A stretch of 64,000 nucleotides of DNA from Nitrospirota bacterium (GCA_021789935.1 JAJYIR010000002.1:62001-126000); one strand, 5' to 3'. Shown: positions 1-64,000, counted from the first letter of the stretch. Made by a program: numbers and translations. Notes: generated from the sequence alone by a model not told the origin.

Positions 1-374
1 AGATGGTAAAGCGACATGACGGACACGCGGGACTCGGGATCGGTAAAGCCAAATACGTGATTGACGCCGGGATGGGAAAGCCCCGTGTCCACTACGCCAA
101 GGACCCTATCAAAGGCCCTGCGCAGAGGCGCCAGTTGCCTGATAAGATCGGATGCCGGCACCTGCCCGCCCGGGCCGGAAAAACCGGCCCAGCCCTCACC
201 CTCTTCACCCTTGACCAGCAGCGCCTCCTCGCCAAACGCGCTTTGAACGGCAATCTTCATAATGTCGAGGACCCCCATGCTTATCCCCGCAGCCGGGACA
301 AGGGCGATGCCGCATTTTTCTTTGGGGATATCTTTCATTCCAGGGAAGGTCTCTTCCAAAACTGTCTGCCTCAA
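1..374 (-). CDS. Archaemetzincin-like (peptidase M54) protein, N-terminal part
   Basis: The reading frame runs off the left edge, so only about 124 N-terminal residues are visible. The segment VLGVVDTGLSHPGVNHVFGF (about residues 91-110), followed by SRVSVMSLYHL, matches the conserved archaemetzincin block 'vLGVtDvDLyvPglNFVFG...viSl.rL' that precedes the zinc motif HExxHxxGxxHC. The zinc site lies outside the window, so catalysis cannot be judged. The start is taken as TTG at 374 because GGAGGGGG lies 5-6 bases upstream; ATG at 338 in the same frame is an alternative. It sits downstream of a strong -24/-12 promoter and next to an NtrC-type regulator gene, so it is probably a regulated target. 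Confidence 0.6.
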   Translation of the reverse strand, partial: MRQTVLEETFPGMKDIPKEKCGIALVPAAGISMGVLDIMKIAVQSAFGEEALLVKGEEGEGWAGFSGPGGQVPASDLIRQLAPLRRAFDRVLGVVDTGLSHPGVNHVFGFTDPESRVSVMSLYH

Positions 375-433
375 ATTTCCCCCTCCAGCCATCCTTTGAG
401 ATTTTTTGCGGATCGGGCTTTTCATTGGATAAA

Positions 434-448
434 GCAAGAGAAGTGCCA
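434..448 (-). promoter_or_regulatory. Sigma-54 (-24/-12) promoter
   Basis: On the minus strand the bases read TGGCACTTCTCTTGC, with GG (447-446) exactly ten bases from GC (435-434). This is almost the consensus TGGCAC-N5-TTGC. The predicted transcript starts near 422, giving a leader of about 48 bases to the TTG start at 374. The 511-551 palindrome is centred about 109 bases upstream of the predicted start, the usual distance for an enhancer-binding protein. Confidence 0.75.
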
Positions 449-510
449 GAAGGTGCGAAAGAGCCTGTGATACATAAGGAGGGGAATATCTGATAGCGCC
501 CTGGTACAAA

Positions 511-551
511 ATACATTTCAAAATGAAAAGATTTTTCATTTTGAAATGTAT
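511..551. promoter_or_regulatory. 41-bp nested palindrome, probable activator binding site
   Basis: Two perfect 19-bp arms (511-529 and 533-551) flank the 3-base centre GAT. Each arm itself contains a smaller palindrome: TTTCA-AAA-TGAAA in the left arm and TTTCA-TTT-TGAAA in the right arm. Two dyad sites side by side fit a pair of NtrC-family dimers upstream of the 434-448 promoter. It also lies 53 bases beyond the stop of the regulator gene, so a terminator role is possible, but the stem is AT-rich and lacks a GC-rich terminator stem. Confidence 0.6.
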
Positions 552-603
552 CTTTTTGCCTGCCGGGTGATGAGGACTGGGAAAGACGGGAGGGAAAAAC
601 CTT

Positions 604-1947
604 TTATTCGAGGTTCAGCTTTTTAAGTTTTCTCCACAGGGTCGTAATGCTTATGCCCAGCGCCTGGGCCGCCTTTGCCTTCTGACCGTCGTATGCGCTC
701 AGGGCTTTCTGGATGAGGACTTTTTCCGAATCTTCGAGTTTAAAAACGCCCGTGCGCGCGAAAGGAACGGACTCGTGGTTCCTTTTAAGTATTTCCTTTT
801 GAAGGGACCTTGCGGTTATCTCGCTGCTCCCTTCGATAACTACCGCGTGCTCTATGCAGTTTTCAAGTTCCCTGACGTTTCCCGGCCACTGATACTCTGC
901 AAGCGCCGCTATGGCTTCCGGGGAGATGGAATTTATTTCTTTAGAGAACCTGCTGCGGTACTTTGCAAGGAAATGGCGGGCCAGATACGGGATGTCGTCC
1001 CTCCGTTCCCTCAGCGGCGGGATCGCAAGCGAAATAATGTTAAGCCGGTAAAAAAGGTCTTTTCTGAATCTGCCTTCCTCCACGTCTTTGGCAAGGTTCG
1101 TGTTGCAGGCGGTTATCACGCGCACATTTACGGATACAGGTTCAGTGCCCCCCACTTTCATAAAACTGCCTTCCTGCAATACCCTGAGCAATTTGATCTG
1201 GAGGGAGGGGGACGCGTTGTTCAGCTCGTCGAGAAATATTGTGCCCCGGTCCGCCGCTTCGAAAAGCCCTTTTTTTCTGGCGGACGCACCGGTGAAAGAG
1301 CCCTTTTCATATCCGAAAAGCTCCGCCTCTATGAGCGTTTCCGGCAAAGCCCCGCAATTGACGGGCAGGAATTTTTCTTTGGCCCTCGGGCTGAGCCTGT
1401 GAATGAGCCTGGCGATCATCTCCTTGCCGGTTCCGGTCTCCCCCTGTATGAGCACCGTAGTGTCCAGCGGGGCCACCTTTCCGACCATTTTTTTAAGCTC
1501 CGATACCGCCCGGCTTGAGCCAACGAACTCGTAATCAGCGTCACTTTCCAGCCCTGCGGAAAGCCTCAAGTTTTCGTCGACAAGCCTGCGGTACTCCGCC
1601 GCCCTCTTTACCGTGAACAGAAGGACGTCGGGCTCGAAGGGTTTTTGTATGTAGTCATAGGCGCCCTCCTTCATCGCCCCAACGGCGGAATCAACCGTGG
1701 CAAAACCCGTTATCATCACAACGGGGGTGAAGGGGCTTAGCTCCTTCGCACAGGCAAGGACTTCCATGCCGTCCGAGTCCGGCATCCTGAGGTCCGTCAG
1801 GATGACGTCGAAATCCTGCTCCCTTATACGGGGTATGGCCTCCATGCCGTTTTGGCTCTCGGTAACGCTGTAACCCTGCTTCTCAAGAAGTTCCCTGATG
1901 AGGCCCCTCATCCTGAAATCGTCTTCGACTACAAGGACCCTGAACAA
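604..1947 (-). CDS. NtrC-family sigma-54-dependent response regulator
   Basis: At 447 residues this has the standard three-part layout. The receiver domain (1-120) carries EDD at 8-10 and phospho-acceptor Asp52 in LTDLRMP. The AAA+ domain (about 145-380) has Walker A GETGTGKE and the sigma-54 contact loop as GSFTGA, a conservative variant of GAFTGA. The C-terminal Fis-type helix-turn-helix ends ALGISITTLWRKLKKLNLE. Its start overlaps the end of the kinase gene by 19 bases, so the two are translationally coupled and form a cognate pair. The adjacent palindrome and -24/-12 promoter at 434-551 are plausible targets, as is the -24/-12 promoter of the DsrE-like operon near 4770; this is inference from position. 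Confidence 0.93.
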   Translation of the reverse strand: MFRVLVVEDDFRMRGLIRELLEKQGYSVTESQNGMEAIPRIREQDFDVILTDLRMPDSDGMEVLACAKELSPFTPVVMITGFATVDSAVGAMKEGAYDYIQKPFEPDVLLFTVKRAAEYRRLVDENLRLSAGLESDADYEFVGSSRAVSELKKMVGKVAPLDTTVLIQGETGTGKEMIARLIHRLSPRAKEKFLPVNCGALPETLIEAELFGYEKGSFTGASARKKGLFEAADRGTIFLDELNNASPSLQIKLLRVLQEGSFMKVGGTEPVSVNVRVITACNTNLAKDVEEGRFRKDLFYRLNIISLAIPPLRERRDDIPYLARHFLAKYRSRFSKEINSISPEAIAALAEYQWPGNVRELENCIEHAVVIEGSSEITARSLQKEILKRNHESVPFARTGVFKLEDSEKVLIQKALSAYDGQKAKAAQALGISITTLWRKLKKLNLE

Positions 1948-3260
1948 ATATCCTCCTTTCCGTTCCGGCCTTTCACGCCTGCCGGCGCCGGGAGACAGAC
2001 GGTGAATTCCGTCCCTTCCCCGGGCTCGCTGGTTGCGTGGATAGAGCCCTTATGTTCCCTGACGACCCCCGAGCAGATGGACAACCCGAGTCCAGCCCCT
2101 TTTCCTACCGGCTTTGTGGTAAAGAACGGGTCGAATATGTTGGGAAGTATGTCTTCAGGTATTCCCGGCCCGTTGTCTGCTATCTTTACCTGGATGAGGT
2201 CCCCTTCGCGGGCCGCTCTTACGCTGATGGCCTTGCCCTTCCTGTCCATCCCCTCAAACGCCTGTATCGAATTCAGGATCAGGTTCAGGAAAACGAGCTC
2301 TATCTTCCGCGGGTCGGCCCGCACTGTCAGCCCTTCGGCAAGCGCTGTGTCCAATTTTATGCCCTGGCAGGCAAGCCTGTTTTGAAGGGTGCGAACGGTC
2401 TTCCTGATGATATCGTTTATGAGGATGTTCTGGAATGCGGGGACCGACTGGCGTGAAAAATCCAGGAGGCCCCTTATGATCTCACTGCCTTTTTTTGCCT
2501 GCTCCACTATTATCTCGAGTTTTTCTCTTTGCCCCGCCCCCAGGGCGGATTCCCCGTCTTTAAGAAGCAGTGTCGCGTAACCCAAAATATTGCCAAGAGG
2601 ATTGTTAAGCTCATGGGCTATCCCTCCGGCGAGCAGCCCTATGGCGGTAAGTTTTTCAGCCTGGCGCATAAGCTCCTCGACCTTCTTTTTTTCGGTAACA
2701 TCCATCGAGACCTCGATGGCGCCGGTGACCTGGCCCTCCGCGTCCTTCATCGGGGACGTGACTATCTGAAAATGCCTGTTCTTTTTTTTCACCTCGCGGA
2801 TAAAAACGGGCCTGCCGGTTGCCAGGGTCTCAACGGCCGGACAGTCAAGGCTCGGGGAATCCTTGCCGCAGTATATCTCGTAACAGTGCTTGCCGATCAC
2901 CTCCGTATTTACGGAGACCAGCAGTTCCTTCTGTTTTTCATTGCAATTAACTATCCTCATGTCCTCGTCTATTATCGATATGCAGACCCCCACAGTGTCG
3001 AAGACGGCCTGGAGCTGGTCTTTGGCGACTGTAAGCCGCCTGTTAGTTTCTTTCTGGTGTTCGAGTATCTGCTCAAAGGAAAGCGCTATTATCCCTATCG
3101 GGTCCAGTTCCAGGAGGGTGTTGTCGTCCAGTTCCTCCCTGCCCAGGGGCTTCGTGCCCATCACGGACAGCAGGTGGTTCACTTTGTCACGAATATATCT
3201 TTTAAGCTTTTCGTTGCCAAGCCTGGGGTCCGTCTTCCCAATCTTTTCGAGGCCGCTCAT
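1929..3260 (-). CDS. Cytoplasmic PAS sensor histidine kinase
   Basis: 443 residues with no membrane segment. The first 80 residues are unassigned. A PAS domain (about 82-190) contains a cysteine cluster Cys126, Cys131, Cys140, which might hold a metal or respond to redox or sulfur species. HisKA (about 200-265) has the phospho-acceptor His216 in GGIAHELNNPLG, and the HATPase_c domain follows with DNGPGIP and GAGLGLSIC. It overlaps the TusA-like gene by four bases (ATGA) upstream and the response regulator by 19 bases downstream, so all belong to one operon. A cytosolic kinase encoded with a sulfur carrier and a sulfur transporter suggests sensing of intracellular sulfur status, an inference from context. 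Confidence 0.9.
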   Translation of the reverse strand: MSGLEKIGKTDPRLGNEKLKRYIRDKVNHLLSVMGTKPLGREELDDNTLLELDPIGIIALSFEQILEHQKETNRRLTVAKDQLQAVFDTVGVCISIIDEDMRIVNCNEKQKELLVSVNTEVIGKHCYEIYCGKDSPSLDCPAVETLATGRPVFIREVKKKNRHFQIVTSPMKDAEGQVTGAIEVSMDVTEKKKVEELMRQAEKLTAIGLLAGGIAHELNNPLGNILGYATLLLKDGESALGAGQREKLEIIVEQAKKGSEIIRGLLDFSRQSVPAFQNILINDIIRKTVRTLQNRLACQGIKLDTALAEGLTVRADPRKIELVFLNLILNSIQAFEGMDRKGKAISVRAAREGDLIQVKIADNGPGIPEDILPNIFDPFFTTKPVGKGAGLGLSICSGVVREHKGSIHATSEPGEGTEFTVCLPAPAGVKGRNGKEDICSGSL

Positions 3261-3517
3261 TTTCCATACTCCAGGGTTATCTCGTAATACCTGTCCCTCT
3301 GCAGAACCGATACGCTGTACCCCATGGCGGAAGCCGCACCTGGTATCGTCCTTGTCGCGTCACGGTGGTCGGTCTTGACCACAAGCCTGGCCTTTTCATT
3401 TTTAAGCTTATCCTTGTTGCTGTTGAGTTCCCTGAGAGTGATCATGAGGCAGGCAGGGCAAATCTGCCCCCTTATGTCGAGGACGATGTTTTTCCCCGCA
3501 TCAGTATGTTTTTTCAT
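3257..3517 (-). CDS. TusA/SirA-like sulfur carrier protein
   Basis: 86 residues of the TusA fold: a beta strand, then CPACLMITLRELN with the sulfur-binding cysteine at the usual place, and a C-terminal half ending YEITLEYGK. Classic TusA has CPxP; here the motif is CPAC, so a second cysteine replaces the proline, which could allow a disulfide or change specificity. TusA proteins carry a persulfide between sulfurtransferases in the cytoplasm. The gene is 13 bases from the YeeE transporter gene and overlaps the kinase gene by 4 bases. AGCGGGAGGT forms the ribosome binding site. Confidence 0.85.
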   Translation of the reverse strand: MKKHTDAGKNIVLDIRGQICPACLMITLRELNSNKDKLKNEKARLVVKTDHRDATRTIPGAASAMGYSVSVLQRDRYYEITLEYGK

Positions 3518-3530
3518 GACTACCTCCCGC

Positions 3531-4574
3531 TCACTTCGTTTGGCGGATAACGGCCTTCTTGATAAAGACGGCCCCCAGGAAGGCCCCGCCTGCTATACCT
3601 AAAGCAAAAACCATGCTTTGAAGCGCAAACAGGGGCAACCCCCCGATCAGATGCCATAAATTGCACCCCCCTGCCATCAGCGCGCCGGCGGCCATAAGCA
3701 TTCCTCCAAAAAAGGCCGAGAAGGCCTGCCTCCTGGGGGGCAAGCGCGTTATCTTGAACTCTCCGAGCTTCAATGACGAAATGAAAGACCCGCTCACAAC
3801 GCCCGCCATCAGAGAAAACTGGGTGAGGGCCACCGAATCTAATACCGGGGCAGCCCCGCCGTTCATTATATGGCCATACAGAAGCCTTGGCGCCTCGATA
3901 TGGAAAAACGCCAGCTTCCCGGTCAGGGTGGGAAGGAACAGCCCTCCGAGAAGCCCGGAGAGTTTGGCATATCCCGTGCTCACCGCCAAGGGCCTGCCGG
4001 AAAAGGCCACCATCGGGGCTATGACCAGGGCCATAATAATGGACGCCTTCCAGAGAGGAAGGTATCCCCGGGCATAGGCCGGCTGCGACCATCCTCCTTT
4101 TTTAATCCATCTGAGGGCAAGCGAAACGGCCAGCAGCGAGGTAACAAGGACGGGAGCCCCGATGCTCCCCACTATGTGCTCCAAAGCGGTCTTGTTTTCA
4201 ATCAGGACAGTCGAGGATGCAAAAGACCGGAACAAGGGATAAAACGCGGCAGACACAAACCCGCCAAACAGGGCGCCGCAGAAAGTAATGGCGCTTACCG
4301 TATGCCCGGACCCAAGCTTGTATAAGGTGCTCAGCATGCACCCGCCGCCAAGCACCATGCCTATGCCGAAGATGACCCCTCCGCACAGGTCAGCAACCGA
4401 AGGGGTTCCGAAAAAAGACGGAGGATATGCGGATATAAGTTTGAAATACCTGATCAGATATATAAAAACGGCAAGAAGACAAATAAGAAGAAAAAGCGCC
4501 CTCAGCCTGAGATAATCCCTGAACAGGTACGCGTCACGGAAAACGCCGGCCATGCAGAAATCAGACCTGTACAT
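3531..4574 (-). CDS. YeeE/YedE (DUF395) family transporter, likely thiosulfate or sulfur uptake
   Basis: Polytopic membrane protein of at least 347 residues with two related halves. Three cysteine motifs match the family: RSDFCMAG near the N-terminus, GGGCMLSTLYKLGSGH in the first half and AGGCNLWHLIGG in the second. In characterised TsuA/YeeE transporters three such cysteines relay thiosulfate. The annotated ATG cuts into the first helix: the frame stays open upstream to about 4696 and encodes a family-like LFFIGFSQFAAGLALGSV just before this Met, but no ATG, GTG or TTG is available there. Either a rare start (ATT at 4619) is used or the N-terminus is damaged. It begins an operon with the TusA-like gene, kinase and regulator. 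Confidence 0.85.
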   Translation of the reverse strand: MYRSDFCMAGVFRDAYLFRDYLRLRALFLLICLLAVFIYLIRYFKLISAYPPSFFGTPSVADLCGGVIFGIGMVLGGGCMLSTLYKLGSGHTVSAITFCGALFGGFVSAAFYPLFRSFASSTVLIENKTALEHIVGSIGAPVLVTSLLAVSLALRWIKKGGWSQPAYARGYLPLWKASIIMALVIAPMVAFSGRPLAVSTGYAKLSGLLGGLFLPTLTGKLAFFHIEAPRLLYGHIMNGGAAPVLDSVALTQFSLMAGVVSGSFISSLKLGEFKITRLPPRRQAFSAFFGGMLMAAGALMAGGCNLWHLIGGLPLFALQSMVFALGIAGGAFLGAVFIKKAVIRQTK

Positions 4575-4769
4575 TACGGAGCCAAGCGCCAGACCGGCCG
4601 CAAACTGGGAAAAACCAATAAAGAATAGACGAAGCGCGCCCGTACTTTTTAACCCGGTTCTTTTCTCTTTTTTAAAAGCGTTTGTTTTCCAGGACTGCTT
4701 TTTTTAATATAATTACCGCCTTCCCTTAAAGTCAAATCACTTTTATGCCAAACCCCTCCTGACAGAGCA

Positions 4770-4785
4770 TGGCATGCGATTTGCA
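4770..4785 (+). promoter_or_regulatory. Sigma-54 (-24/-12) promoter of the DsrE-like/cytochrome operon
   Basis: TGGCATGCGATTTGCA has GG at 4771-4772 and GC at 4783-4784 separated by exactly ten bases. The predicted transcript start is near 4796, 36 bases ahead of the first ATG at 4832. An imperfect inverted repeat AAAGT...ACTTT lies just upstream (about 4729-4745) but resembles neither of the other candidate activator sites in the window. Confidence 0.75.
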
Positions 4786-4831
4786 GTAAAAATACACAGA
4801 GGCAGTAAAAACTAAAAACAAGGGGGATAAC

Positions 4832-5107
4832 ATGCCCAAACAAATTGCGATGCTTGTGAGGGACAGGCAGGAAGAGGCTCTCAGGATGGCGCTTGGGATG
4901 ACGCTTCTTGAAGATACCATAGATGTTTACATCCTCGATGGGCCGGTGGAACGCTCGGAGGACAATATTATGAACATCGAGACGATGAAGGAGATGGGCA
5001 TGAACCTGTACACCAACTTCTTCGACGGAAGCCCCGGCCTTGCATATGTTTCGACTGAGGCAATGGCAAAGAGGCTTCCCGTTTACGATCTGGTGCTGCC
5101 TTACTAA
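4832..5107 (+). CDS. DsrE-like small protein without cysteine
   Basis: 91 residues, IAMLVRDRQEEALRMALGMT at the front and a DsrE-type alternating strand/helix pattern, ending VYDLVLPY. The DsrE/TusD family normally uses a cysteine as a sulfur acceptor; this protein has none, so it may be structural or regulatory in a complex with the neighbouring DsrE-like protein. AAGGGGGATAAC provides the ribosome binding site. It is the first gene after a -24/-12 promoter, and the next gene follows after 17 bases. Confidence 0.65.
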   Translation: MPKQIAMLVRDRQEEALRMALGMTLLEDTIDVYILDGPVERSEDNIMNIETMKEMGMNLYTNFFDGSPGLAYVSTEAMAKRLPVYDLVLPY

Positions 5108-5124
5108 AAAAGGGGGGGAAGAAG

Positions 5125-5301
5125 ATGAAAATCCTTTATATCTTGCACAGCGAAAAACAAAAACCCGGCAGAACATTAAATGTCCTGATCGATCAGCAGG
5201 CGATTGATAACGATGTCTCCGTTTTCGACCTGAGGGAAAACAAGGATTATACGGGGCTCCTGGACATGATTGAAAAAACCGATAAGGTAATTTCCTGGTA
5301 G
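5125..5301 (+). CDS. Very small DsrH/TusB-like protein
   Basis: 58 residues, MKILYILHSEKQ at the start and KTDKVISW at the stop. A strong ribosome binding site (AGGGGGGAAG) sits right before the ATG, and the gene is tightly packed between two DsrE-like genes, which supports translation. TusB/DsrH proteins are short, start with a hydrophobic strand and end in a tryptophan-containing strand, which this resembles, but it is shorter than typical (about 95 residues) and has no cysteine. The family call is tentative. Confidence 0.55.
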   Translation: MKILYILHSEKQKPGRTLNVLIDQQAIDNDVSVFDLRENKDYTGLLDMIEKTDKVISW

Positions 5302-5329
5302 TATAAAATAGTATGAGGCGGAGGGAAAA

Positions 5330-5632
5330 ATGAAAATAGGCATGCTCGTCAACACGGACAAATGCCTGAAGGATGTAATCGGCATCACGAAGGAGGCGCT
5401 TTCCAGGGGGCATGAAATAAGTATATTTACAATGGATTCCGGCACCAGGCTCCTTGAGAACGTGGAGTATTCGGGTCTCTGCAGGCTTGAGGGCGTCAGT
5501 ATGGCGTTTTGCTCTCACAGCGCGGGAAAGGAATGCATTGACACAAGTTTGGTCCCGCGGCACATAACCTGCGGGAGCCAGTTTGATAATGCCATCATGA
5601 GCAATGAATCGGACGTTGTGATTGTGCTTTAA
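5330..5632 (+). CDS. DsrE-family protein with five cysteines
   Basis: 100 residues, MKIGMLVNTDKCLKDVIGIT at the N-terminus, a DsrE/DsrF-like Rossmann-type pattern, and cysteines at 12, 51, 61, 69 and 81. The stretch AFCSHSAGKECIDTSL is the likely functional loop. Family members accept or transfer persulfide sulfur in the cytoplasm. GGCGGAGGGAAAA precedes the ATG. It is the cysteine-bearing partner of the cysteine-free protein two genes upstream and directly precedes the multiheme cytochrome, so sulfur transfer may be linked to electron transfer; this link is inference. Confidence 0.7.
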   Translation: MKIGMLVNTDKCLKDVIGITKEALSRGHEISIFTMDSGTRLLENVEYSGLCRLEGVSMAFCSHSAGKECIDTSLVPRHITCGSQFDNAIMSNESDVVIVL

Positions 5633-5643
5633 AAAAAGACCCG

Positions 5644-7581
5644 GTGAAGATTTTTTTCTTTAAAAAACCAGGCGGACTGAAAAGGATTTTTTCAAAGGAG
5701 TTTCTCCTCGCCCTCATTGTCGCCCAATTTTTCATCGTGCTCTCCCTCTCTGGCTACAAGGCCTGGCTGAACACAAGCGCCAGCTGCATCAGCTGTCACT
5801 CCAACCGGGGAAAACTTGCAAAACTGGGCTACCCCGAATTTTATATCACTCCGGAGATGGTGGCCAGGCAAAGCCATCATGCAAACGCGACCTGCCGCGA
5901 CTGCCATCTGGGAAACGGAAGGGCTAAGGACATGAAAGATGCCCACAAGGGCATGCTTAAAGCCCTATTCATAGGCTACGATGGAAAAGTCCTGAACAGA
6001 AGGGACATACTTCCCGGCGCCCTTGTGCCAACAGGCCCGTTTGGCATCAGGGATCTCCTGCCGAAGGTGAAATCCCCTGACGGACAGCTCTATGTAAACC
6101 CCGAGGTCAGAAACCTGCTCTGGCAGGACAGGAACCCCGGCACGCTGGACTTTGACCCGGCGATCGTTAAAAAGACATGCGGACAGCCCTCCTGCCACCC
6201 GGAGGAGCTAAGGCAGTTCAAAAGTTCGGACATGGGGGCTGACTACAGGCAGCGCACCATGAAGACATGGCTTTATCCCTACGGCCCTCACAACTGCGGC
6301 CCGTCCTTCGCGGATGTCCCGCCGCAAAAGAAGCTGAAGAAAACGGGCTTCGACTACTCAAACACAAAAAAAATAGCCGCAGAGATGGATGTGCCCTTCA
6401 CCAGGCAACAGGCCAGGGCAAAACAGCGCTTCTGCAACGTCTGCCACCCGGGATGCCTGGACTGCCATTACTCCCCTAGCGCCACGGAAGGCGTGCATAA
6501 CTTTTATAAGAAGCCTCCCGCCGTGAGCTGCGCGGGCGACGGAAGGGGCACGAGCATATGCCACCCCGGCGCGATGCAAAGCAGACGGGGAGAGACATAC
6601 ATAGGCGGCGAATATTCCATACCGACCGGAGAGGCGCCTGACATCCACTACACCAAGGGCTTACAGTGCGTGGACTGCCACCAGATGGGCCCCAAAGGCA
6701 TGGGCGACATGATGCGCAAGGCCACCTGCCAGGACTGCCACATAGAGGCTGAAGATGCCCTGGCGAAAAGCGTGCATAAAAATCTTGATTGCGCGGCCTG
6801 CCATTTAAGTGAACTTCGGGGCTACCAGCTGACGATGTGGGGGCCCGGAGAGGTGGCTGGCAGGCCCAATCCCTTCGTCAAATATTCCCTTTACTACGGC
6901 ATTCAAAGCCCTCCCATCATAATGAAAAACCAGAACGGCCGATGGATGCCCGTGAAGGTATGGCCGCACAGCCTGGGGAATTTCAGAAAAGATGTGCCCC
7001 CATCCCCCCGTATAATGTTCCGCTGGCCGGACAAGCAGACGGAAGACGCATATTACATCGTGGGGACGGTGAGCGGACTGCCCGCGGACAATAAGCAGCT
7101 TCTCTGGCTGGAGATAGAACAGGCCTCGCACCCTTACGGCAAGGCCAGAAGCTGCGGCTCCTGCCACAGGCCGGGAGGGGTGCAGATCTCCACGTCCAAC
7201 TGGCAGTTCGAAGAAGACCAGGGCGCACTCCCTTTCAAGGGGACGCACAGAATCGTGGCGGACAAAAACGGCATCCGGATAGAGGACCTTAAAAACACGA
7301 CTCCCATCGTGCCTCTGCAGGGCGCAAAGCTTGCCGATTTCGCTGCATGGATATATATGAAAGACAAATGGAAGGCCCCTGGGGACTTTTCCATAAAGAA
7401 CGACCCCCCGGAATACCGGAAGATACTCGGGGCGTCCGTCCGGGTGGACAGGGAAATGCGCCGGATGAAGACGGCCTCAAAACATTTCGGCAAGGAAAAG
7501 CTGATAAGGTTCAGGAGGCTAAAGGAATCTGTTTTCCATGACCCGGGGGATGCCGCAAAGTTCATAAACCGGTTCAAGTAA
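5644..7581 (+). CDS. Membrane-anchored multiheme cytochrome c (eight canonical hemes plus atypical motifs)
   Basis: 645 residues. One N-terminal membrane helix (about 18-40) is followed by a large periplasmic region. Eight CXXCH motifs are visible: CISCH (48-52), CRDCH, CNVCH, CLDCH, CVDCH, CQDCH, CAACH and CGSCH. Two further candidates are CGQPSCH (CX4CH, an accepted variant) and a wide CX9CH, CAGDGRGTSICH. The NapC/NrfH-like anchor and heme number fit quinol-linked electron transfer, but I recognise no named family. The GTG start at 5644 has only a weak ribosome binding site. It lies 11 bases after the DsrE-like gene, so it is probably the last gene of that sigma-54-driven operon. Confidence 0.85.
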   Translation: MKIFFFKKPGGLKRIFSKEFLLALIVAQFFIVLSLSGYKAWLNTSASCISCHSNRGKLAKLGYPEFYITPEMVARQSHHANATCRDCHLGNGRAKDMKDAHKGMLKALFIGYDGKVLNRRDILPGALVPTGPFGIRDLLPKVKSPDGQLYVNPEVRNLLWQDRNPGTLDFDPAIVKKTCGQPSCHPEELRQFKSSDMGADYRQRTMKTWLYPYGPHNCGPSFADVPPQKKLKKTGFDYSNTKKIAAEMDVPFTRQQARAKQRFCNVCHPGCLDCHYSPSATEGVHNFYKKPPAVSCAGDGRGTSICHPGAMQSRRGETYIGGEYSIPTGEAPDIHYTKGLQCVDCHQMGPKGMGDMMRKATCQDCHIEAEDALAKSVHKNLDCAACHLSELRGYQLTMWGPGEVAGRPNPFVKYSLYYGIQSPPIIMKNQNGRWMPVKVWPHSLGNFRKDVPPSPRIMFRWPDKQTEDAYYIVGTVSGLPADNKQLLWLEIEQASHPYGKARSCGSCHRPGGVQISTSNWQFEEDQGALPFKGTHRIVADKNGIRIEDLKNTTPIVPLQGAKLADFAAWIYMKDKWKAPGDFSIKNDPPEYRKILGASVRVDREMRRMKTASKHFGKEKLIRFRRLKESVFHDPGDAAKFINRFK

Positions 7582-7616
7582 GCGGGCGCTTGCCTGCAGT
7601 TTCCGGCGTTTTTATT

Positions 7617-8234
7617 TTATCTTAATATCTCGTTTGAACTGCTTACAATTACCAGCTTTTCCAGGTTTTTCAATGAACGGTCATGAGCGTCCCTGTCCAT
7701 CGAAGAAACGCAGTCGGACAGCACGACCGGATAAAACCCCCTGTTTGCGGCGTCGCGTGCAGATGATTCTATCCCGAACTCGGTTGCGATGCCGGCAAAT
7801 AGAAGCGTGTTTATGCCCCTTGCCCTCATCATGTACTCGAAATTAGTCCCTATAAAAATGCTCGCGGCGGGCTTTTCCAGAACGATGTCGCCGTCCTCCG
7901 GCCTGACAGGCCCGGGTATCTCCCTTTCTGTTGAGCCTGGGGTCATAAAGGGGGGAAGCTGCCCAACTTCCTTCACATTAAAACGCTTCATCATGGAGTA
8001 GATGTGCCAGGAGGACCGGAACCCCATGGGTGGCGGGGTAATAAGGGTGTACGCAACAGGCATCTTCTTCCTGAGCCTTTTTACCGCCGGGGCCAGGTTG
8101 GCCATGAACTCTTCCTTGTTGAATATCCTGTCTACAAGGCCGTTTTGGACGTCCCAGACGACAAGGCAGGAATGCGCCGGACCGGTTATCTCTTCAAGGT
8201 TTTCGTAAACAATGATCCCATCCGCTTTTTTCAT
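7617..8234 (-). CDS. Isochorismatase-like hydrolase lacking the cysteine nucleophile
   Basis: About 205 residues of the isochorismatase-like fold. Asp of VVWDVQNGLVD and Lys of VLEKPAASIF are in place, but the usual catalytic Cys of 'TexCVxxTaxdA' is Gly in TEFGIESSARDA. True isochorismatases can act without that Cys, whereas nicotinamidase- and amidase-type members need it, so nicotinamidase activity is unlikely. ATG at 8234 (MKKADGII) is preferred because AAGGGGG precedes it; a longer frame to 8351 would overlap the upstream tRNA. It converges on the cytochrome gene. Confidence 0.8.
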   Translation of the reverse strand: MKKADGIIVYENLEEITGPAHSCLVVWDVQNGLVDRIFNKEEFMANLAPAVKRLRKKMPVAYTLITPPPMGFRSSWHIYSMMKRFNVKEVGQLPPFMTPGSTEREIPGPVRPEDGDIVLEKPAASIFIGTNFEYMMRARGINTLLFAGIATEFGIESSARDAANRGFYPVVLSDCVSSMDRDAHDRSLKNLEKLVIVSSSNEILR

Positions 8235-8311
8235 GTCATGCCCCCTTTTTGTGGTGTTCCTGAATGGGCCGGTTCTGATTTTTTCCTTTTTGATTTGAAG
8301 GAGGGGGAAAA

Positions 8312-8389
8312 TGGTCGGGGCGAGCCGATTCGAACGGCCGACCTCTCGCACCCCAAGCGAGTGCGCTAACCAAACTGCGCTACGCCCCG
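8312..8389 (-). tRNA. tRNA-Pro (anticodon GGG)
   Basis: Full cloverleaf on the minus strand: acceptor CGGGGCG/CGCCCCG, anticodon arm CTCGC-TTGGGGT-GCGAG giving anticodon GGG, T loop TTCGAAT, and an encoded CCA after discriminator A. Confidence 0.95.
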
Positions 8390-8405
8390 ATTACTTTAAA
8401 ATACT

Positions 8406-8783
8406 CTAAAATTGTTCCAGGATTTCACGAAGGCGGTTTCTTATGTATTGCATACTGCCAGGCGATAAGACCGCGTCCACTTTTTCCTCTTTAACTTCCT
8501 TTATGTCTTCCGTCCCAAGCCTGAGCCTTACCCCTTCGATCGTATATTTATGGTCGTAAAGGAGCTCTTTTATCCTTATTATCAGGTCGAGGTCTTTCCT
8601 GACGTACACCCTCTGGCCCGACTTGTTCTTCCTCGGCCGCAGAAACGGAAATTCAGTTTCCCAATATCTTAACACATAAGATTCCACTTTTGTTATGCGG
8701 CTTACCTCGCCTATCTTGTAGAAAAGCTTGTCAGGAAGCTTCTTCTGCTCCGGACTGCTTTTACTGGCCTTGGCCCTTTGCAT
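8406..8783 (-). CDS. MerR-family transcriptional regulator, short form
   Basis: 125 residues. The MerR helix-turn-helix and wing run from about 20 to 90 (FYKIGEVSRITKVESYVLRYWETEFPFLRP, then GQRVYVRKDLDLI), followed by a short tail rather than an effector-binding domain. Its start overlaps the ihfA end by 23 bases. The ihfA-merR pair is a common arrangement downstream of pheT in many bacteria; pheST is not in the window. It is likely a housekeeping nucleoid or regulatory partner rather than a metal sensor, since no metal-binding cysteines are seen. Confidence 0.88.
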   Translation of the reverse strand: MQRAKASKSSPEQKKLPDKLFYKIGEVSRITKVESYVLRYWETEFPFLRPRKNKSGQRVYVRKDLDLIIRIKELLYDHKYTIEGVRLRLGTEDIKEVKEEKVDAVLSPGSMQYIRNRLREILEQF

Positions 8784-9060
8784 GCTGTTTCTCTATGACC
8801 GCCTTCATTTGGTTGCTGGCTCTGAATGTAAGCACCCTTCTGGGTGTTATCTCAAGCTCGTCCCCCGTCTTGGGGTTTCTTCCCCTCCTTGCCCGCTTCT
8901 GCCTCACATTGAAGGTGCCAAAACCGGAAAGCTTTACGCTTTCCCCCTCCATGAAGGCCTGGGAGATCGTCTCGAATATGCTCTCTACAATTGCCTGGGC
9001 TTCCTTCTTGGAGAGCCCTACTTTTTCAAATATGATTTCAATAAGGTCAGCCTTTGTCAT
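8761..9060 (-). CDS. ihfA: Integration host factor alpha / HU-family DNA-bending protein
   Basis: 99 residues: MTKADLIEIIFEKVGLSKKEA, then FGTFNVRQKRARRGRNPKTGDELEI, the DNA-binding arm typical of IHF-alpha, then RRVLTFRAS. It bends DNA in the nucleoid. IHF commonly assists sigma-54 promoters by looping enhancer-bound regulators onto the polymerase, relevant to the four -24/-12 promoters in this window. ATG at 9060; the 3' end overlaps the MerR gene. Confidence 0.92.
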   Translation of the reverse strand: MTKADLIEIIFEKVGLSKKEAQAIVESIFETISQAFMEGESVKLSGFGTFNVRQKRARRGRNPKTGDELEITPRRVLTFRASNQMKAVIEKQHAKGQGQ

Positions 9061-9274
9061 AACGCGCTTATAACCGCCTGATAAATATTTTCCTAATTAT
9101 ATTGAGCACATACAGAGTTGTCAATAGAAATTTCAGAAATATTGTCTGTCGGCCCTCCGATGTGCGCCCATGCCGCGTCCCGGCGCAATGCCTTAGACGT
9201 TCCTGCCCGGCAACCCTTACAAACCCTTTATTGTTCATTGAAATTTCCATCAGGGGATGATATTCTATTCGGAC

Positions 9275-9347
<73 letters not shown>

Positions 9348-9379
9348 CTTCCATTTTTATGAAAGGAGATCGATTAAAA

Positions 9380-9454
9380 ATGGCTTGCAAAGGCAAATGC
9401 GGTACAAGCAAAACCAAAGGCAAAGAGGCAGACAAGGGGACAAAAAAGAAGTAA
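9380..9454 (+). CDS. 24-residue lysine-rich peptide with CxxxC
   Basis: MACKGKCGTSKTKGKEADKGTKKK. A clear ribosome binding site (AGGAG, 9364-9368) precedes ATG by 11 bases and a strong terminator follows 31 bases after the stop. The unit follows tRNA-Ala by 32 bases, so it may be co-transcribed with it. Two cysteines and a basic tail could bind metal or nucleic acid; I recognise no family. Confidence 0.5.
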   Translation: MACKGKCGTSKTKGKEADKGTKKK

Positions 9455-9485
9455 AGCAGTTTCTTTTCTCCCGTTTTAACGATCC

Positions 9486-9529
9486 AAAAGGGGCCTGAAA
9501 AAGTTTTTCTTTTCCCGGCCCCTTTTTTT
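9486..9529. terminator. Bidirectional rho-independent terminator
   Basis: AAAAGGGGCC (9486-9495) pairs with GGCCCCTTTT (9517-9526), and T runs follow on both strands. It separates the tRNA-Ala/small-peptide unit from the convergent flavin reductase gene. Confidence 0.8.
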
Positions 9530-9555
9530 GCGCCCCCTGTCTTTCCGGGCTTCCC

Positions 9556-10134
9556 TCAGGAACGCTTGCCTATCGAAAAGGCCTTTCCCAATTGCCTGCC
9601 CACGCCATAATAAAGGCGGCTTTCCGGGGTGAATACAAGAGGCCTCAGTTTCTCGATATCTGGCGTCATGCCGTCTTCGGTCATTACGGATACATCTGCT
9701 TTTACGTCCATTATCTCTCCGATAAACTGGGTATGCAGGCCTATCTCCACCGTCTGCAGGAGCCTGCATTCTATTACAAGGGGGAATTCGCCCACATACG
9801 GGGCGTCCACCACGGAGCTTTTTACTGGGGTAAGGCCGGTGGCCTTGAACTTGTCTTCGTTCTTGCCTGACACCATACCGAAATAATCCGCCTCCTTTAT
9901 ATTCCGCTCCCCCGGTATGTTTATGGTGAAGGCCTTTCGCTCAACCACATTACCATAAGAATAGGTGGCCTTTCTTAAGGAAACTGCAATAGCGGGAGGG
10001 GCAGAACAGCAAACTCCGCCCCACGCAGCGGTCATTACGTTTGGCCTGCCTTCCCGGTCATACGTTCCCACTATCATAACGGGCGCGGGATAAAAAAGGA
10101 CTTTTGCACCTAGGGATTTCTTTAAAGACTCCAT
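9556..10134 (-). CDS. Flavin reductase-like (DIM6/NTAB family) FMN-binding protein
   Basis: 192 residues, full length. The FMN-binding split barrel is seen in [24 protein letters not shown], then [22 protein letters not shown] and the central [14 protein letters not shown]. Members reduce FMN or act as small flavoproteins using NAD(P)H in the cytoplasm; the substrate cannot be read from sequence. It stands alone, with the bidirectional terminator at its 3' end. Confidence 0.88.
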
Positions 10135-10280
10135 TGCTGGCCTCCTGGGATATTTTTATTTATAACAGATGAGATGATAAAACTCTCTTCTTACAAGGTC
10201 AAGAAGGGAAGGGAGTTTTTTGAGTTTTTTGCTTTTTGCCTTCCAGGGACAAAAATTTTCAAGGCCGTTTCCAGGCATGT

Positions 10281-10295
10281 GTTGTATAATACAAC
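10281..10295 (+). promoter_or_regulatory. Perfect 15-bp palindrome containing a -10 box
   Basis: GTTGTATAATACAAC is a perfect dyad with 7-bp arms, and its centre contains TATAAT. It lies 89 bases ahead of the SEC-C gene. A repressor bound here would cover the -10 element. No convincing -35 element was found. Confidence 0.4.
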
Positions 10296-10384
10296 CGTTT
10301 CAGATTCAGATAAAAAGCAGGCTGGCGCTTTTGTTCCTTGCCAGTTTTAAAAAATCTGAAGAAATTAAAGGGAGCGGCGGGAAA

Positions 10385-10567
10385 ATGGGACTGATGAAGA
10401 TTTTAAAAAATTTGTTTACGCCGTCTGAGGAGCCTGTCCGGCCTCTGACGGGCCGCAACGAGCCCTGCTGGTGCGGCAGCGGCATAAAATATAAAAAATG
10501 CCATCTTGCCGAAGATGAAAAAAGGGTTGCCAAAAAAAATGAGGCAGCATGCTCCGGCCACAGCTGA
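10385..10567 (+). CDS. SEC-C motif small protein
   Basis: 60 residues containing GRNEPCWCGSGIKYKKCHL, the complete SEC-C zinc motif (CxC...KxxxCH) found at the SecA C-terminus, where it binds SecB or ribosomes. Stand-alone SEC-C proteins are common and of unsettled role. ATG at 10385 is chosen because GGGAGCGGCGGG precedes it; a longer in-frame start at 10220 has no support. Confidence 0.8.
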   Translation: MGLMKILKNLFTPSEEPVRPLTGRNEPCWCGSGIKYKKCHLAEDEKRVAKKNEAACSGHS

Positions 10568-10654
10568 AAGGCCACCCACTAGCTGAGTTCAGCCGGTCGT
10601 CTTTACTGTAAAAAGTGTTTTTTGTTATCATGTTTTGTTATTATGTTATGTTCT

Positions 10655-10747
10655 GGAGAGGTGGCCGAGTCGGTCGAAGGCAGCCGCCTGCTAAGCGGTT
10701 GTGGGGGTAACACCTCACCCAGGGTTCGAATCCCTGCCTCTCCGCCA
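10655..10747 (+). tRNA. tRNA-Ser (anticodon GCT)
   Basis: Class II tRNA with a long variable arm. Acceptor GGAGAGG/CCTCTCC, anticodon loop CTGCTAA giving GCT, T loop TTCGAAT, discriminator G and an encoded CCA. Confidence 0.95.
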
Positions 10748-10788
10748 TAAAATAAACAATTTATCAGCACCATAAGGAGGATGTTTCC

Positions 10789-11286
10789 ATGTTTAAAAAG
10801 TCAATTTTGCTTCTCGCGGCGTTGACGCTTGTTCTTGGGTTTGCATCGTGCAAGAAAAAAGAGGAGCAGCCCGCGCAGCAGGCAGCACCGGCTCCGCAGC
10901 AAGTCCCAAGCATCGTCATGCCTCAGGGGGGGCCTCAAGTGGTCGTACCGGAACAAGTCAAGAGCGCGTGGAAGGCCGTTGTGCTTGTGGTGGTCGACAA
11001 GGCCACGGGGAAGACCGCCGAGGCCAATGTCAAGATCGGTTCCAGCTACACGATACCCGGCTCTGGCATGAAGATCGAGGTCGTCAGCTTCCTGCCGGAT
11101 TTCAAGATGTCTGGCACCCAGATAACCTCTGTCTCCAATGATCCTAACAATCCGGCCGCACAGGTAAGGATATCCGGCAACGGCAAGGAGATATTCAAGG
11201 GCTGGCTGTATTCAAAGTACCCGGCCATCCATCCGTTCGAGAATGACAAATACGGAGTGACCCTGAAAGAGGGAATCAAGAAATAA
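10789..11286 (+). CDS. DUF2155-domain lipoprotein
   Basis: 165 residues. Lipoprotein signal with lipobox LGFASC (Cys20) followed by a KKK-rich and Pro/Gln-rich linker (about 22-55). The DUF2155 domain (about 58-160) has WKAVVLVVVDKATGK, the strand IEVVSFLPDF and the closing GWLYSKYPAIHPFENDKYGVTL. It is probably an envelope-anchored periplasmic protein; the function of the family is unknown. AAGGAGGATG is the ribosome binding site, and a terminator follows. Confidence 0.85.
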   Translation: MFKKSILLLAALTLVLGFASCKKKEEQPAQQAAPAPQQVPSIVMPQGGPQVVVPEQVKSAWKAVVLVVVDKATGKTAEANVKIGSSYTIPGSGMKIEVVSFLPDFKMSGTQITSVSNDPNNPAAQVRISGNGKEIFKGWLYSKYPAIHPFENDKYGVTLKEGIKK

Positions 11287-11355
11287 AGAAGTAAAAACGC
11301 AAAGCACACGGAACGGAAAAAATAAAATAATTCTGTTTCGCGGTTCGGGTTGAAA

Positions 11356-11393
11356 AAAGAAGGGCCCTGGAAAAATTTCATGGCCCTTCTTTT
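11356..11393. terminator. Rho-independent terminator
   Basis: AAAGAAGGGCC (11356-11366) pairs with GGCCCTTCTTT (11382-11392), then T. A-run and T-run on both sides make it usable in both directions between the lipoprotein and the convergent DUF1540 gene. Confidence 0.75.
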
Positions 11394-11423
11394 AGTTAGC
11401 GGGATTATGCCCGGCACCTTTGG

Positions 11424-11723
11424 TTACTTCGCGGAAAACGTGTGACATAGCGCGTGGTTTCTGCTGGCCACAACGTCTACCCCCCCGGCAGAACATTCCA
11501 GGTTCCTGTTGTACTTGCAGTTGTCCACTTTGCAGGCCCCCACAGCCCCTGTCTGCTCCACTCCTCCCTTGTTCGGGCCCCTCATAAAAGTGTCACAGTC
11601 GGGGCTTGGCCCTCCAACCGTTATGGCCATCGCATGGCATTCGTTTCCGGATTTGTTGTAGGAGCAATCGGTGGCGTTGCAGCTTTTAATGGGAGCCATT
11701 TGCATGGTAATGCTCGTCGGCAT
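11424..11723 (-). CDS. Protein with two DUF1540 cysteine repeats
   Basis: 99 residues with two copies of the DUF1540 pattern: CNATDCSYNKSGNECHA...CDTF (about 15-46) and CKVDNCKYNRNLECSA...CHTF (about 64-96). Each repeat has four cysteines suited to binding one metal ion. Function is unknown. AAAAGGAGGTG precedes ATG at 11723. Monocistronic. Confidence 0.85.
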   Translation of the reverse strand: MPTSITMQMAPIKSCNATDCSYNKSGNECHAMAITVGGPSPDCDTFMRGPNKGGVEQTGAVGACKVDNCKYNRNLECSAGGVDVVASRNHALCHTFSAK

Positions 11724-11895
11724 CTGAATGCACCTCCTTTTTTACAGTCCGCCTGGGGACTTTTTTATTTCTTTCTTTTGATTTCATTCTATCAACTGTC
11801 CAGCACATGTCAACCGGAGCCGCATGCGCCATGTCCTACGGCGTGCATCCATGCGCAGGGGTTCCAAAATACCATTATCCGGGTATGATTTAATA

Positions 11896-12094
11896 ATGAA
11901 AGGGAAAGGGAAAGGGAAAGGGAAAGAGTCCGCAGCGCTTGATTGCGTTATAGTCGGGGCCGGCCCGGGCGGGCTCCAGGCCGCCGTCTATCTTTGCCGG
12001 AAACGATCAGGCCATCATAGCCGCCGGCGAGGGCGCCATGGCGGCCATAGACCTGAACAAGAGTTATCGAAATGTATTCAGGGGAATAAAATAA
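11896..12094 (+). pseudogene. Thioredoxin reductase-like gene with the middle deleted
   Basis: The frame from 11896 encodes a Lys/Gly run (five GGGAAA-type hexamers) and then DCVIVGAGPGGLQAAVYLCR, the FAD-binding N-terminus of the thioredoxin reductase family. After CTTTGCCGG the sequence switches frame and encodes GNDQAIIAAGEGAMAAIDLN followed by KSYRNVFRGIK and TAA, the family's C-terminal FAD-contacting segment. About 250 central residues, including the CxxC and NADPH domain, are missing, and the ends are out of frame. This is a decayed remnant just upstream of gph. Confidence 0.8.
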
Positions 12095-12128
12095 AAAGAA
12101 ATTCCGGCTGTGCTATAATTTTTTCGCA

Positions 12129-12815
12129 ATGCCGATTTCTTTGTTCATATTCGACCTGGACGGAACGCTCGTGGATACCCTTGCCGATATCGCAAATTCT
12201 CTTAATCACGCACTGGCCGGGAATGGCCTCGAGCCCCTGTCCCAGAACCGGGTAAAGGGACTCATAGGCGAGGGAGTCGAAAGCCTGATAGAAAAGGCCG
12301 TCTCCTGGCAGGCCCCGAAATCGGACCCTGAGCTTGAACGTGAGATCAGAGATAAATTCGTTTCTCATTACAGCAGGCATCTTCTTGATCATTCAGACGC
12401 ATACCCGGGGGTCCCCGAGGTCCTCAGGAGCCTGCATGGATTCAAAAAGGCAGTCATATCGAACAAGATGTACCCGCTCACGAAGAAGATCCTGGAGGGG
12501 ACCGGGCTTGCCCCTTATTTCGATCTGGTGGTAGGGCCAGAGACGGTAAAAGAAAAAAAACCCTCTCCCGTACCCGTGCTTTATGTGCTCGATAAGCTGG
12601 CTAAAGATGCCGCGGAAGCTGTCATCGTCGGTGACAGCAAGTTCGATATAAAAGCCGGCAGGAACGCAAGGATCAAATGCACGGTGGGGGTCACATACGG
12701 CTACGGAAACGGCCTGAAGGGAGCCGATTACGTTATCGGCGGCATAGATGAGCTGGTCTCAACTCTGTACAGGAACGAGCCCATGCTTGAGCGGCGGCAA
12801 ACCCCGAGGGATTAG
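12129..12815 (+). CDS. gph: HAD-superfamily phosphoglycolate phosphatase
   Basis: 228 residues. HAD motif I is FDLDGTLVDT (nucleophile Asp), motif II is KAVISNK, the lysine motif lies in VKEKKPSPVPVLY and motif IV is VIVGDSKFDIKAG. The four-helix cap (about 16-80) is typical of Gph. It removes phosphate from 2-phosphoglycolate, a product of DNA repair or oxygenation reactions. Its stop codon overlaps the stop codon of the convergent rnfB gene by four bases. Confidence 0.88.
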   Translation: MPISLFIFDLDGTLVDTLADIANSLNHALAGNGLEPLSQNRVKGLIGEGVESLIEKAVSWQAPKSDPELEREIRDKFVSHYSRHLLDHSDAYPGVPEVLRSLHGFKKAVISNKMYPLTKKILEGTGLAPYFDLVVGPETVKEKKPSPVPVLYVLDKLAKDAAEAVIVGDSKFDIKAGRNARIKCTVGVTYGYGNGLKGADYVIGGIDELVSTLYRNEPMLERRQTPRD

Positions 12816-14008
12816 GCCGCCTCAGTCGAGCTTTCAGCCCTGCCGCTTTTTTGTTTTCTGCTTATGGCCGCTTCAAATACCGCAGGCGCATTAAAGGTGC
12901 CGCTTATGGCCTGCACGGGGCACTTCTCCGTGCAAATGCCGCATCCTATGCACTTGGACTGGTCCACTGAGTGTTTTTGCTTGAGCGCGCCCGATGCTGC
13001 CTCCACAGGGCAGACCTTCTGGCAGATATTACAGCCGATGCAGTTGTCCATAACGTAGGCCTTGGACCTATGGGGTATATAGTCCTTTATGGCTCCGGTA
13101 GGACATTTCGAGACGCAAAGTCCGCAGGTTTTGCACTTGTTGATATCTATCTTTGCCAGGTTCCCGGAGACGGCGACAGCCTCAAACGGGCAGACCTTCT
13201 CGCACATGCCGCAGGCTATACAGCCCACCTGGCAGTTTTTCCTGGTGTCTACGCCTTTGTCTTTAGAATGGCAGGCCACGAGCACTTCCCTGGAGGCGGG
13301 GAGCACCTCTATGACCTTAACGGGACATGCGGCCTCGCATTTGCGGCAGCCCGTGCATTTGGTTATGTCCACAAAAGGCAGACCTTCTTCAGTCATGCTT
13401 ATAGCGCCAAACGGGCATACCTTCTCGCAGGTGCCGTAACCCAGGCATCCGTACCTGCAGGCCTTGTCCCCCCCGCCGGCCAATATCGCGGCGCGGCAGT
13501 CATGGACGCCTTCATACTTGTATCTGTTTTTGGCCCTTGCGCTGCCGCCCTGGCACATTATGCGGGCAAACTCAGGCTCTTTGACAACCGCCGTCTTCCC
13601 GGTGATAGAGGCCACCTGTCTGGCAACCGGGTCCTTGCCGGGAGCGCATAAATTGGCCGGCACTTCTTCCTTGGCCACAACAGCCTCGGCATAGCTCTGG
13701 CAGCCGGCAAACCCGCAGGCCCCGCAGTTTGCCCCGGGGAGGGCATTTCGTACATGTGTAACCTTGGGGTCTACTTTTACGGCAAATTTCTGGGCGGCCA
13801 ATGCGAGCCCAAGCCCGAATAGGGCCCCCATACCTCCCAGAAAGATCAGGGTAAACTTGATAACATCAACCGGATTGAACGAAGATGAGGAAGCGGAGGT
13901 GACGACCTTCCCGCCTTCCTGCACCATCGGGATCACATTATGAGAGACGGCCGCCCCTATGACCTCCCCAATCAGTCCCATGATGCTTAAAATCCCGTGC
14001 AGAAGCAT
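12812..14008 (-). CDS. rnfB: Rnf complex iron-sulfur subunit RnfB, extended with extra ferredoxin clusters
   Basis: 398 residues, longer than the usual 190-330. A hydrophobic helix (about 50-72) is followed by the RnfB-specific cluster motif ALPGANCGACGFAGCQSYAEA. Six ferredoxin-type 4Fe-4S motifs follow, for example CTGCRKCEAACP, CKTCGLCVSKCP, CIGCNICQKVCP and CIGCGICTEKCP. RnfB passes electrons between ferredoxin and the membrane part of the ion-pumping ferredoxin:NAD oxidoreductase. It is the last gene of rnfCDGEAB, 59 bases after rnfA, and its stop overlaps gph. Confidence 0.93.
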   Translation of the reverse strand: MLLHGILSIMGLIGEVIGAAVSHNVIPMVQEGGKVVTSASSSSFNPVDVIKFTLIFLGGMGALFGLGLALAAQKFAVKVDPKVTHVRNALPGANCGACGFAGCQSYAEAVVAKEEVPANLCAPGKDPVARQVASITGKTAVVKEPEFARIMCQGGSARAKNRYKYEGVHDCRAAILAGGGDKACRYGCLGYGTCEKVCPFGAISMTEEGLPFVDITKCTGCRKCEAACPVKVIEVLPASREVLVACHSKDKGVDTRKNCQVGCIACGMCEKVCPFEAVAVSGNLAKIDINKCKTCGLCVSKCPTGAIKDYIPHRSKAYVMDNCIGCNICQKVCPVEAASGALKQKHSVDQSKCIGCGICTEKCPVQAISGTFNAPAVFEAAISRKQKSGRAESSTEAA

Positions 14009-14067
14009 TTCTTTATTTCACCCCTTAATTAAATAAACATTTCTCTTTATTTATCTTATCATTCCGG

Positions 14068-14649
14068 CTAGAGAGTAATCAAACCGGAGAAACCTATAAA
14101 AGCCAGCGCTATCAGCCCGGTAAGTATGAAGGCTATAGGCATACCCCTGAAGGGTTTCGGGACATCGGCAAGCTCCAGTTTTTCCCTGATGCTGGCCATT
14201 ATTATCAGGGCGAGGGCGAAACCCAGGCCGGACCCAAGGCCAAAGACCAATGATTCTATAAAAGAATATCCCGAATCGGCGTTTATAAGCGGCACGGCAA
14301 GAATGATGCAGTTCGTAATGATAAGTGCCAGGTAGATGCCCAGCTTGTAGTAGAGGCCCGGAGCTACCTTCCTCATCATCGTGTCGGCCGCCTGTACAAA
14401 GCCCGCGACTATGACTATGAAGACCATTATCTTCAGAAACTCCAGGTGATATGGGACCATTACGAAGTTATAAGCCACCCAGCTGAGAGCGGAGCTTATC
14501 ACCATAACCGAAGTGAACGTTATGCTCATCCCCACCGCCGTGTCCATCTTCTTAGTGGTGCCCATGAAGATGCACAGCCCTAGGTATCTGGTAAAAACAA
14601 AATTGTTGACCAGCGACGCTGCAACTAAAAGCTCAACGAGCTTTGCCAT
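14068..14649 (-). CDS. rnfA: Rnf complex membrane subunit RnfA
   Basis: 193 residues, six membrane helices. ELLVAASLVNNFVFTRYLGL at the N-terminus and GLGFALALIIMASIREKLEL near the C-terminus are diagnostic. RnfA and RnfE pack as an inverted pair and bind an intramembrane iron-sulfur centre; the GxC of LGLCIFMG is present. It lies 18 bases after rnfE. Confidence 0.93.
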   Translation of the reverse strand: MAKLVELLVAASLVNNFVFTRYLGLCIFMGTTKKMDTAVGMSITFTSVMVISSALSWVAYNFVMVPYHLEFLKIMVFIVIVAGFVQAADTMMRKVAPGLYYKLGIYLALIITNCIILAVPLINADSGYSFIESLVFGLGSGLGFALALIIMASIREKLELADVPKPFRGMPIAFILTGLIALAFIGFSGLITL

Positions 14650-14667
14650 TTTCTTAGAATCCCCCCG

Positions 14668-15303
14668 TTAATGCCCGCCTCCGGAGGCGCCATGTCCCCC
14701 GAAGAACCTTATATCCATCCAGTTGAAAAATCCCATGAGGAGCCCCACGGCAAAAAAACCGCCCGCAGGCAGAACAAAAAGAAGCACCGGCTTTGACGAT
14801 ACTACCGGATAGCCGAAAAGGGTGCCGCTGCCAAGCAGTTCCCGGAAAAAGCTTATGACCACAAGGGCGATCAAAAAGCCAAGCCCCATTCCAAGGCCGT
14901 CAAAGAGCGAAGGCAGCAGCTTGTTCTTGCTGGCAAAAAGCTCCGCCCTGGAAAGTATTATGGCGAAGGCCACTATGAGCTGAAGGTAAAGGCCTATCTG
15001 TTTGTAGACAGGATAGGCAAAGGCCTCCAGCAGCAGGTTGATGGCCGTCACCCATGTCGCTATGATGAGTATATACGCAGGGAGCCTTATCCTCTCGTGG
15101 ATCAGGTTTCTCACAAGGGATATCGAAACGTTCGCCAATGTCTGCACGAAAAAAACCCCTATGCCCATAAGCAACCCGTTTTTAAGCGAGCTGGTCACGG
15201 CCACGGCGGGGCAAAGGCTGAGGGCAATCCTGAAAACAGGGTTTTCCCCAAAGATGCCGTTTTTCAAAAGCCCTATATAACTGACCTTGCCTTCGGTGCT
15301 CAT
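14668..15303 (-). CDS. rnfE: Rnf complex membrane subunit RnfE
   Basis: 211 residues with six membrane helices. GIFGENPVFRIALSLCPAVA carries the conserved cysteine of the half-site shared with RnfA, and GLGMGLGFLIALVVISFFRE is the matching C-terminal signature. A His/Gly-rich tail closes the protein. It overlaps rnfG by four bases (ATGA). Confidence 0.93.
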   Translation of the reverse strand: MSTEGKVSYIGLLKNGIFGENPVFRIALSLCPAVAVTSSLKNGLLMGIGVFFVQTLANVSISLVRNLIHERIRLPAYILIIATWVTAINLLLEAFAYPVYKQIGLYLQLIVAFAIILSRAELFASKNKLLPSLFDGLGMGLGFLIALVVISFFRELLGSGTLFGYPVVSSKPVLLFVLPAGGFFAVGLLMGFFNWMDIRFFGGHGASGGGH

Positions 15304-15908
15304 TTAGGCCCTCCTCCTGCGGTCGTACCATTGCCGGGGACGTTTGCGTTCCCCGGGATATAAGTCTTCATCAAAAGTTTCAGGCCCGTCCTCACTCCCT
15401 TGGTGCACGCCTTGCTGGAGATGGTCGCCCCGGTGATCGCCTGTATCTTTGTTGGGTCGGTGTTCTTCACCACGACCAGCTGGTCCAGCGTCTTTCCCTT
15501 GAAGCGGTCCTGGAAGTACTTTTGTTTCACATCATCGCCCAAGCCCGGGGTCTCCTGTTCGTCAAGCACCTTTATCCCTTTAAGGCGCATTTCAGGGTCC
15601 GCAGCGACCATCATTTTAATTATGCTCGAATACCCTTTGCTGTAAGAGGTCGCGATATAGCCGATGGGTTTCCCGCTTTTGTCCTTTGCCACATAATAGT
15701 GCGCGGTTTTGCCGGGCAGCGGCTCGTATACGCCGGCGGTGTTAATGATGCTTGCCTCAGGGATAAGGGATTTCAAGGCTTTTTGCTTCTCTACTTTTTT
15801 TATGGCTCTTATCCTGGGCTCGGTCCCGGCATACACCATGGCCAGAACAGCTCCCGATAAAACGAACACGATGGCCAGATTCAGGGTTATCTTCATCAGG
15901 TCTTTCAT
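15300..15908 (-). CDS. rnfG: Rnf complex FMN subunit RnfG
   Basis: 202 residues: one N-terminal membrane helix and a periplasmic FMN-binding domain. AITGATISSKACTKGV contains the SGAT-type motif whose second Thr carries covalently bound FMN (TGAT here). ETPGLGDDVK is the other family signature. It overlaps rnfD and rnfE by four bases each. Confidence 0.92.
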   Translation of the reverse strand: MKDLMKITLNLAIVFVLSGAVLAMVYAGTEPRIRAIKKVEKQKALKSLIPEASIINTAGVYEPLPGKTAHYYVAKDKSGKPIGYIATSYSKGYSSIIKMMVAADPEMRLKGIKVLDEQETPGLGDDVKQKYFQDRFKGKTLDQLVVVKNTDPTKIQAITGATISSKACTKGVRTGLKLLMKTYIPGNANVPGNGTTAGGGPK

Positions 15909-16957
15909 GCCTTGACCTCCCTGAAACCAAACGGCCTGGATTTAACCGCTCTGTCAAGCAGAGGGGCAAAACAGTTCATCAGCAGTATGGAGAACATGAC
16001 CCCCTCGGGGAAGCCTCCTATGAGCCTTATAATGACGGTCATGATGCCGCAACCCAAACCAAAGATGACCTGGGCCTGCCTTAGCTGCGGACCGGTCACA
16101 TAGTCGGTCGCCATGAAGAAGGCCCCAAGCATAAGCCCGCCGCTTAAAAGGTGCAGGACCGGATCGCCCGTAAACAGAACCAACCCTCCGGCGGCGTTCT
16201 TGCCGCCGAATATCCAGGTGAGGATGCCCACAGTGGCAAGAAAAGTTACCGGCACATGCCAGGTTATGTACCTCTTAGAGAGCAGATAAAGGCCGCCTAT
16301 CAGAAGGGCCAGAGCCGAAACCTCTCCTATGGAGCCGGCCCTTTGGCCTATGAGCAGATGGAGATAAAGACTTTGCTTGGTGCCGAATACCTCCATCAAC
16401 TTGCCCATCCCCTCTTCCTTGAGGATGCCAAGCGGGGTGGCGGTGGTCTTTGCGTCAACGCCCATCAGGGCGGCGGTCGGACCCAGCCATGTCGTCATGG
16501 CGCGGGGCCAGGAGACAAGCAGGAACGCCCTGCCCATAAGCGCGGGATTGAATATGTTATATCCAAGCCCCCCGAAAAGGAGCTTGGTGATCACTATCGC
16601 AAATAGAGACCCCAGTATGGGCACATGGAGCAGAAACGGGTGCACGGACCAGAGAGATGAGGGCAGGTTCATGCCAAGGAGCAGGCCCGTCAAAAAGGCG
16701 CTCCCATCGGATACCGTACCCGGTTTTCCCATGGCCTTGCCTATTACGTTCTCGAAAAATACGCAGGAAGCTATGCAGAGCGCAACAACCCCGATTGCCC
16801 TAAGGCCGAAAAAATAAAATCCCATGACCAGGGCGGGCATAAGGCTTATGCTCACCGTCCACATGATCCTGGACACGGAAACGTCGCCCCTTATATGGGG
16901 GCTGACCGATACGATTAATTCACGTTCACGGCTACCTTTTTCAGTGGCAGCGGCCAT
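15905..16957 (-). CDS. rnfD: Rnf complex membrane FMN subunit RnfD
   Basis: 350 residues with about ten hydrophobic segments. SVSPHIRGDVSVSRIMW opens the protein as in other RnfD, and TTATPLGIL holds the Thr expected to carry covalent FMN. DGSAFLTGLLLGMNLP and FFMATDYVTGP are further family marks. It lies 15 bases after rnfC. Confidence 0.93.
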   Translation of the reverse strand: MAAATEKGSRERELIVSVSPHIRGDVSVSRIMWTVSISLMPALVMGFYFFGLRAIGVVALCIASCVFFENVIGKAMGKPGTVSDGSAFLTGLLLGMNLPSSLWSVHPFLLHVPILGSLFAIVITKLLFGGLGYNIFNPALMGRAFLLVSWPRAMTTWLGPTAALMGVDAKTTATPLGILKEEGMGKLMEVFGTKQSLYLHLLIGQRAGSIGEVSALALLIGGLYLLSKRYITWHVPVTFLATVGILTWIFGGKNAAGGLVLFTGDPVLHLLSGGLMLGAFFMATDYVTGPQLRQAQVIFGLGCGIMTVIIRLIGGFPEGVMFSILLMNCFAPLLDRAVKSRPFGFREVKA

Positions 16958-16972
16958 TTTCCCTTCCTCTCT

Positions 16973-18274
16973 TTACGGTTTAACCATGGATTTTGCGAGC
17001 CGTACGAGCTGAACGATGGGCCTTTTTGAAGGGCAGACGAAGGCACACGAACCGCATTCGAAACAATCAAACAGGTTGTGGTCCCTGGCCTCCTCGAAAT
17101 GCCCTTTTTCGGCCAGGACGCTTAAATGGCCGGGGGTAAGCCCCATCGGGCACACATCGACGCATCGGCTGCATCTTATGCATGGCTTGAAATCATCGGC
17201 ATGAAAAAGCCCCTCCTCGGGCAGCACGAGTATTCCCGAGGTGCCTTTCGTGACAGGCACATTCAGATTGCTCATTGCAAACCCCATCATCGGCCCTCCG
17301 GATATGACCTTTGCGGCCTCAACGGAGAAACCGCCGCCGGCGTTGACCAGGTCCGTGACGAGGGTCCCTATCCTGACCATCAGGTTTTTCGGTTCCCGTA
17401 TGCCTTCTCCAGTCAATGTGACGACCCTCTCTACAAGAGGCTTGCCATAGCGCACCGCCTCATAAACGGCAAAGGTTGTGCCTACGTTCTGCACCACGAC
17501 ACCAACGTCCATCGGGAGCGCCCTGGGCGGCACTTCCCTTCCGGTGACCGCCTTTATGAGCATTTTTTCGGCGCCCTGCGGATATTTCACCTCCATGGAG
17601 ATGACTTCCACCTCCGGATAGGGGCGCGCAGCCTCCCGCATCTTTTCAATGGCGTCGGGTTTATTGTCCTCTATGCCGACAAAACCCTTCTTGACCCCGA
17701 GCGACCGCATGATGAGCCTGAGACCGGACACGACCTCCTCCGGCTTTTCGATCATGAGCCTGTGGTCCGCAGTGAGATAGGGCTCACATTCGGCACCGTT
17801 CACGACGACTACATCCACCGGTTTTTCCTTTGGCGGCGACAGCTTCACCGCCGTCGGGAAAGTGGCGCCTCCCATCCCGACGATGCCGGCGGACTTTATC
17901 CTCTCCTTTATCTCCTCCGGGGAAAGCTCCATGAACGAGGGGGTTTCCTTTAGCTCCACCCACTGTTCTTTACCGTCGTTCTCTATTACCACAGCCTCGC
18001 CCGGACGGCCCATGGCCGTGTCAAACTCCCCGATGGCTATGACCTTGCCGGAGACGGACGCATGGACGGGCGCGGAAACAAACCCCTCGGGGCGTCCCAC
18101 CACCGTGCCTATCTTTACCTCATCTCCTATGGAAACCGCAGCTTTCGCGGGGGCCCCGATGTGCTGCCTGAGGAGGACCACCGCCCTTGCCGGAGACTTA
18201 AGGGGTGTTACCGGTTTTGAACTGGAAAGCTTTTTCTTATCCGGCGGGTGTACGCCGCCAGCAAACATGGGCAA
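16973..18274 (-). CDS. rnfC: Rnf complex peripheral subunit RnfC
   Basis: 433 residues, the NADH- and FMN-binding entry subunit. FAGGVHPPDKKKLSSSKPV opens the protein. GMGGATFPTAVKLSPP is the FMN/NADH-binding glycine-rich region (about 150-165), the SLBB region follows, and two 4Fe-4S motifs (CIRCSRCVDVCP and CFECGSCAFVCP) close it. First gene of rnfCDGEAB; the -35/-10 elements were not confidently identified in the 140 bases upstream. Confidence 0.93.
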   Translation of the reverse strand: MPMFAGGVHPPDKKKLSSSKPVTPLKSPARAVVLLRQHIGAPAKAAVSIGDEVKIGTVVGRPEGFVSAPVHASVSGKVIAIGEFDTAMGRPGEAVVIENDGKEQWVELKETPSFMELSPEEIKERIKSAGIVGMGGATFPTAVKLSPPKEKPVDVVVVNGAECEPYLTADHRLMIEKPEEVVSGLRLIMRSLGVKKGFVGIEDNKPDAIEKMREAARPYPEVEVISMEVKYPQGAEKMLIKAVTGREVPPRALPMDVGVVVQNVGTTFAVYEAVRYGKPLVERVVTLTGEGIREPKNLMVRIGTLVTDLVNAGGGFSVEAAKVISGGPMMGFAMSNLNVPVTKGTSGILVLPEEGLFHADDFKPCIRCSRCVDVCPMGLTPGHLSVLAEKGHFEEARDHNLFDCFECGSCAFVCPSKRPIVQLVRLAKSMVKP

Positions 18275-18515
18275 ACCACTACCTCCTTTTTGTTCTTTTT
18301 GCTCCCGGCAGAAGAGTCTTTTTTCTAAAAAAACCCTTATTTATACCATGCATTGTCCTGGTCTGTCAAGACAAACCAGGCAAAACCCCGGAAGCAAAGC
18401 CAGATATCGATTTTCCTTAGATTAACATCCTGAAGGTTTTTTTTGCCAGAGGAAAAACGGAAGGAGAAGCGGCAAACCGGAGGCGTTTACCATCCGCTTC
18501 GCGGGATGGAAAAGA

Positions 18516-18605
18516 TGGCGGAGGGGGGGAGATTCGAACTCCCGGCAGGTGTAACCCTGCAACGGTTTTCAAGACCGTCGCCTTAAACCGCTCGGCCACC
18601 CCTCC
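18516..18605 (-). tRNA. tRNA-Ser (anticodon TGA)
   Basis: Class II tRNA with a long variable arm: acceptor GGAGGGG/CCCCTCC, anticodon loop CTTGAAA giving TGA, T loop TTCGAAT, discriminator G and encoded CCA. Confidence 0.95.
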
Positions 18606-18710
18606 ATTCAAGAGACAAGTTGCAAATTAACGCCACTTCAAAAAAAACAAGGGACAAATGGGAGTGTTGCACCCGCTCACTCGTCCCTCGCTCCTGCCTC
18701 TGACTGCCTG

Positions 18711-19952
18711 CTATGCCGACTGCCTTTCGTATATCAGGACAGGCTTTTCCTTTTTCTCTATGACGTCCTCGTTTATCAGGCACTCCTTTATGGTCTTTTC
18801 GGAGGGCACCTCGAACATTACGTCGAGCATCACTCCTTCAAGTATGCTCCGTAAGCCCCTTGCGCCTGTTTTTTTCTTGATGGCCTTTTTTGCCACCTGT
18901 TTCAGTGCGGGCTCCGTAAAGCGCAGCCTCACGTTGTCAAGGGAAAGCAGCTTCTGATACTGCCTTATCAGCGAATTCTTGGGCTCGGTGAGTATACGCA
19001 CCAGAGAGGTCTCATCCAGCTCGTCAAGCGTGGCGACCACCGGCACCCTGCCCACAAACTCCGGGATCATGCCATACTTTATGAGGTCCTCCGGCTCGGC
19101 AATGGAAAGGACATCCCCAAGCTTCTGCTGGCTCTCGGCCTTGGATGCCTTAGAATCAAACCCCATGGCCTGCTTTCCGGTCCTCTGCTTTATGATGCTG
19201 TCCAGCCCCACGAACGCTCCGCCGCATATGAACAGGATGTTGGTTGTGTCCACCTGTATGTACTCCTGCTGCGGGTGCTTCCGTCCGCCATGCGGCGGGA
19301 TATTGGCCGTCGTGCCCTCTATTATCTTAAGGAGCGCCTGCTGCACACCCTCGCCGGAAACATCCCTCGTTATGGACGGGCTGTCTGATTTGCGGCTGAT
19401 CTTGTCTATCTCGTCTATGTATACGATGCCCCTCTGCGCCTTCTCCACGTCGTAATCAGCGGCCTGGAGGAGTTTTAATATCACGTTTTCAACGTCCTCG
19501 CCAACATAACCCGCTTCGGTCAGTGTCGTGGCGTCCGTGATGGTAAAAGGCACATCCAGCAGCCGCGCGAGTGTCTGGGCCAGAAGGGTCTTGCCCGTAC
19601 CGGTCGGCCCTACGATAAGGATATTGCTTTTTTGCAGCTCGATGTCGCCTTCCGCCGGACTGTATATTCTTTTGTAATGGTTGTATACGGCCACGGCAAG
19701 GGTCTTTTTTGCCCTCTCCTGACCGATTACATAGTCGTCCAGGAACCGGTTTATCTCTCTTGGCGTGGGGAGCTTGGGAAGGCCCGCCTGGCCCTTTTCT
19801 TCTATGAAGAGCTCATCCGCTATTATCTCATTGCAAAGCCCTACGCACTCGTCGCATATAAATACAGTAGGGCCTGCTATAAGCTTCCGCACTTCATCCT
19901 GCCCCCTGCCGCAGAAAGAGCATTTATATTCGGGATTGTCTTTTTTTGCCAC
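18711..19952 (-). CDS. clpX: ATP-dependent Clp protease ATPase subunit ClpX
   Basis: 413 residues, normal length. The zinc-binding domain (CSFCGRGQ...CDECV) is at the N-terminus. Walker [13 protein letters not shown], Walker [10 protein letters not shown], the GYVG pore loop (EAGYVGEDV) and the IGF-like ClpP-docking loop region are present. It unfolds substrates and feeds them to ClpP. Third gene of the tig-clpP-clpX operon, 18 bases after clpP. Confidence 0.97.
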
Positions 19953-19970
19953 TTTTTCTTGTACCTCCGT

Positions 19971-20570
19971 TTACTCCGGGGACTTGGTCCTTGCGTTCTG
20001 GAGCACTTCATCAACAAGACCGTAAGCCTGGGCTTCGCTTCCCGACATGAAGAAGTCCCTGTCCGTGTCCGCATGTATCTTGTCCAGCGACTGCCCCGTG
20101 TGCTGCGCCATGATGCGGTTAAGCTGGTCCTTCATCTTGAGTACCTCTTTGGCGTGTATCTCGACATCGGAGGCCTGCCCCGTAAAACCCGCCGTGGGCT
20201 GATGGATCATCACCCTGGAGTTTGGCAGCGAGAACCTTTTACCCTTGGCTCCCGCGCACAGCAGAAGTGCCCCCATGCTCGCCGCCTGGCCTATGCAGTA
20301 GGTTGCTATATCGGGCTTTACGAACTGCATGGTGTCGTAAATGGCAAGCCCGGCAGTCACAACCCCTCCGGGAGAGTTTATATAAAGATGTATGTCCTTC
20401 TCCGAGTCCTCGCTCTGCAGGAACAACAACTCCGCTATGATGGTGTTGGCCACATAGTCGTCCACCGGCGTTCCAAGGAACACGATCCTGTCCTTGAGGA
20501 GCCTGGAATAGATGTCATAGGCCCTTTCGGTCCTTCCCGTCTGCTCTATTACTATGGGTATAACGCTCAT
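19971..20570 (-). CDS. clpP: ATP-dependent Clp protease proteolytic subunit ClpP
   Basis: 199 residues from the [20 protein letters not shown] start at 20570. The catalytic Ser lies in [11 protein letters not shown] and the His in SRVMIHQP; the Asp follows in the DRDFFMSG region. A longer upstream frame (to 20642) overlaps tig and is not needed; GGTGG precedes the chosen ATG. tig stops one base before this start, so the two are coupled. Confidence 0.96.
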
Positions 20571-20571
20571 T

Positions 20572-21843
20572 TTATTTTTCCACCTTCTCGAACTGCGCTT
20601 TTTCCAAAAGGAGATCCAGCACCTTTTCCTCGAACACGGCATGCCTCAGGCTGTCCAGGGAGCCGTGCTTGGAAACATAATACTTGATAACGTTTTCCGG
20701 GGCAATGGAAAGCCTCTGTGCGATCTGGGTTACCTTCTCTTTCATATCGTCCTCGGAAACTTCCACCTTCTCCCTCTCGCCGATTTCCTCAAGAAGAAGG
20801 CTGGCCTTCACGTTTCTCACCGCGTTTTCCCTGAGGCTGTCCCTCATGATGTTCAGCTCCTCACCTTTTGGCGCCTCCGGAGATTCCGTTGCGCCCTTTT
20901 GGGCGGCCGCCTCCTCCACCATGCCCGTGAGCTCTTTTTCCACAAGGCCTTCCGGAGCATCGAAGGTATGGGCCTCGAGGAGTTTCTTCACTATTTCAGC
21001 CTTTTGCATCTTCCTTACGGCCAGTTTTTTGGACTTTTGGATTTCTTCCTTTATATGCGTCTTCAATTCTTCAAGGTTTGTGTCCCCCAAGTCCTTGGCC
21101 AGTTCATCATCGAGTTCCGGCAGCCTGACTTTCTTTGTGTCCTTGACCGTTAGATGGAAAAGGACTTCCCTGCCAGCCGTTTCCTTTACCGGGTAGTCTT
21201 CCGGAAAGTTCACGGTTATATCGAAACTTTCGCCTTTCTTTTTACCGGTCAACCCGCGGGAAAAATCGGCCGGCATCGTGGGGCCGCCAACCTTGAAGAC
21301 GTGTGCCTCAAATTTTTTGTCCTCCCCCTCAACCGTGTAATCCAGAATGGCTATATCTCCTTCCGCAAGAGGGGCCTCGGAAGGCTCAAAAACGGCCTTC
21401 TCCTCGCGCAACCGCGCAAGGACGTCCTCCACATCGGATCCGCTCACTTCAGTTTCCACATCGTGCACCTTTACCCCGGTGTAATTGAGCCCCTCGATCC
21501 CGGGCATCACCTCAACCAGAAGAGTCATATTGAAGGGCTCCTGCCTCTTGAAGTCCCCCATCTCTTCAAAGACCGGGTTATCGACAGGCTTCAGGTTCGC
21601 CTCTTTGATCGTCTCCGAATAGACCCTGGGGATCAGCTTTTGAAGTACCTCGCCCTCCACTTCCTTGCCAAACTTCTTTTCAATCAGATTAAGAGGGGCC
21701 TTGCCAACCCTGAAACCGGCCACCCTGGTCCTTTGCCTCAGCTTCTCAAGAGAAAGGCTTATCTCCTTCTCGATCGCCTGAGGAGGGATCTCGATCCGAA
21801 GCCTTCTCTTTGTGGAGCTTATTTCCTCTATTGTCTTGAGCAT
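20572..21843 (-). CDS. tig: Trigger factor (ribosome-associated chaperone and prolyl isomerase)
   Basis: 423 residues in the usual order: ribosome-binding domain (1-110) with signature [21 protein letters not shown]-type isomerase domain (about 150-240), and the C-terminal chaperone arms. It binds nascent chains at the ribosome exit. First gene of tig-clpP-clpX, a standard arrangement. About 200 bases of non-coding sequence separate it from the divergent gene at 22062. Confidence 0.95.
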
Positions 21844-22061
21844 TTTATCTTATGAGCCTCCTTTATAAGATTAAACCAGAACGGGGACGCTTGTCAATTT
21901 TTATTGTAAAAACAGATAGTTGCGTCTTAAAAATAACCGTTTTGCTGCCTGGGCGCAAAGCATATTATACATTACGGGGAAACCTTGTGTATCCGGATGC
22001 GGCCCCGCCTGGCCCGTTTATTACGATAATTGGCCCCGTTTTGTTATGATAAGCAGGATGT

Positions 22062-22715
22062 ATGCTTAAAAAGAAAAAAGTCCTTTTGTTGGTTCTCTTG
22101 CTGATCATTGCGGCATTTGCGCTTACCGCTGCGATGACCGTTTACCGCCAGAACAGCCACTTCCGGCAGGCGGAGGGGTATGCCGCAGCCCAAAACTGGA
22201 AGCTGGCCATCAGGGAATACGACACCGCCATTCACTTCCATGTGCCCTTTTCCCCCACCGCCGGCAAAGCGGCCCAAAAACTATGGCAGATCGGCCTGAT
22301 GTTCGAGGCCAGGGGAAAGCCTGATTGGGCCCTGATAGCCTACTCCAGCATCAGGAGCGGTTTTTACGGCACAAGGAGTTTTTATACGCCGGGGAAAGAC
22401 TGGATCGAAAAATGCGACGGCAAGATAGCGGCCCTGGACACCGCAATGCTTATAAAAGAGGGTGGCATAAAACCCCGGCAGGCCGCCCGGCAACGACAGA
22501 AATACCTTGCCCTATTCAGGGACAACAGGGCCCCCTCGGTTTTCTGGTCCGTACTGGCTGAGACCGGCTTTCTGGGGTGGTCAGGGGCGGCCCTGGCCAC
22601 CGCTTTCCTGGGATTCACCAGGGAGGGGAAGCCAAAGGGGAAACCTGCCTTTTACGGGGTGATATGCTTCCTGGTTTTCGCTGCCATATGGGTGGTCTCC
22701 CTGCTTAAGGCGTAA
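22062..22715 (+). CDS. Hypothetical membrane protein with a TPR-like segment
   Basis: 217 residues, not recognised. One N-terminal membrane helix (about 7-28), a soluble part (30-165) with a TPR-like helix pair (AEGYAAAQNWKLAIREYDTAI), and two C-terminal hydrophobic segments (about 170-215). The topology suggests a periplasmic loop held between membrane segments. It converges on the kinase gene, overlapping it by 11 bases. Confidence 0.7.
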   Translation: MLKKKKVLLLVLLLIIAAFALTAAMTVYRQNSHFRQAEGYAAAQNWKLAIREYDTAIHFHVPFSPTAGKAAQKLWQIGLMFEARGKPDWALIAYSSIRSGFYGTRSFYTPGKDWIEKCDGKIAALDTAMLIKEGGIKPRQAARQRQKYLALFRDNRAPSVFWSVLAETGFLGWSGAALATAFLGFTREGKPKGKPAFYGVICFLVFAAIWVVSLLKA

Positions 22716-24063
22716 GCCTTTTTGGGCCGCTTACCGGCAGCTTTACGAGAAAAGTGGTCTCCCGGTCTGTGCTTTCAACCTCAATGTTTCCAAAATGGCT
22801 TTGTATGATGCTGTGCACTATTGCAAGGCCCAGACCAGTGCCGCCCTCCTTATTTGTATAAAACGGCAGGAACACCTTCTGCCTCATCTGCTCCGGTATG
22901 CCGGGGCCCGTATCGGCCACCGAAATGAGGATTTCGTTTTCTTTTTTGCGGACTTCCACATCCAGCCTGCCCCCTTCGGGCGCCATGGCCTGGACCGCGT
23001 TTTGTATCAAATTCATGAACGCCTGTTTAAGAAGTATTTCGTCCGCCTTTATGGTGAAGTCCTCCTGGCCCATCGAAAGTGAGGCCCTGATGGAGGCAAC
23101 CCCGGCCAGCGCGGCGTCAAGGCATGTCTTTAAAACCCCCGCAAGCCCCTGTCTGTCCACTGACTCGAAAGCGGGCGCGCCCGGGTTCGCAAAGGAAAGA
23201 AACCCGTTTATTATTGAGTTCATCACCGCGACTTCCTTCTCTATGGCATGGGCGGCCTGGCGTTGCATTTGTATTTCTGCAGTTTTTTCCTGCGCCGAAG
23301 GGACTTGCCCTGCGGGCATCTTTGACAGCATTTTCGAGTAGCCGGATATCACGGCCATGGGGTTTCTCAGCTCGTGGGCAAGGCCTGCCGACATCTCACC
23401 AAGGCTTGAAAGCCTGCGCCGCAGTTCGGCCTGCCGCTCCAGCGCCTTCAGTTCCGTGAGGTCCGTAAATACGAGTATCAGCCCTATCCTGGCGCCAGCC
23501 GCATCGCGCAGGGGGGTCACCGAAAAACCGGCCAGGAGTCTTCGGCCCTTCGCCCCAGCTTCCGAACCGGCCCTCTTCTGCAAACCGGAATAAAAGGCAA
23601 GCTCCTGCCTGCAAACGGTCTCATTTTTTTCGATGAGCCTGGCTATCTCCCCTTTAAGCACCTCATTGTGCTTCCTGCCTACGGCCTCTTCCCTTTTAAA
23701 GCCCATTATCCGTTCCGCTGCGGAATTTACCATCGTTATCTCCAATGCCTCGTTAAAACTTATGACCCCGCTCGGAACGCTTTCCAATATGTTTTTGCTC
23801 AGGTTCTCGATCAGGTCAGCCCTTTTTTCCGCCTTTGCGCGCAGCTCCTGGAGCTCCCTCTCATTCTCTTTCAGTTTGGATACAAGGTCCTGGAAGGTGT
23901 CCACCACGAAGCCGACTTCCGATTTCCCCTTCCCGGCCTGCTTCTTGCCCCTGGTGGAGGAAGACTTCCTGGCCAGGATATAGATAAGGATAACGGAAAC
24001 GGCCAGGACTATAAGGAGAATAAAAACAGGGAATGAAACCAGGTATAAAAAAGGTGTTTTCAT
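22705..24063 (-). CDS. Membrane-bound PAS sensor histidine kinase, NtrB type
   Basis: 452 residues. One N-terminal membrane helix (about 6-30), a basic linker, a coiled coil (about 50-85), a PAS domain (about 95-215) and HisKA with the phospho-acceptor His in GLAHELRNPMAVISGYSKM. HATPase_c follows with DTGPGIP and GGTGLGLAIVHS. No response regulator is adjacent; the gene follows the prepilin peptidase by 19 bases, which hints at a pilus- or surface-linked role. Orphan kinase; partner unknown. Confidence 0.9.
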   Translation of the reverse strand: MKTPFLYLVSFPVFILLIVLAVSVILIYILARKSSSTRGKKQAGKGKSEVGFVVDTFQDLVSKLKENERELQELRAKAEKRADLIENLSKNILESVPSGVISFNEALEITMVNSAAERIMGFKREEAVGRKHNEVLKGEIARLIEKNETVCRQELAFYSGLQKRAGSEAGAKGRRLLAGFSVTPLRDAAGARIGLILVFTDLTELKALERQAELRRRLSSLGEMSAGLAHELRNPMAVISGYSKMLSKMPAGQVPSAQEKTAEIQMQRQAAHAIEKEVAVMNSIINGFLSFANPGAPAFESVDRQGLAGVLKTCLDAALAGVASIRASLSMGQEDFTIKADEILLKQAFMNLIQNAVQAMAPEGGRLDVEVRKKENEILISVADTGPGIPEQMRQKVFLPFYTNKEGGTGLGLAIVHSIIQSHFGNIEVESTDRETTFLVKLPVSGPKRLTP

Positions 24064-24082
24064 TTCATTTCATTTAAAAAAC

Positions 24083-24892
24083 TCAGCCCTGCCCATGACG
24101 GAAATACCATCGGACTATCTCCTGCCCCAGAAGCAGGCTTAAAAGTGCACCGGCGGCAAGAAACGGGCCGAACGGGACTTTGGTTTTCCTCCCCTTTCCC
24201 TTGAAGGCCAATAGGTAAAGTCCCACCGCGGAACCAGCAAAGCTGGCCAGGAATGTGGTAAGAATGACGCCCTTCCACCCCAGTACGGCCCCGGACATCG
24301 CCATCATCTTTATGTCACCACCCCCCATTCCTCCGCGGCTCAGAAAGGCTATGGAGTAATAAAGCAGAAAACCGGTTACCGCCCCGCTCAGCGAGCCGGT
24401 CAGGCCCAAGCCGGCCGCCCTGTAAAACGGATCGGGCAGGATGAGCCACCCGGCCAGAAGCCCTATCGGGATGCCGGGCAGGGTTATCTCGTCGGGGATG
24501 ATCTGCAAATCGTAATCTATGAAGGTTATCACTACCATTGCGGTTATGAAGATGAAATAAAAGAAGGTGGCGGGCGTGCCGCCAAACCTCAGGGCTGCAA
24601 ACAGATACAATAAACCGTTCAATCCCTCGACGGCGGGATACCTGGGGGAAATGGGCATGCCGCAGGCCCTGCATCTGCCACGCAGGAACAGATAGCTTAT
24701 GACCGGAATGTTGTCCCGGAATCTGATAGGCGTCCCGCAGGAAGGGCAGTGCGAAGCCGGGGTTGCAACCGATTCTTTTCTTGGGAGCCTGTATATGCAG
24801 ACATTTGCGAAAGAGCCCGTGATCAGGCCAAGTAAAACTGACAGCACGTAAAAAGGGGTGCCTTCAAGCAGGGGCTTCAGGGACAAAAACAA
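24083..24892 (-). CDS. pilD: Type IV prepilin peptidase / N-methyltransferase
   Basis: 269 residues, membrane-embedded. The N-terminal cytoplasmic loop carries the zinc-binding tetracysteine CPSCGT...CRACGM. The aspartyl protease residues lie in the segments FIDYDLQIIPDEITLPG and GMGGGDIKMMAMSGAVLG, matching the GxGD family. It cleaves and N-methylates type IV pilins or type II secretion pseudopilins. No pilin genes are in the window. Confidence 0.93.
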   Translation of the reverse strand: MFLSLKPLLEGTPFYVLSVLLGLITGSFANVCIYRLPRKESVATPASHCPSCGTPIRFRDNIPVISYLFLRGRCRACGMPISPRYPAVEGLNGLLYLFAALRFGGTPATFFYFIFITAMVVITFIDYDLQIIPDEITLPGIPIGLLAGWLILPDPFYRAAGLGLTGSLSGAVTGFLLYYSIAFLSRGGMGGGDIKMMAMSGAVLGWKGVILTTFLASFAGSAVGLYLLAFKGKGRKTKVPFGPFLAAGALLSLLLGQEIVRWYFRHGQG

Positions 24893-24919
24893 AAAGACCC
24901 CCTTGCCAACCTCTCCCCT

Positions 24920-25225
24920 TCACTCCCTGCCGATTTTAGAGGTCTGTTCAACCAGGGCATTGAGTTCTTCATTTACAAGCTCCATCTCCTTAAGCATACC
25001 CTTAAGGCCCTCATCCCGTGCCATGAGTGAGAGCTGCTGCCTCTCCTCGAAAACCTTTTCACCCACCGCCCTGGCCAGTTCGTCCTTTTCCTTCCGGAGC
25101 TTTTCGGCCTTGCTTGCGAATTTAAAAAAGGCCATTTCGACCTTTAAACGCTCGTCCAGAAGCCGGGCAAACCATTTGAGCTTTTCGACGCCTTTGTTGA
25201 AATTCTCCCTGAGTTTTTCGATCAT
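24920..25225 (-). CDS. Hypothetical coiled-coil protein
   Basis: 101 residues, almost wholly helical, strongly charged, no cysteine and no membrane segment. LRENFNKGVEKLKWFARLLD and the heptad-like stretch to LVEQTSKIGRE suggest a coiled coil. It may be a structural partner of an adjacent protein. The frame is tightly placed upstream of pilD (27 bases), so probably the same transcript. Confidence 0.65.
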   Translation of the reverse strand: MIEKLRENFNKGVEKLKWFARLLDERLKVEMAFFKFASKAEKLRKEKDELARAVGEKVFEERQQLSLMARDEGLKGMLKEMELVNEELNALVEQTSKIGRE

Positions 25226-25424
25226 GACAAAAAAACCTCTTTTCCCCGTTCGATAAGAAACTCGATTAAACCGGTAATTGCCATGCTAAAAACCACGCCT
25301 TAAACAAAAAACCATGGACGCAATCAACAAAAAAAGTCCCGATTTAGTAAGTATATCCCAAAACCGGCCATAAAAACAGAAAGGTCCTTACCCCCCTTGA
25401 TGAAGGAAGTACGGCCAGAGCAAA

Positions 25425-26357
25425 TCAGGGACGGTAGAGTTCCGGCCTCGCCTCCATGAGGGCCTTCCTGAGCCTGCCGTATATCTCTTCCGCTCCCATC
25501 AGGCCTGTGACGTCCACCCAGATCGTGCCTTCCTCCTTCTTAAACCAGGTAAACTGTCTTTTGGCATATCGCCTGGTATTTCTTTTTATTAGCCGCACAG
25601 CCTCGTCATAAGGGCATTGCCCGCCCAGGCAGCCTTCTATTTCCTTGTAGCCGATCGCCTGCATGGCCGTTTTCGACGGCGGAATGTTTTGGGAAAGCAC
25701 CTTTCTGACCTCCTCCACCAGTCCTTCGGAGAGCATGCGGTCCACTCTTTCTTCTATGAGAGCATAGAGCTCGGCCCTGTCCCTGGTAAGCCCCACCTTT
25801 ATGAAATCATAAGGAAGCGGCGCGGTAAGGTCTCTTTTCAGCTCCGACATCGCCCGTTTTGTCTTAATCTGCACCTCCAGGGCCCTCAGTATCCTTCTTA
25901 TGTCCGCCGGGGCCAGTAGACTGGCCGTTTCCGGGTCCATCTGCGTAAGAAGCCCGTAAAGGTCCTCCCCCTTGTTCAAAAGCTCCATCCTGAGTGATTC
26001 ATCGGCCTGAGGCGCCTCCATAAGGCCCCGCGTGAGCGCCCTCATGTAAAGGCCGGTGCCGCCTACGATCAGGGGGATTTTGCCCGCGGCGACAAGCTTC
26101 TCCATCGTCCTGGAGGCCTCGGCAGAGAACCGCCCCGCGCTCCACTGCTCATGCGGCCAGATGACGTCTATCAGATGATGGGGGACCTCCCGGAGCTGTG
26201 AGGGCGCAGGCTTTCCGGTGCCTATGTCCATAAGCCTGTAGAGTTGCATGGAATCCGCGCTTATTATCTCTGTGCCAAGCTCTTTGGCAAGGAGGATGGA
26301 GGCCGCCGTCTTGCCGGAAGACGTTGGTCCAAAGAGTATTATCGCCTTGTTTTTCAT
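25425..26357 (-). CDS. miaA: tRNA dimethylallyltransferase MiaA
   Basis: 310 residues, normal length. P-loop GPTSSGKTAASILLAKEL, then SADSMQLYRLMDIGTGKP, the family signature, and IVGGTGLYMRALTRGL. It adds a dimethylallyl group to A37 of tRNAs reading UNN codons. Monocistronic. Confidence 0.96.
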   Translation of the reverse strand: MKNKAIILFGPTSSGKTAASILLAKELGTEIISADSMQLYRLMDIGTGKPAPSQLREVPHHLIDVIWPHEQWSAGRFSAEASRTMEKLVAAGKIPLIVGGTGLYMRALTRGLMEAPQADESLRMELLNKGEDLYGLLTQMDPETASLLAPADIRRILRALEVQIKTKRAMSELKRDLTAPLPYDFIKVGLTRDRAELYALIEERVDRMLSEGLVEEVRKVLSQNIPPSKTAMQAIGYKEIEGCLGGQCPYDEAVRLIKRNTRRYAKRQFTWFKKEEGTIWVDVTGLMGAEEIYGRLRKALMEARPELYRP

Positions 26358-26500
26358 TTTATGAGCAGTGCCTTGAGCGGCGGAACATTACATATTTTAC
26401 CTGTTTATACTGCTTTTATTTAATCCACCCTGATCTTACACGCGGGCTAAAAACCCGCATGGCCTTTAAGGTTTTGGGCTGGCGGCAAGACCGATGGTGT

Positions 26501-26719
26501 AGTGTCCCTAACGCTTCTTTACATTTGTTCGAGTGTTTTGGCCGTCATTCCCGCGTGTAGTTAGCGCCAGATTTTATCCGTAAAAAGATCAAGTCTGGCC
26601 AGCGGCGTTGTCTTATAACCGGCAAAAATCAAAGTCACTGGATTCCCGATTAATACCTCGGGAATGACGAAAAACGGATTTCCTGGAACTTTCTAATGTA
26701 AAGAGATTTATGAGACACT
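26501..26719. mobile_element. MITE-like element, copy 1 (219 bp)
   Basis: Imperfect terminal inverted repeats: AGTGTCCCTAAC...CTTTACATT at the left and the complement of AGTGTCTC...CTCTTTACATT at the right. The interior includes GTCATTCCCGCG and a dyad ATTCCCGATTAA...CTCGGGAATGAC. No reading frame of note lies inside. A related copy with the same ends and the same internal dyads is at 53930-54119. It fills most of the gap between miaA and the toxin gene. Confidence 0.7.
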
Positions 26720-26823
26720 GATATGTATTAAAAGCGCGTGAGAAGCAGCAGATGTAGATACAAGGTTGGGCCGAGCGCTTCTCAGCCCAGATGCCCAGCA
26801 GTAAGCGTAAGCTTTCAAGCCCT

Positions 26824-27216
26824 TTATTCACTCAAGTATTCCTTCAAGCTCATTATTTTTACCTTGTCATATTTCCCGACTATGAGCATCGCCTTATCTC
26901 CAGTGATTATGGCGTCTGCGCCACCGGAGACGGCGCATTCGAGCACCCGGTTATCAGGGCCGTCCGCTAGAAAAGTAATCCTATTTTTGATCTCCGTCAT
27001 CCGGCCGGTCTCGGAAAGATTCACGGCAAGACGGCTCAGTGATTCCCTGTCGCCGCCGAATTTGGCTGCAAGAACAGAAAGGACTTCATTGATGATGTCG
27101 CGCGAAATGAGCAAACTATCTTTCCCCTTGATGATTTTAAGCATAGCCTTTTCGGCCTGCCCGCCAGGAAAGACAAGCGCGGATATGAAGATGTTGGTGT
27201 CGAAGACAACCTTCAC
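26824..27216 (-). CDS. PIN-domain ribonuclease, toxin of a toxin-antitoxin pair
   Basis: 130 residues of the COG1569-type PIN fold. MKVVFDTNIFISALVFPGG supplies the first acidic residue, and DNRVLECAVSGGADAIITGD supplies the later ones. PIN toxins cleave RNA. It overlaps the antitoxin gene by four bases, the usual coupling. Confidence 0.88.
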   Translation of the reverse strand: MKVVFDTNIFISALVFPGGQAEKAMLKIIKGKDSLLISRDIINEVLSVLAAKFGGDRESLSRLAVNLSETGRMTEIKNRITFLADGPDNRVLECAVSGGADAIITGDKAMLIVGKYDKVKIMSLKEYLSE

Positions 27217-27449
27217 TTTTTAAGGAGCCTTTTCAGATCGGCTTCAGTGAGAACACCTTTTTCCCTGGCCTTTCTGCTCCAGAAATCCTGCATGGCAAAA
27301 AATTCATTTCCGAGCCTTTCTTTTTTCGCTAGCTTCAGGGCGTCCTGCACGACCGCACTCAGGGTTTTGCCTTCCTCTTTTGCCATGCTCTCGGCCTCTT
27401 TTGCCAAATCCGGCGGAAGAGAAATGGTCTTTTTCACTGCCGTTCCCAT
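27213..27449 (-). CDS. Ribbon-helix-helix (CopG-like) antitoxin
   Basis: 78 residues. The first 45 form a ribbon-helix-helix: AVKKTISLPPDLAKEAESMA, then LSAVVQDALKLA; the remainder is a flexible toxin-binding tail. It would neutralise the PIN protein and autoregulate the operon. Upstream is the gene-free region 27450-28258. Confidence 0.85.
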   Translation of the reverse strand: MGTAVKKTISLPPDLAKEAESMAKEEGKTLSAVVQDALKLAKKERLGNEFFAMQDFWSRKAREKGVLTEADLKRLLKK

Positions 27450-28258
27450 AGGCGCACCACCTCGGTTTTTAGTATGAATAAATCATACCATAATGCCATA
27501 AAAGAAAACAAAAGAGAAAAAAGGCTGTCGCATAAATACGAATTGAAACATGCATCATGCCGGGGGCACGCACATGGAAAACTACAGGGCGTAACTTGAA
27601 CTCAAAAGAGAATCCCTGATCTTCAAGGTTTGAAGGGGGGGAACAAATAGTTATTGAAAGTTGAAAATAGTGTGTGCTTCCGAAAGTACAGTCGCTATGA
27701 GGTGTAAAGGACGCTGTCGATAGGACATGAGATGCTTCCAAAAAACAGTTTTATGAACTGTCTATGTGGAGCATACGATGGCGGGCAGATTATGATGAGT
27801 AACGGCAGGAAGCCAAAGCCGGAAGGGAGTTTTACAATTGATAGAGAGCGTGTCCGCAGGCAGCGAGCGAATACGGCTAAGAATAATTCCTTGCATAAGC
27901 TTTCCGATAGGGAAGCTCAAATGGATAGTGAGTGTATCCCGAAGGGCAAGCGAACGAAACTGATAAATGAAAAGTCCTTACATCCGAAATCCATGGAAGG
28001 GATTTAAAAATGCATACCCGTCATGGACCAGCCTACATTTGAACGCCTTGAACAGCATGTTTTAAAAAATCGTTATAAAAGCGGAGGCTAGGCTTTTTAT
28101 CTTGAACAAAAAAAGACAAAAAAGGGATATTTCCCGAGTTTGGCGGCCTAGACCCCAAAAAGCCCAGCTTGGGATGGGATAAAGGGGATGGGTTTAAAAA
28201 GCGGGAACCTTATCCCTACGTTTGACTAAGGTTCTTTCAAGCGGTTAATATTTCATAA
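27450..28258. other. 809-bp gene-poor stretch with a doubtful 91-residue frame
   Basis: A frame at 27732-28007 (plus) encodes FTIDRERVRRQRANTAKNN, then KLSDREAQMDS and KGKRTKLINEKSLHPKSMEG. The basic composition and this order resemble the leader region that precedes the reverse-transcriptase domain in some group II intron proteins, but no RT motif (such as YADD) follows and I cannot confirm it. Two copies of the dispersed GAGCG repeat lie inside it (27837-27877 and 27921-27960). The rest, including the 250 bases before dnaE, shows no recognised element. Confidence 0.35.
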
Positions 28259-31200
28259 ATGAAAATGAACAAGGTTGCCGATTACGTCCCGCTTCATCTC
28301 CATTCCGAGTACAGCCTCCTTGACGGCGCTATAAAGATAAAGGAGCTTGCAGAAACCGCCGCCGGATGGGGGCTTCCGGCCGTGGCCATAACAGACCACG
28401 GCAACCTCTTTGGCGCGGTGGAATTTTATAAAAAGATGACCGCCACCGGCATAAAACCGATCATGGGCTGCGAGCTGTACGTCACCCCCTCAAGCAGGCA
28501 CTCAAGGCAGAAGGAAGACGGGCCTTTCCACCTGATCGCGCTGGCAAAGGACACCAAAGGGTATTCCAATCTGGTCGAGCTTGTCTCCAGTGCCTATACC
28601 GAGGGTTTTTATTACAGGCCGAGGATAGACAGGGAGATATTCGAGGCCCACAGCGAGGGGCTGATCGTTTTAAGCGCATGCATGAAAGGCGAGGTGCCGT
28701 ATTACCTCTCCCATAACATGGAGGATAAGGCGCGCGAAACGGCCGCCTACTACAGGGACGTTCTCGGCCCTGAAAACTACTTTATCGAGCTCCAGGAAAA
28801 CGGGATGCCGGAACAGGTGGAGCTGAACAAAAAGCTCCTTGAGCTTGCCCGCGGCATGAACATAAAGGTGGCCGCCACCAACGACTGCCATTATTTGAGG
28901 AAGGAAGACAGGAGGGCGCACGACATACTGCTTTGCGTCGGGACCGGAAAGACGGTGAACGACCCCACCAGGTTGAGGTTCATGGGGGATGGGCTTTATT
29001 TCAAAAGCCCGGAGGAGATGTGCGCCGCCTTCAGCGAACTGCCCGAAGCTCTTCACAATACCGTGGAAATCGCCGAGCGCTGCGACGTGAAATTCCAACT
29101 CGGCCAAAACCTCCTGCCTCTTTTCAAGACCGAAGACGGCACCCCCCCGGGAGAGATGCTGGAGCGCCTGGTAAGACAGGGCATGAAGGACAAATACGGG
29201 GAAAATCCCCCACCGGAACATGAGAGCAGGCTAACCCATGAGCTTTCAGTCATAAAGAAGATGGGCTATGAGTCCTATTTCCTTATAGTCTGGGACTTTG
29301 TGAACTACGCCAGGAAAAGCGGTATCCCCGTGGGGCCCGGAAGGGGCTCGGCCGCAGGCAGCATCGTTTCCTATACCCTCGGCATTACGGAGATAGACCC
29401 CATGCGCTACGGGCTTCTTTTTGAGCGCTTCCTTAACCCCGAGCGCATAAGCATGCCGGACGTGGATACGGATTTCTGCCGGGACAGAAGACAGGAAATA
29501 ATCAATTACGTATCGGAAAGATACGGGCGCGGGCACGTGGCTCAGATCATTACGTTCGGTACGCTTGGCGCAAAGGCCGCGATCAGGGATGTCGGGCGCG
29601 CCCTGGACATACAGTATCAGGAGGTAGACCGGATAGCGAAGATGGTGCCCGATGGACCCAACGTATCCCTGCGGGAAGCCATGGAAATGGAGCCGACCCT
29701 GGGAAATCTTTACAAAGAGGACAAGACGGTAAAGGAGCTCCTGGACATCGCGCAGAGGCTTGAGGGCCTTTCCAGGCACGCCTCTACCCATGCCGCAGGG
29801 ATAGTCATATCGCCCTCCCCTCTGTCTTCACTTGTGCCGCTTTATAAAAACCCGTCGGACGGCTCTATCACAACGCAGTTCGATATGGGCTCCATAGACG
29901 AAATGGGGCTCGTGAAATTCGATCTGCTGGGCCTGAAGACGCTGACCATCATAGACAAGACCACCCGGTTCATAAAGGAAAGCGGGGTGGATTTCAGGCC
30001 CTCCGAAGTACCCGTGGACGACAGGAAGACCTTCGATCTCCTCAGTTCCGGGCAAACGGCGGGCGTTTTCCAGCTTGAAAGTGCGGGCATGAGGGACATC
30101 CTCATAAAGATGGGGCCGGAGCGTTTCGAGGACCTCATCGCCCTGGTTGCCCTTTACAGGCCGGGCCCTATCGGCAGCGGCATGATAGACGATTTTCTTA
30201 AGAGGAAAAAAGGGCATGTGCCCGTGAAATACGAGCTCCAACAGCTCAAGGACATCCTGGATGAGACCTACGGCGTAATCCTTTACCAGGAGCAGGTCAT
30301 GCAGATCGCCCATAAGCTGGCGGGCTTCAGCCTGGGGCAGGCCGACATACTGAGGAAAGCCATGGGCAAGAAGAAGCCCGAGGAGATGGAAAAGCAGAAG
30401 GATGCGTTCGTGAAAGGCATGGTCTCAAACGGGATACCAGAGACCAAGGCGCGCAGGCTTTTTGACCTGATGGCCAAATTCGCGGAATACGGGTTCAATA
30501 AATCCCATTCTGCGGCCTATGCGTATATCGCCTACCAAACGGCATACCTCAAGACACATTACCCGGTTGAGTTCATGGCGGCCACAATGAGCGCGGACCT
30601 GGACAACACCGACAAGATAATGCATTTTTTAAAGGAATGCATGAGCATGTCCATAGAGGTCCTGCCTCCGGACATAAACGTCTCGGACGCGGAGTTCAAG
30701 GTTGTGGGGAGCTCCATAAGGTTCGGAATGGTGGCCCTGAAAGGCGCCGGCCAGCAGGCGATAGATGAAATACTGCAGGACAGGGCCAGCGGCGGGCACT
30801 TCAGCTCCTTTGAGGATTTCCTGGAGCGAATGAGGGAAAAGAAGGTCAACCACAAAGTAATGGAAGCGCTCATAAAAGCCGGGGCCTTTGACTCCCTGGG
30901 CCATACCAGGCGCGGCTGCATGGAGAAGCTGGATTCGAAAGACCGCGGAGGCTCATCGAAACAGCCTTCCATCTTCGGAGACATCTTCGGCGGGGGAGAC
31001 GCCGGCTCCGCAACCCCGGACGCCGCGGAATGGAGCGAGAAGGAACTGCTTCTTTACGAAAAAGAGGCCCTTGGGCTTTACATCTCCGGCCATCCCCTGA
31101 AGGCGTATCTCAAGGGGCCGCTCATGAGGGAGGTCGTTCCCACCTCCAGGCTTTCCTCCCTGCCGGACAAGTCGGAGACGGCGGTGGCGGGCATAATCGC

Positions 31201-31666
31201 GGCAGTGAGAAAGATAAAGACAAGGGGCAAGGGCCTTATGGCCGCCCTTACGCTTGACGACGGCGAAGGCACCCTGGAGGTGGTGGTGTTCCCGGACCTT
31301 TACCAGGAAAATAGCGGCTTATTATTAAAGGACATACCCGTTTTGGTGCGTGGCAACCTTGACATCACGGACAAAGGGACCAAGGTGCTCGCCAGGCAGA
31401 TAATGCACCTGGATGACGCTGCCGCCTCGGGGCTTTCCACTAACGGTGACACGCGGCTGGAGATTACCCTTCAGCAGATGGACAACCTTAAAACCATAAA
31501 GGCGCTCGTGGATGCCCACCCTGGAACAACCCCTCTGTACTTAAAGGTGCTTGAAGGCGGCATGCACGTTTTTATCGAGACCTCGTGTAAAATTTCCCCT
31601 GACGATGTCTTTTTAAACGGGCTCAGGAAAATCCATGTGGGAGAGGGAAAGGTGAGGTTTTTTTGA
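28259..31666 (+). CDS. dnaE: DNA polymerase III alpha subunit
   Basis: 1135 residues, full length for DnaE. PHP domain at the N-terminus (PLHLHSEYSLLDGAIKI and AITDHGNLFG), palm with the catalytic acids in PDVDTDFC and GPGRGSAAGSIVSY, fingers, tandem HhH region, OB fold (VAGIIAAVRKIKTRGKGLMA) and C-terminal tau-binding region. Replicative polymerase of the chromosome. ATG at 28259; the accA start follows the dnaE stop after three bases. Confidence 0.97.
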   Translation: MKMNKVADYVPLHLHSEYSLLDGAIKIKELAETAAGWGLPAVAITDHGNLFGAVEFYKKMTATGIKPIMGCELYVTPSSRHSRQKEDGPFHLIALAKDTKGYSNLVELVSSAYTEGFYYRPRIDREIFEAHSEGLIVLSACMKGEVPYYLSHNMEDKARETAAYYRDVLGPENYFIELQENGMPEQVELNKKLLELARGMNIKVAATNDCHYLRKEDRRAHDILLCVGTGKTVNDPTRLRFMGDGLYFKSPEEMCAAFSELPEALHNTVEIAERCDVKFQLGQNLLPLFKTEDGTPPGEMLERLVRQGMKDKYGENPPPEHESRLTHELSVIKKMGYESYFLIVWDFVNYARKSGIPVGPGRGSAAGSIVSYTLGITEIDPMRYGLLFERFLNPERISMPDVDTDFCRDRRQEIINYVSERYGRGHVAQIITFGTLGAKAAIRDVGRALDIQYQEVDRIAKMVPDGPNVSLREAMEMEPTLGNLYKEDKTVKELLDIAQRLEGLSRHASTHAAGIVISPSPLSSLVPLYKNPSDGSITTQFDMGSIDEMGLVKFDLLGLKTLTIIDKTTRFIKESGVDFRPSEVPVDDRKTFDLLSSGQTAGVFQLESAGMRDILIKMGPERFEDLIALVALYRPGPIGSGMIDDFLKRKKGHVPVKYELQQLKDILDETYGVILYQEQVMQIAHKLAGFSLGQADILRKAMGKKKPEEMEKQKDAFVKGMVSNGIPETKARRLFDLMAKFAEYGFNKSHSAAYAYIAYQTAYLKTHYPVEFMAATMSADLDNTDKIMHFLKECMSMSIEVLPPDINVSDAEFKVVGSSIRFGMVALKGAGQQAIDEILQDRASGGHFSSFEDFLERMREKKVNHKVMEALIKAGAFDSLGHTRRGCMEKLDSKDRGGSSKQPSIFGDIFGGGDAGSATPDAAEWSEKELLLYEKEALGLYISGHPLKAYLKGPLMREVVPTSRLSSLPDKSETAVAGIIAAVRKIKTRGKGLMAALTLDDGEGTLEVVVFPDLYQENSGLLLKDIPVLVRGNLDITDKGTKVLARQIMHLDDAAASGLSTNGDTRLEITLQQMDNLKTIKALVDAHPGTTPLYLKVLEGGMHVFIETSCKISPDDVFLNGLRKIHVGEGKVRFF

Positions 31667-31669
31667 TAG

Positions 31670-32653
31670 ATGAGATATTACCTGGAATTTGAGAAACCGC
31701 TCCAGGAGCTTGAGTGCAAGATAGAGGAACTCAAAAGGCTCTCGGACGGCAGTAATCTAAAGATAAACTCAGAGATAAAGAACCTTGAAAAAAAGGCCAG
31801 GGAGATACATTCCCATATCTTCTCCAATCTTACTGCGTGGCAGAAAACACTGCTGGCAAGGCACCCGGAGCGACCCTATACCCTCGATTATATAAACATG
31901 ATGACCTCGGATTTCGTGGAACTCCATGGCGACAGGCTTTTCGGGGATGACCCCGCGGTGGTGGGAGGGTTCGCAAGACTGGGCCGTTTCCCTGTTGTGG
32001 TCCTTGGGCACCAGAAAGGAAGGGGCATTAAAGAGCGGATATCCCGCAATTTCGGCCAGCCGAACCCCGAGGGATACAGAAAGGCCCTGAGACTCATGAA
32101 ACTTGCCGAGAGATTCAGAAAACCGATCGTGACCTTCATAGACACACCCGGCGCCTTCCCGGGGCTGGGCGCAGAGGAAAGAGGGCAGGCGGAGGCCATC
32201 GCTGAAAACCTTATGGAGATGTCTTCCCTTAAGGTGCCGATAGTCTCGGTGCTCATAGGCGAGGGAGGCAGCGGCGGCGCGCTTGCCATAAGCGTTGCCG
32301 ACAGGCTCCTCATGCTTGAACACTCGGTCTATTCCGTTATCTCTCCCGAGGGTTGCGCGGCCATATTATGGAAGAAAGGCGGCGAGATAGGGGTAAACGA
32401 ATATGCCCAGGCGGCCCAGGCACTGAAGATCACTGCGGAAGATATGCTGAAAGCGAAAGTGATAGACGGCATCATTCCGGAGCCCCTTGGAGGGGCCAAC
32501 AGAGACCCGGAGGCCGCGGCAAAAAACCTGCAGGAAGCCCTGCTTGCCGCCCTTGAGGAGCTGAGTTTGAAACCTGCCGGGAAACTCGTTGAGGAACGAT
32601 ACAAAAAGCTCAAAAAGTTTGGCGGCTTCACGGGCGCCGCAAAACCCGCGTAA
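31670..32653 (+). CDS. accA: Acetyl-CoA carboxylase carboxyltransferase subunit alpha
   Basis: 327 residues, typical length. [19 protein letters not shown] opens the protein, and [46 protein letters not shown] and [11 protein letters not shown] are diagnostic. Carries the carboxyl transfer from biotin to acetyl-CoA together with AccD (not in the window). Linked to dnaE as in many bacteria. Confidence 0.96.
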
Positions 32654-32687
32654 AAAACATAACCGCCGCATTCATCCTGCCGAAGGC

Positions 32688-33482
32688 CTACAGTCTCTGC
32701 CTTACCACCTCGAACAAAAAGACCGCCGCGGAGGCGGCAACGTTCAGGCTCTCCGCCCCGCCCCTTATGGGAATGCCCAGCAGTGCTCCGGCACGCGCCT
32801 TCAGCGCAGGCGGCAGCCCGTGCGCCTCTTCCCCGAACGCTATGGCGACCGGGGCCCTGAAATCCCAATCGTAAAGCGGCTTCCCCGCGTGGGCGTCCGC
32901 ACCGGCCATAAGGACCTGTTTCCCTTTCAGGTAGTTCAGGGCCTCTTCCATACCAGCCTCAATGACAGGCACATGGAAAAGACTTCCGGCGGTGGCCCTC
33001 ACCGCCTTGGAAGAAAAAATATTGGCGCTGCCGGGCAGGATGATGCATGCGTCCGCGCCCGCGGCATCCGCCGTGCGCACGAGGGCCCCCAGGTTTCCGG
33101 GCTCCCTGATGCCGGCGCTTATCGCGATAAGGGCCGGCCCCTTGAATGTCAGCCCGCCAAGCGGGACCGCTTCATATTGGCACTGGGCGAGTATGCCCTG
33201 CGGGGTCTTTGCTTCGGCAAGTTTTGCAAAAAGCCTCTCGGGCACCTGGTAAAAACCCCGGGCGGCCTGCCTGAGAGCCGCAAAAAAAGGTGGATTTTCT
33301 TCCAGGCGGGCCAGAAAGTCATTGGTCACAAGGACGGCCCCGAGTTTTGCGGAGGCGGAAAGCGCCGCCTCCACCAGATGCGGGCCCTCAGCCAGAAACG
33401 CCTCTTTCCCCGGATGGCGCTTTATTCCAAGGAGCATCTTTATGGCAGAGTTTTGCGCGCTGGTTACGGTTTTGGGCTCCAT
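32688..33482 (-). CDS. TrmH/SpoU-family RNA 2'-O-ribose methyltransferase
   Basis: 264 residues. An N-terminal substrate-binding region (1-95) precedes a SPOUT domain with ISAGIREPGNLGALVRTADA, FSSKAVRATAGSLFHVPV, the trefoil-knot motifs, and IPIRGGAESLNVAASAAVFL. Probable 23S rRNA target; position unknown. Divergent from the chemoreceptor gene. Confidence 0.9.
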   Translation of the reverse strand: MEPKTVTSAQNSAIKMLLGIKRHPGKEAFLAEGPHLVEAALSASAKLGAVLVTNDFLARLEENPPFFAALRQAARGFYQVPERLFAKLAEAKTPQGILAQCQYEAVPLGGLTFKGPALIAISAGIREPGNLGALVRTADAAGADACIILPGSANIFSSKAVRATAGSLFHVPVIEAGMEEALNYLKGKQVLMAGADAHAGKPLYDWDFRAPVAIAFGEEAHGLPPALKARAGALLGIPIRGGAESLNVAASAAVFLFEVVRQRL

Positions 33483-33620
33483 GATGGATTATAACCTTTT
33501 TCTTTTTGGCCCCGGCCTTGATTTATGATTTACTGTTGATATTTTTCTCGAAATAGTTGCATCATTCAATCGGTGAGTTTTTTTCAATAACGTGTAAGCA
33601 GCATATTGGAGGGGTGGGCC

Positions 33621-35129
33621 ATGAAAATAAACACTGGTTTGAACGTTACGATCTTTGCGCTTGTGATCATTGCGGCTGCCGGCTTTCTTGCGCCCGGACT
33701 GGGCAGTTTCCGCACAATCCAGCTGCTGCTTATGCTGGCGGTCCTTGCAGTGCTCTGGGTACAGACGCACAAGAAGATACTGAAACCCATGCAGCAGGTA
33801 AAACAACAGCTGGAGAAGGCCGCCGAAGGCGACCTGACCGCAAGCATAGACCATTCGGGCAGTGATGAAATGGGCGATATCTGCAATAGCGCGAACCTGA
33901 TGCTTGAGTCTGTCGCCGGGATGCTGCACAAGGTGCTTTCCATGCTGGATAGGCTTATTGAGGCCGTTGATATGCTGAGGAACTCGGCGGAGCAGGCGGC
34001 CGATGGCGCAAAAAGCCAGTTCAACCAGGCCTCACAGATAGCTACCGCAGCTGAGGAGATGAGCCAGACCATAACCGATATCGCAAAAAACGCCTCAGAG
34101 GCCCAGGAAACCTCGGCAAACGTAACCGATGTAGCCGAGGCGGGCCAGGAGATTGCCGGTAATGCCATCCAGATGGTAGACAGATTCCGGGGCTCCACCC
34201 TGGAACTGGCCACCAAGGTCGGGAAGCTGAACGCAAGGGCCGCCGAGATAGGCGGCATTGTCACCGTGATAAAAGACATTGCGGACCAGACAAACCTGCT
34301 TGCGCTCAATGCCGCCATCGAGGCCGCCAGGGCGGGAGAACAGGGCAAAGGCTTTGCCGTAGTGGCAAACGAAGTCAGAAAACTGGCCGAAAGGACCATA
34401 AAGGCCACGGCGGAGATATCCGAAAAGATAAGCGCCGTCCAGACGGAATCCGACCTGACCTCCAAATCCATGTCGGAGGCCGCCGAAGAGGTAACAGACG
34501 CAGGCAAATCCATAAAAAAAGTCGGCGATGCCTTCCTGTCCATAGAAAAGGTCGCCCAACGGGCCCGGGACGAGATCACCCATATCGCGGCGGCCGTCGA
34601 GGAGCAGTCCAGCGCCTCGGAGGAAATCGCGAAAAACATAGAAAAAACCTCCACCATAACAAAGAAGATGGAAGAAATGTCAAATGTCGTGACCAAGGAA
34701 GTGGATATGCTCGTTGGCATCACCGAGGAGGTAAGAATAGCGGCAACCTTGTTCAAAACCAGGAACGGAAAGTTCTCCATACTCGATTCCGCCATGACTG
34801 ACCACCGCATTTTCTGCGGAAAGATCGCCTCCTGCCTGAAAGGGGACCTGGCCCTGTCGTCTTCCGATATAGCGGACCACTACTCATGCCGGTTTGGAAA
34901 ATGGTATTTTGGAGAAGGCAAACAGATGTGCGAAGGGCTGCCAAGCTATAAGGCGATAGACGAACCCCACAAAAAAATACACGAGCTGGCAATGGAGGCC
35001 GTGAAAGCCCTAAGTTCAGGCGATAAGGCGAAAGCGGAACAGGCCTTCATGCAGATGGAAGCGGTTTCCGGGCAGATAGGGGCGCTTCTTGACGGAATTA
35101 AAAAAGAGTGCACCGGGAGCAAAAATTAA
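33621..35129 (+). CDS. Methyl-accepting chemotaxis protein with C-terminal CZB zinc domain
   Basis: About 502 residues from MKINTG. Two membrane helices near the N-terminus (about 5-25 and 30-47) with almost no periplasmic loop, a HAMP-like region (about 50-100) and a long signalling domain whose tip carries [20 protein letters not shown]. The C-terminal CZB domain (about 395-470) has His of DHRIFCGK and [11 protein letters not shown], with further His in [13 protein letters not shown] domains sense zinc or oxidants such as hypochlorite. GGAGGGG precedes ATG 33621. No che genes nearby. Confidence 0.92.
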
Positions 35130-35152
35130 TTTTTTAAAAAATAAAAAAACCG

Positions 35153-36130
35153 CTAAATGGCCAGCATCCTGTCAAGCGCCCTTTTGGCCGGGAGCCTTAT
35201 CTCCTCCGGTACGCTGACGACGGTTCTCATCTCTTTTAAGGCAGTGTAAACGCTCTTGAGAGTGGTCTTTTTCATGTTGGGGCATATCATGTCTCTTCTG
35301 AGCGGATAGAAGACCTTCTCCGGAGTGTCTTTCCTGAGCCTGTGCATCAACCCCAGTTCCGTCCCAATTATGAATTCCTTGTGGGGCGAATTCTTTGCAA
35401 ACCTGAGCATGCCGGAGGTGCTTGTAACATGGTCAGCCGCCTCCAGGACCTCCATACGGCATTCGGGATGGGCCAGCAGAAGGGCCCCCGGATGTTCCTT
35501 CCTGGCCTTAAGCGCGTCTTCCCTTCTCACCCGATCATGGACATGGCAAAAACCGTCCCAGGCTATGACCTTTTTTTGAGTGTTTTTCTGCGCCCACATG
35601 GCCAGGTTCCTGTCCGGCACGCATATCACCTCATTGCCCGGCAGCGACTCTACAACTTTCACGACGTTCGCCGAGGTGCAGCAGATATCGCTATGCGCCT
35701 TCACCTCCGCCGTCGTGTTCACATAGCTGACAACGGGCACACCGGGATACCGCTGCCTCAGGTCCTTAAGTGAGAACTCCACCGGGAAAACCAGGGATGG
35801 CTGGACCTCGTACCCGGGAAAAGCCATTCTCATTTTCCGCGGTTTCTCCACCTGTATCATGTCCGCCATCGGGCAGCAGGCCTCGACCTCCGGAAGGAGT
35901 ACCGTTTTTGAGGGGCTTAATATGGCGGCGCTCTCCGCCATGAAGTTCACACCGCAAAATACTATTACCTCGCATTCTATGGTGGATGCGGTCCTTGAAA
36001 GTTCCAGAGAGTCTCCAGTGAAGTCTGCCAGGTCCTGGACTTCGTCTCTCTGGTAATTATGGGCCAGTATTATGGCCTTTCTTTTTCTTTTAAGCTCCAG
36101 GATTTCCTGGAGCATGTCCAGTTCGTTCAT
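35153..36130 (-). CDS. nadA: Quinolinate synthase NadA
   Basis: 325 residues. AIILAHNYQRDEVQDLADFTGDSLELSR is the family front. Cluster-ligand cysteines are in FCGVNFMAESA, the CCTSANVVKV segment and the C-terminal DMICPNMKKTTL. It condenses iminoaspartate with dihydroxyacetone phosphate in NAD synthesis. nadB is not in the window. Converges on the chemoreceptor gene. Confidence 0.95.
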   Translation of the reverse strand: MNELDMLQEILELKRKRKAIILAHNYQRDEVQDLADFTGDSLELSRTASTIECEVIVFCGVNFMAESAAILSPSKTVLLPEVEACCPMADMIQVEKPRKMRMAFPGYEVQPSLVFPVEFSLKDLRQRYPGVPVVSYVNTTAEVKAHSDICCTSANVVKVVESLPGNEVICVPDRNLAMWAQKNTQKKVIAWDGFCHVHDRVRREDALKARKEHPGALLLAHPECRMEVLEAADHVTSTSGMLRFAKNSPHKEFIIGTELGLMHRLRKDTPEKVFYPLRRDMICPNMKKTTLKSVYTALKEMRTVVSVPEEIRLPAKRALDRMLAI

Positions 36131-36159
36131 TTGCCTTAAATTCCAACCTGATCTGAGAT

Positions 36160-36945
36160 CTAAAACCCGGATGATGGGTCGTTGGTATATAAAACAGTCC
36201 CGTCATTACGCGTTACTCTGTATATTATAGTGTTTTTCCTTGAAGCAAGAGAAGTGTTTTTATGTTTTTTCTTTTTCTTTTTATTTTTCCTGAAAAAATT
36301 CTGTCCTGTGTTTTTCGCGGGCCCGGTTGGGCCGCCATATGACGCCAGGACCTTCCGCACATAGGTCCCTGTCTCCTGGTAAGGGGGGACAGAGCCGTAT
36401 TTTTCTATGGATCCGGGCCCGGCATTGTATGCCGCAAGCGCAAGCGTAACATTGCCCCCATAGCGTTCAAGAAGGCCGCTCAGATACCGGACCCCTCCCT
36501 CGATGTTCTGCTCCGGGTCAAAGGGGTCGTAGACACCAAGGGAGTTGGCTGTACCCGGCATAAGCTGCATAAGTCCCATGGCCCCTTTGGGCGAAACCGC
36601 CAGGCGGTCATAACCGGATTCAGCCCCGATGACCGCTTTAACCAGCGACGGGTCCACCCCGTATTTGCGGCACATGTTCTGTATCAGGGCTTCAATATGG
36701 GGGGGGGGGTTGCTCCGGGTACGGCAAAATACGTACGATTGCTTTCCCCCGGCCCTTTTTTTGCGGCTTGCCGGGACGCTATCGGCGGCCACCTCCACTG
36801 CTCCCCTTCCGGGGATGTCTGTAAAATGGATAGTTCCGTCCGCATCGAAATACCTGTAAATGGCCGCGCCTGCTTTCGGAGAGGCAAAAAACAGAAAGGT
36901 CGTGAGAATGGCCGCGATGCATGAAATTTTTTCTTTCATATTCAT
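36160..36945 (-). CDS. Lytic transglycosylase (SLT domain) with DUF4124-like ends
   Basis: 261 residues. Signal peptide at the N-terminus, then IYRYFDADGTIHFTDIPG (DUF4124), the SLT domain (about 80-190) with catalytic Glu in IGAESGYDRLAVSPKGAMGLMQLMP and AYNAGPGSIEKYG, a lysine-rich linker (about 222-240), and a second DUF4124-like strand, IYRVTRNDGTVLYTNDPSSGF. Cleaves peptidoglycan in the periplasm. The 88-bp tandem repeat lies directly upstream and may be in its leader. Confidence 0.9.
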   Translation of the reverse strand: MNMKEKISCIAAILTTFLFFASPKAGAAIYRYFDADGTIHFTDIPGRGAVEVAADSVPASRKKRAGGKQSYVFCRTRSNPPPHIEALIQNMCRKYGVDPSLVKAVIGAESGYDRLAVSPKGAMGLMQLMPGTANSLGVYDPFDPEQNIEGGVRYLSGLLERYGGNVTLALAAYNAGPGSIEKYGSVPPYQETGTYVRKVLASYGGPTGPAKNTGQNFFRKNKKKKKKHKNTSLASRKNTIIYRVTRNDGTVLYTNDPSSGF

Positions 36946-36950
36946 TCTAC

Positions 36951-37179
36951 TGATTTACGGCATTCGCTCACTAACCCTTCGGGGTGCGCTCGCTTTCCAT
37001 TTTTAGACCCTTCAGGGTCTCGAATGCAGGGTCTTTCCTGATTTACCGCATTCGCTCACTAACCCTTCGGGGTGCGCTCGCTGTCCATTTTTAGACCCTT
37101 CAGGGTCTCGAATGCAGGGTCTTTCCTGATTTACCGCATTCGCTCACTAACCCTTCGGGGTGCGCTCGCTGTCCATTTT
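36951..37179. repeat. 88-bp tandem repeat, about 2.6 copies
   Basis: Units begin with TGATTTACCGCATTCGCTCA at 36951 (with ACGG in place of ACCG), 37039 and 37127; the last unit is partial, ending at GTCCATTTT. Copies differ by only two or so bases. Each unit contains the hairpin CCCTTCGGGG and a second hairpin GACCCTTCAGGGTC. On the minus strand each starts with ATGGACAGCGAGCGC..., a member of the dispersed GAGCG repeat also seen at 27837, 27921 and 59107. It lies just upstream of the lytic transglycosylase. Confidence 0.9.
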
Positions 37180-37333
37180 AACAACATGATGCGGGGCATA
37201 GTCAATCAAAACACGGGTGCCGGCGCGCGGATTATCCTGAGAACAGAAGGCATGCGCCGGTTTTTATTTAGGAGTGCTGGTGGGCGCGCCTCCCCCTCTG
37301 AAGGCACGCCCGTAACAAAATTTGGCAGGAATT

Positions 37334-37537
37334 TCAGAGTTTCTGGACGTTTGCGGCCTTTGGGCCGCGTTCCCCATCGACGATCTCAAAGTTCACCTTG
37401 TCCCCTTCGTTCAAGGTCTTGAAACCGTCTGTCATAATGGCCGAATAATGGACGAAGATATCAGGCCCGCTTTCCTGCTGAATGAATCCATACCCCTTGG
37501 TTTCATTGAACCACTTCACCTTTCCCTCGTACGACAT
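37334..37537 (-). CDS. cspA: Cold-shock domain protein
   Basis: 67 residues, one cold-shock OB fold: [19 protein letters not shown] (RNP1 motif KGYGFI), DIFVHYSAI (RNP2), [20 protein letters not shown]. Binds single-stranded nucleic acid as an RNA chaperone. A 450-base leader or intergenic region lies upstream; GAAGGAGGGTC before the ATG serves as ribosome binding site. Confidence 0.96.
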
Positions 37538-37902
37538 ACTTCTGACCCTCCTTCTTCCCTCCCGGGGAAAATGAAATACGGCAAAATCTGCCTGTCAAAA
37601 CAAGCTAATTTTCTTTATAGCACGCGTCAAGCGCATTGTCAATAATATTTTTTTATGCGCAACGCTCCCGAACTATTTGATTTTTATAATAAATCGTAAA
37701 AAAAAGAACTCGCTCCGCTTATGCCCCGACCGTCCACGTAACAACCGGAGCGTGAAAATGCTTTATGCGGCATGATCGATAATGGTCTCCAAAAAAATCT
37801 TACGCAGATTTAAATCTGCTATAAGGATTTTATATAATTGAATTATGCCCGCTTAATTGCTAAAATGAATACGTAAACTTATCTTGGGTCTTTACTTTTG
37901 AG
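37538..37902. other. Intergenic stretch between cspA and rimP
   Basis: Divergent region, AT-rich, containing the cspA 5' untranslated region on the minus side and, on the plus side, a -10-like TATAAT near 37833. No reading frame or RNA gene was recognised. Confidence 0.5.
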
Positions 37903-37928
37903 AGAGTGGGCGACCACTCTTTTGTTTT
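37903..37928 (+). terminator. Hairpin with T-run in the rimP leader
   Basis: AGAGTGG, loop GCGA, CCACTCT, then TTTGTTTT. A small terminator-type hairpin of this shape in front of rimP is common and may act as an attenuator of the rimP-nusA operon; here it is 65 bases upstream of rimP. Confidence 0.6.
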
Positions 37929-37992
37929 GTGCGGGCAGGAATGGCAGGAGCGCACCCAGAGGAGAACAGGAGTCAGGAGTTTTTGATTTGAT

Positions 37993-38448
37993 ATGGGCAG
38001 GGCAGAGGTAAAAATCAGGGAGCTGGCCCAAAAGGCCGCAGAGGGATTTGGATACACGGTGGAGTCGGTGGAACTCCTGGGGAGCGGGCCAAAGCTCCTT
38101 TTAAGGATAAGCATCGACAAGGAGGGGGGGGTCACCATCAGAGATTGTGAGCTCATGAGCAGGGAGATCGGCGCTCTGCTGGATGTGGAGGACATCATCC
38201 CGGGCCGTTATCACCTTGAAGTCTCCTCTCCGGGTCTTGACCGGCCGCTTAAAGGGCCTGCCGATTTCAGGAAACAGACTGGAAAGCTCATAAGGGTATC
38301 CACCAAGACGCCTTTTGACGGGCAAACCTTCATCGTAGGAAGGCTGCAAAAGGCGGAAGACAACTCTTTTATGATCGCAGTAGGGGAGAAAGAGCTGGAG
38401 ATCCCTTACACTGCCGTTGCGAAGGCGCAGCTTGAAATCGAGATCTAG
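37993..38448 (+). CDS. rimP: Ribosome maturation factor RimP
   Basis: 151 residues, standard length. GSGPKLLLRISIDKEGGVTI and the motif DCELMSREIGALLDVEDIIP followed by YHLEVSSPGLDRPLKGPADF are diagnostic. It assists 30S subunit assembly. Followed by nusA after 21 bases. Confidence 0.95.
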   Translation: MGRAEVKIRELAQKAAEGFGYTVESVELLGSGPKLLLRISIDKEGGVTIRDCELMSREIGALLDVEDIIPGRYHLEVSSPGLDRPLKGPADFRKQTGKLIRVSTKTPFDGQTFIVGRLQKAEDNSFMIAVGEKELEIPYTAVAKAQLEIEI

Positions 38449-38469
38449 GTTTTCAATACAGGGGGAGAG

Positions 38470-39597
38470 ATGAAAGAAATAGCGTTCCTTATAGACCAGA
38501 TTTGCCGGGAAAAAGGCATTTCCAAGGAAGTGCTCGTGGGGGCGCTGGAATCCGCGTTGCTTTCAGCGGCGCGGAAACGCTACGGAGGAAGGACCAATAT
38601 CAATCTGCGGATAGACCCCGATACGCTCAAGATCACCGTGTTCGAGGAAAAACGGATAGTGGAGAGCGTCCAGAACCCCGATGAAGAGATCTCGGTAGAA
38701 GATGCCGAAGAGGAGTTCCCGGGCAAGACTCCCGGCGATATGGTGGAGATGCCCCTCGCGCCCATAGACTTCGGTCGCATCGCGGCCCAGACCGCAAAGC
38801 AAGTGATTCTGCAGCGCATGCGCGAGGCGGAGCGCGACGCCCTTTTTAACGAGTTCAAGGGCAAGGTGGGCCAGATCGTGAGCGGCAGTGTCATCAGGAA
38901 AGAAAAAAACTTCTATTACATAAATATAGGCAAGACCGAAGCGGTGCTGCCGTTAAAAGAGACCCTGGCGAGCGAGACGCTACGAAGAGGGGATTTTGTC
39001 AAGGCGTATATTGAGGACATCAGGATCACGCCCAAGGGGCCGGTAATACTGGTGTCCAGGGCGACGCCAAAGTTCGTGGCTGAGCTTTTCAGGATGGAGG
39101 TGCCCGAGATATCGGAAGGCCTCGTAAAAATAAGGGACATAGTGAGGGAGCCGGGGGAAAGGACGAAGGTTGCGGTTTTTTCAACCGACAGCTCCATAGA
39201 CCCGGTCGGCGCATGCGTCGGCATGAAGGGGACCAGAGTACAGTCCATAGTAAGAGAGCTTAAAGGCGAAAGAATAGACATAATACCCTGGAACGATGAC
39301 CCCAGAGTGCTGATAGCCCGGGCACTGAGCCCCGCCACCATCGACAGGGTAGGCATTAATGAGGAGGAAAAGACGGCCATGGTCGTCGTTTCCGACCAGC
39401 AGCTCTCTATTGCCATAGGCAAAAAGGGCCAGAACGTGCGGCTTGCCATGAAGCTCACCGGCTGGGACATAGACATAATAAGCGACACCGAATACTCGAA
39501 GATAAAGATGGAAGAGGCGGAGGCCGCCTTTGACGAGGCCCTCCGGGACACAAAGAAGGAAAGGGAAAAACAGGAAAAGGCCCCGGCTGAGGATTAA
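38470..39597 (+). CDS. nusA: Transcription elongation/termination factor NusA
   Basis: 375 residues: N-terminal RNA polymerase-binding domain, S1 domain (GQIVSGSVIRKEKNFYYINI), and two KH domains (VGACVGMKGTRVQSIVRELKGE and IGKKGQNVRLAMKLTGWDI). The acidic C-terminal repeats of enterobacterial NusA are missing, as in most other phyla. rimP-nusA is standard; infB, which usually follows, is absent here because a convergent gene comes next. Confidence 0.95.
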   Translation: MKEIAFLIDQICREKGISKEVLVGALESALLSAARKRYGGRTNINLRIDPDTLKITVFEEKRIVESVQNPDEEISVEDAEEEFPGKTPGDMVEMPLAPIDFGRIAAQTAKQVILQRMREAERDALFNEFKGKVGQIVSGSVIRKEKNFYYINIGKTEAVLPLKETLASETLRRGDFVKAYIEDIRITPKGPVILVSRATPKFVAELFRMEVPEISEGLVKIRDIVREPGERTKVAVFSTDSSIDPVGACVGMKGTRVQSIVRELKGERIDIIPWNDDPRVLIARALSPATIDRVGINEEEKTAMVVVSDQQLSIAIGKKGQNVRLAMKLTGWDIDIISDTEYSKIKMEEAEAAFDEALRDTKKEREKQEKAPAED

Positions 39598-39659
39598 CTA
39601 AGAACCGCTGCCGGCCGCCCTTGCCGTTAAAGATTGCACAAAGATCGTCAACCGGCTAA

Positions 39660-39688
39660 AACCGGCCCCTGTGTCTGGGGGGCCGGTT
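39660..39688. terminator. Strong hairpin between nusA and the convergent CBM48 gene
   Basis: AACCGGCCCC (39660-39669) pairs with GGGGCCGGTT (39679-39688). A 10-bp GC-rich stem without a long T-run, placed at the stop of the minus-strand gene, so a shared terminator is likely. Confidence 0.55.
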
Positions 39689-40070
39689 AAACCTGAATGA
39701 CCGAGTCTTCCCCGCCGAATTCGTTCTTCACATATTTGTCAGCGCACCAGTCGTTTTCCCATTTCGCGTCGTCTATGAGATATTTGAACCTGTATTCGTG
39801 GCCCGCCGGGATTTCCAGGGCCATCTGGAAACTGCCGTCTTTCTGTTTTTTCATAATGTTTGCGTGCCGGTCCCATTGGTTGAAATCGCCGACTATAGCC
39901 ACCTTGACGGCCCCGGGGACGGCCTCCGCAGGCAGAAAGAAAACCACTTTACAGACCGGCTTGTTTTTAAAATAGGTCTTTTTGAGCCCTTCAGCCACGG
40001 CAACCTCTTTTTGCCCGTTGGATTTCACAGGTTCCCCTTTCATTGTCTTTGTGGAAGTCATTTTTTTCAT
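39687..40070 (-). CDS. Stand-alone glycogen-binding (CBM48-type) protein
   Basis: 127 residues. A basic N-terminal stretch of about 35 residues, then an AMPK-beta/isoamylase-N type domain: VAIVGDFNQWDRHANIMKKQ, FQMALEIPAGHEYRFKYLID, W, CADKYVKNEFGGEDSVIQV. The key sugar-stacking Trp and Lys pattern (GDFNQW, YRFKYLIDDAKW) is present. No enzymatic domain. It might mark glycogen or serve regulation, but the partner is unknown. GGAGGG precedes ATG 40070. Confidence 0.88.
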   Translation of the reverse strand: MKKMTSTKTMKGEPVKSNGQKEVAVAEGLKKTYFKNKPVCKVVFFLPAEAVPGAVKVAIVGDFNQWDRHANIMKKQKDGSFQMALEIPAGHEYRFKYLIDDAKWENDWCADKYVKNEFGGEDSVIQV

Positions 40071-40227
40071 GAAACAAACCCTCCATGTATAATAATGAAT
40101 AACATAAAAAATTATGTCCCCTATTGCTTTTTATATCATAAAACTGCCCTTCTATCAATAAGCTTACTTCATGTTTTGTCCTTTGGCTTTAAAAGAACAG
40201 TAGAAATATGGTATAAAAGTGGTTCAG

Positions 40228-41322
40228 ATGAAGATTGCGATAATCGGGTTTTCAAATTCCGGTAAAACGACCATATTCAATGCGCTAACAGGCCTGGGGC
40301 TCCCCACGAGCTCTTATGCATCCACAAGCGGCGAGGCCCGCGTGGGGGTGGTAAATGTGCCCGATGAACGGATAGACAACCTGTCCGGCATCTTTAAGCC
40401 GGCCAAAACCACATATGCAGCTGTGGACTATGTGGACTACATCGGGTTTACGAAGGGAGACATCAAACAGAACGCCAAGGTCCACGCGCATATAAAGGAC
40501 GCTGATGCCCTTCTGCAGGTGGTGAGGGCCTTCGATGACCCCTCCGTGCCCCACCCGCTTGGCGGGACTGACCCGATGCGGGACCTGCGCGAACTTGAGG
40601 CCGAATTGGTGCTTGGCGACCTTATGCTTGTGGAAAAAAGGCTTGAAAGCATAGAGGAGTCCATTAAAAAAGGCAGAAAAGAAAAGGTAAGCGACGCCGA
40701 ACGGGCGGTCCTTGTAAAATGCCGGGAGGCCCTGGAGGCGGAAAAGCCCCTGAGGGAGATAGAGTTCAGCATTGAGGAGCTGAAGGCCGTAAGGCACCTT
40801 GAGTTCCTTTCCATAAAACCTGAGCTCGTCGTTTTCAATGTGGCGGAAGAAATACTTTCAGATAAAAAAACGGGGGATGCGCTCCTGCAGGAAGCCCGCA
40901 GGCTGTTAAAAGGAAACGCTTCGGCCCTTTTCATGTCCGGCAAGATAGAGATGGAGCTTGCCCAACTGTCCGCGGAAGAGCAGAAGGCGTTCCTTTCAGA
41001 CCTGGGCATCGAAGAGCCGGCCCTGCGAAGACTCATAAAAGTGTCTTACGGGTTATTGAGACTTATTTCTTTTTTTACCGCCGGGGAAGACGAGGTAAAG
41101 GCCTGGACTATAAAAGAAGGGACCTCCGCCTCAAAGGCCGCGGGGAAAATACATTCGGACATAGAAAAGGGCTTTATAAGGGCCGAGATCGTCTCCTACC
41201 AGGATTTCATGAAGTGTGGCGGCTCCACGGCCGAGGCCAGGAAACTTGGCGTTTTCCGCCTTGAAGGCAGGGACTACCCTGTAAAAGACGGGGACATCAT
41301 AAATTTCAGGTTCAACGTCTGA
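40228..41322 (+). CDS. YchF/OLA1-like P-loop NTPase, divergent paralogue
   Basis: About 364 residues. P-loop GFSNSGKTTIFNALTG, the NKxD-equivalent changed to NVAE (VVFNVAEE) as in YchF, where ATP is preferred over GTP, a helical middle part (about 130-200), and a C-terminal TGS-like domain (KAWTIKEGTSASKAAGKIHS, then VKDGDIINFRFNV). It may bind ribosomes. A start at GTG 40219 would add three residues (VVQ); ATG 40228 gives the MKIAIIG of the family. The P-loop SGK differs from the usual GKS of typical YchF, so it is probably a paralogue rather than the main YchF. Confidence 0.88.
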   Translation: MKIAIIGFSNSGKTTIFNALTGLGLPTSSYASTSGEARVGVVNVPDERIDNLSGIFKPAKTTYAAVDYVDYIGFTKGDIKQNAKVHAHIKDADALLQVVRAFDDPSVPHPLGGTDPMRDLRELEAELVLGDLMLVEKRLESIEESIKKGRKEKVSDAERAVLVKCREALEAEKPLREIEFSIEELKAVRHLEFLSIKPELVVFNVAEEILSDKKTGDALLQEARRLLKGNASALFMSGKIEMELAQLSAEEQKAFLSDLGIEEPALRRLIKVSYGLLRLISFFTAGEDEVKAWTIKEGTSASKAAGKIHSDIEKGFIRAEIVSYQDFMKCGGSTAEARKLGVFRLEGRDYPVKDGDIINFRFNV

Positions 41323-41439
41323 TTTCTCATTTGGGCCTCAAAAAAACAATATTTATTTCCTTATAGGGCAGGCGAAAGCTGAAAAGGGCAGCGCGCTTAA
41401 CAACAGGAGAATTATTGCCTGGCCGCCCTTAACAGGTGG

Positions 41440-41460
41440 GGGGAGAAAACCTCTCTCCCC
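41440..41460. terminator. Rho-independent terminator
   Basis: GGGGAGA (41440-41446) pairs with TCTCCCC (41454-41460), followed on the plus strand by a T-rich tract. Shared by the YchF-like gene and the convergent tusA unit. Confidence 0.7.
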
Positions 41461-41469
41461 GGGTTATTT

Positions 41470-41709
41470 TTATTTTTTCCTTATAAGAAAAACTACAGTG
41501 CCGCCTTGCTCATCTTTGGTCTCAAGCAGGTCAGAACCCATGTGCTTAACAACAGCCGGGATATCCGATTTGGAACCAGGGTCCGTAGCAATCACCTCTA
41601 TCACCTGCCCTGCAGAAACCTCTTTGAGCGCCTTCTTTGTTTTCATGACCGGCATGGGGCAGTTCATCCCCCTGCAATCGACTATCTTGTCCGCAGTAAC
41701 ACTTGCCAT
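41470..41709 (-). CDS. tusA: TusA-family sulfur carrier protein
   Basis: 79 residues: VDCRGMNCPMPVMKTKKAL with the CPxP motif (Cys of NCPMP is the persulfide carrier), then EVIATDPGSKSDIPAVVKH and GGTVVFLIRKK. Classic TusA, unlike the CPAC variant at 3257. It relays sulfur in the cytoplasm. Last gene of the YeeE-DUF302-TusA unit, so it is a likely acceptor for sulfur imported by YeeE. Confidence 0.93.
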   Translation of the reverse strand: MASVTADKIVDCRGMNCPMPVMKTKKALKEVSAGQVIEVIATDPGSKSDIPAVVKHMGSDLLETKDEQGGTVVFLIRKK

Positions 41710-41754
41710 TATTGCCTCCTTTCAATATTTTTTATTTTTCCTGAGATCATTTTC

Positions 41755-42285
41755 TTAAAACCTTTTCTCTACCACGTCATCCACAATCCCACCCAGCAGT
41801 TTTTCAACCTCCTTTAGCGCCGCCTTGCCGGCATTGCTTTTCCAGACAGGACGCTCATAAGAGAGGTAAACCTTTTTTTCATCGCCCGGAAGGGTATAGA
41901 CAGCTATCCTGTACGGACAGAACGCGATAAAATGAGGGTTCCGTTCCATCATGTCTCTTGATACGACCGCGCTGCAAAACTCCAGCACCTTTGCCCTCGC
42001 AAATATTTTTTTCGTTCTGCCCAGGGCCATTCCCGTACGGTCAAGCATCTTCTGAACATGGGAAACCCCTGAGACGACGAGACCACGGTTTGTGAGCGCC
42101 ATGTTCAGATCATTCCATACGGTATCGAAATCCCCGTGCACAGAACGTATTACAACGGGGCCGTCATCCGGGGCGACGGCAAATGCCGCCCGCAAGCTGA
42201 GACAGGACACAAGACACAGTGCCAGGACCCCGGCCAGAAGCGCGTGCGCAGGCAGCGCTCCGCCTCTGTCTTTGTGCTGTCTCAT
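41755..42285 (-). CDS. Secreted DUF302-domain protein
   Basis: 176 residues. Signal peptide (about 1-36, ending SLRAAFAVAP), then a DUF302 domain (about 44-175) with a strand IRSVHGDFDTVWNDLNMALTNRGL, GLVVSGVSHVQKML and IAFCPYRIAVYTLPGDEK. The DUF302 function is not known. It may be an accessory to the YeeE transporter in the periplasm; it lies between yeeE and tusA with 43-45-base gaps. Confidence 0.87.
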   Translation of the reverse strand: MRQHKDRGGALPAHALLAGVLALCLVSCLSLRAAFAVAPDDGPVVIRSVHGDFDTVWNDLNMALTNRGLVVSGVSHVQKMLDRTGMALGRTKKIFARAKVLEFCSAVVSRDMMERNPHFIAFCPYRIAVYTLPGDEKKVYLSYERPVWKSNAGKAALKEVEKLLGGIVDDVVEKRF

Positions 42286-42328
42286 TTCTCTGCCTTTGCC
42301 CCGTTTAATGCCTCTGCCTTTGTCAGCC

Positions 42329-43555
42329 TCATGCCTCCCGCATTATTCTCCAAGTCATGAACTTGGCCCCGGCTATGGCACCCGCAAAGATGAACGACAT
42401 GGTCAGAAAACTCCCGGCGGAGAGCGTCGATATGCCGCTCAGCCCCTGTCCTATATTGCACCCCATTGCAAGCACGGCCCCGAAACCCATCAACAACCCC
42501 CCGATCAGGTTGTACTTGAACTGCTGGAGGGGCGGCGCTACCCAGTTGAAAGTACCGCTTATGAGGGAGGAGATCAACGCGCCTGCGATTACCCCGAACA
42601 CCGTGGCCACGGCGAAATTGATGGTCTCCCCTGTCCAAAGGATTATGTATCTGAAGGCCTGAGCGTCAGCAAGCGCGAATGTCAGGCTCTTGGGCCCCCA
42701 GGCCTGCAGGAGCGTGGGGTCATCAGGGCCGGAAAAAGAGAATGTATCCACGTGGGGCAATGCTGTGAAGGCCAATCCATTTACCCACCAGGCCGCAGCT
42801 ACCAGCACCCCTATGGCGGCCCCGGCCAGCGGCCATTTCAGTTTCCGCCACTCGGAGCCCTTCGGGGCCATGAGCATGAATATGAGCAAGGCGGCCTCTA
42901 TAAGCAGGATTATTGCCCATCCAGGCACCTGGCTGAAGATATTGGGCAGATATTGGCTCTTTAAATTCAGGGTCAGCTTGTCCAGGTAATCCACCCTGAC
43001 CTTGGCGCTGATGCCCCACAAGGTGGCCCCGGAGGAAACAATGAACGCCAGCACGCTCACAAGCCCTCCAAGATTGCCTTCCCCGGCGCGCACGAGTATC
43101 CGGCTTGCACAGCCGCCGGCATATACGATCCCGACACCGAAAATGAACCCTCCCAATATGTAGCTAACCCATGTAAAAGGCGAACTGATGTATATGCTGC
43201 GGGAAATGTCCACAATGCCGGCCCTGTATAGCAACTGGGTGGCCGGTATGGCTACGAAAAGCGCCATCGCATACGCTCTGGTCTGGGTCAGATCGCGGGT
43301 GGTCACTACATTATGGCAGGCCGCAGCTATACAGAATTTGGACCTCTGCACTACCGCCCCCAAGAGACCGCCTATCAAAAAACCGGAGACCACAACGGAC
43401 GTTTGGATAGATTTCTTGATGGCGGTTATCTGCTCGTCCGACAATGCCGCGGCATTAATGGAAACATACCCCTTGATCTTGAGAATATAGTAGACGATCC
43501 AGAGGACCGCGCCCAGCGTTAACGCGGAACCGAGAATCTTTCTGCCCTTTGACAT
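42329..43555 (-). CDS. YeeE/YedE (TsuA-like) thiosulfate transporter
   Basis: 408 residues, polytopic membrane protein with two repeat halves. The three cysteine motifs of the family are VVQRSKFCIAAACHNVV, GIVYAGGCASRILVRAGEG and LAMGCNIGQGLSGIS. In the characterised thiosulfate transporter these residues pass the anion down the channel. GGTGGAGGGATAA is a strong ribosome binding site, and a -24/-12 promoter lies upstream. It is followed by DUF302 and TusA genes, giving an import-and-relay unit. Confidence 0.92.
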   Translation of the reverse strand: MSKGRKILGSALTLGAVLWIVYYILKIKGYVSINAAALSDEQITAIKKSIQTSVVVSGFLIGGLLGAVVQRSKFCIAAACHNVVTTRDLTQTRAYAMALFVAIPATQLLYRAGIVDISRSIYISSPFTWVSYILGGFIFGVGIVYAGGCASRILVRAGEGNLGGLVSVLAFIVSSGATLWGISAKVRVDYLDKLTLNLKSQYLPNIFSQVPGWAIILLIEAALLIFMLMAPKGSEWRKLKWPLAGAAIGVLVAAAWWVNGLAFTALPHVDTFSFSGPDDPTLLQAWGPKSLTFALADAQAFRYIILWTGETINFAVATVFGVIAGALISSLISGTFNWVAPPLQQFKYNLIGGLLMGFGAVLAMGCNIGQGLSGISTLSAGSFLTMSFIFAGAIAGAKFMTWRIMREA

Positions 43556-43625
43556 TTATCCCTCCACCAGTATTTTTCTGAAAAAAAAGTCTGCGGCATT
43601 CAATTAGCGCCTCTTCCCTCTGGAA

Positions 43626-43643
43626 TATGCATTTTCTATGCCA
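43626..43643 (-). promoter_or_regulatory. Sigma-54 (-24/-12) promoter of yeeE unit
   Basis: TGGCATAGAAAATGCATA on the minus strand: GG (43642-43641), ten bases, GC (43630-43629). Predicted start near 43617, 62 bases before ATG 43555. Confidence 0.65.
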
Positions 43644-43681
43644 GAGAATGCCGGTAGATAACAGGCAGAAGCCGCGCGGGG

Positions 43682-43731
43682 ATGTTCAGAAATGCACAAC
43701 CCGCACGAAGAAGGTGTCCTTTTCTGAACAT
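43682..43731. promoter_or_regulatory. Inverted repeat, candidate enhancer for the yeeE promoter
   Basis: ATGTTCAGAAA (43682-43692) and TTTCTGAACAT (43721-43731) are perfect 11-bp inverted arms 28 bases apart, centred about 90 bases upstream of the predicted start. The TTCAGAA half-site recurs upstream of soxW at 51897. Confidence 0.6.
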
Positions 43732-43767
43732 TTTTTTGACAGAAGGATTTTTTTTGGTTTGAAGCCC

Positions 43768-45114
43768 TTACAGCAAATTGTATTTAACCATCTTCGTTCT
43801 GAGCTGCCTTCTGGTTATCCCCAGACGGCTCGAGGCCTTTGTCTGGTTCCAGTCCTCAGCCTCAAGTGCGCCCAGGATTGCGGCCTTCTCGATCTCGGGG
43901 AGTTTCATTTCCTGCTGGCCAGCGATTTTTCCCCCTCCCGCCTCCCCGGCCCCGGCATCCAGTATCTTCCTGGGCAGGTCGGCCGGTACGATCGTATCGA
44001 ACGCCGTCAGCACGACAGCCCTTTCGATGATGTTTTCAAGCTGCCTGATATTGCCCGGCCAGTCGTACGCTATGAAGGCTTCCATCGCCCTGCGGTCAAT
44101 GCCTTTTATGAACTTCTGGTTCTGCTGCGCATATTTCCTGATGAAGTATTCGGCCAGAAGGGGGATATCCTCCTTGCGCTCCCTCAGGCTTGGCGTGTGG
44201 ACCGGTATCACGTTAAGGCGGTAAAAGAGGTCTTCCCTGAACCTCCCGCATCTTAGCTCCTCATCGAGGTCCCTGTTGGTGGAGGCCACTATCCTGCAGT
44301 TCGCCTTCACAGGCCCCGTTCCGCCAATCCTGTAAAATTCCTTCTCCTGTATAAACCTGAGGAGCTTTATCTGCAGGGCCAGGGACATCTCCCCCACTTC
44401 GTCCAGGAACAGGGTGCCTTTATTCGCCATCTCCGCTTTACCCATTTCTCTTGACGAAGCGCCCGTGTAGGAGCCTGCCTCATGGCCGAACAGTTCGTTT
44501 TCCATAAGATCCCCTGGAATGGCGCCGCAATTTATGGCAACGAACTGGAAGGCCTTTCTCAGGGAGGCATCATGTATGGCGCGCGCAATCAGCTCCTTGC
44601 CCGTGCCGGACTCGCCTGTGATCAGGACATTGGAACGGCTGTCGCACACGATCCGGATGGTGGCCAGTATGTCCAGTATGGCAGGGCTTTTCCCTATGAT
44701 CCCGTACTGGTCTTTTTCTTCACGCGCTATCTCCTTCCCAAACTCCGGTTTTTTGTGCAGGAGGCTGTGCTTTACGACCGCAAGCAGCTCATCGGATTCA
44801 ACCGGCTTGGTAAGGTAATTCACGGCCCCCGCCCTCATGGCCTCCACCGCGTTTTCAATGCTCCCGTATGCCGTCATGATAATGACCGGCAGATCGGGGG
44901 TTTTTTCCTTTATCCAGTTCAAAAGGTCGAGCCCGGAGCGTCCGGGAAGCCTCATGTCCGTCAGGACAAGATTGAATGCCTGCCCGGAATGAAATTTTGA
45001 AGCAGCCTCTTCAAAACTTATTGCGGCTTCAACATCGAAGCCTTCCTGCCTCAAGACCCTGCCCAGGAGCCGCAGGATGTTCCTTTCATCTTCGACTATC
45101 AGGATTCTTTCCAT
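43768..45114 (-). CDS. NtrC-family sigma-54-dependent response regulator of the sox region
   Basis: 448 residues. Receiver (1-120) with Asp53 in LTDMRLPG, AAA+ domain with GESGTGKELIARAIH, the sigma-54 loop as GSYTGA (a variant of GAFTGA), Walker B LFLDEVGEM, and a C-terminal Fis-type helix-turn-helix (SSRLGITRRQLRTKMVKYNLL). It follows the kinase gene with no gap. Likely target sites are the TTCAGAA repeats at 43682 and 51897; this is inference. Confidence 0.93.
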   Translation of the reverse strand: MERILIVEDERNILRLLGRVLRQEGFDVEAAISFEEAASKFHSGQAFNLVLTDMRLPGRSGLDLLNWIKEKTPDLPVIIMTAYGSIENAVEAMRAGAVNYLTKPVESDELLAVVKHSLLHKKPEFGKEIAREEKDQYGIIGKSPAILDILATIRIVCDSRSNVLITGESGTGKELIARAIHDASLRKAFQFVAINCGAIPGDLMENELFGHEAGSYTGASSREMGKAEMANKGTLFLDEVGEMSLALQIKLLRFIQEKEFYRIGGTGPVKANCRIVASTNRDLDEELRCGRFREDLFYRLNVIPVHTPSLRERKEDIPLLAEYFIRKYAQQNQKFIKGIDRRAMEAFIAYDWPGNIRQLENIIERAVVLTAFDTIVPADLPRKILDAGAGEAGGGKIAGQQEMKLPEIEKAAILGALEAEDWNQTKASSRLGITRRQLRTKMVKYNLL

Positions 45115-46584
45115 TCAGTTTTCCAGGCCTTCCGTTTTGTAATTGCGCGAATTCATGCCCCCCGGGAGTGGAAATTGAAGCTCGAAATGGGCGCCCTTTC
45201 CAGACCCGGCGAGCCTTATTTCCCCGTGGTGGGTCAGCATTATCTTATAAACGGTGGCAAGCCCCAAACCGCTACCCTCATTTTTCGTGGTAAAGAACGG
45301 CTGGAATATGCTGGAGGCGATCTTTTCAGGTACACCCGGCCCGGTGTCCATCACATGGACCCTGAGCCACTCGCCTGAGAGCTCATACTCCACCGTGATA
45401 GTGCCGCCGCCCGTCATCGCCTGTATGGCGTTTATGAACAGGTTCATGAATACCTGCTTCAAAAGCGCCGGGTCGCACATTATCTGCATTCCGGGGGCCC
45501 CTGCGCTTTTTACCTTAACGCCGGCCTCCTCCAGGTCCGTTTCGAGCAGTTCCGCCACTTTGTCAACTATTTCTTTCAAGTGGCAAAGTCTGGGCATGGG
45601 CGACGGTATCCTGGAGAACCTGAGATACTCGTCAGCCATTATCATCATCTCCAGGGACTCATCTTTTATGATATCTATATATTCCTTTATTTCGGGTTGG
45701 CTGTTGGCCTTGCCTATCTCGGAGGCGGCGCCCCGGATGGCATAGAGGCTGTTGCGCATCTCGTGCGCTATCTGCGCGGACATCTGCCCGACTGCGGCCA
45801 TACATGTAAGCTTCTCTTTTTCCTCCGACATCTTCCTGAATTCCTTGAGATATTTTTTCAGGTTCCCGATCATTTGCTGGAATGCCTGCCGCAGTTGCAC
45901 CGACTCGTCCCTTGCCGAACGGTCATACAGATTTGCGTCGCCAAAGGTTATCTCCTTCTCGAACGCCTCCACCTCCTTTACAAGCCTTGCCATGGGTTTG
46001 GCAAGGATGGAGGAAACGATAAAAGAGCCCCCTATGCCGGCAGCAAATATCAAAAAAGAAAGATAGACAAGCTCAACCCTGGTTTTCCTGAATTCCTTGC
46101 CCGGGCGGTTTCTTTTAGCAAAATCGATCCGGATGGCCCCCAGCACATCGCCACCGGCGCTGACAGGCAAAAAAATCCGTGAACCATCATATCCGTCATC
46201 CTGCGGGGGCAGCCCGGTGGCCTGAAACCGCTTGTATGCGTCCGGGGCAGTCTGACCTATCTCCCGCAAGTTGCCGGACAGCACTATTATTCCCCTCCTG
46301 TCCACCGCCGTTACGTTCTTTACCCCGGAGGTCAGCTTCAACTGCCTCACCTGTTCCAGCAGGGGGCCGTAATCCCTGGATATCATCGCATCAGAGGCGG
46401 AGCCCGCAAGTTTTTCGGCGATGCTGTCGTGGAACTGCCTCAACTGCAAGGCCATGTTCTTACGCGCGGTGGAAAGCACTACCAGGCTTACGGAAAGGTA
46501 TATCAGCGATATCATCAGCATCATATAAAGGATGCCTTTCGTCCTGATGCTGGTCCGCTCGTGCAGTTGGCGCAATATCTTCAT
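45115..46584 (-). CDS. Membrane sensor histidine kinase, partner of the 43768 regulator
   Basis: 489 residues. Two membrane helices (about 17-38 and 172-192) bound a periplasmic domain of about 130 residues (VTAVDRRGIIVLSGN suggests a PAS/Cache-like fold). HAMP follows, then HisKA with His274 in QIAHEMRNSLYAIRGAASE, and HATPase_c (DTGPGVP, GSGLGLATVYK). It overlaps the PhnD-like gene by four bases. The binding protein probably presents a ligand to its periplasmic domain. Confidence 0.92.
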   Translation of the reverse strand: MKILRQLHERTSIRTKGILYMMLMISLIYLSVSLVVLSTARKNMALQLRQFHDSIAEKLAGSASDAMISRDYGPLLEQVRQLKLTSGVKNVTAVDRRGIIVLSGNLREIGQTAPDAYKRFQATGLPPQDDGYDGSRIFLPVSAGGDVLGAIRIDFAKRNRPGKEFRKTRVELVYLSFLIFAAGIGGSFIVSSILAKPMARLVKEVEAFEKEITFGDANLYDRSARDESVQLRQAFQQMIGNLKKYLKEFRKMSEEKEKLTCMAAVGQMSAQIAHEMRNSLYAIRGAASEIGKANSQPEIKEYIDIIKDESLEMMIMADEYLRFSRIPSPMPRLCHLKEIVDKVAELLETDLEEAGVKVKSAGAPGMQIMCDPALLKQVFMNLFINAIQAMTGGGTITVEYELSGEWLRVHVMDTGPGVPEKIASSIFQPFFTTKNEGSGLGLATVYKIMLTHHGEIRLAGSGKGAHFELQFPLPGGMNSRNYKTEGLEN

Positions 46585-47450
46585 GGATTAGACATGCCTT
46601 TTTCCTCTCTGTCTTTTTTAAGGAGGGCCCTTACAAGGTCATAATCTTTGTCGCGGACCCTTGACAGCCCGTCCGCGCCCGGCTCTATGCCGCCCAGCAC
46701 ATCCTCCGGGTTTTTGAGGCTGTTTACAAGCAGCATGGCTTTCTCGACCTCACGCAGGAGCCGCCCGTCAAGACCTCCCCTTGCGGCAAAAAGATATTGG
46801 GAAATAGGTAGTGAGACACCTATCACCCTTAGTCCTTTGTCCAAATAGGGTTTGGCCGTCTCCTCGGAGACTCCCGTTGCGTCGAACAGCCTTGCCATGA
46901 CCGCAAGGACCGCGCTCTCATCCGACCCCAGCCTGACGACATCCATGAAGTCGCCCTTGCTAATGCCGGCTTTCCGGAGGATGAAATCCGGGAGCAGCCC
47001 CGAACCGGGACAATAATACCTCCCGTATACAAAGGTTCTGCCAAAAAGATCGGAGACCTTTTTAATGCCGGAATCATTCCGCACGAGAATAACGCTCCTG
47101 TAAACGGAGCTGCCATTGACGCGCAGTTTCGCCAGCGGCACAATCGGCATAAGCTTTGAAGCCTGGCAATAAAGAGACGGGCAGAGAAAAGCCAGGTCGG
47201 CTTCGCCCTTTTCCAGGCTGGTTATGATCTCGCTCCGTTTTTTTGCGACTCTGAGTTCCACGGGAATTCCCAGGCGGGTTTCCAGGTACCGCTTGAAGGG
47301 CAGGAACCTCCCGTACATTACCGAAGGAGAGTCCAGGGGCATCAGCAGCAGGGTCAATTTTCGCTTCGCAAATGCCGGAGGGGCAGCCACCAGGACGAAC
47401 ATCGCGGACAGGAGAAAGAACCTTTTTAGAAGGGAGAAATATCTATCCAT
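46581..47450 (-). CDS. PhnD-like periplasmic substrate-binding protein
   Basis: 289 residues with a signal peptide (about 1-28). A phosphonate/sulfur-oxyanion type fold: LTLLLMPLDSPSVMYGRFLPFKRYLETRLGIPVEL, then RSEIITSLEKGEADLAFLCPS and VRNDSGIKKVSDLFGRTFVYG. The sensor domains of the tetrathionate sensor TtrS and thiosulfate sensor ThsS are of this fold, but there they are fused to the kinase. Here it is separate and overlaps the kinase gene by four bases; no ABC transporter permease or ATPase is nearby, so sensing rather than import is likely. Confidence 0.85.
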   Translation of the reverse strand: MDRYFSLLKRFFLLSAMFVLVAAPPAFAKRKLTLLLMPLDSPSVMYGRFLPFKRYLETRLGIPVELRVAKKRSEIITSLEKGEADLAFLCPSLYCQASKLMPIVPLAKLRVNGSSVYRSVILVRNDSGIKKVSDLFGRTFVYGRYYCPGSGLLPDFILRKAGISKGDFMDVVRLGSDESAVLAVMARLFDATGVSEETAKPYLDKGLRVIGVSLPISQYLFAARGGLDGRLLREVEKAMLLVNSLKNPEDVLGGIEPGADGLSRVRDKDYDLVRALLKKDREEKGMSNP

Positions 47451-47472
47451 TTTTTCGAATATTATAAAGGGG

Positions 47473-47501
47473 GTATCCCGGGATTTTCAAACCCGGGATA
47501 C
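47473..47501. other. Perfect hairpin between soxB and the PhnD-like gene
   Basis: GTATCCCGGG (47473-47482) pairs with CCCGGGATAC (47492-47501), loop of nine bases. No T-run follows on the minus strand, so it may protect or separate the sox and sensor messages rather than terminate fully. Confidence 0.55.
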
Positions 47502-47521
47502 GTTGTCAACCAAAGACTGCC

Positions 47522-49192
47522 TCACGCCACGAGCGTCTGATTTTCATTATGTATGCTTATTGTTTTCTTCCGCTTGATATAGTCTGTAACTATATCATAG
47601 ACGGGCGGCCCGGACTGGCCTGCCATTGAGGCCCAGCCGGCCATCGTGTATTCCTTGCCGGGCTCCACGAGCTTGCCTCGCACCTTCAGGTCCTGGATCC
47701 TCCGGCCCACAGGCCTTTCGGCGTACAGGCTGTATTCCAGCCCCTTTGACCTTACCATGTCGCCGCCCTGCTGCATGTAAGGGTCCGGGTTGAACAGGTT
47801 ATCCGCTACGTCCTCAAGTACGTTCTTCAGCGTGCTGCCCTTCATGGTGGATTTGTATGTGTTCGGATATGTAATGGCCGTTTGCGAATAGACGTCCTCT
47901 GTGGTTATGGGACCGGCAGGCACCGTCCCGCCCCATCTGAAACCGGGGGAAAGCGCAAACTCCACGTCGTAGTGCTCCGTCAGGGCATCACATATCAGAT
48001 TGTCGAAGGTCCCGTCCATGTTGCCTCGCCTGTAGAGCAATGTCTCCGTATGCCCCAGCACCTCCCCAAGCTTTTCTTTATAAGGGGCCCGAAGGTCCTC
48101 GACCAATTTTTCCATTTCCGGGTCCGGCTCGATCATCCCCGATATGACCGGTATGAGCCTGAAAGAATAGCTTTGTATGGCCCTGTTCTTCACCTGGAGA
48201 TCCAGCCTCGAAACGAATTTGCCGTAACAGCCGGAATTTATGACAAGCGTCTTGCCCACTGTTACAGGCCTTGGCACGCCGTCATGCGTATGCCCGCCCA
48301 TGATCACGTCTATCCCTTTGACCCGGCTGGCCATTTTCTTGTCCACATCCATGCCATTATGGGAAATTACGACTATGAGGTCCGCCTTCTTCTCTCTAAG
48401 CTCATCCACAATACTCTGCATATGCCCATCTTTTATGCCGAAAGACCAGTCCGGGATAAACCTCCTGGGGTTGGCTATGGGAGTGTACGGGAACGCCTGC
48501 CCAATGACGGCAACAGCCATCCCGCCCACCTGTTTAATGACATATGGTTTGAATACCGGGTCTCCCCAGGTGGCATCGTTCACGTTCTGGGCGACGAAGG
48601 GGAAATTCATTTTTTTTATCAGCTCCTTAAGGCGGTCCTGGCCATAGGTAAACTCCCAATGCCCGGTCATGACCTCGCAGCCAAGCTTGTTCATGGCTGT
48701 GACCATGTCTTCGCCCTTCGTCCAGAGACTTGTGGCAGACCCCTGGACGGTATCGCCTCCGTCAATGTGGAGTACCTTCCCGGGCCTTTCCGCCCTGATG
48801 CGCTTTATCAAGGTGGCCATATATGCGAAACCGCCCACTTTTCCGTATTCCCGGGCGAGCCTGGCATAATCGTCACAGGTATACGCGTAAGCCTCCGGGG
48901 TGTCCGGCCTGTACCCGTAATATTTGAGAAAGGCCTTGCCCGTGATATGTGGAGGCTGTCCCTTATCTTCACCCACTCCGATATTCGTATCGGGTTCCCT
49001 GTAGAAAACCGGGACAAGCTGGGCGTGCGTATCCGTTGTATGCACCAGCGTCAGGTTCCCCTCACCTGAAAAGCTGAAAAGATTCCTGGGATTCAGGGAC
49101 TTCGCGAGCGCCTCAGGTGTAAGCGAGGCGAAAGCGGCGCCCCCGGCCGCCAGCGACAGCATTTGAATGAATTTCCGCCTTGTTATGCTCAT
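47522..49192 (-). CDS. soxB: SoxB thiosulfohydrolase
   Basis: 556 residues. Twin-arginine-type signal (MSITRRKFIQMLSLAAGGAA), then a dimetal phosphoesterase domain of the 5'-nucleotidase family: HTTDTHAQLVPVFYREPDTN, HIDGGDTVQGSATSL, GHWEFTYG, VISHNGMDVD and MGGHTHDG supply the metal ligands. The C-terminal domain follows. SoxB hydrolyses sulfate from the thiosulfonate on SoxY. It lies 28 bases after soxA. Confidence 0.95.
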   Translation of the reverse strand: MSITRRKFIQMLSLAAGGAAFASLTPEALAKSLNPRNLFSFSGEGNLTLVHTTDTHAQLVPVFYREPDTNIGVGEDKGQPPHITGKAFLKYYGYRPDTPEAYAYTCDDYARLAREYGKVGGFAYMATLIKRIRAERPGKVLHIDGGDTVQGSATSLWTKGEDMVTAMNKLGCEVMTGHWEFTYGQDRLKELIKKMNFPFVAQNVNDATWGDPVFKPYVIKQVGGMAVAVIGQAFPYTPIANPRRFIPDWSFGIKDGHMQSIVDELREKKADLIVVISHNGMDVDKKMASRVKGIDVIMGGHTHDGVPRPVTVGKTLVINSGCYGKFVSRLDLQVKNRAIQSYSFRLIPVISGMIEPDPEMEKLVEDLRAPYKEKLGEVLGHTETLLYRRGNMDGTFDNLICDALTEHYDVEFALSPGFRWGGTVPAGPITTEDVYSQTAITYPNTYKSTMKGSTLKNVLEDVADNLFNPDPYMQQGGDMVRSKGLEYSLYAERPVGRRIQDLKVRGKLVEPGKEYTMAGWASMAGQSGPPVYDIVTDYIKRKKTISIHNENQTLVA

Positions 49193-49220
49193 TAGTCCTC
49201 CTTATGCATGCTTTGCCCTC

Positions 49221-50051
49221 TTACATCCTGAACCCGGGGACTTCCACCGGCAAACCGTTGGCCTGATAAGTAAGGTACAGTTCCAGGTCGCGATATGTCT
49301 CGCATTGAAAAGGCAGCGGCTTGGCCCTTACTTTCTTGTTGCACCCTTTGAACCGTTTTTGAAGTGATCCGGTTTTGCCCCATTTCAACCTGTAGCCCGG
49401 CCAATGGTCTGCGTGGTGCCTGTTGTTTGACAAGAGGTTCGCCCGTATCATGTGTCCGGCATACTTCACATGGCAGATGGCGCAGCTCATGTTCAATTGT
49501 CCCTGCCGCTTGTAATAATAGGCCTCTCCCGCTTTGTAGAAGGGCCTGGCCGGACCGTCTATGCTCACTTTTATCGGCACCCCGTTTGAGAGCGATTTCA
49601 CATAAAGCTCCAGCGCCAGCTGGTCGTGCGATTCATATTTCAGTTCCGGGGCGCCCATATTGTCCTTCCGGCACCTGTTTATCTGGAGCGCCACCGTGTT
49701 TATGCCCTTTATCGAAGGATCATACTTTGGATAAGTGGCAGCGACACCCTTCAGTTTTTCGCCGTTTTCGCCGTGGCAACTGGCGCAGGACTTGCCCGCA
49801 CTGCCGTCAACCTTTTTAAAAAGGTCTTTGCCGTCATCCAGCACGAAGTCTGCGGGGTTGCCCTGCTGGGCCATCTGCTCGGTGAATTTGCCGTATACCG
49901 CGTTGTATCTTTTTTCGTACTCCCTGGTAGATATGTTCTGCTTGTATTCCTTTATACCGGAACCAGCCCCTCCGGCAAATGCGCCGCCGGCGGCAACCGC
50001 TCCCGCCGCAAATACCAATATGAAAAAATAAAAACACCTTCGCATCCCCAT
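49221..50051 (-). CDS. soxA: SoxA cytochrome c subunit of the SoxAX complex
   Basis: 276 residues. Signal peptide, then two heme motifs CASCH (about 88-92) and CAICH (about 191-195), making it the diheme form of SoxA. The active-site cysteine is in KRFKGCNKKVRAKPLP near the C-terminus, in the usual position. With SoxX it couples thiosulfate oxidatively to the SoxY swinging-arm cysteine in the periplasm. Confidence 0.94.
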   Translation of the reverse strand: MGMRRCFYFFILVFAAGAVAAGGAFAGGAGSGIKEYKQNISTREYEKRYNAVYGKFTEQMAQQGNPADFVLDDGKDLFKKVDGSAGKSCASCHGENGEKLKGVAATYPKYDPSIKGINTVALQINRCRKDNMGAPELKYESHDQLALELYVKSLSNGVPIKVSIDGPARPFYKAGEAYYYKRQGQLNMSCAICHVKYAGHMIRANLLSNNRHHADHWPGYRLKWGKTGSLQKRFKGCNKKVRAKPLPFQCETYRDLELYLTYQANGLPVEVPGFRM

Positions 50052-50072
50052 GCCTCCTTGTTTCCCCGCGCC

Positions 50073-50399
50073 TCAGCGGGGGGTTATCTGGACTGATTGC
50101 TGGTAAACCCCTCCTTTGTTGTCCTTATAAACGATCTTGAGGGGGGCCGTCTTGTCTGCCTTCAGGTAAAAGGATATAAACGGGTTGGCGCTGATCCCAT
50201 AGCTCCAGTCGCAGTGCGTGACCCTTTCATTCCCGTAAAATATATCAACGTCGTTTATGTAATACGCAGGTATGATCTGTCCGGCCTTGTTCTTAATCAG
50301 ACCGGTATCCATCGGATGGCTTACAAGCGCCATCACGGGTATCACCTCACCCTTCCTTATGGTGCCGGGCACCCTTATCTTTATCCTCCCTACTACCAT
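50073..50399 (-). CDS. soxZ: SoxZ sulfur-carrier chaperone
   Basis: 108 residues, Ig-like fold: GRIKIRVPGTIRKGEVIPVMALVSHPMDTG, VTHCDWSYGISANPFISFYL, and KIVYKDNKGGVYQQSVQITP. SoxZ pairs with SoxY to form the periplasmic carrier. A 65-base gap separates it from soxY; it precedes soxA by 21 bases. Confidence 0.95.
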   Translation of the reverse strand: MVVGRIKIRVPGTIRKGEVIPVMALVSHPMDTGLIKNKAGQIIPAYYINDVDIFYGNERVTHCDWSYGISANPFISFYLKADKTAPLKIVYKDNKGGVYQQSVQITPR

Positions 50400-50464
50400 G
50401 TCGAAGACCTCCTTTTATTCCTTTTTCCTGCCAGATTTTTTCCGTGCCCTTTTTTGCATCGCGC

Positions 50465-50959
50465 CTATCCGCCGCATCCCCCGATAGTCACCTTGACCGG
50501 CTTTATCGCGCCGTAGAGCTGTCCCCTGCTGGTCTCCAGGATCGCGCGCACATTAGAGGTCTTCCTCATCTTTATCCTCATGGCAAACATCGCCTTCCCG
50601 TTTGCGGGCGTAAGCTCGATGCCCGCTATATAGGGCTCGGGGTTGCCGTCCGCGTACACATTTATCTTTTTTACGTAATCATTATTGTTCATCGGCAAGT
50701 CGGAAGTGATGGTCAGGGGGACAACGGCCCCGTTTTCCGCGATTATCGGCGCGTTAATGGTGACGTGAGACATGCTCACTTTTCTGTTGCCGAACTGCCT
50801 TTTCAGCACCTCGTTTATATTTTCTCCCTTAACGGCGGCCAATGCAGGCCTCACGAGCGGGGGGAAAGCGCCCGCCGCCAAAAACATCGCGCCGGCAACT
50901 CCCGCTGATTTGATAAAAGTCCTCCTGGTGAGCGCCGGTCCCTTATCTTCCTGCTCCAT
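50465..50959 (-). CDS. soxY: SoxY sulfur-carrier protein
   Basis: 164 residues. Twin-arginine-type signal (TRRTFIKSAGVAG...), then an Ig-like domain, and the C-terminal swinging arm ending VTIGGCGG, whose Cys carries the oxidised sulfur intermediates. It overlaps soxX by 17 bases. Confidence 0.96.
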   Translation of the reverse strand: MEQEDKGPALTRRTFIKSAGVAGAMFLAAGAFPPLVRPALAAVKGENINEVLKRQFGNRKVSMSHVTINAPIIAENGAVVPLTITSDLPMNNNDYVKKINVYADGNPEPYIAGIELTPANGKAMFAMRIKMRKTSNVRAILETSRGQLYGAIKPVKVTIGGCGG

Positions 50960-51353
50960 CGTGTTCGCCTCCTTTCAAGATTTTTTTATCATTAAGGCTC
51001 AAGAGATAATCGACAACGTCATCAATCTGCTGGCTGGTCAGTATCTTGTTGGCCCCGAAAGGCGGCATTATGGTGTCCGGCATGAATTTCCTTTCATCCC
51101 ACACCCTCTCCCGCAACATTTCCCTGTCCTTTTCGGAGTAGTTCTTCATGGCCTCGATAAGATTCGGCCCGACATCCCCCGGGAATTCCATCCCGGGCAC
51201 CACATGGCATGCCGCGCAGTTGCCGAGTTTTTTCGTGTCGACGACTTTTTTGCCGGCTTCCGCGCTGCCTCCGGCCAGCACGGCGGTTGGCAGGGTCAAA
51301 AAAGTCAAAAACGCAAACGTCAGACCCAGAGCCGCAATTTTACTGGTTCTCAT
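50943..51353 (-). CDS. soxX: SoxX cytochrome c subunit
   Basis: 136 residues. Signal peptide (about 1-28), one heme motif CAACH in LGNCAACHVVPGMEFPGDVGPNL, and the distal Met in KFMPDTIMPPFGANKILT. Accepts electrons in the SoxAX complex. Single c-type heme; overlaps soxY. Confidence 0.95.
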   Translation of the reverse strand: MRTSKIAALGLTFAFLTFLTLPTAVLAGGSAEAGKKVVDTKKLGNCAACHVVPGMEFPGDVGPNLIEAMKNYSEKDREMLRERVWDERKFMPDTIMPPFGANKILTSQQIDDVVDYLLSLNDKKILKGGEHDGAGR

Positions 51354-51389
51354 TCCCCTCTCCTCCTTTCTTTTTAAAAAAACTTGCCT

Positions 51390-51806
51390 CTATTTTGCGC
51401 AAAAAAGGCTTTTGATTCCCACACGATGGCAAACAAGGTCCTTGAAATCCTCTTTTGTCACCACACCCGGTATTCTAAGCAGTTCCTTGTTTCCGGGGCC
51501 TATGAAAATAAGAGTGGGGACCCCAAAGACCCCATATCTTCTCTTGAGCCCGGTCCCGGCCAGTCCTTCCCCGTCCAGTTTCTCCGTCCCGTAAACATTT
51601 ATTTTTTCCACACTGATATTATTCTGAAAGATTTTTTTTATCGATGGGTCATAGATCACATCATCCATCATTTTGCACCACTTGCAATTATCCCTGTAGA
51701 AAAAAAGCAGCCGGAGGTTTTTCCCGGACGCACCGTATGCGGACGCCGCAGCCGAGGTCATCACGAGCAGGCAAAAAATCAAAATGGCGGATTTCTTCAT
51801 TTCCAT
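51390..51806 (-). CDS. soxW: SoxW-like periplasmic thioredoxin
   Basis: 138 residues from MEMKKSAI. Signal peptide (ILIFCLLVMTSAAASAYG), then a thioredoxin fold with the active site FFYRDNCKWCKMMDD (CKWC) and cis-proline in GVPTLIFIGPGNKELLRIPG. Thioredoxin-like proteins of sox clusters keep SoxY or its arm reduced. ATG at 51806 and ATG at 51800 are both possible; neither has a clear ribosome binding site. The -24/-12 promoter 22 bases upstream would start at about 51804, so translation may be nearly leaderless from 51800, or the promoter may not be used. Confidence 0.82.
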   Translation of the reverse strand: MEMKKSAILIFCLLVMTSAAASAYGASGKNLRLLFFYRDNCKWCKMMDDVIYDPSIKKIFQNNISVEKINVYGTEKLDGEGLAGTGLKRRYGVFGVPTLIFIGPGNKELLRIPGVVTKEDFKDLVCHRVGIKSLFCAK

Positions 51807-51814
51807 AAAAGAAA

Positions 51815-51830
51815 TGCAAAATACATGCCC
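51815..51830 (-). promoter_or_regulatory. Sigma-54 (-24/-12) promoter-like site before the sox operon
   Basis: GGGCATGTATTTTGCA on the minus strand, GG (51829-51828), ten bases, GC (51817-51816). It resembles the yeeE promoter. The predicted start (about 51804) falls at the soxW start codon, which weakens it unless translation is leaderless. Confidence 0.5.
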
Positions 51831-51866
51831 ATACAACCTCGCAAAAAAGCACACCGTTGTCCCTTT

Positions 51867-51911
51867 TTGCACAATTTGGCCTCTTTTTATGTGCAATTCA
51901 GAACATTTCTG
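51867..51911. promoter_or_regulatory. Inverted repeats upstream of the sox promoter
   Basis: CAGAA-CAT-TTCTG (51899-51911) is a dyad sharing TTCAGAA with the yeeE enhancer at 43682. A second inverted repeat, TTGCACA/TGTGCAA (51867-51873 and 51890-51896), is next to it; TGCACAA also lies next to the yeeE site. Both are within the spacing expected for an enhancer. Confidence 0.5.
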
Positions 51912-51975
51912 TCCATCATAAGCGGAAGTCATTTTTGTGGCAGGCACAAAAGCAGGCAGCAGCGGAAGAGGCGGA

Positions 51976-52926
51976 TCAGATCAGTTCGCAGTCCGCATGG
52001 ATAAAAAAGTGGTCCGAGGCCCTTCGGGCCACCGGCCACCAGGAGGTGCCTCCGGGGCTGAAGACGTGGAATTCCTTCAAGATGAACCGCCGCTTTGACG
52101 GCAATATATAATCAAGTCTTGCCGTAAGCAATCCGGATTTGTCGGCCCCTGGCCAGCCGGCGCCACCTTCCTCAAGGAATGTCTTTTCATTCGTCCCGGG
52201 CCTTATGAGATTTTCGTTTTCAAGGAGGTCCTTTATCACCTCGCAAGTGCCGACCCCCGCCTCCGGGTCCGTGTTGAGGTCTCCCATTACAACAAACGGC
52301 TCGTCCGCCAAAAGGGCTGAAACGCCATGCATGTCCTGCCCGCTTATATATCTTTCCAGGAAACGGAGCTGGTCGGCGTTTCTCCTGAAGTTCATTTGAT
52401 TTCTGAGGGGAACGGTCGGATGGAGCAGGACAAAATGCACCGCCGTTTTGTCTATCTCAATGGGTATGTCCAGGAACACAGTGCTCCAAAGCGGAAAACT
52501 TTCCGGGCATTCCGCCTCATCGCAATAATCCGGAGACATTGCCCTCCATGGCACATCCTTGTAATTTTTGATGGCCCCGAAATCCATCCTGTGCCTGCTC
52601 AGGCAGGCTATCCCGTACTGCCCCTTGAAACGTCCAAATCCTTTGTAGTCGAAAGGGGGAGGGAAACCGGCCGGGACCCCGGAGTTCGTTTCCCCGATAT
52701 GGAAAAAGGGATAATCAACCGGGGCCTCTCCCTTATGGAGAAAATTTTCCACAAAAGTGCGTGGGGCAGCCGGGTCCGCTTCCATCTCATTTATTGAAAG
52801 CACATCGGGGGCGAATCTTTTTATTATTTTTGCGGCCGCCACAGCCTGGAGGTTTCCCGGGTCCCGGAGTTTATCCATCGTCAGGTCCCTTATATTGAAC
52901 TGGCCGAACCGCACAGGCGTAGGCAT
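51976..52926 (-). CDS. Endonuclease/exonuclease/phosphatase (EEP) family protein
   Basis: 316 residues, no signal peptide. Typical EEP features: RFGQFNIRDLT, SINEMEAD (the metal-binding Glu), HFVLLHPTVP, FVVMGDLNTDPEAG, LDYILPSKR and ASDHFFIHADCE (the catalytic His). Substrate cannot be told: DNA, RNA or phosphoester. It ends about 170 bases before soxW and is likely transcribed separately. Confidence 0.88.
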   Translation of the reverse strand: MPTPVRFGQFNIRDLTMDKLRDPGNLQAVAAAKIIKRFAPDVLSINEMEADPAAPRTFVENFLHKGEAPVDYPFFHIGETNSGVPAGFPPPFDYKGFGRFKGQYGIACLSRHRMDFGAIKNYKDVPWRAMSPDYCDEAECPESFPLWSTVFLDIPIEIDKTAVHFVLLHPTVPLRNQMNFRRNADQLRFLERYISGQDMHGVSALLADEPFVVMGDLNTDPEAGVGTCEVIKDLLENENLIRPGTNEKTFLEEGGAGWPGADKSGLLTARLDYILPSKRRFILKEFHVFSPGGTSWWPVARRASDHFFIHADCELI

Positions 52927-53010
52927 TACATAAAAATATCAGAAAACATGCGGCGTGTCATACAAATACCCACCCGGCCGCGTTATGTGTTAAACTTCAC
53001 TATAGCCATC

Positions 53011-53661
53011 ATGAACACCGCCGGAAGCAGAGATTTCAACAAGGAAGCCGCCCAGTGGGACCAGGACCAAAGAAGGGTAAAGCTGGCCTCGGACGTTGCC
53101 GCTGCGATTATCCGTGAGGTCTCTCCTACACGGGATATGGACGCGCTGGATTTCGGATGCGGCACAGGCCTTGTCACGCTCCATCTCCAGCCCCTGGTAA
53201 AAACCATGACCGCGGTAGACAGCTCCAGCGGCATGCTGGGGGTCCTGGAAGAAAAGCTAAAAATCCGGAACATCAGCAATGTAAACCCCGTTTTTATCGA
53301 TTTTGAAAGTGGGGCACATCTGCGGAAACCTATCGTTGAAGGCAAGAAATTCCACCTGCTCGTAAGCAGCATGACTATGCATCACGTGCCCGATACCGCC
53401 GTGCTTCTGCGCATGTGGCATGATCTGCTTTTGCCGGAAGGCCTCATCTGCGCCGCGGACCTGGATGCCGAGGACGGCTCATTCCACGGGGACAACACGG
53501 GCGTCTACCATTTTGGCTTCGAGCGCGCAAAGCTGATGGAGCTGATGCGGCGGGCCGGTTTCAAAAACCTCCGGGACTCAACTGCCTCCACCATGGTAAA
53601 AGAGGTGGAAGGCAAAAGCCGGGAGTTCACGGTCTTTCTGATAACAGGAAGAAAGTCTTAA
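53011..53661 (+). CDS. Class I SAM-dependent methyltransferase
   Basis: 216 residues. AMT-type N-terminus FNKEAAQWDQDQRRVKLA, then motif I LDFGCGTGLVTLHL, MTMHHVPDTAVLLRMWHDLL, and the C-terminal strand with EFTVFLITGRK. The start at ATG 53011 is preferred over 52948 because FNKEAA follows at the usual distance, but no clear ribosome binding site is seen. Substrate unknown. Confidence 0.85.
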   Translation: MNTAGSRDFNKEAAQWDQDQRRVKLASDVAAAIIREVSPTRDMDALDFGCGTGLVTLHLQPLVKTMTAVDSSSGMLGVLEEKLKIRNISNVNPVFIDFESGAHLRKPIVEGKKFHLLVSSMTMHHVPDTAVLLRMWHDLLLPEGLICAADLDAEDGSFHGDNTGVYHFGFERAKLMELMRRAGFKNLRDSTASTMVKEVEGKSREFTVFLITGRKS

Positions 53662-53680
53662 AAGAAAAGGATTTTCTTAT

Positions 53681-53926
53681 TTGATACCGGAGGCGCCTGA
53701 AACGGAAAACCTTTCCACTGAGCAGCTCAAGGCCGAACTGGAACGTCTGAAGGACGAACTGTGCGATATGGAAGAGGTCCATACGTTCACCTTCCAGAAG
53801 ACCCAGGTGCATATAAGCGCAGAAAAGGTCTGCAGCATGCAGGCAGAGTTCGATGAAGAATGCAGGCAGTACAGGGAACGGATCGCCCTGATAGAAAAAG
53901 AACTTTCAAAAAGAGGCGCCCTCTAG
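53681..53926 (+). CDS. Small coiled-coil hypothetical protein
   Basis: 81 residues, helical and charged, Glu- and Leu-rich, with HTFTFQKTQVHISAEKVCSM in the middle and cysteines at about 28, 51 and 61. TTG at 53681 is the only start with AAAAGG upstream. Its stop codon TAG (53924-53926) is four bases from the MITE copy 2 boundary, so the 3' end may have been shaped by that insertion. Confidence 0.55.
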   Translation: MIPEAPETENLSTEQLKAELERLKDELCDMEEVHTFTFQKTQVHISAEKVCSMQAEFDEECRQYRERIALIEKELSKRGAL

Positions 53927-53929
53927 TGT

Positions 53930-54119
53930 AGTGTCCCTAACAGTTCTTTACATTTGGCTCAGGAATGTTTTGGGCCGTCATTCCCGCGCAGGCGGGAATC
54001 CAATTTACAAAAACGTCAAAATGGATGCCCGATTAAGACACTCGGGCATGACGACCTTAGAGATGCTTATGTTTCTAAACCTTACTTGAAAGCTGTTATG
54101 TAAAGCTATTTACGGGACA
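53930..54119. mobile_element. MITE-like element, copy 2 (about 190 bp)
   Basis: Left end AGTGTCCCTAACAGTTCTTTACAT; right end ATGTAAAG...ACGGGACA is its imperfect complement. The internal dyads GTCATTCCCGCGCAGGCGGGAAT and GATGCCCGATTAA...CTCGGGCATGAC match copy 1 at 26501-26719 in order. The flanking CTAG bases on both sides (53923 and 54124) are a possible target duplication. Confidence 0.7.
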
Positions 54120-54159
54120 GGACTCTAGTCTTCGCCCCGGTTTCTTTTACGCCCGGGTT

Positions 54160-54942
54160 TCAACTGTGGACCAACGGCAGCCGGTTTCCCATCCCCTTAA
54201 GCGCATTCAAGGCATCCTCCGTCTTAAACACAAGTTTTTCATAAACTATCCCAAGATACTCATGAAGACAGGTATTGGCCCCGCCGAGGTCTGATGGCAG
54301 GTAATCCGCCCAGCCGTATTCCGGCTTGGCCGTTTGTAAATCGGCGGGGACGGCGACCGGGCGCATTTTTTCATGCCTGAAGCACAGCAAGGACCTTCTC
54401 ATGTGGTATGCCGAAGTGACAAGAAGAGGGGCTGTAAAATGATGGGCCTCGCACAGCTTTTTAACGTATCTCGCGTTTTCCAGGGTGTCCCTGCTTTTGT
54501 CCTCAAGGAGTATGTCCGCCGCGGGCACGCCGAGCCCGGCAAGGTACCGGGCATCTATGGGCGCCTCCGCTTTCCCCCATGAATAGACCTGGCCGCCCGA
54601 AACTATGATGGGGACATGCAAAACCCTGTACAGGCTGACGGCGGTGATCATCCTCTCTGAAGTATCAGCCGAGGGCACATTGCCCGATACTCCTCCGCCA
54701 AGCATGACTATCACATCGCCCTGCGGGTGGGCGGGATATCTCAGTCCGGCCTGAAGACCATTCATCAGCCTGTCCGTAACTGGGCTGATGGAAAGAAGCC
54801 ATATTAAAAGACCGGTCGCGATGTTCAGCAAGCCCATCCTGAACGATCTTCTGAAAAAGAAAAGGCCGGAGCATATCAGGATGAGAACGAACAACCCCGG
54901 GGGCAGCAGAAAAGGCGAAACAGCTTTTTTAAAGATAAACAT
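54160..54942 (-). CDS. YdcF/ElyC-like DUF218 membrane protein
   Basis: 260 residues. Two N-terminal membrane helices (about 9-30 and 38-54) and a DUF218 domain: VIVMLGGGVSGNVPSADTSERM, PIIVSGGQVYSWGKAEAPI, DILLEDKSRDTLENARYVK and LLVTSAYHMRRSLLCFRH. ElyC acts in peptidoglycan or lipid-carrier metabolism in enterobacteria; the reaction in this organism is unknown. Confidence 0.88.
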   Translation of the reverse strand: MFIFKKAVSPFLLPPGLFVLILICSGLFFFRRSFRMGLLNIATGLLIWLLSISPVTDRLMNGLQAGLRYPAHPQGDVIVMLGGGVSGNVPSADTSERMITAVSLYRVLHVPIIVSGGQVYSWGKAEAPIDARYLAGLGVPAADILLEDKSRDTLENARYVKKLCEAHHFTAPLLVTSAYHMRRSLLCFRHEKMRPVAVPADLQTAKPEYGWADYLPSDLGGANTCLHEYLGIVYEKLVFKTEDALNALKGMGNRLPLVHS

Positions 54943-55304
54943 CAGGCTTGTTCCCCTGCATTGATTATTTACAACAAATCAATTATACCAGACAGGGCAT
55001 GGCAAACACAGATGCCGCACCGCACAAAAGATCGAAACAGGAATAGCAGGGGCTCAATAGAACATTATCCATGCAAGCCCTCCGGCATTTATGCATTTAT
55101 GGATGCAAGGACTTCGGAGGGCAACTAAAACCGGTCCGCCAGCGCGGACTTCGTCCCGCAAGTCCTCGCGGTAGGGCGTCTGGGACTACGCGGATTACAG
55201 AAAGAAATGTGAGATGCGCCCCTGGATTTGCTTTCCCCCCGTTTTTCATTCCGAATTTATGATGGAACGGATTTCTAAAAGAATGTGGGATGTGTCACGG
55301 ATTA
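54943..55304. other. Intergenic stretch without a recognised gene
   Basis: 362 bases. A mild inverted repeat CCCTCCG...CGGAGGG (near 55079-55122) and a Cys/Gly-rich GC segment are visible, but no reading frame, tRNA or repeat was recognised. Confidence 0.5.
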
Positions 55305-56160
<856 letters not shown>

Positions 56161-56601
56161 TCAAGATTCTTCACTGTTAGGAGGAGTGCGCAAGCGTATA
56201 GCCGCACTGCGCCTGCGTTTTCCCTCAAGCCTATGTTCCCGTGACGCCCTGGTTGGTGCGGTTTTCCTTCGGCGTTTGGGCCGTTGACAAGCTTTTTTTA
56301 GAAGTTCTACCAGACGATTAACCGCATCCTCCCTGTTACGCTCCTGTGTGCGGAATTGACCGGCCTCAATTACAAGCACGCCATCTTTTGTAATTCGACT
56401 TCCCGCCACTACCATCAGGCGCAGCCGCACCTCTGCCGGGAGCGAGCGTGAATGAGCTGCATCAAAGCGGAGCTGCACGGCAGAAGAAACTTTATTGACG
56501 TTCTGACCACCGGGACCTGACGCGCGAATAAAGTGCATCTCAAGCTCGTCTTCGTTTATGGCAATATCGGTGGTAACTGGTATCATCACATTTATGGGCA
56601 T
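56161..56601 (-). CDS. arfB: ArfB/YaeJ-type peptidyl-tRNA hydrolase for ribosome rescue
   Basis: 146 residues. GGQ motif in FIRASGPGGQNVNKVSSAVQLRF, the hydrolysis loop, and a basic C-terminal tail (RPKRRRKTAPTRASREHRLEGKRRRS) that enters the mRNA channel of a stalled ribosome. No decoding domain. It releases peptides from non-stop ribosomes. Confidence 0.92.
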   Translation of the reverse strand: MPINVMIPVTTDIAINEDELEMHFIRASGPGGQNVNKVSSAVQLRFDAAHSRSLPAEVRLRLMVVAGSRITKDGVLVIEAGQFRTQERNREDAVNRLVELLKKACQRPKRRRKTAPTRASREHRLEGKRRRSAAIRLRTPPNSEES

Positions 56602-56645
56602 ACCCTCGATTTTTTGCTATTTAAGCAACCTTCTTTTTCAGTCGT

Positions 56646-56861
56646 TTAAATAATAGTAATCCTCGCCTGCTTGCGCGTCTGTGCGAGATCATAATTTATC
56701 TGCATCCGGAGCCACGTCTCCGCCGTACCACCGGAAGTTTTCTCGAAGCGGATCGCCATTTCCGGTGTGACGCGGCTGTGGCCGGTAACAACCCTGTGAA
56801 GCTGCTGACGTGTAACCTGGAGTCCCTCAGCGGCTTCTGCAACACTTATTAACCCGGCAAC
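56646..56861 (-). pseudogene. HigA-type antitoxin fragment (5' end lost)
   Basis: The minus-strand frame encodes SVAEAAEGLQVTRQQLHRVV, then SRVTPEMAIRFEKTSGGTAETWLRMQINYDLAQT, the XRE helix-turn-helix typical of HigA antitoxins. An in-frame TAA lies just before it and there is no start codon, so the N-terminal third is missing. No HigB toxin is adjacent. The loss boundary coincides with the transposase tail at 56874. Confidence 0.75.
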
Positions 56862-56873
56862 TTAACAGTGAAC

Positions 56874-57020
56874 CTATGCTGCATAGTCTATCCTCGGGTG
56901 CTTGAAGTATTTTTTAATCCGTTCAGGCAACTTCTGCAGTTTACGCATGTGTGATACCACTTTCTTTTTCAAAGCCTTTTCGTTACGGGCAGGAAGTCCC
57001 GAATGTACAGCAGATTTCAG
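56874..57020 (-). pseudogene. C-terminal tail of an IS630-like DDE transposase
   Basis: The frame encodes LKSAVHSGLPARNEKALKKK and MRKLQKLPERIKKYFKHPRIDYAA, which matches the end of IS630-family transposases (final helices after the last DDE Glu). Everything upstream is gone. It ends 13 bases from the higA fragment, so an insertion into higA is likely. Family call is from memory, with moderate confidence. Confidence 0.5.
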
Positions 57021-57032
57021 GAAAAAAGGGAA

Positions 57033-57055
57033 AAAAGGGGACGGTTCTATTTTTC
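57033..57055 (+). repeat. 23-bp inverted repeat, left copy flanking the REP transposase
   Basis: Begins AAAAGGGGACGGTTC. Its exact reverse complement lies at 57769-57791. Bases 57047-57055 form the last codons and the stop of the transposase gene. Confidence 0.9.
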
Positions 57056-57733
57056 ACTTTTCCTTGGCCGCCCTCTCGCCCCAACCACCTCTTTTACCTT
57101 ATAGTCCGTCCGCACTTTCTTCGTGAATTCCTCGCCCCCATACACAAGTCTTCCGTCCATAGCGCCTTTCATTGCGCCTTTTTCCAGCATCCCTTTCACG
57201 AATTGCCGGTATAATTTTCTTCGCTCAGATGCCGTAGCGGAAAACTCATAAAAGACCGGATCCTCATCCGTTACGGTGTCCCTTTTCCCGTAAGCATAAT
57301 AATTATAGCTGCTCCAGGCATATTCCTTCGGGTCTTCAACAATTCCTGCCCTTACGGGATTAAGCTCAACGTAACTCGCACAGGCCAGCAGATAGTCGTC
57401 CTTGGATATCAGGATACTCTTGAACCTGTCTTGCCAGAAATGGCCGGTATGCCTTTGTTGCCTTTTAAAATAGAGGGCATACGAGAGGTTAATCCCTTTC
57501 ATAATGTCTGCGAGCCTGCCACCTTTTTCCGAGGGCTCGATCACGAGGTGGACATGGTTGCCCATCAGCACGTAATGATACAGCAGAAATCCATATTTTT
57601 CTTTATAGCGGGAAAGAATGCCAAGGTAATAGCCGTAATCGTCCGGATTCTTGAATACTGCCTGACGGTTGTTGCCGCGGGTCAGCACATGGTAGATATG
57701 GCCTTCCGGCGCTGTCCTCGAAATCCTCGGCAT
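57047..57733 (-). CDS. REP-associated tyrosine (Y1) transposase, RAYT
   Basis: 228 residues of the Y1/TnpA_REP type. YHVLTRGNNRQAVFKNPDDY, the HxH metal motif in MGNHVHLVIEPSEKGG, and the catalytic Tyr near LLACASYVELNPVRAG. RAYTs cut single-stranded DNA and are thought to move REP repeats. The stop codon is supplied by the left flanking repeat. Confidence 0.92.
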   Translation of the reverse strand: MPRISRTAPEGHIYHVLTRGNNRQAVFKNPDDYGYYLGILSRYKEKYGFLLYHYVLMGNHVHLVIEPSEKGGRLADIMKGINLSYALYFKRQQRHTGHFWQDRFKSILISKDDYLLACASYVELNPVRAGIVEDPKEYAWSSYNYYAYGKRDTVTDEDPVFYEFSATASERRKLYRQFVKGMLEKGAMKGAMDGRLVYGGEEFTKKVRTDYKVKEVVGARGRPRKSEK

Positions 57734-57768
57734 GCGGAGAATTTAACAAAACGGGGCAGTCTTGTCAA

Positions 57769-57791
57769 GAAAAATAGAACCGTCCCCTTTT
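57769..57791 (-). repeat. 23-bp inverted repeat, right copy flanking the REP transposase
   Basis: Exact reverse complement of 57033-57055. It lies about 36 bases upstream of the transposase start, between it and ribBA. Confidence 0.9.
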
Positions 57792-57822
57792 ATCTTTTAT
57801 CCCTGAGAAATGGGGGTTTTTT

Positions 57823-59064
57823 TTACAGGTTGTCCAGCATGTGCCCCAGTTTCTTTTTCTTGGTCTGCAGGTAGAGCACGTTTTTTTCGTGAGGCTTCAT
57901 CTGGATAGGCACTCTTTCCACCATACGGAGCCCGTAGCCTTCCAGCCCGATTATCTTCTTGGGGTTGTTCGTTATCAGGCGCATGTCCCGCACACCCAGA
58001 TCCACGAGGATCTGTGCGCCTATGCCGTAGTCCCTGAGGTCCGCCTTGAAACCAAGCTTCAGGTTGGCCTCAACGGTGTCCAGCCCTTTTTCCTGGAGCT
58101 CATAAGCCTGCAGCTTGCTGGCAAGCCCTATGCCGCGCCCCTCCTGCCTCATGTAGAGAATGATGCCTTTGCCCTCTTTTTCTATCATCTTCATTGCTGC
58201 ATGGAGCTGCCAGCCGCAGTCGCACCTTCTCGAACCGAATACGTCCCCGGTGAGGCACTCCGAATGCACGCGTACCAGAACCTTGTCCCCCGGCTTGATA
58301 TCACCTTTCACCAGTGCAAGGTGAGTGTTCTGGTCTACCATGTTATTGTAGGCTATCGCTCTGAAGTCTCCGTACTCGGTTGGCAAAGAGACGTTGGCGG
58401 CCTTCGTTACGAACCTTTCGGTCCGCATGCGGTAATTTATCAGGTCCTTGACGGTCACAAGCTTGATGCCGTGTTTCTTTGAAAACTGTATAAGCTCGGG
58501 CACCCGGGCCATGGTCCCGTCATCGCTCATTACCTCGCAGATGACCCCGGCAGGATACAGGCCCGCCAGCCTTGCCAGGTCCACCGAACCCTCCGTCTGT
58601 CCCGCGCGCTGAAGCACCCCCCCCGGTTTCGCTTTCAGGGGGAAAACGTGGCCAGGCCTGGCCAGGTCTTCGGGCTTTGTCTTCGGGTCTATCGCCGTCT
58701 TTATTGTTATGGCCCTGTCATGGGCGGAAATCCCGGTGGTAACACCCTTTTTGGCCTCGATGGACACCGTGAAGGCGGTCCCGAAAGAAGATGTGTTCAC
58801 ATCCGCCATCATCGGGAGATTAAGGTACTCCACCCGCTCGGGCACAAGCGTAAGGCAGATAAGCCCCCTGCCGTGCTTGGCCATGAAGTTCACATCCGCG
58901 GCGCTCACCTTCGTGGCAGCCATGCAGAGGTCCCCCTCATTTTCCCTGTCTTCATCGTCTACAAGAATCACCATCTTTCCATCCGCGATATCTTTTATGG
59001 CGTCTTCTATGGTGTCGAAGCCGGGCTTTTCCACTTCGTCTCTTCCTTTACCTTTCCTGTCCAT
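57823..59064 (-). CDS. ribBA: Bifunctional 3,4-dihydroxy-2-butanone-4-phosphate synthase / GTP cyclohydrolase II
   Basis: 413 residues. RibB half (1-205): [20 protein letters not shown] (metal-binding), [32 protein letters not shown]. RibA half (206-400): zinc site [18 protein letters not shown], then [20 protein letters not shown] and the C-terminal domain. Makes both precursors for riboflavin. Lies 100 bases downstream of ribE. Confidence 0.96.
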
Positions 59065-59066
59065 TT

Positions 59067-59147
59067 TTATTCCCTTCGGGAATCGAATGTAATGATTTCC
59101 TTTTTTAATATCCGCTCACTGCCCCCACGGGCACGCTCGCTATCCAT
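59067..59147 (-). other. Possible 26-residue leader frame before ribBA, made of dispersed GAGCG repeat
   Basis: The frame [18 protein letters not shown] ends with TAA three bases before the ribBA ATG, but lacks a ribosome binding site. Its 5' part (59107-59147) is the dispersed repeat ATGGATAGCGAGCG with stem GCCC/GGGC. The repeat is real; whether the peptide is made is doubtful. Confidence 0.35.
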
Positions 59148-59164
59148 GTTATTAAAATAAAATT

Positions 59165-59818
59165 TCATGAAATAAAACCCGAATCCCGCAGGGATTCCAT
59201 CGTAATTCCGCCCTTCCCCTGTCCGGGCGCCACACTTGCCAGGTACCTGGCAACGTATTTGCCTATGATGTCCGCTTCAAGGTTCACCGGGGCCGCCGCC
59301 TCTTTGGACCCTATTGTCGTGTTGCGGGCGGTATGCGGTATTATGACCACGGTAAAGGCATCTTCCAACAGGTCGACTACCGTTAAGCTTATGCCGTCCA
59401 CCGTGACAGAGCCCTTCTGCACCAGCAGGGCCACAAATCCGGCCGGCGCCTTTATCTCCACCTTCCAGGCATCGCCCGTCTTCGTCTTTGAGCTTATATT
59501 GCCAACAACATCCACATGCCCGCTTACAATATGCCCCCCAAGGGGGTCCTGCGCCCTGAGAGCCGGCTCCAGGTTTACTTTATCTCCCGGCCTCAAGCCG
59601 CCAAGGCTCGTGCTTCTAAGGGTCTCCGCGGAGATGTCGAATTCCAGGGTCTGGCCGTTTATGGCCGTGACCGTCAGGCATGCCCCGCTTATGGAAACGC
59701 TTCCGCCAAGCGCAATACCCTTCGAAACAGCCGGAGCACTCACGGATAGCCGGGCACCGCCAGACGACAGCTTTAAGGCGGACACCGTTCCAAGCTCCAT
59801 GACAAGCCCGGTAAACAT
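59165..59818 (-). CDS. ribE: Riboflavin synthase alpha chain
   Basis: 217 residues, two lumazine-binding repeats: MFTGLVMELGTVSAL at the N-terminus, then SGACLTVTAINGQTLEFDIS, GGHIVSGHVDVVG and KGSVTVDGISLTVVD in the second half. It makes riboflavin from two lumazines. Its start overlaps the stop of the DUF4845 gene as TGATG. Confidence 0.95.
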   Translation of the reverse strand: MFTGLVMELGTVSALKLSSGGARLSVSAPAVSKGIALGGSVSISGACLTVTAINGQTLEFDISAETLRSTSLGGLRPGDKVNLEPALRAQDPLGGHIVSGHVDVVGNISSKTKTGDAWKVEIKAPAGFVALLVQKGSVTVDGISLTVVDLLEDAFTVVIIPHTARNTTIGSKEAAAPVNLEADIIGKYVARYLASVAPGQGKGGITMESLRDSGFIS

Positions 59819-60159
59819 CAGTTGCTCCCCTCCGCATTCACATCAAAGGCAAAATTCAACTGCCTGCGGTAACGGCCGAACAAGTTCACTTCCTCGCTCC
59901 AGGCTGCCTGCGCATCGAAATGCTGGCCGTCCGGCTGCACGGACACATCGCCGGGGTCCAGAGTAACCCCGTCCTCGGCGGCCTTTTCAACTATCTTCGC
60001 CTTGATGTCATCCGCGCTGTAGCCGGGGAATTTCACTATGTCAGAGGCATCGGACCTGAACCTGTAATACTTGAAATAGGGCATTCCGTATTGTGCGCCG
60101 GCGTAGAGGACGGCCAGGAATACCCCAAGGCAAAAAAAACCCTTAGTCCAGCCTGACAC
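59818..60159 (-). CDS. DUF4845-like small membrane-anchored protein
   Basis: 113 residues. One N-terminal membrane helix (about 7-25) and a short soluble domain, VKFPGYSADDIKAKIVEKAAEDGVTLDPGDV and a C-terminal strand RRQLNFAFDV. It overlaps lepB by 17 bases and ribE by one base, so it belongs to the lepA-lepB-ribE operon. A gene of this type next to lepB is common. Function unknown. Confidence 0.8.
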   Translation of the reverse strand: MSGWTKGFFCLGVFLAVLYAGAQYGMPYFKYYRFRSDASDIVKFPGYSADDIKAKIVEKAAEDGVTLDPGDVSVQPDGQHFDAQAAWSEEVNLFGRYRRQLNFAFDVNAEGSN

Positions 60160-60814
60160 TGCGGATGGCCTTCCCCGTCCTTCCCAATCTGGGTCTCATG
60201 GCATTGCCATCCCATGACCAGTAAATGACGAATGCCTCGCCCTTTATGTACTTCATTGGAACAAACCCCCAATAACGGCTGTCGTAGCTTTCATCGCGGT
60301 TGTCCCCCATGACGAAATACTCCCCGGGCGGGACCACGACCGGACCGAAATTGTCCCTGGGATCGATATTCCCCGGTTTAACATCAGCGTCCGTATGCTC
60401 GGTAAAGAAATCCGCAGTGCGCTTGCCGTTCACATAAACAACCTTGTTTTTCTCGACCACCACATCTCCGGGCGTGCCGACGACTCTTTTTATAAAGTCC
60501 TTAGACGTGTCTCCGGGATACTCAAAGACTATCACATCCCCACCCCGCGGCGCCCTTTCCGCAAGGATCCTCTTATGGGAGAATGGAAGCTCCGTACCGT
60601 AGATGAATTTGTTTACGAGGATATGGTCCCCGACAAGTAGAGTGGGCTCCATAGACCCGGAGGGTATCTTGAAGGCCTGCACCACAAAAGTCCTGATCAG
60701 CAGCGCGAGTATCAGGGCCGTGACTATGGCCTCGGCGTATTCCCAAATTACCCGCTTTACGCTTTTTGCTTGTGTTGCGCTTTTTTTCATAGTACGAGCT
60801 GTATCTTCATTCAT
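60143..60814 (-). CDS. lepB: Signal peptidase I
   Basis: 223 residues. One membrane helix (about 24-45), catalytic Ser in PSGSMEPTLLVGDHILVNKF and Lys in DFIKRVVGTPGD, and GDNRDESYDSRYWGFVP. Cleaves signal peptides on the outer face of the inner membrane. The next gene overlaps by 17 bases. Confidence 0.96.
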   Translation of the reverse strand: MNEDTARTMKKSATQAKSVKRVIWEYAEAIVTALILALLIRTFVVQAFKIPSGSMEPTLLVGDHILVNKFIYGTELPFSHKRILAERAPRGGDVIVFEYPGDTSKDFIKRVVGTPGDVVVEKNKVVYVNGKRTADFFTEHTDADVKPGNIDPRDNFGPVVVPPGEYFVMGDNRDESYDSRYWGFVPMKYIKGEAFVIYWSWDGNAMRPRLGRTGKAIRSVRLD

Positions 60815-60883
60815 ACCGGTCTTCTCTGAATTTTTTTTGATTTATTTATTTTTTTGTTCCGCTTTAGCCAACTTTAATATAAA

Positions 60884-62680
60884 CTATTTGTCCTCCAGTT
60901 GTAAAACCGCCAGGAATGCCTCCTGCGGCACCTCCACCCTCCCCACCTGTTTCATTTTTCTCTTGCCTTCCTTCTGTTTTTCGAGGAGCTTGCGTTTTCT
61001 GGATATGTCTCCGCCGTAGCACTTGGCGGTAACGTCTTTCCTTAGCGCCCGCACAGTTTCCCTGGCAATGACCTTGCTGCCGATTGCCGCCTGGATGGCG
61101 ACCTCGAACATGTGCCTGGGGATGAGCCCCCTTAGTTTCTCCACCACCTGCCGGGCAAGAAAATATGCTTTTTCCTTGGGTACTATAATGGCAAGAGCGT
61201 CCACCGGCTCGCTGTTAAGGAGGATGTCCACCCGGACAAGGTCCGCATCCCTGTAACCTATGAACTCGTAATCGAGGGAGGCATACCCCTTGGTCATGGA
61301 CTTGAGCTTGTCGAAAAAATCCCAGAGGATCTCGTTCATCGGCAGCTCGTAGGTGAGCATCACCCTGTCTTTGCCGATGTAGTTAAAATCCTTCTGCACG
61401 CCTCTTCTGGCGCGGCAGAGGTCGAAGACCGCGCCAAGGTATGCCTCCGGCACGAAAATCACTGCCTTCACATACGGCTCCTGCACGTTTTTTTCAGAAT
61501 TGTCCCACTTGGATGGGCTATCGATCAGGGCCTTTTCATTGCCTTCGTCATCGATGGCCCTGTATATAACGGTGGGCGTGGTGCTTATGAGGGTGAGGCC
61601 GAACTCCCGCTCGAGCCGCTCCCTGATTATCTCCATGTGGAGGAGCCCGAGAAATCCGCTCCTGAACCCGAAGCCGAGGGCCTGGGAGCTTTCCGGCTCA
61701 TACGTGAAGGAGGCGTCGTTCAGCTTCAGTTTCTCAAGGGCGGCCTTCAGGGCCGCATACTGGTGATGCTCCGTGGGATAAAGGCCGCAGTAGACCATGG
61801 GCCTTGCCTCGCGGTAGCCCGGCAGCCTCTCCGAAGCCGGGTTTTCCGTACCCGTGATCGTATCTCCCACCCGTGTGTCCGCCACATCCTTTATGCCCGC
61901 GATTATGTATCCGACATCGCCCGCGCCAAGCCTGCCCACAGGCAGTATCTTGGGCGTAAAGACACCAACCTCTCCAACTTCATAGTCCTTGCCTGCGCCC
62001 ATAAGCCTTATTTTCATCCCGGCCTGCACAGACCCGTCAAAGACCCTTACAAGCGCGATGACCCCCCTGTAGGCATCGAACCAGGAGTCGAATATGAGCG
62101 CCTTAAGCGGGGCGCTGTCGTCCCCCTTTGGAGGAGGTATTTTTTTTACAACTGCCTCCAGTATGTCACCTATGCCGATGCCGGCCTTGGCACTTGCAAG
62201 TATCGGGTTTGAAGCATCGATAGGGATGGTTTCCTCAAGCTGGGCGATCACCCTTTCCGGGTCGGCCTGGGGCAGGTCTATCTTGTTTATTACGGGCACT
62301 ATCTCAAGGTCATTTTCTATCGCAAGATACGCGTTTGCTATCGTCTGGGCCTCCACCCCCTGCGTGGCGTCTATAATGAGGAGGGCCCCTTCGCAGGAAG
62401 CCAGGCTCCTTGAGACCTCATAGGAGAAATCCACGTGGCCGGGAGTATCTATCAGGTTAAGCAAATATTCCTGCCCGTCCTGCGCTTTGTAGGATAGCCT
62501 TACCGAATGCGCCTTTATGGTTATTCCGCGCTCCTTTTCCAGGTCCATGGAATCCAGCACCTGGGCCGTCATCTCCCGATGGGAAAGCGCGCCCGTGAAC
62601 TCCAGGAGCCTGTCAGCTATTGTGGATTTGCCGTGGTCGATATGGGCGACTATGGAGAAATTCCTGATATTTTTGGGCAT
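60884..62680 (-). CDS. lepA: Elongation factor 4 (LepA)
   Basis: 598 residues, the expected length. G1 [16 protein letters not shown]3 DTPGHVDF, G4 NKID, plus the LepA-specific C-terminal domain with [20 protein letters not shown] and [24 protein letters not shown]. Back-translocating ribosomal GTPase; first gene of the lepA-lepB-DUF4845-ribE-ribBA set. Confidence 0.97.
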
Positions 62681-62760
62681 CGTAATATTATAGAAAAATC
62701 TTTCTTCTTTTTTCAGCGGGAGAAGACGGCCGGAGATATAAAGAAGATGGTCTTTATTCT

Positions 62761-63693
62761 CTAATCGGCCAGGGGGTTGAAGACGAGACTCGCGGCCCCT
62801 ACTATGCCGGCTTCGTCCCCAAGAGAGGCTGGTATGATGGTTACATTCTGGAAAAGGGTTTTGAAGGCCCTCTTGGAGGCCTCTTTTATCGCCTCATCCA
62901 CATAGATGTTCCAGGAGCCTATCAGCCCGCCCGCCAGTATGACGGCCTCGGGGCTCATGATATTTATCAAGTTTGCGATTCCCACCCCGAGGTATCTGCC
63001 CGCCTCCCTCAGCACTTCCCTTGACAGGCTGTCACCCTCCTCAAAGGCGGCCTTGTAAACGTCCTCCGGGGTTATGCGGTATATCTTGCCTTCGCAGCAC
63101 TCCCTTAGCAGGCTCTCCGCCCCGCCCTCCAGGGCCTCTATGACGGTGGCGATTATGGCACGCGCCGAGGCAAACAGCTCCAGGCACCCGTTGTTCCCGC
63201 AAAAACATTTCTTCCCATCGGCCACTATGCTGGTGTGCCCCACCTCGGCGGCCACCTTCAGGAGTTTTCCGCCGTATATTATGCCGCCGCCTATGCCGGT
63301 CCCAAGGGTCAAGAGGACAAAGTTCTTGAAATCCCTCCCCGCACCTGCACAGGCCTCGCCGAGGGCGGCGGCATTGGCGTCATTTTCCACATACACAGGG
63401 ACCGGATAAGCAAAATCATTGAAGGAAAACCCTGCAAGGGGCGGGATATTTGGAGATATCATGATCCTTTTCTCACTGCGATCAAGCACCCCGGCAACCC
63501 CTACCCCGATTCCCTCCACTTCCGGCGACATAAACTGGTCGATAGCGTTTTTCAATAGATGGATGACATCCCCTCCGGCAAGGCCGGTCGATGGCTCCTT
63601 TATCTTTTTTACGACCTGGCCCTCCCGGGTAACAAGGGCCACCCGGAGGTTCGTTCCCCCAAGGTCGACAGCTATGGCATATGGTTTGGGCAT
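62761..63693 (-). CDS. ROK-family sugar kinase (probable glucokinase)
   Basis: 310 residues. N-terminal ATP-binding [32 protein letters not shown] with the catalytic Asp, [15 protein letters not shown], and the zinc motif [14 protein letters not shown] characteristic of ROK kinases. Probably phosphorylates glucose or an N-acetylated amino sugar. Lies 80 bases upstream of lepA. Confidence 0.93.
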
Positions 63694-63848
63694 GTTTTTC
63701 TTTTCTTTTTTTACGCGCTTTTTACGCGGGCTCAGATAAACACGAAGATATATAATTTTACCATAGGGGGCGCCCGGTGTAAAGCCCGGCTGCGCCCCGT
63801 TGTTGTGGAAGGAAACGGGGCTCTTCCTGTGATAACCTTTCTGTGTAT

Positions 63849-64000
63849 ATGGAACAGGCGGGATTGGAGGAACTGGAGCTTTTAAGGGAAGAGGTAAAAC
63901 GCCTCAGAACGATGCTTTCACTCTGCACGCCCTCCCTTGAGGCCCTCCTTAAAAGAAGGGGGTTTGAGATATATAGAAAAGCCCCGGGCGGCGACCTGCT
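63849..64000 (+). CDS. Unrecognised gene, N-terminal part only
   Basis: The frame from ATG 63849 is open to the right edge: MEQAGLEELELLREEVKRL, then MLSLCTPSLEALLKRRGFEI and YRKAPGGDLL. The front looks helical or coiled-coil. I recognise no family from these 50 residues, and the start has no strong ribosome binding site. Confidence 0.5.
   Translation, partial: MEQAGLEELELLREEVKRLRTMLSLCTPSLEALLKRRGFEIYRKAPGGDL

Follow-up and report, generated by a model that had tools for sequence, protein, structure and literature searches.

A candidate sulfane-sulfur sensing and relay system with a DsrEFH type II-like operon and a multiheme cytochrome in Nitrospirota

Three gene clusters around two sigma-54 promoters

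The DNA analysed here (the window) is a 64 kb stretch of contig C13 of a Nitrospirota MAG genome of 2.47 Mb. On its + strand, a sigma-54 (-24/-12) promoter site, TGGCATGCGATTTGCA at 4770-4785, matches the consensus exactly and is the sole exact TGGCAYRNNNNTTGCW match in the 64 kb, against a chance expectation of 0.04. Four open reading frames follow it on the same strand, with intergenic gaps of 17, 28 and 11 bp: P1, a DsrF-like protein of 91 aa (4832-5107); P2, a putative DsrH-like subunit of 58 aa (5125-5301); P3, a DsrE-type sulfurtransferase subunit of 100 aa (5330-5632); and a membrane-anchored multiheme cytochrome c of 645 aa (5644-7581). An earlier note on this DNA had described four closely spaced genes behind a sigma-54 site, and both the spacing and the conservation of the site support that description. 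The order of the trio and the cytochrome is the same at L066 and L067, in two genomes of the window's genus, and at L163, in its family, where the contig end cuts the operon; the promoter site is exact at L067 and L163 and has 1 mismatch at L066. As to linkage, the result is divided: outside the GTDB family, trio and cytochrome lie at separate loci in all genomes examined, G338 excepted, but the cytochrome recurs beside sulfur-transfer genes elsewhere.

The - strand opposite carries a YeeE-TusA unit, as the earlier note had said, and this unit continues into two regulatory genes. It consists of a YeeE-family membrane protein (PF04143; 3531-4574, with its start probably upstream of 4574), a TusA-like carrier (PF01206; 3257-3517), a PAS histidine kinase with no TM segment evident in its sequence (1929-3260) and, from a domain search, an NtrC-type response regulator with receiver, sigma-54 activation and HTH_8 domains (604-1947), for which the kinase is the cognate partner. 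A sigma-70-like promoter, TTGACT-18-TATATT at 4706-4735 on the - strand, precedes this sensor operon, and a TTTGACTTT block at the promoter is conserved in five family members.

Behind the regulator gene lie tandem copies of a dyad, TTTCANNNTGAAA (516-528 and 534-546), and a second sigma-54 site with 1 mismatch (433-448, - strand). The latter points toward an operon that we call the YeeE2 operon, in the order M54 peptidase, 61-aa membrane protein, 176-aa protein, YeeE2, TusA2, rhodanese and porin. Its first gene, the M54 peptidase, occupies 1-392 on the - strand (start codon uncertain), and the remainder lies outside the window (L126).

The three small proteins as a DsrEFH type II cluster

Taken singly, P1, P2 and P3 had no fitting Pfam or NCBIfam family, and single-protein PDB searches were also unhelpful, so that naming them required alignments, with structure for confirmation. 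The top PDB profile matches of P3 (designed TIM barrels) and of P2 (a dynein) were judged to be chance and were discarded. Of the 34 homologs of P3, 31 match PF02635 (DsrE), and its model (pLDDT 97) has as best Foldseek PDB match 2hy5_A, the DsrE of A. vinosum (E 1.2e-5, TM 0.84, 16% sequence identity in the structural match), with other DsrE-family structures next. On its modelled fold, P3 is a DsrE. The contrast in cysteine content drawn in the earlier note also held, P1 having none and P3 having five, at positions 12, 51, 61, 69 and 81. Cys61 alone is invariant among the 34 homologs and is probably the active cysteine; in the model it follows the third strand, the place where the active cysteine of a DsrE would be expected.

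The other two subunits are named with less assurance. P1, which usually adjoins P3 in relatives, was likewise described beforehand as DsrE-like, and its AlphaFold model (pLDDT 92) has a full-length TM score of 0.70 to 2pd2 with a Foldseek E of 0.03, which is not significant; the TM score suggests a DsrE/F-like fold and hence a DsrF-like protein, on a weak E-value. P2 gave no meaningful match in database searches. It is a constant partner in the trio and ends in DKVISW, the C-terminal Trp being invariant in 34 homologs; position and Trp together suggest that it is probably a DsrH/TusB-like subunit, an assignment held less firmly than that of P1 as DsrF. Compared with canonical DsrEFH and TusBCD (2hy5, 2d1p), the DsrE fold of P3 is shared, but all three proteins are shorter.

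The trio is conserved across Nitrospirota beside YeeE/TusA, in the arrangements P1-P2-P3, P3-P1-P2 or P3-P2, and we therefore take it for a DsrEFH type II or "YTD" cluster with its gene order permuted to F-H-E, an order also found in other families. The window's genome holds two additional P3-P1 sets, on contigs C24 and C7, and neither a viral-contig scan nor a plasmid search returned relatives outside Nitrospirota. PMC13293266 and PMC12998232 present DsrEFH type II as the former YTD cluster, with members overlooked by sequence-based annotation, and list Nitrospirota among its carriers; according to PMC13293266, it accepts sulfur from TusA and donates it to DsrC. The authors' criteria are a score of >80 bits with their own profile models and a 1:1:1 complex passing sulfur from TusA to DsrC. 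The window agrees with the features so described in having three small syntenic proteins missed by standard families, one DsrE with a single invariant cysteine, adjoining yeeE/yedE and tusA genes, and a host genome with dsrAB and dsrC. The suggestion in the earlier note that the system matches nothing described is accordingly not supported. From the published description the window differs in its F-H-E rather than E-F-H order, in placing the trio in a sigma-54 operon of its own, apart from YeeE2/TusA2, and in the added multiheme cytochrome; nor did we find a kinase-regulator switch mentioned in the parts of PMC13293266 and PMC12998232 consulted.

A dyad that probably marks the regulator's target promoter

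The yeeE-tusA-kinase-regulator unit recurs in many families, and 13 of 15 such modules have a sigma-54 site at a distance of 80-165 bp downstream of the regulator's stop codon, where 0.009 would be expected per module. The TTTCANNNTGAAA dyad stands upstream of the sigma-54 site in 14/14 homologous promoters, often paired at a distance of ~18 bp; in a shuffled-sequence control the best dyad was shared by at most two sequences. Used alone in a blind scan of 396 genomes, the dyad pair occurred a single time in each of 13 genomes, and the reversed pair returned zero sites in the same 396. Eight of the 13 were modules already known. In the other five, the new site immediately follows this regulator gene, 5-10 bp past its stop, the regulators there being 48-55% identical to that of the window (two of the contigs end within the gene). 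G200 and G201, which share an apparently identical 12,110-base contig, were counted once. Conservation and the phylum-wide scan make the dyads the probable binding sites of the neighbouring response regulator.

Elsewhere the same sensor module lies upstream of dsrE-dsrF-dsrH-YeeE2-TusA2 (G040, G090, G067, G116, G118, G120 and G338), from which we conclude that sensor and relay belong together. In G090 and G338 the rhodanese and M54 peptidase genes are also part of the dsrEFH operon, being placed before dsrE in G090.

Within the window, tandem activator sites combined with a -24/-12 promoter occur at 433-546; the promoter at 4770 has no such activator site. The best dyad score there is -0.4, compared with 21-26 for true sites, and the dyad is absent near 4770 in the window and at L066, L067 and L163 alike. 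On this account we no longer take control of the trio promoter by the adjacent regulator as obvious. It is conceivable, and we give the idea real though minority weight, that the trio-cytochrome operon is under a different sigma-54 activator and that the kinase-regulator pair controls the YeeE2 operon alone, the units being mere neighbours: the dyad, missing at the one promoter in the window and three relatives, is always present at the other. Two observations speak against this. Every family member with a linked trio has the two operons side by side and divergent, and elsewhere, in other families, it is dsrEFH itself that stands behind the dyad-carrying promoter.

Direction of sulfur metabolism

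The genome encodes dsrA and dsrB, both over their cut-offs, together with DsrC. After dsrAB lies a DsrD-like gene, a weak match below its cut-off, which is one of two points in favour of the trio serving sulfur reduction, or the oxidative half of the disproportionation of sulfur or thiosulfate, instead of sulfur oxidation with an external acceptor. The other is that PMC9751629 and PMC12998232 discuss the YTD cluster as a marker of disproportionation and report it as more abundant in Desulfolithobacter during thiosulfate disproportionation. Conversely, PMC13293266 places DsrEFH type II in non-disproportionators as well, with sulfur flowing toward DsrC, and the adjoining cytochrome suggests an electron outlet. 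We regard disproportionation or sulfur reduction as a tenable reading with minority weight; the data fit oxidation and the oxidative half of disproportionation alike.

The cytochrome and its probable Rieske/cytochrome b partner

The fourth gene product had been called a membrane multiheme cytochrome, and its single N-terminal TM segment, 8 CX2CH motifs and one CX4CH motif agree with this; C296..C306-H is also invariant and may form a CX9CH motif. Comparison with solved structures gave no match beyond a short stretch. Orthologs occur in 57/198 sampled genomes, mostly alongside dsrA and mostly without conserved neighbours. Among dsrA-positive genomes, 27 have both cytochrome and DsrE, 27 the cytochrome only, 24 DsrE only and 9 neither; the cytochrome as a general partner of DsrEFH was dropped, there being no positive association. 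Sigma-54 sites upstream of unlinked orthologs followed no consistent pattern, and in G198 the cytochrome faces yeeE, with neither the trio nor a recognisable sigma-54 site.

G338, which came to notice via the dyad, has the gene run DsrEFH-YeeE2-TusA2-UspA-like-cyt b C-terminal-Rieske-cyt b N-terminal-cytochrome, and this run was the clue to a link with cytochrome b. A phylum search with the G338 cytochrome b gave, within the same order, 36 genomes with both, 0 with the cytochrome only, 1 with cytochrome b only and 23 with neither, a single exception in 60, although the genomes are related and the counts overstate their independence. The cytochrome is thus present where the Rieske/cytochrome b complex is present, and the window's own genome has cytochrome b and Rieske genes of the G338 kind on contig C14. 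In f6 genomes a rhodanese gene adjoins it, and several of them also have Rieske/cytochrome b and a PhsA-like enzyme nearby. Given this co-occurrence and these neighbours, the cytochrome most likely takes electrons from the Rieske/cytochrome b complex.

The Cbc/Ext complexes of Geobacter are Rieske/cytochrome b type complexes with multiheme cytochromes. For the partner cytochrome b the highest scores are those to ExtP and cytochrome b6, and the cytochrome matches ExtN/ExtO weakly, all below curated cut-offs, a likeness to b6-type Rieske/cytochrome b complexes.

The same data could be taken to mean that the cytochrome entered the operon by neutral rearrangement and works with the Rieske/cytochrome b complex in respiration generally, unrelated to sulfur transfer. 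Its orthologs' general lack of conserved neighbours, a gene tree that largely follows taxonomy, and its tight co-occurrence with cytochrome b but not with DsrE would all fit. We nevertheless think this unlikely, since the cytochrome has been placed repeatedly beside sulfur-transfer genes: in the window's family (f1), in G338 with DsrEFH type II and Rieske/cytochrome b, in G057, where canonical DsrEFH and YeeE adjoin it, and in f6 with the rhodanese. These are three to four cases, and not statistically strong.

Possible sensing of sulfane sulfur

The cysteines of the sensor operon are conserved to differing extents. Cys 7, 79 and 304 of YeeE are invariant in 20 orthologs, and 16 of the 20 YeeE-linked TusA proteins have a CPAC motif, as in the window, the remaining four having CPAT or CPST. 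CPAC TusA pairs with a close type of kinase, and CPAT/CPST TusA with a distant type. Of the four conserved PAS cysteines in the window's kinase (106, 126, 131 and 140), the last three occur in every kinase compared, distant types included, and are therefore not specific to CPAC; Cys106 is found in nearly all CPAC modules and is absent from the four CPAT/CPST modules.

There is a precedent in Hyphomicrobium denitrificans, where the YeeE-like SoxT1B has a role in signal transduction with TusA as the likely carrier (PMC11582611). As with SoxT1A and SoxT1B, there are two YeeE-like proteins here, one near regulators (putative signalling) and one beside sulfur-transfer genes (putative import), and the YeeE protein encoded with the regulator has three conserved cysteines (PMC11582611). 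The regulators differ: there, the transcriptional repressor SoxR (PMC11582611); in the window, an NtrC-type sigma-54 activator with its PAS histidine kinase stands in place of a SoxR-type persulfide-sensing repressor. Sensing would most simply be read as TusA handing a persulfide on to the kinase. The sensor-operon YeeE-TusA might instead take up thiosulfate or selenium for assimilation while the kinase senses an unrelated signal. In favour of this, the named families that YeeE and TusA match best are TsuA/TsuB and YedE/YedF, although every score falls far short of the curated cut-off. We consider it improbable, since the pair is strictly linked to kinase, regulator and relay operons in many families and the genome has a second YeeE/TusA pair for bulk import.

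Proposed mechanism and significance

Judged from its genes and sites, the window probably encodes, in three transcription units, a system that senses and relays sulfane sulfur and may work as follows. The sensor operon would be transcribed from its sigma-70-like promoter, and YeeE would pass a sulfane-sulfur signal inward, where the CPAC TusA would accept the sulfur in persulfide form, and the kinase, a cytoplasmic protein, would respond through its PAS cysteines. The regulator would then bind the two TTTCANNNTGAAA dyads that follow its gene, sites that are present and conserved, and activate the sigma-54 promoter of the import and relay operon (M54 peptidase, YeeE2, TusA2, rhodanese, porin), while the conserved sigma-54 promoter at 4770 would drive dsrF-dsrH-dsrE and the multiheme cytochrome. 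Cys61 of DsrE would take sulfur from TusA for delivery to DsrC and on to DsrAB, and the cytochrome would carry off electrons that enter the quinone pool from sulfur oxidation or disproportionation.

A further step can be taken only tentatively, namely that the PAS histidine kinase receives imported sulfane sulfur from a TusA whose CPAC motif acts as a dithiol, and that this relay-fed two-component sigma-54 switch activates DsrEFH type II together with a second sulfur importer and a cytochrome branch dedicated to it, so committing a dsrAB-carrying Nitrospirota bacterium to sulfur oxidation. The relay is of a known kind; within the open-licence papers searched, neither a switch of this sort acting on a specific DNA target nor the coupling to a cytochrome appears to be described.

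The system bears on how sulfate-reducing or disproportionating microbes set the Dsr pathway toward oxidation. A kinase-regulator pair tied to YeeE-TusA, with a near-unique DNA target before DsrEFH type II operons, would offer a testable sensor, site and predicted regulon, and the link to a multiheme cytochrome associated with Rieske/cytochrome b would supply a candidate electron exit.

Features of the cytochrome, yeeE and related sulfur loci

Across its family, the multiheme cytochrome encoded behind the trio (5644-7581) has an invariant C-X9-CH at residues 296-307, which is possibly an unusual heme attachment motif; a lone cysteine, C218, is likewise invariant. In genomes of family f6 (loci L207, L208, L209 and L214), the cytochrome gene and those for Rieske/cyt b are adjoined by a PhsA-like molybdopterin enzyme, which comes with its two partner genes.

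In the opposite operon, in-frame YeeE similarity extends 5' of the annotated yeeE ATG (4575-4650, minus strand; ..TGALRLFFIGFSQFAAGLALGSVMYRSD). No ATG, GTG or TTG start was seen in this upstream stretch, and the true start may be a non-canonical codon. At L133, a locus where the trio is absent, the gap between the cytochrome (9816) and yeeE (10179) holds a perfect 30-bp palindrome, CCTGGATATAATTTGCAAATTATATCCAGG, at approximately the position of the sigma-54 site.

An apparently identical 12,110-base contig occurs in two MAGs, G200 and G201 (L163, L164), that are assigned to different genera, and therefore one of them is probably misbinned.

The window's own genome contains two additional DsrE-F(-H)-like sets, on contigs C24 (L127, 8719-9622) and C7 (L128, 9142-9875), with a DsrE identity of 31-39%. 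In the putatively dyad-controlled sulfur operon, an M54 (archaemetzincin-like) peptidase is a conserved member (L109, 7990-8538; L126, 13767-14540).
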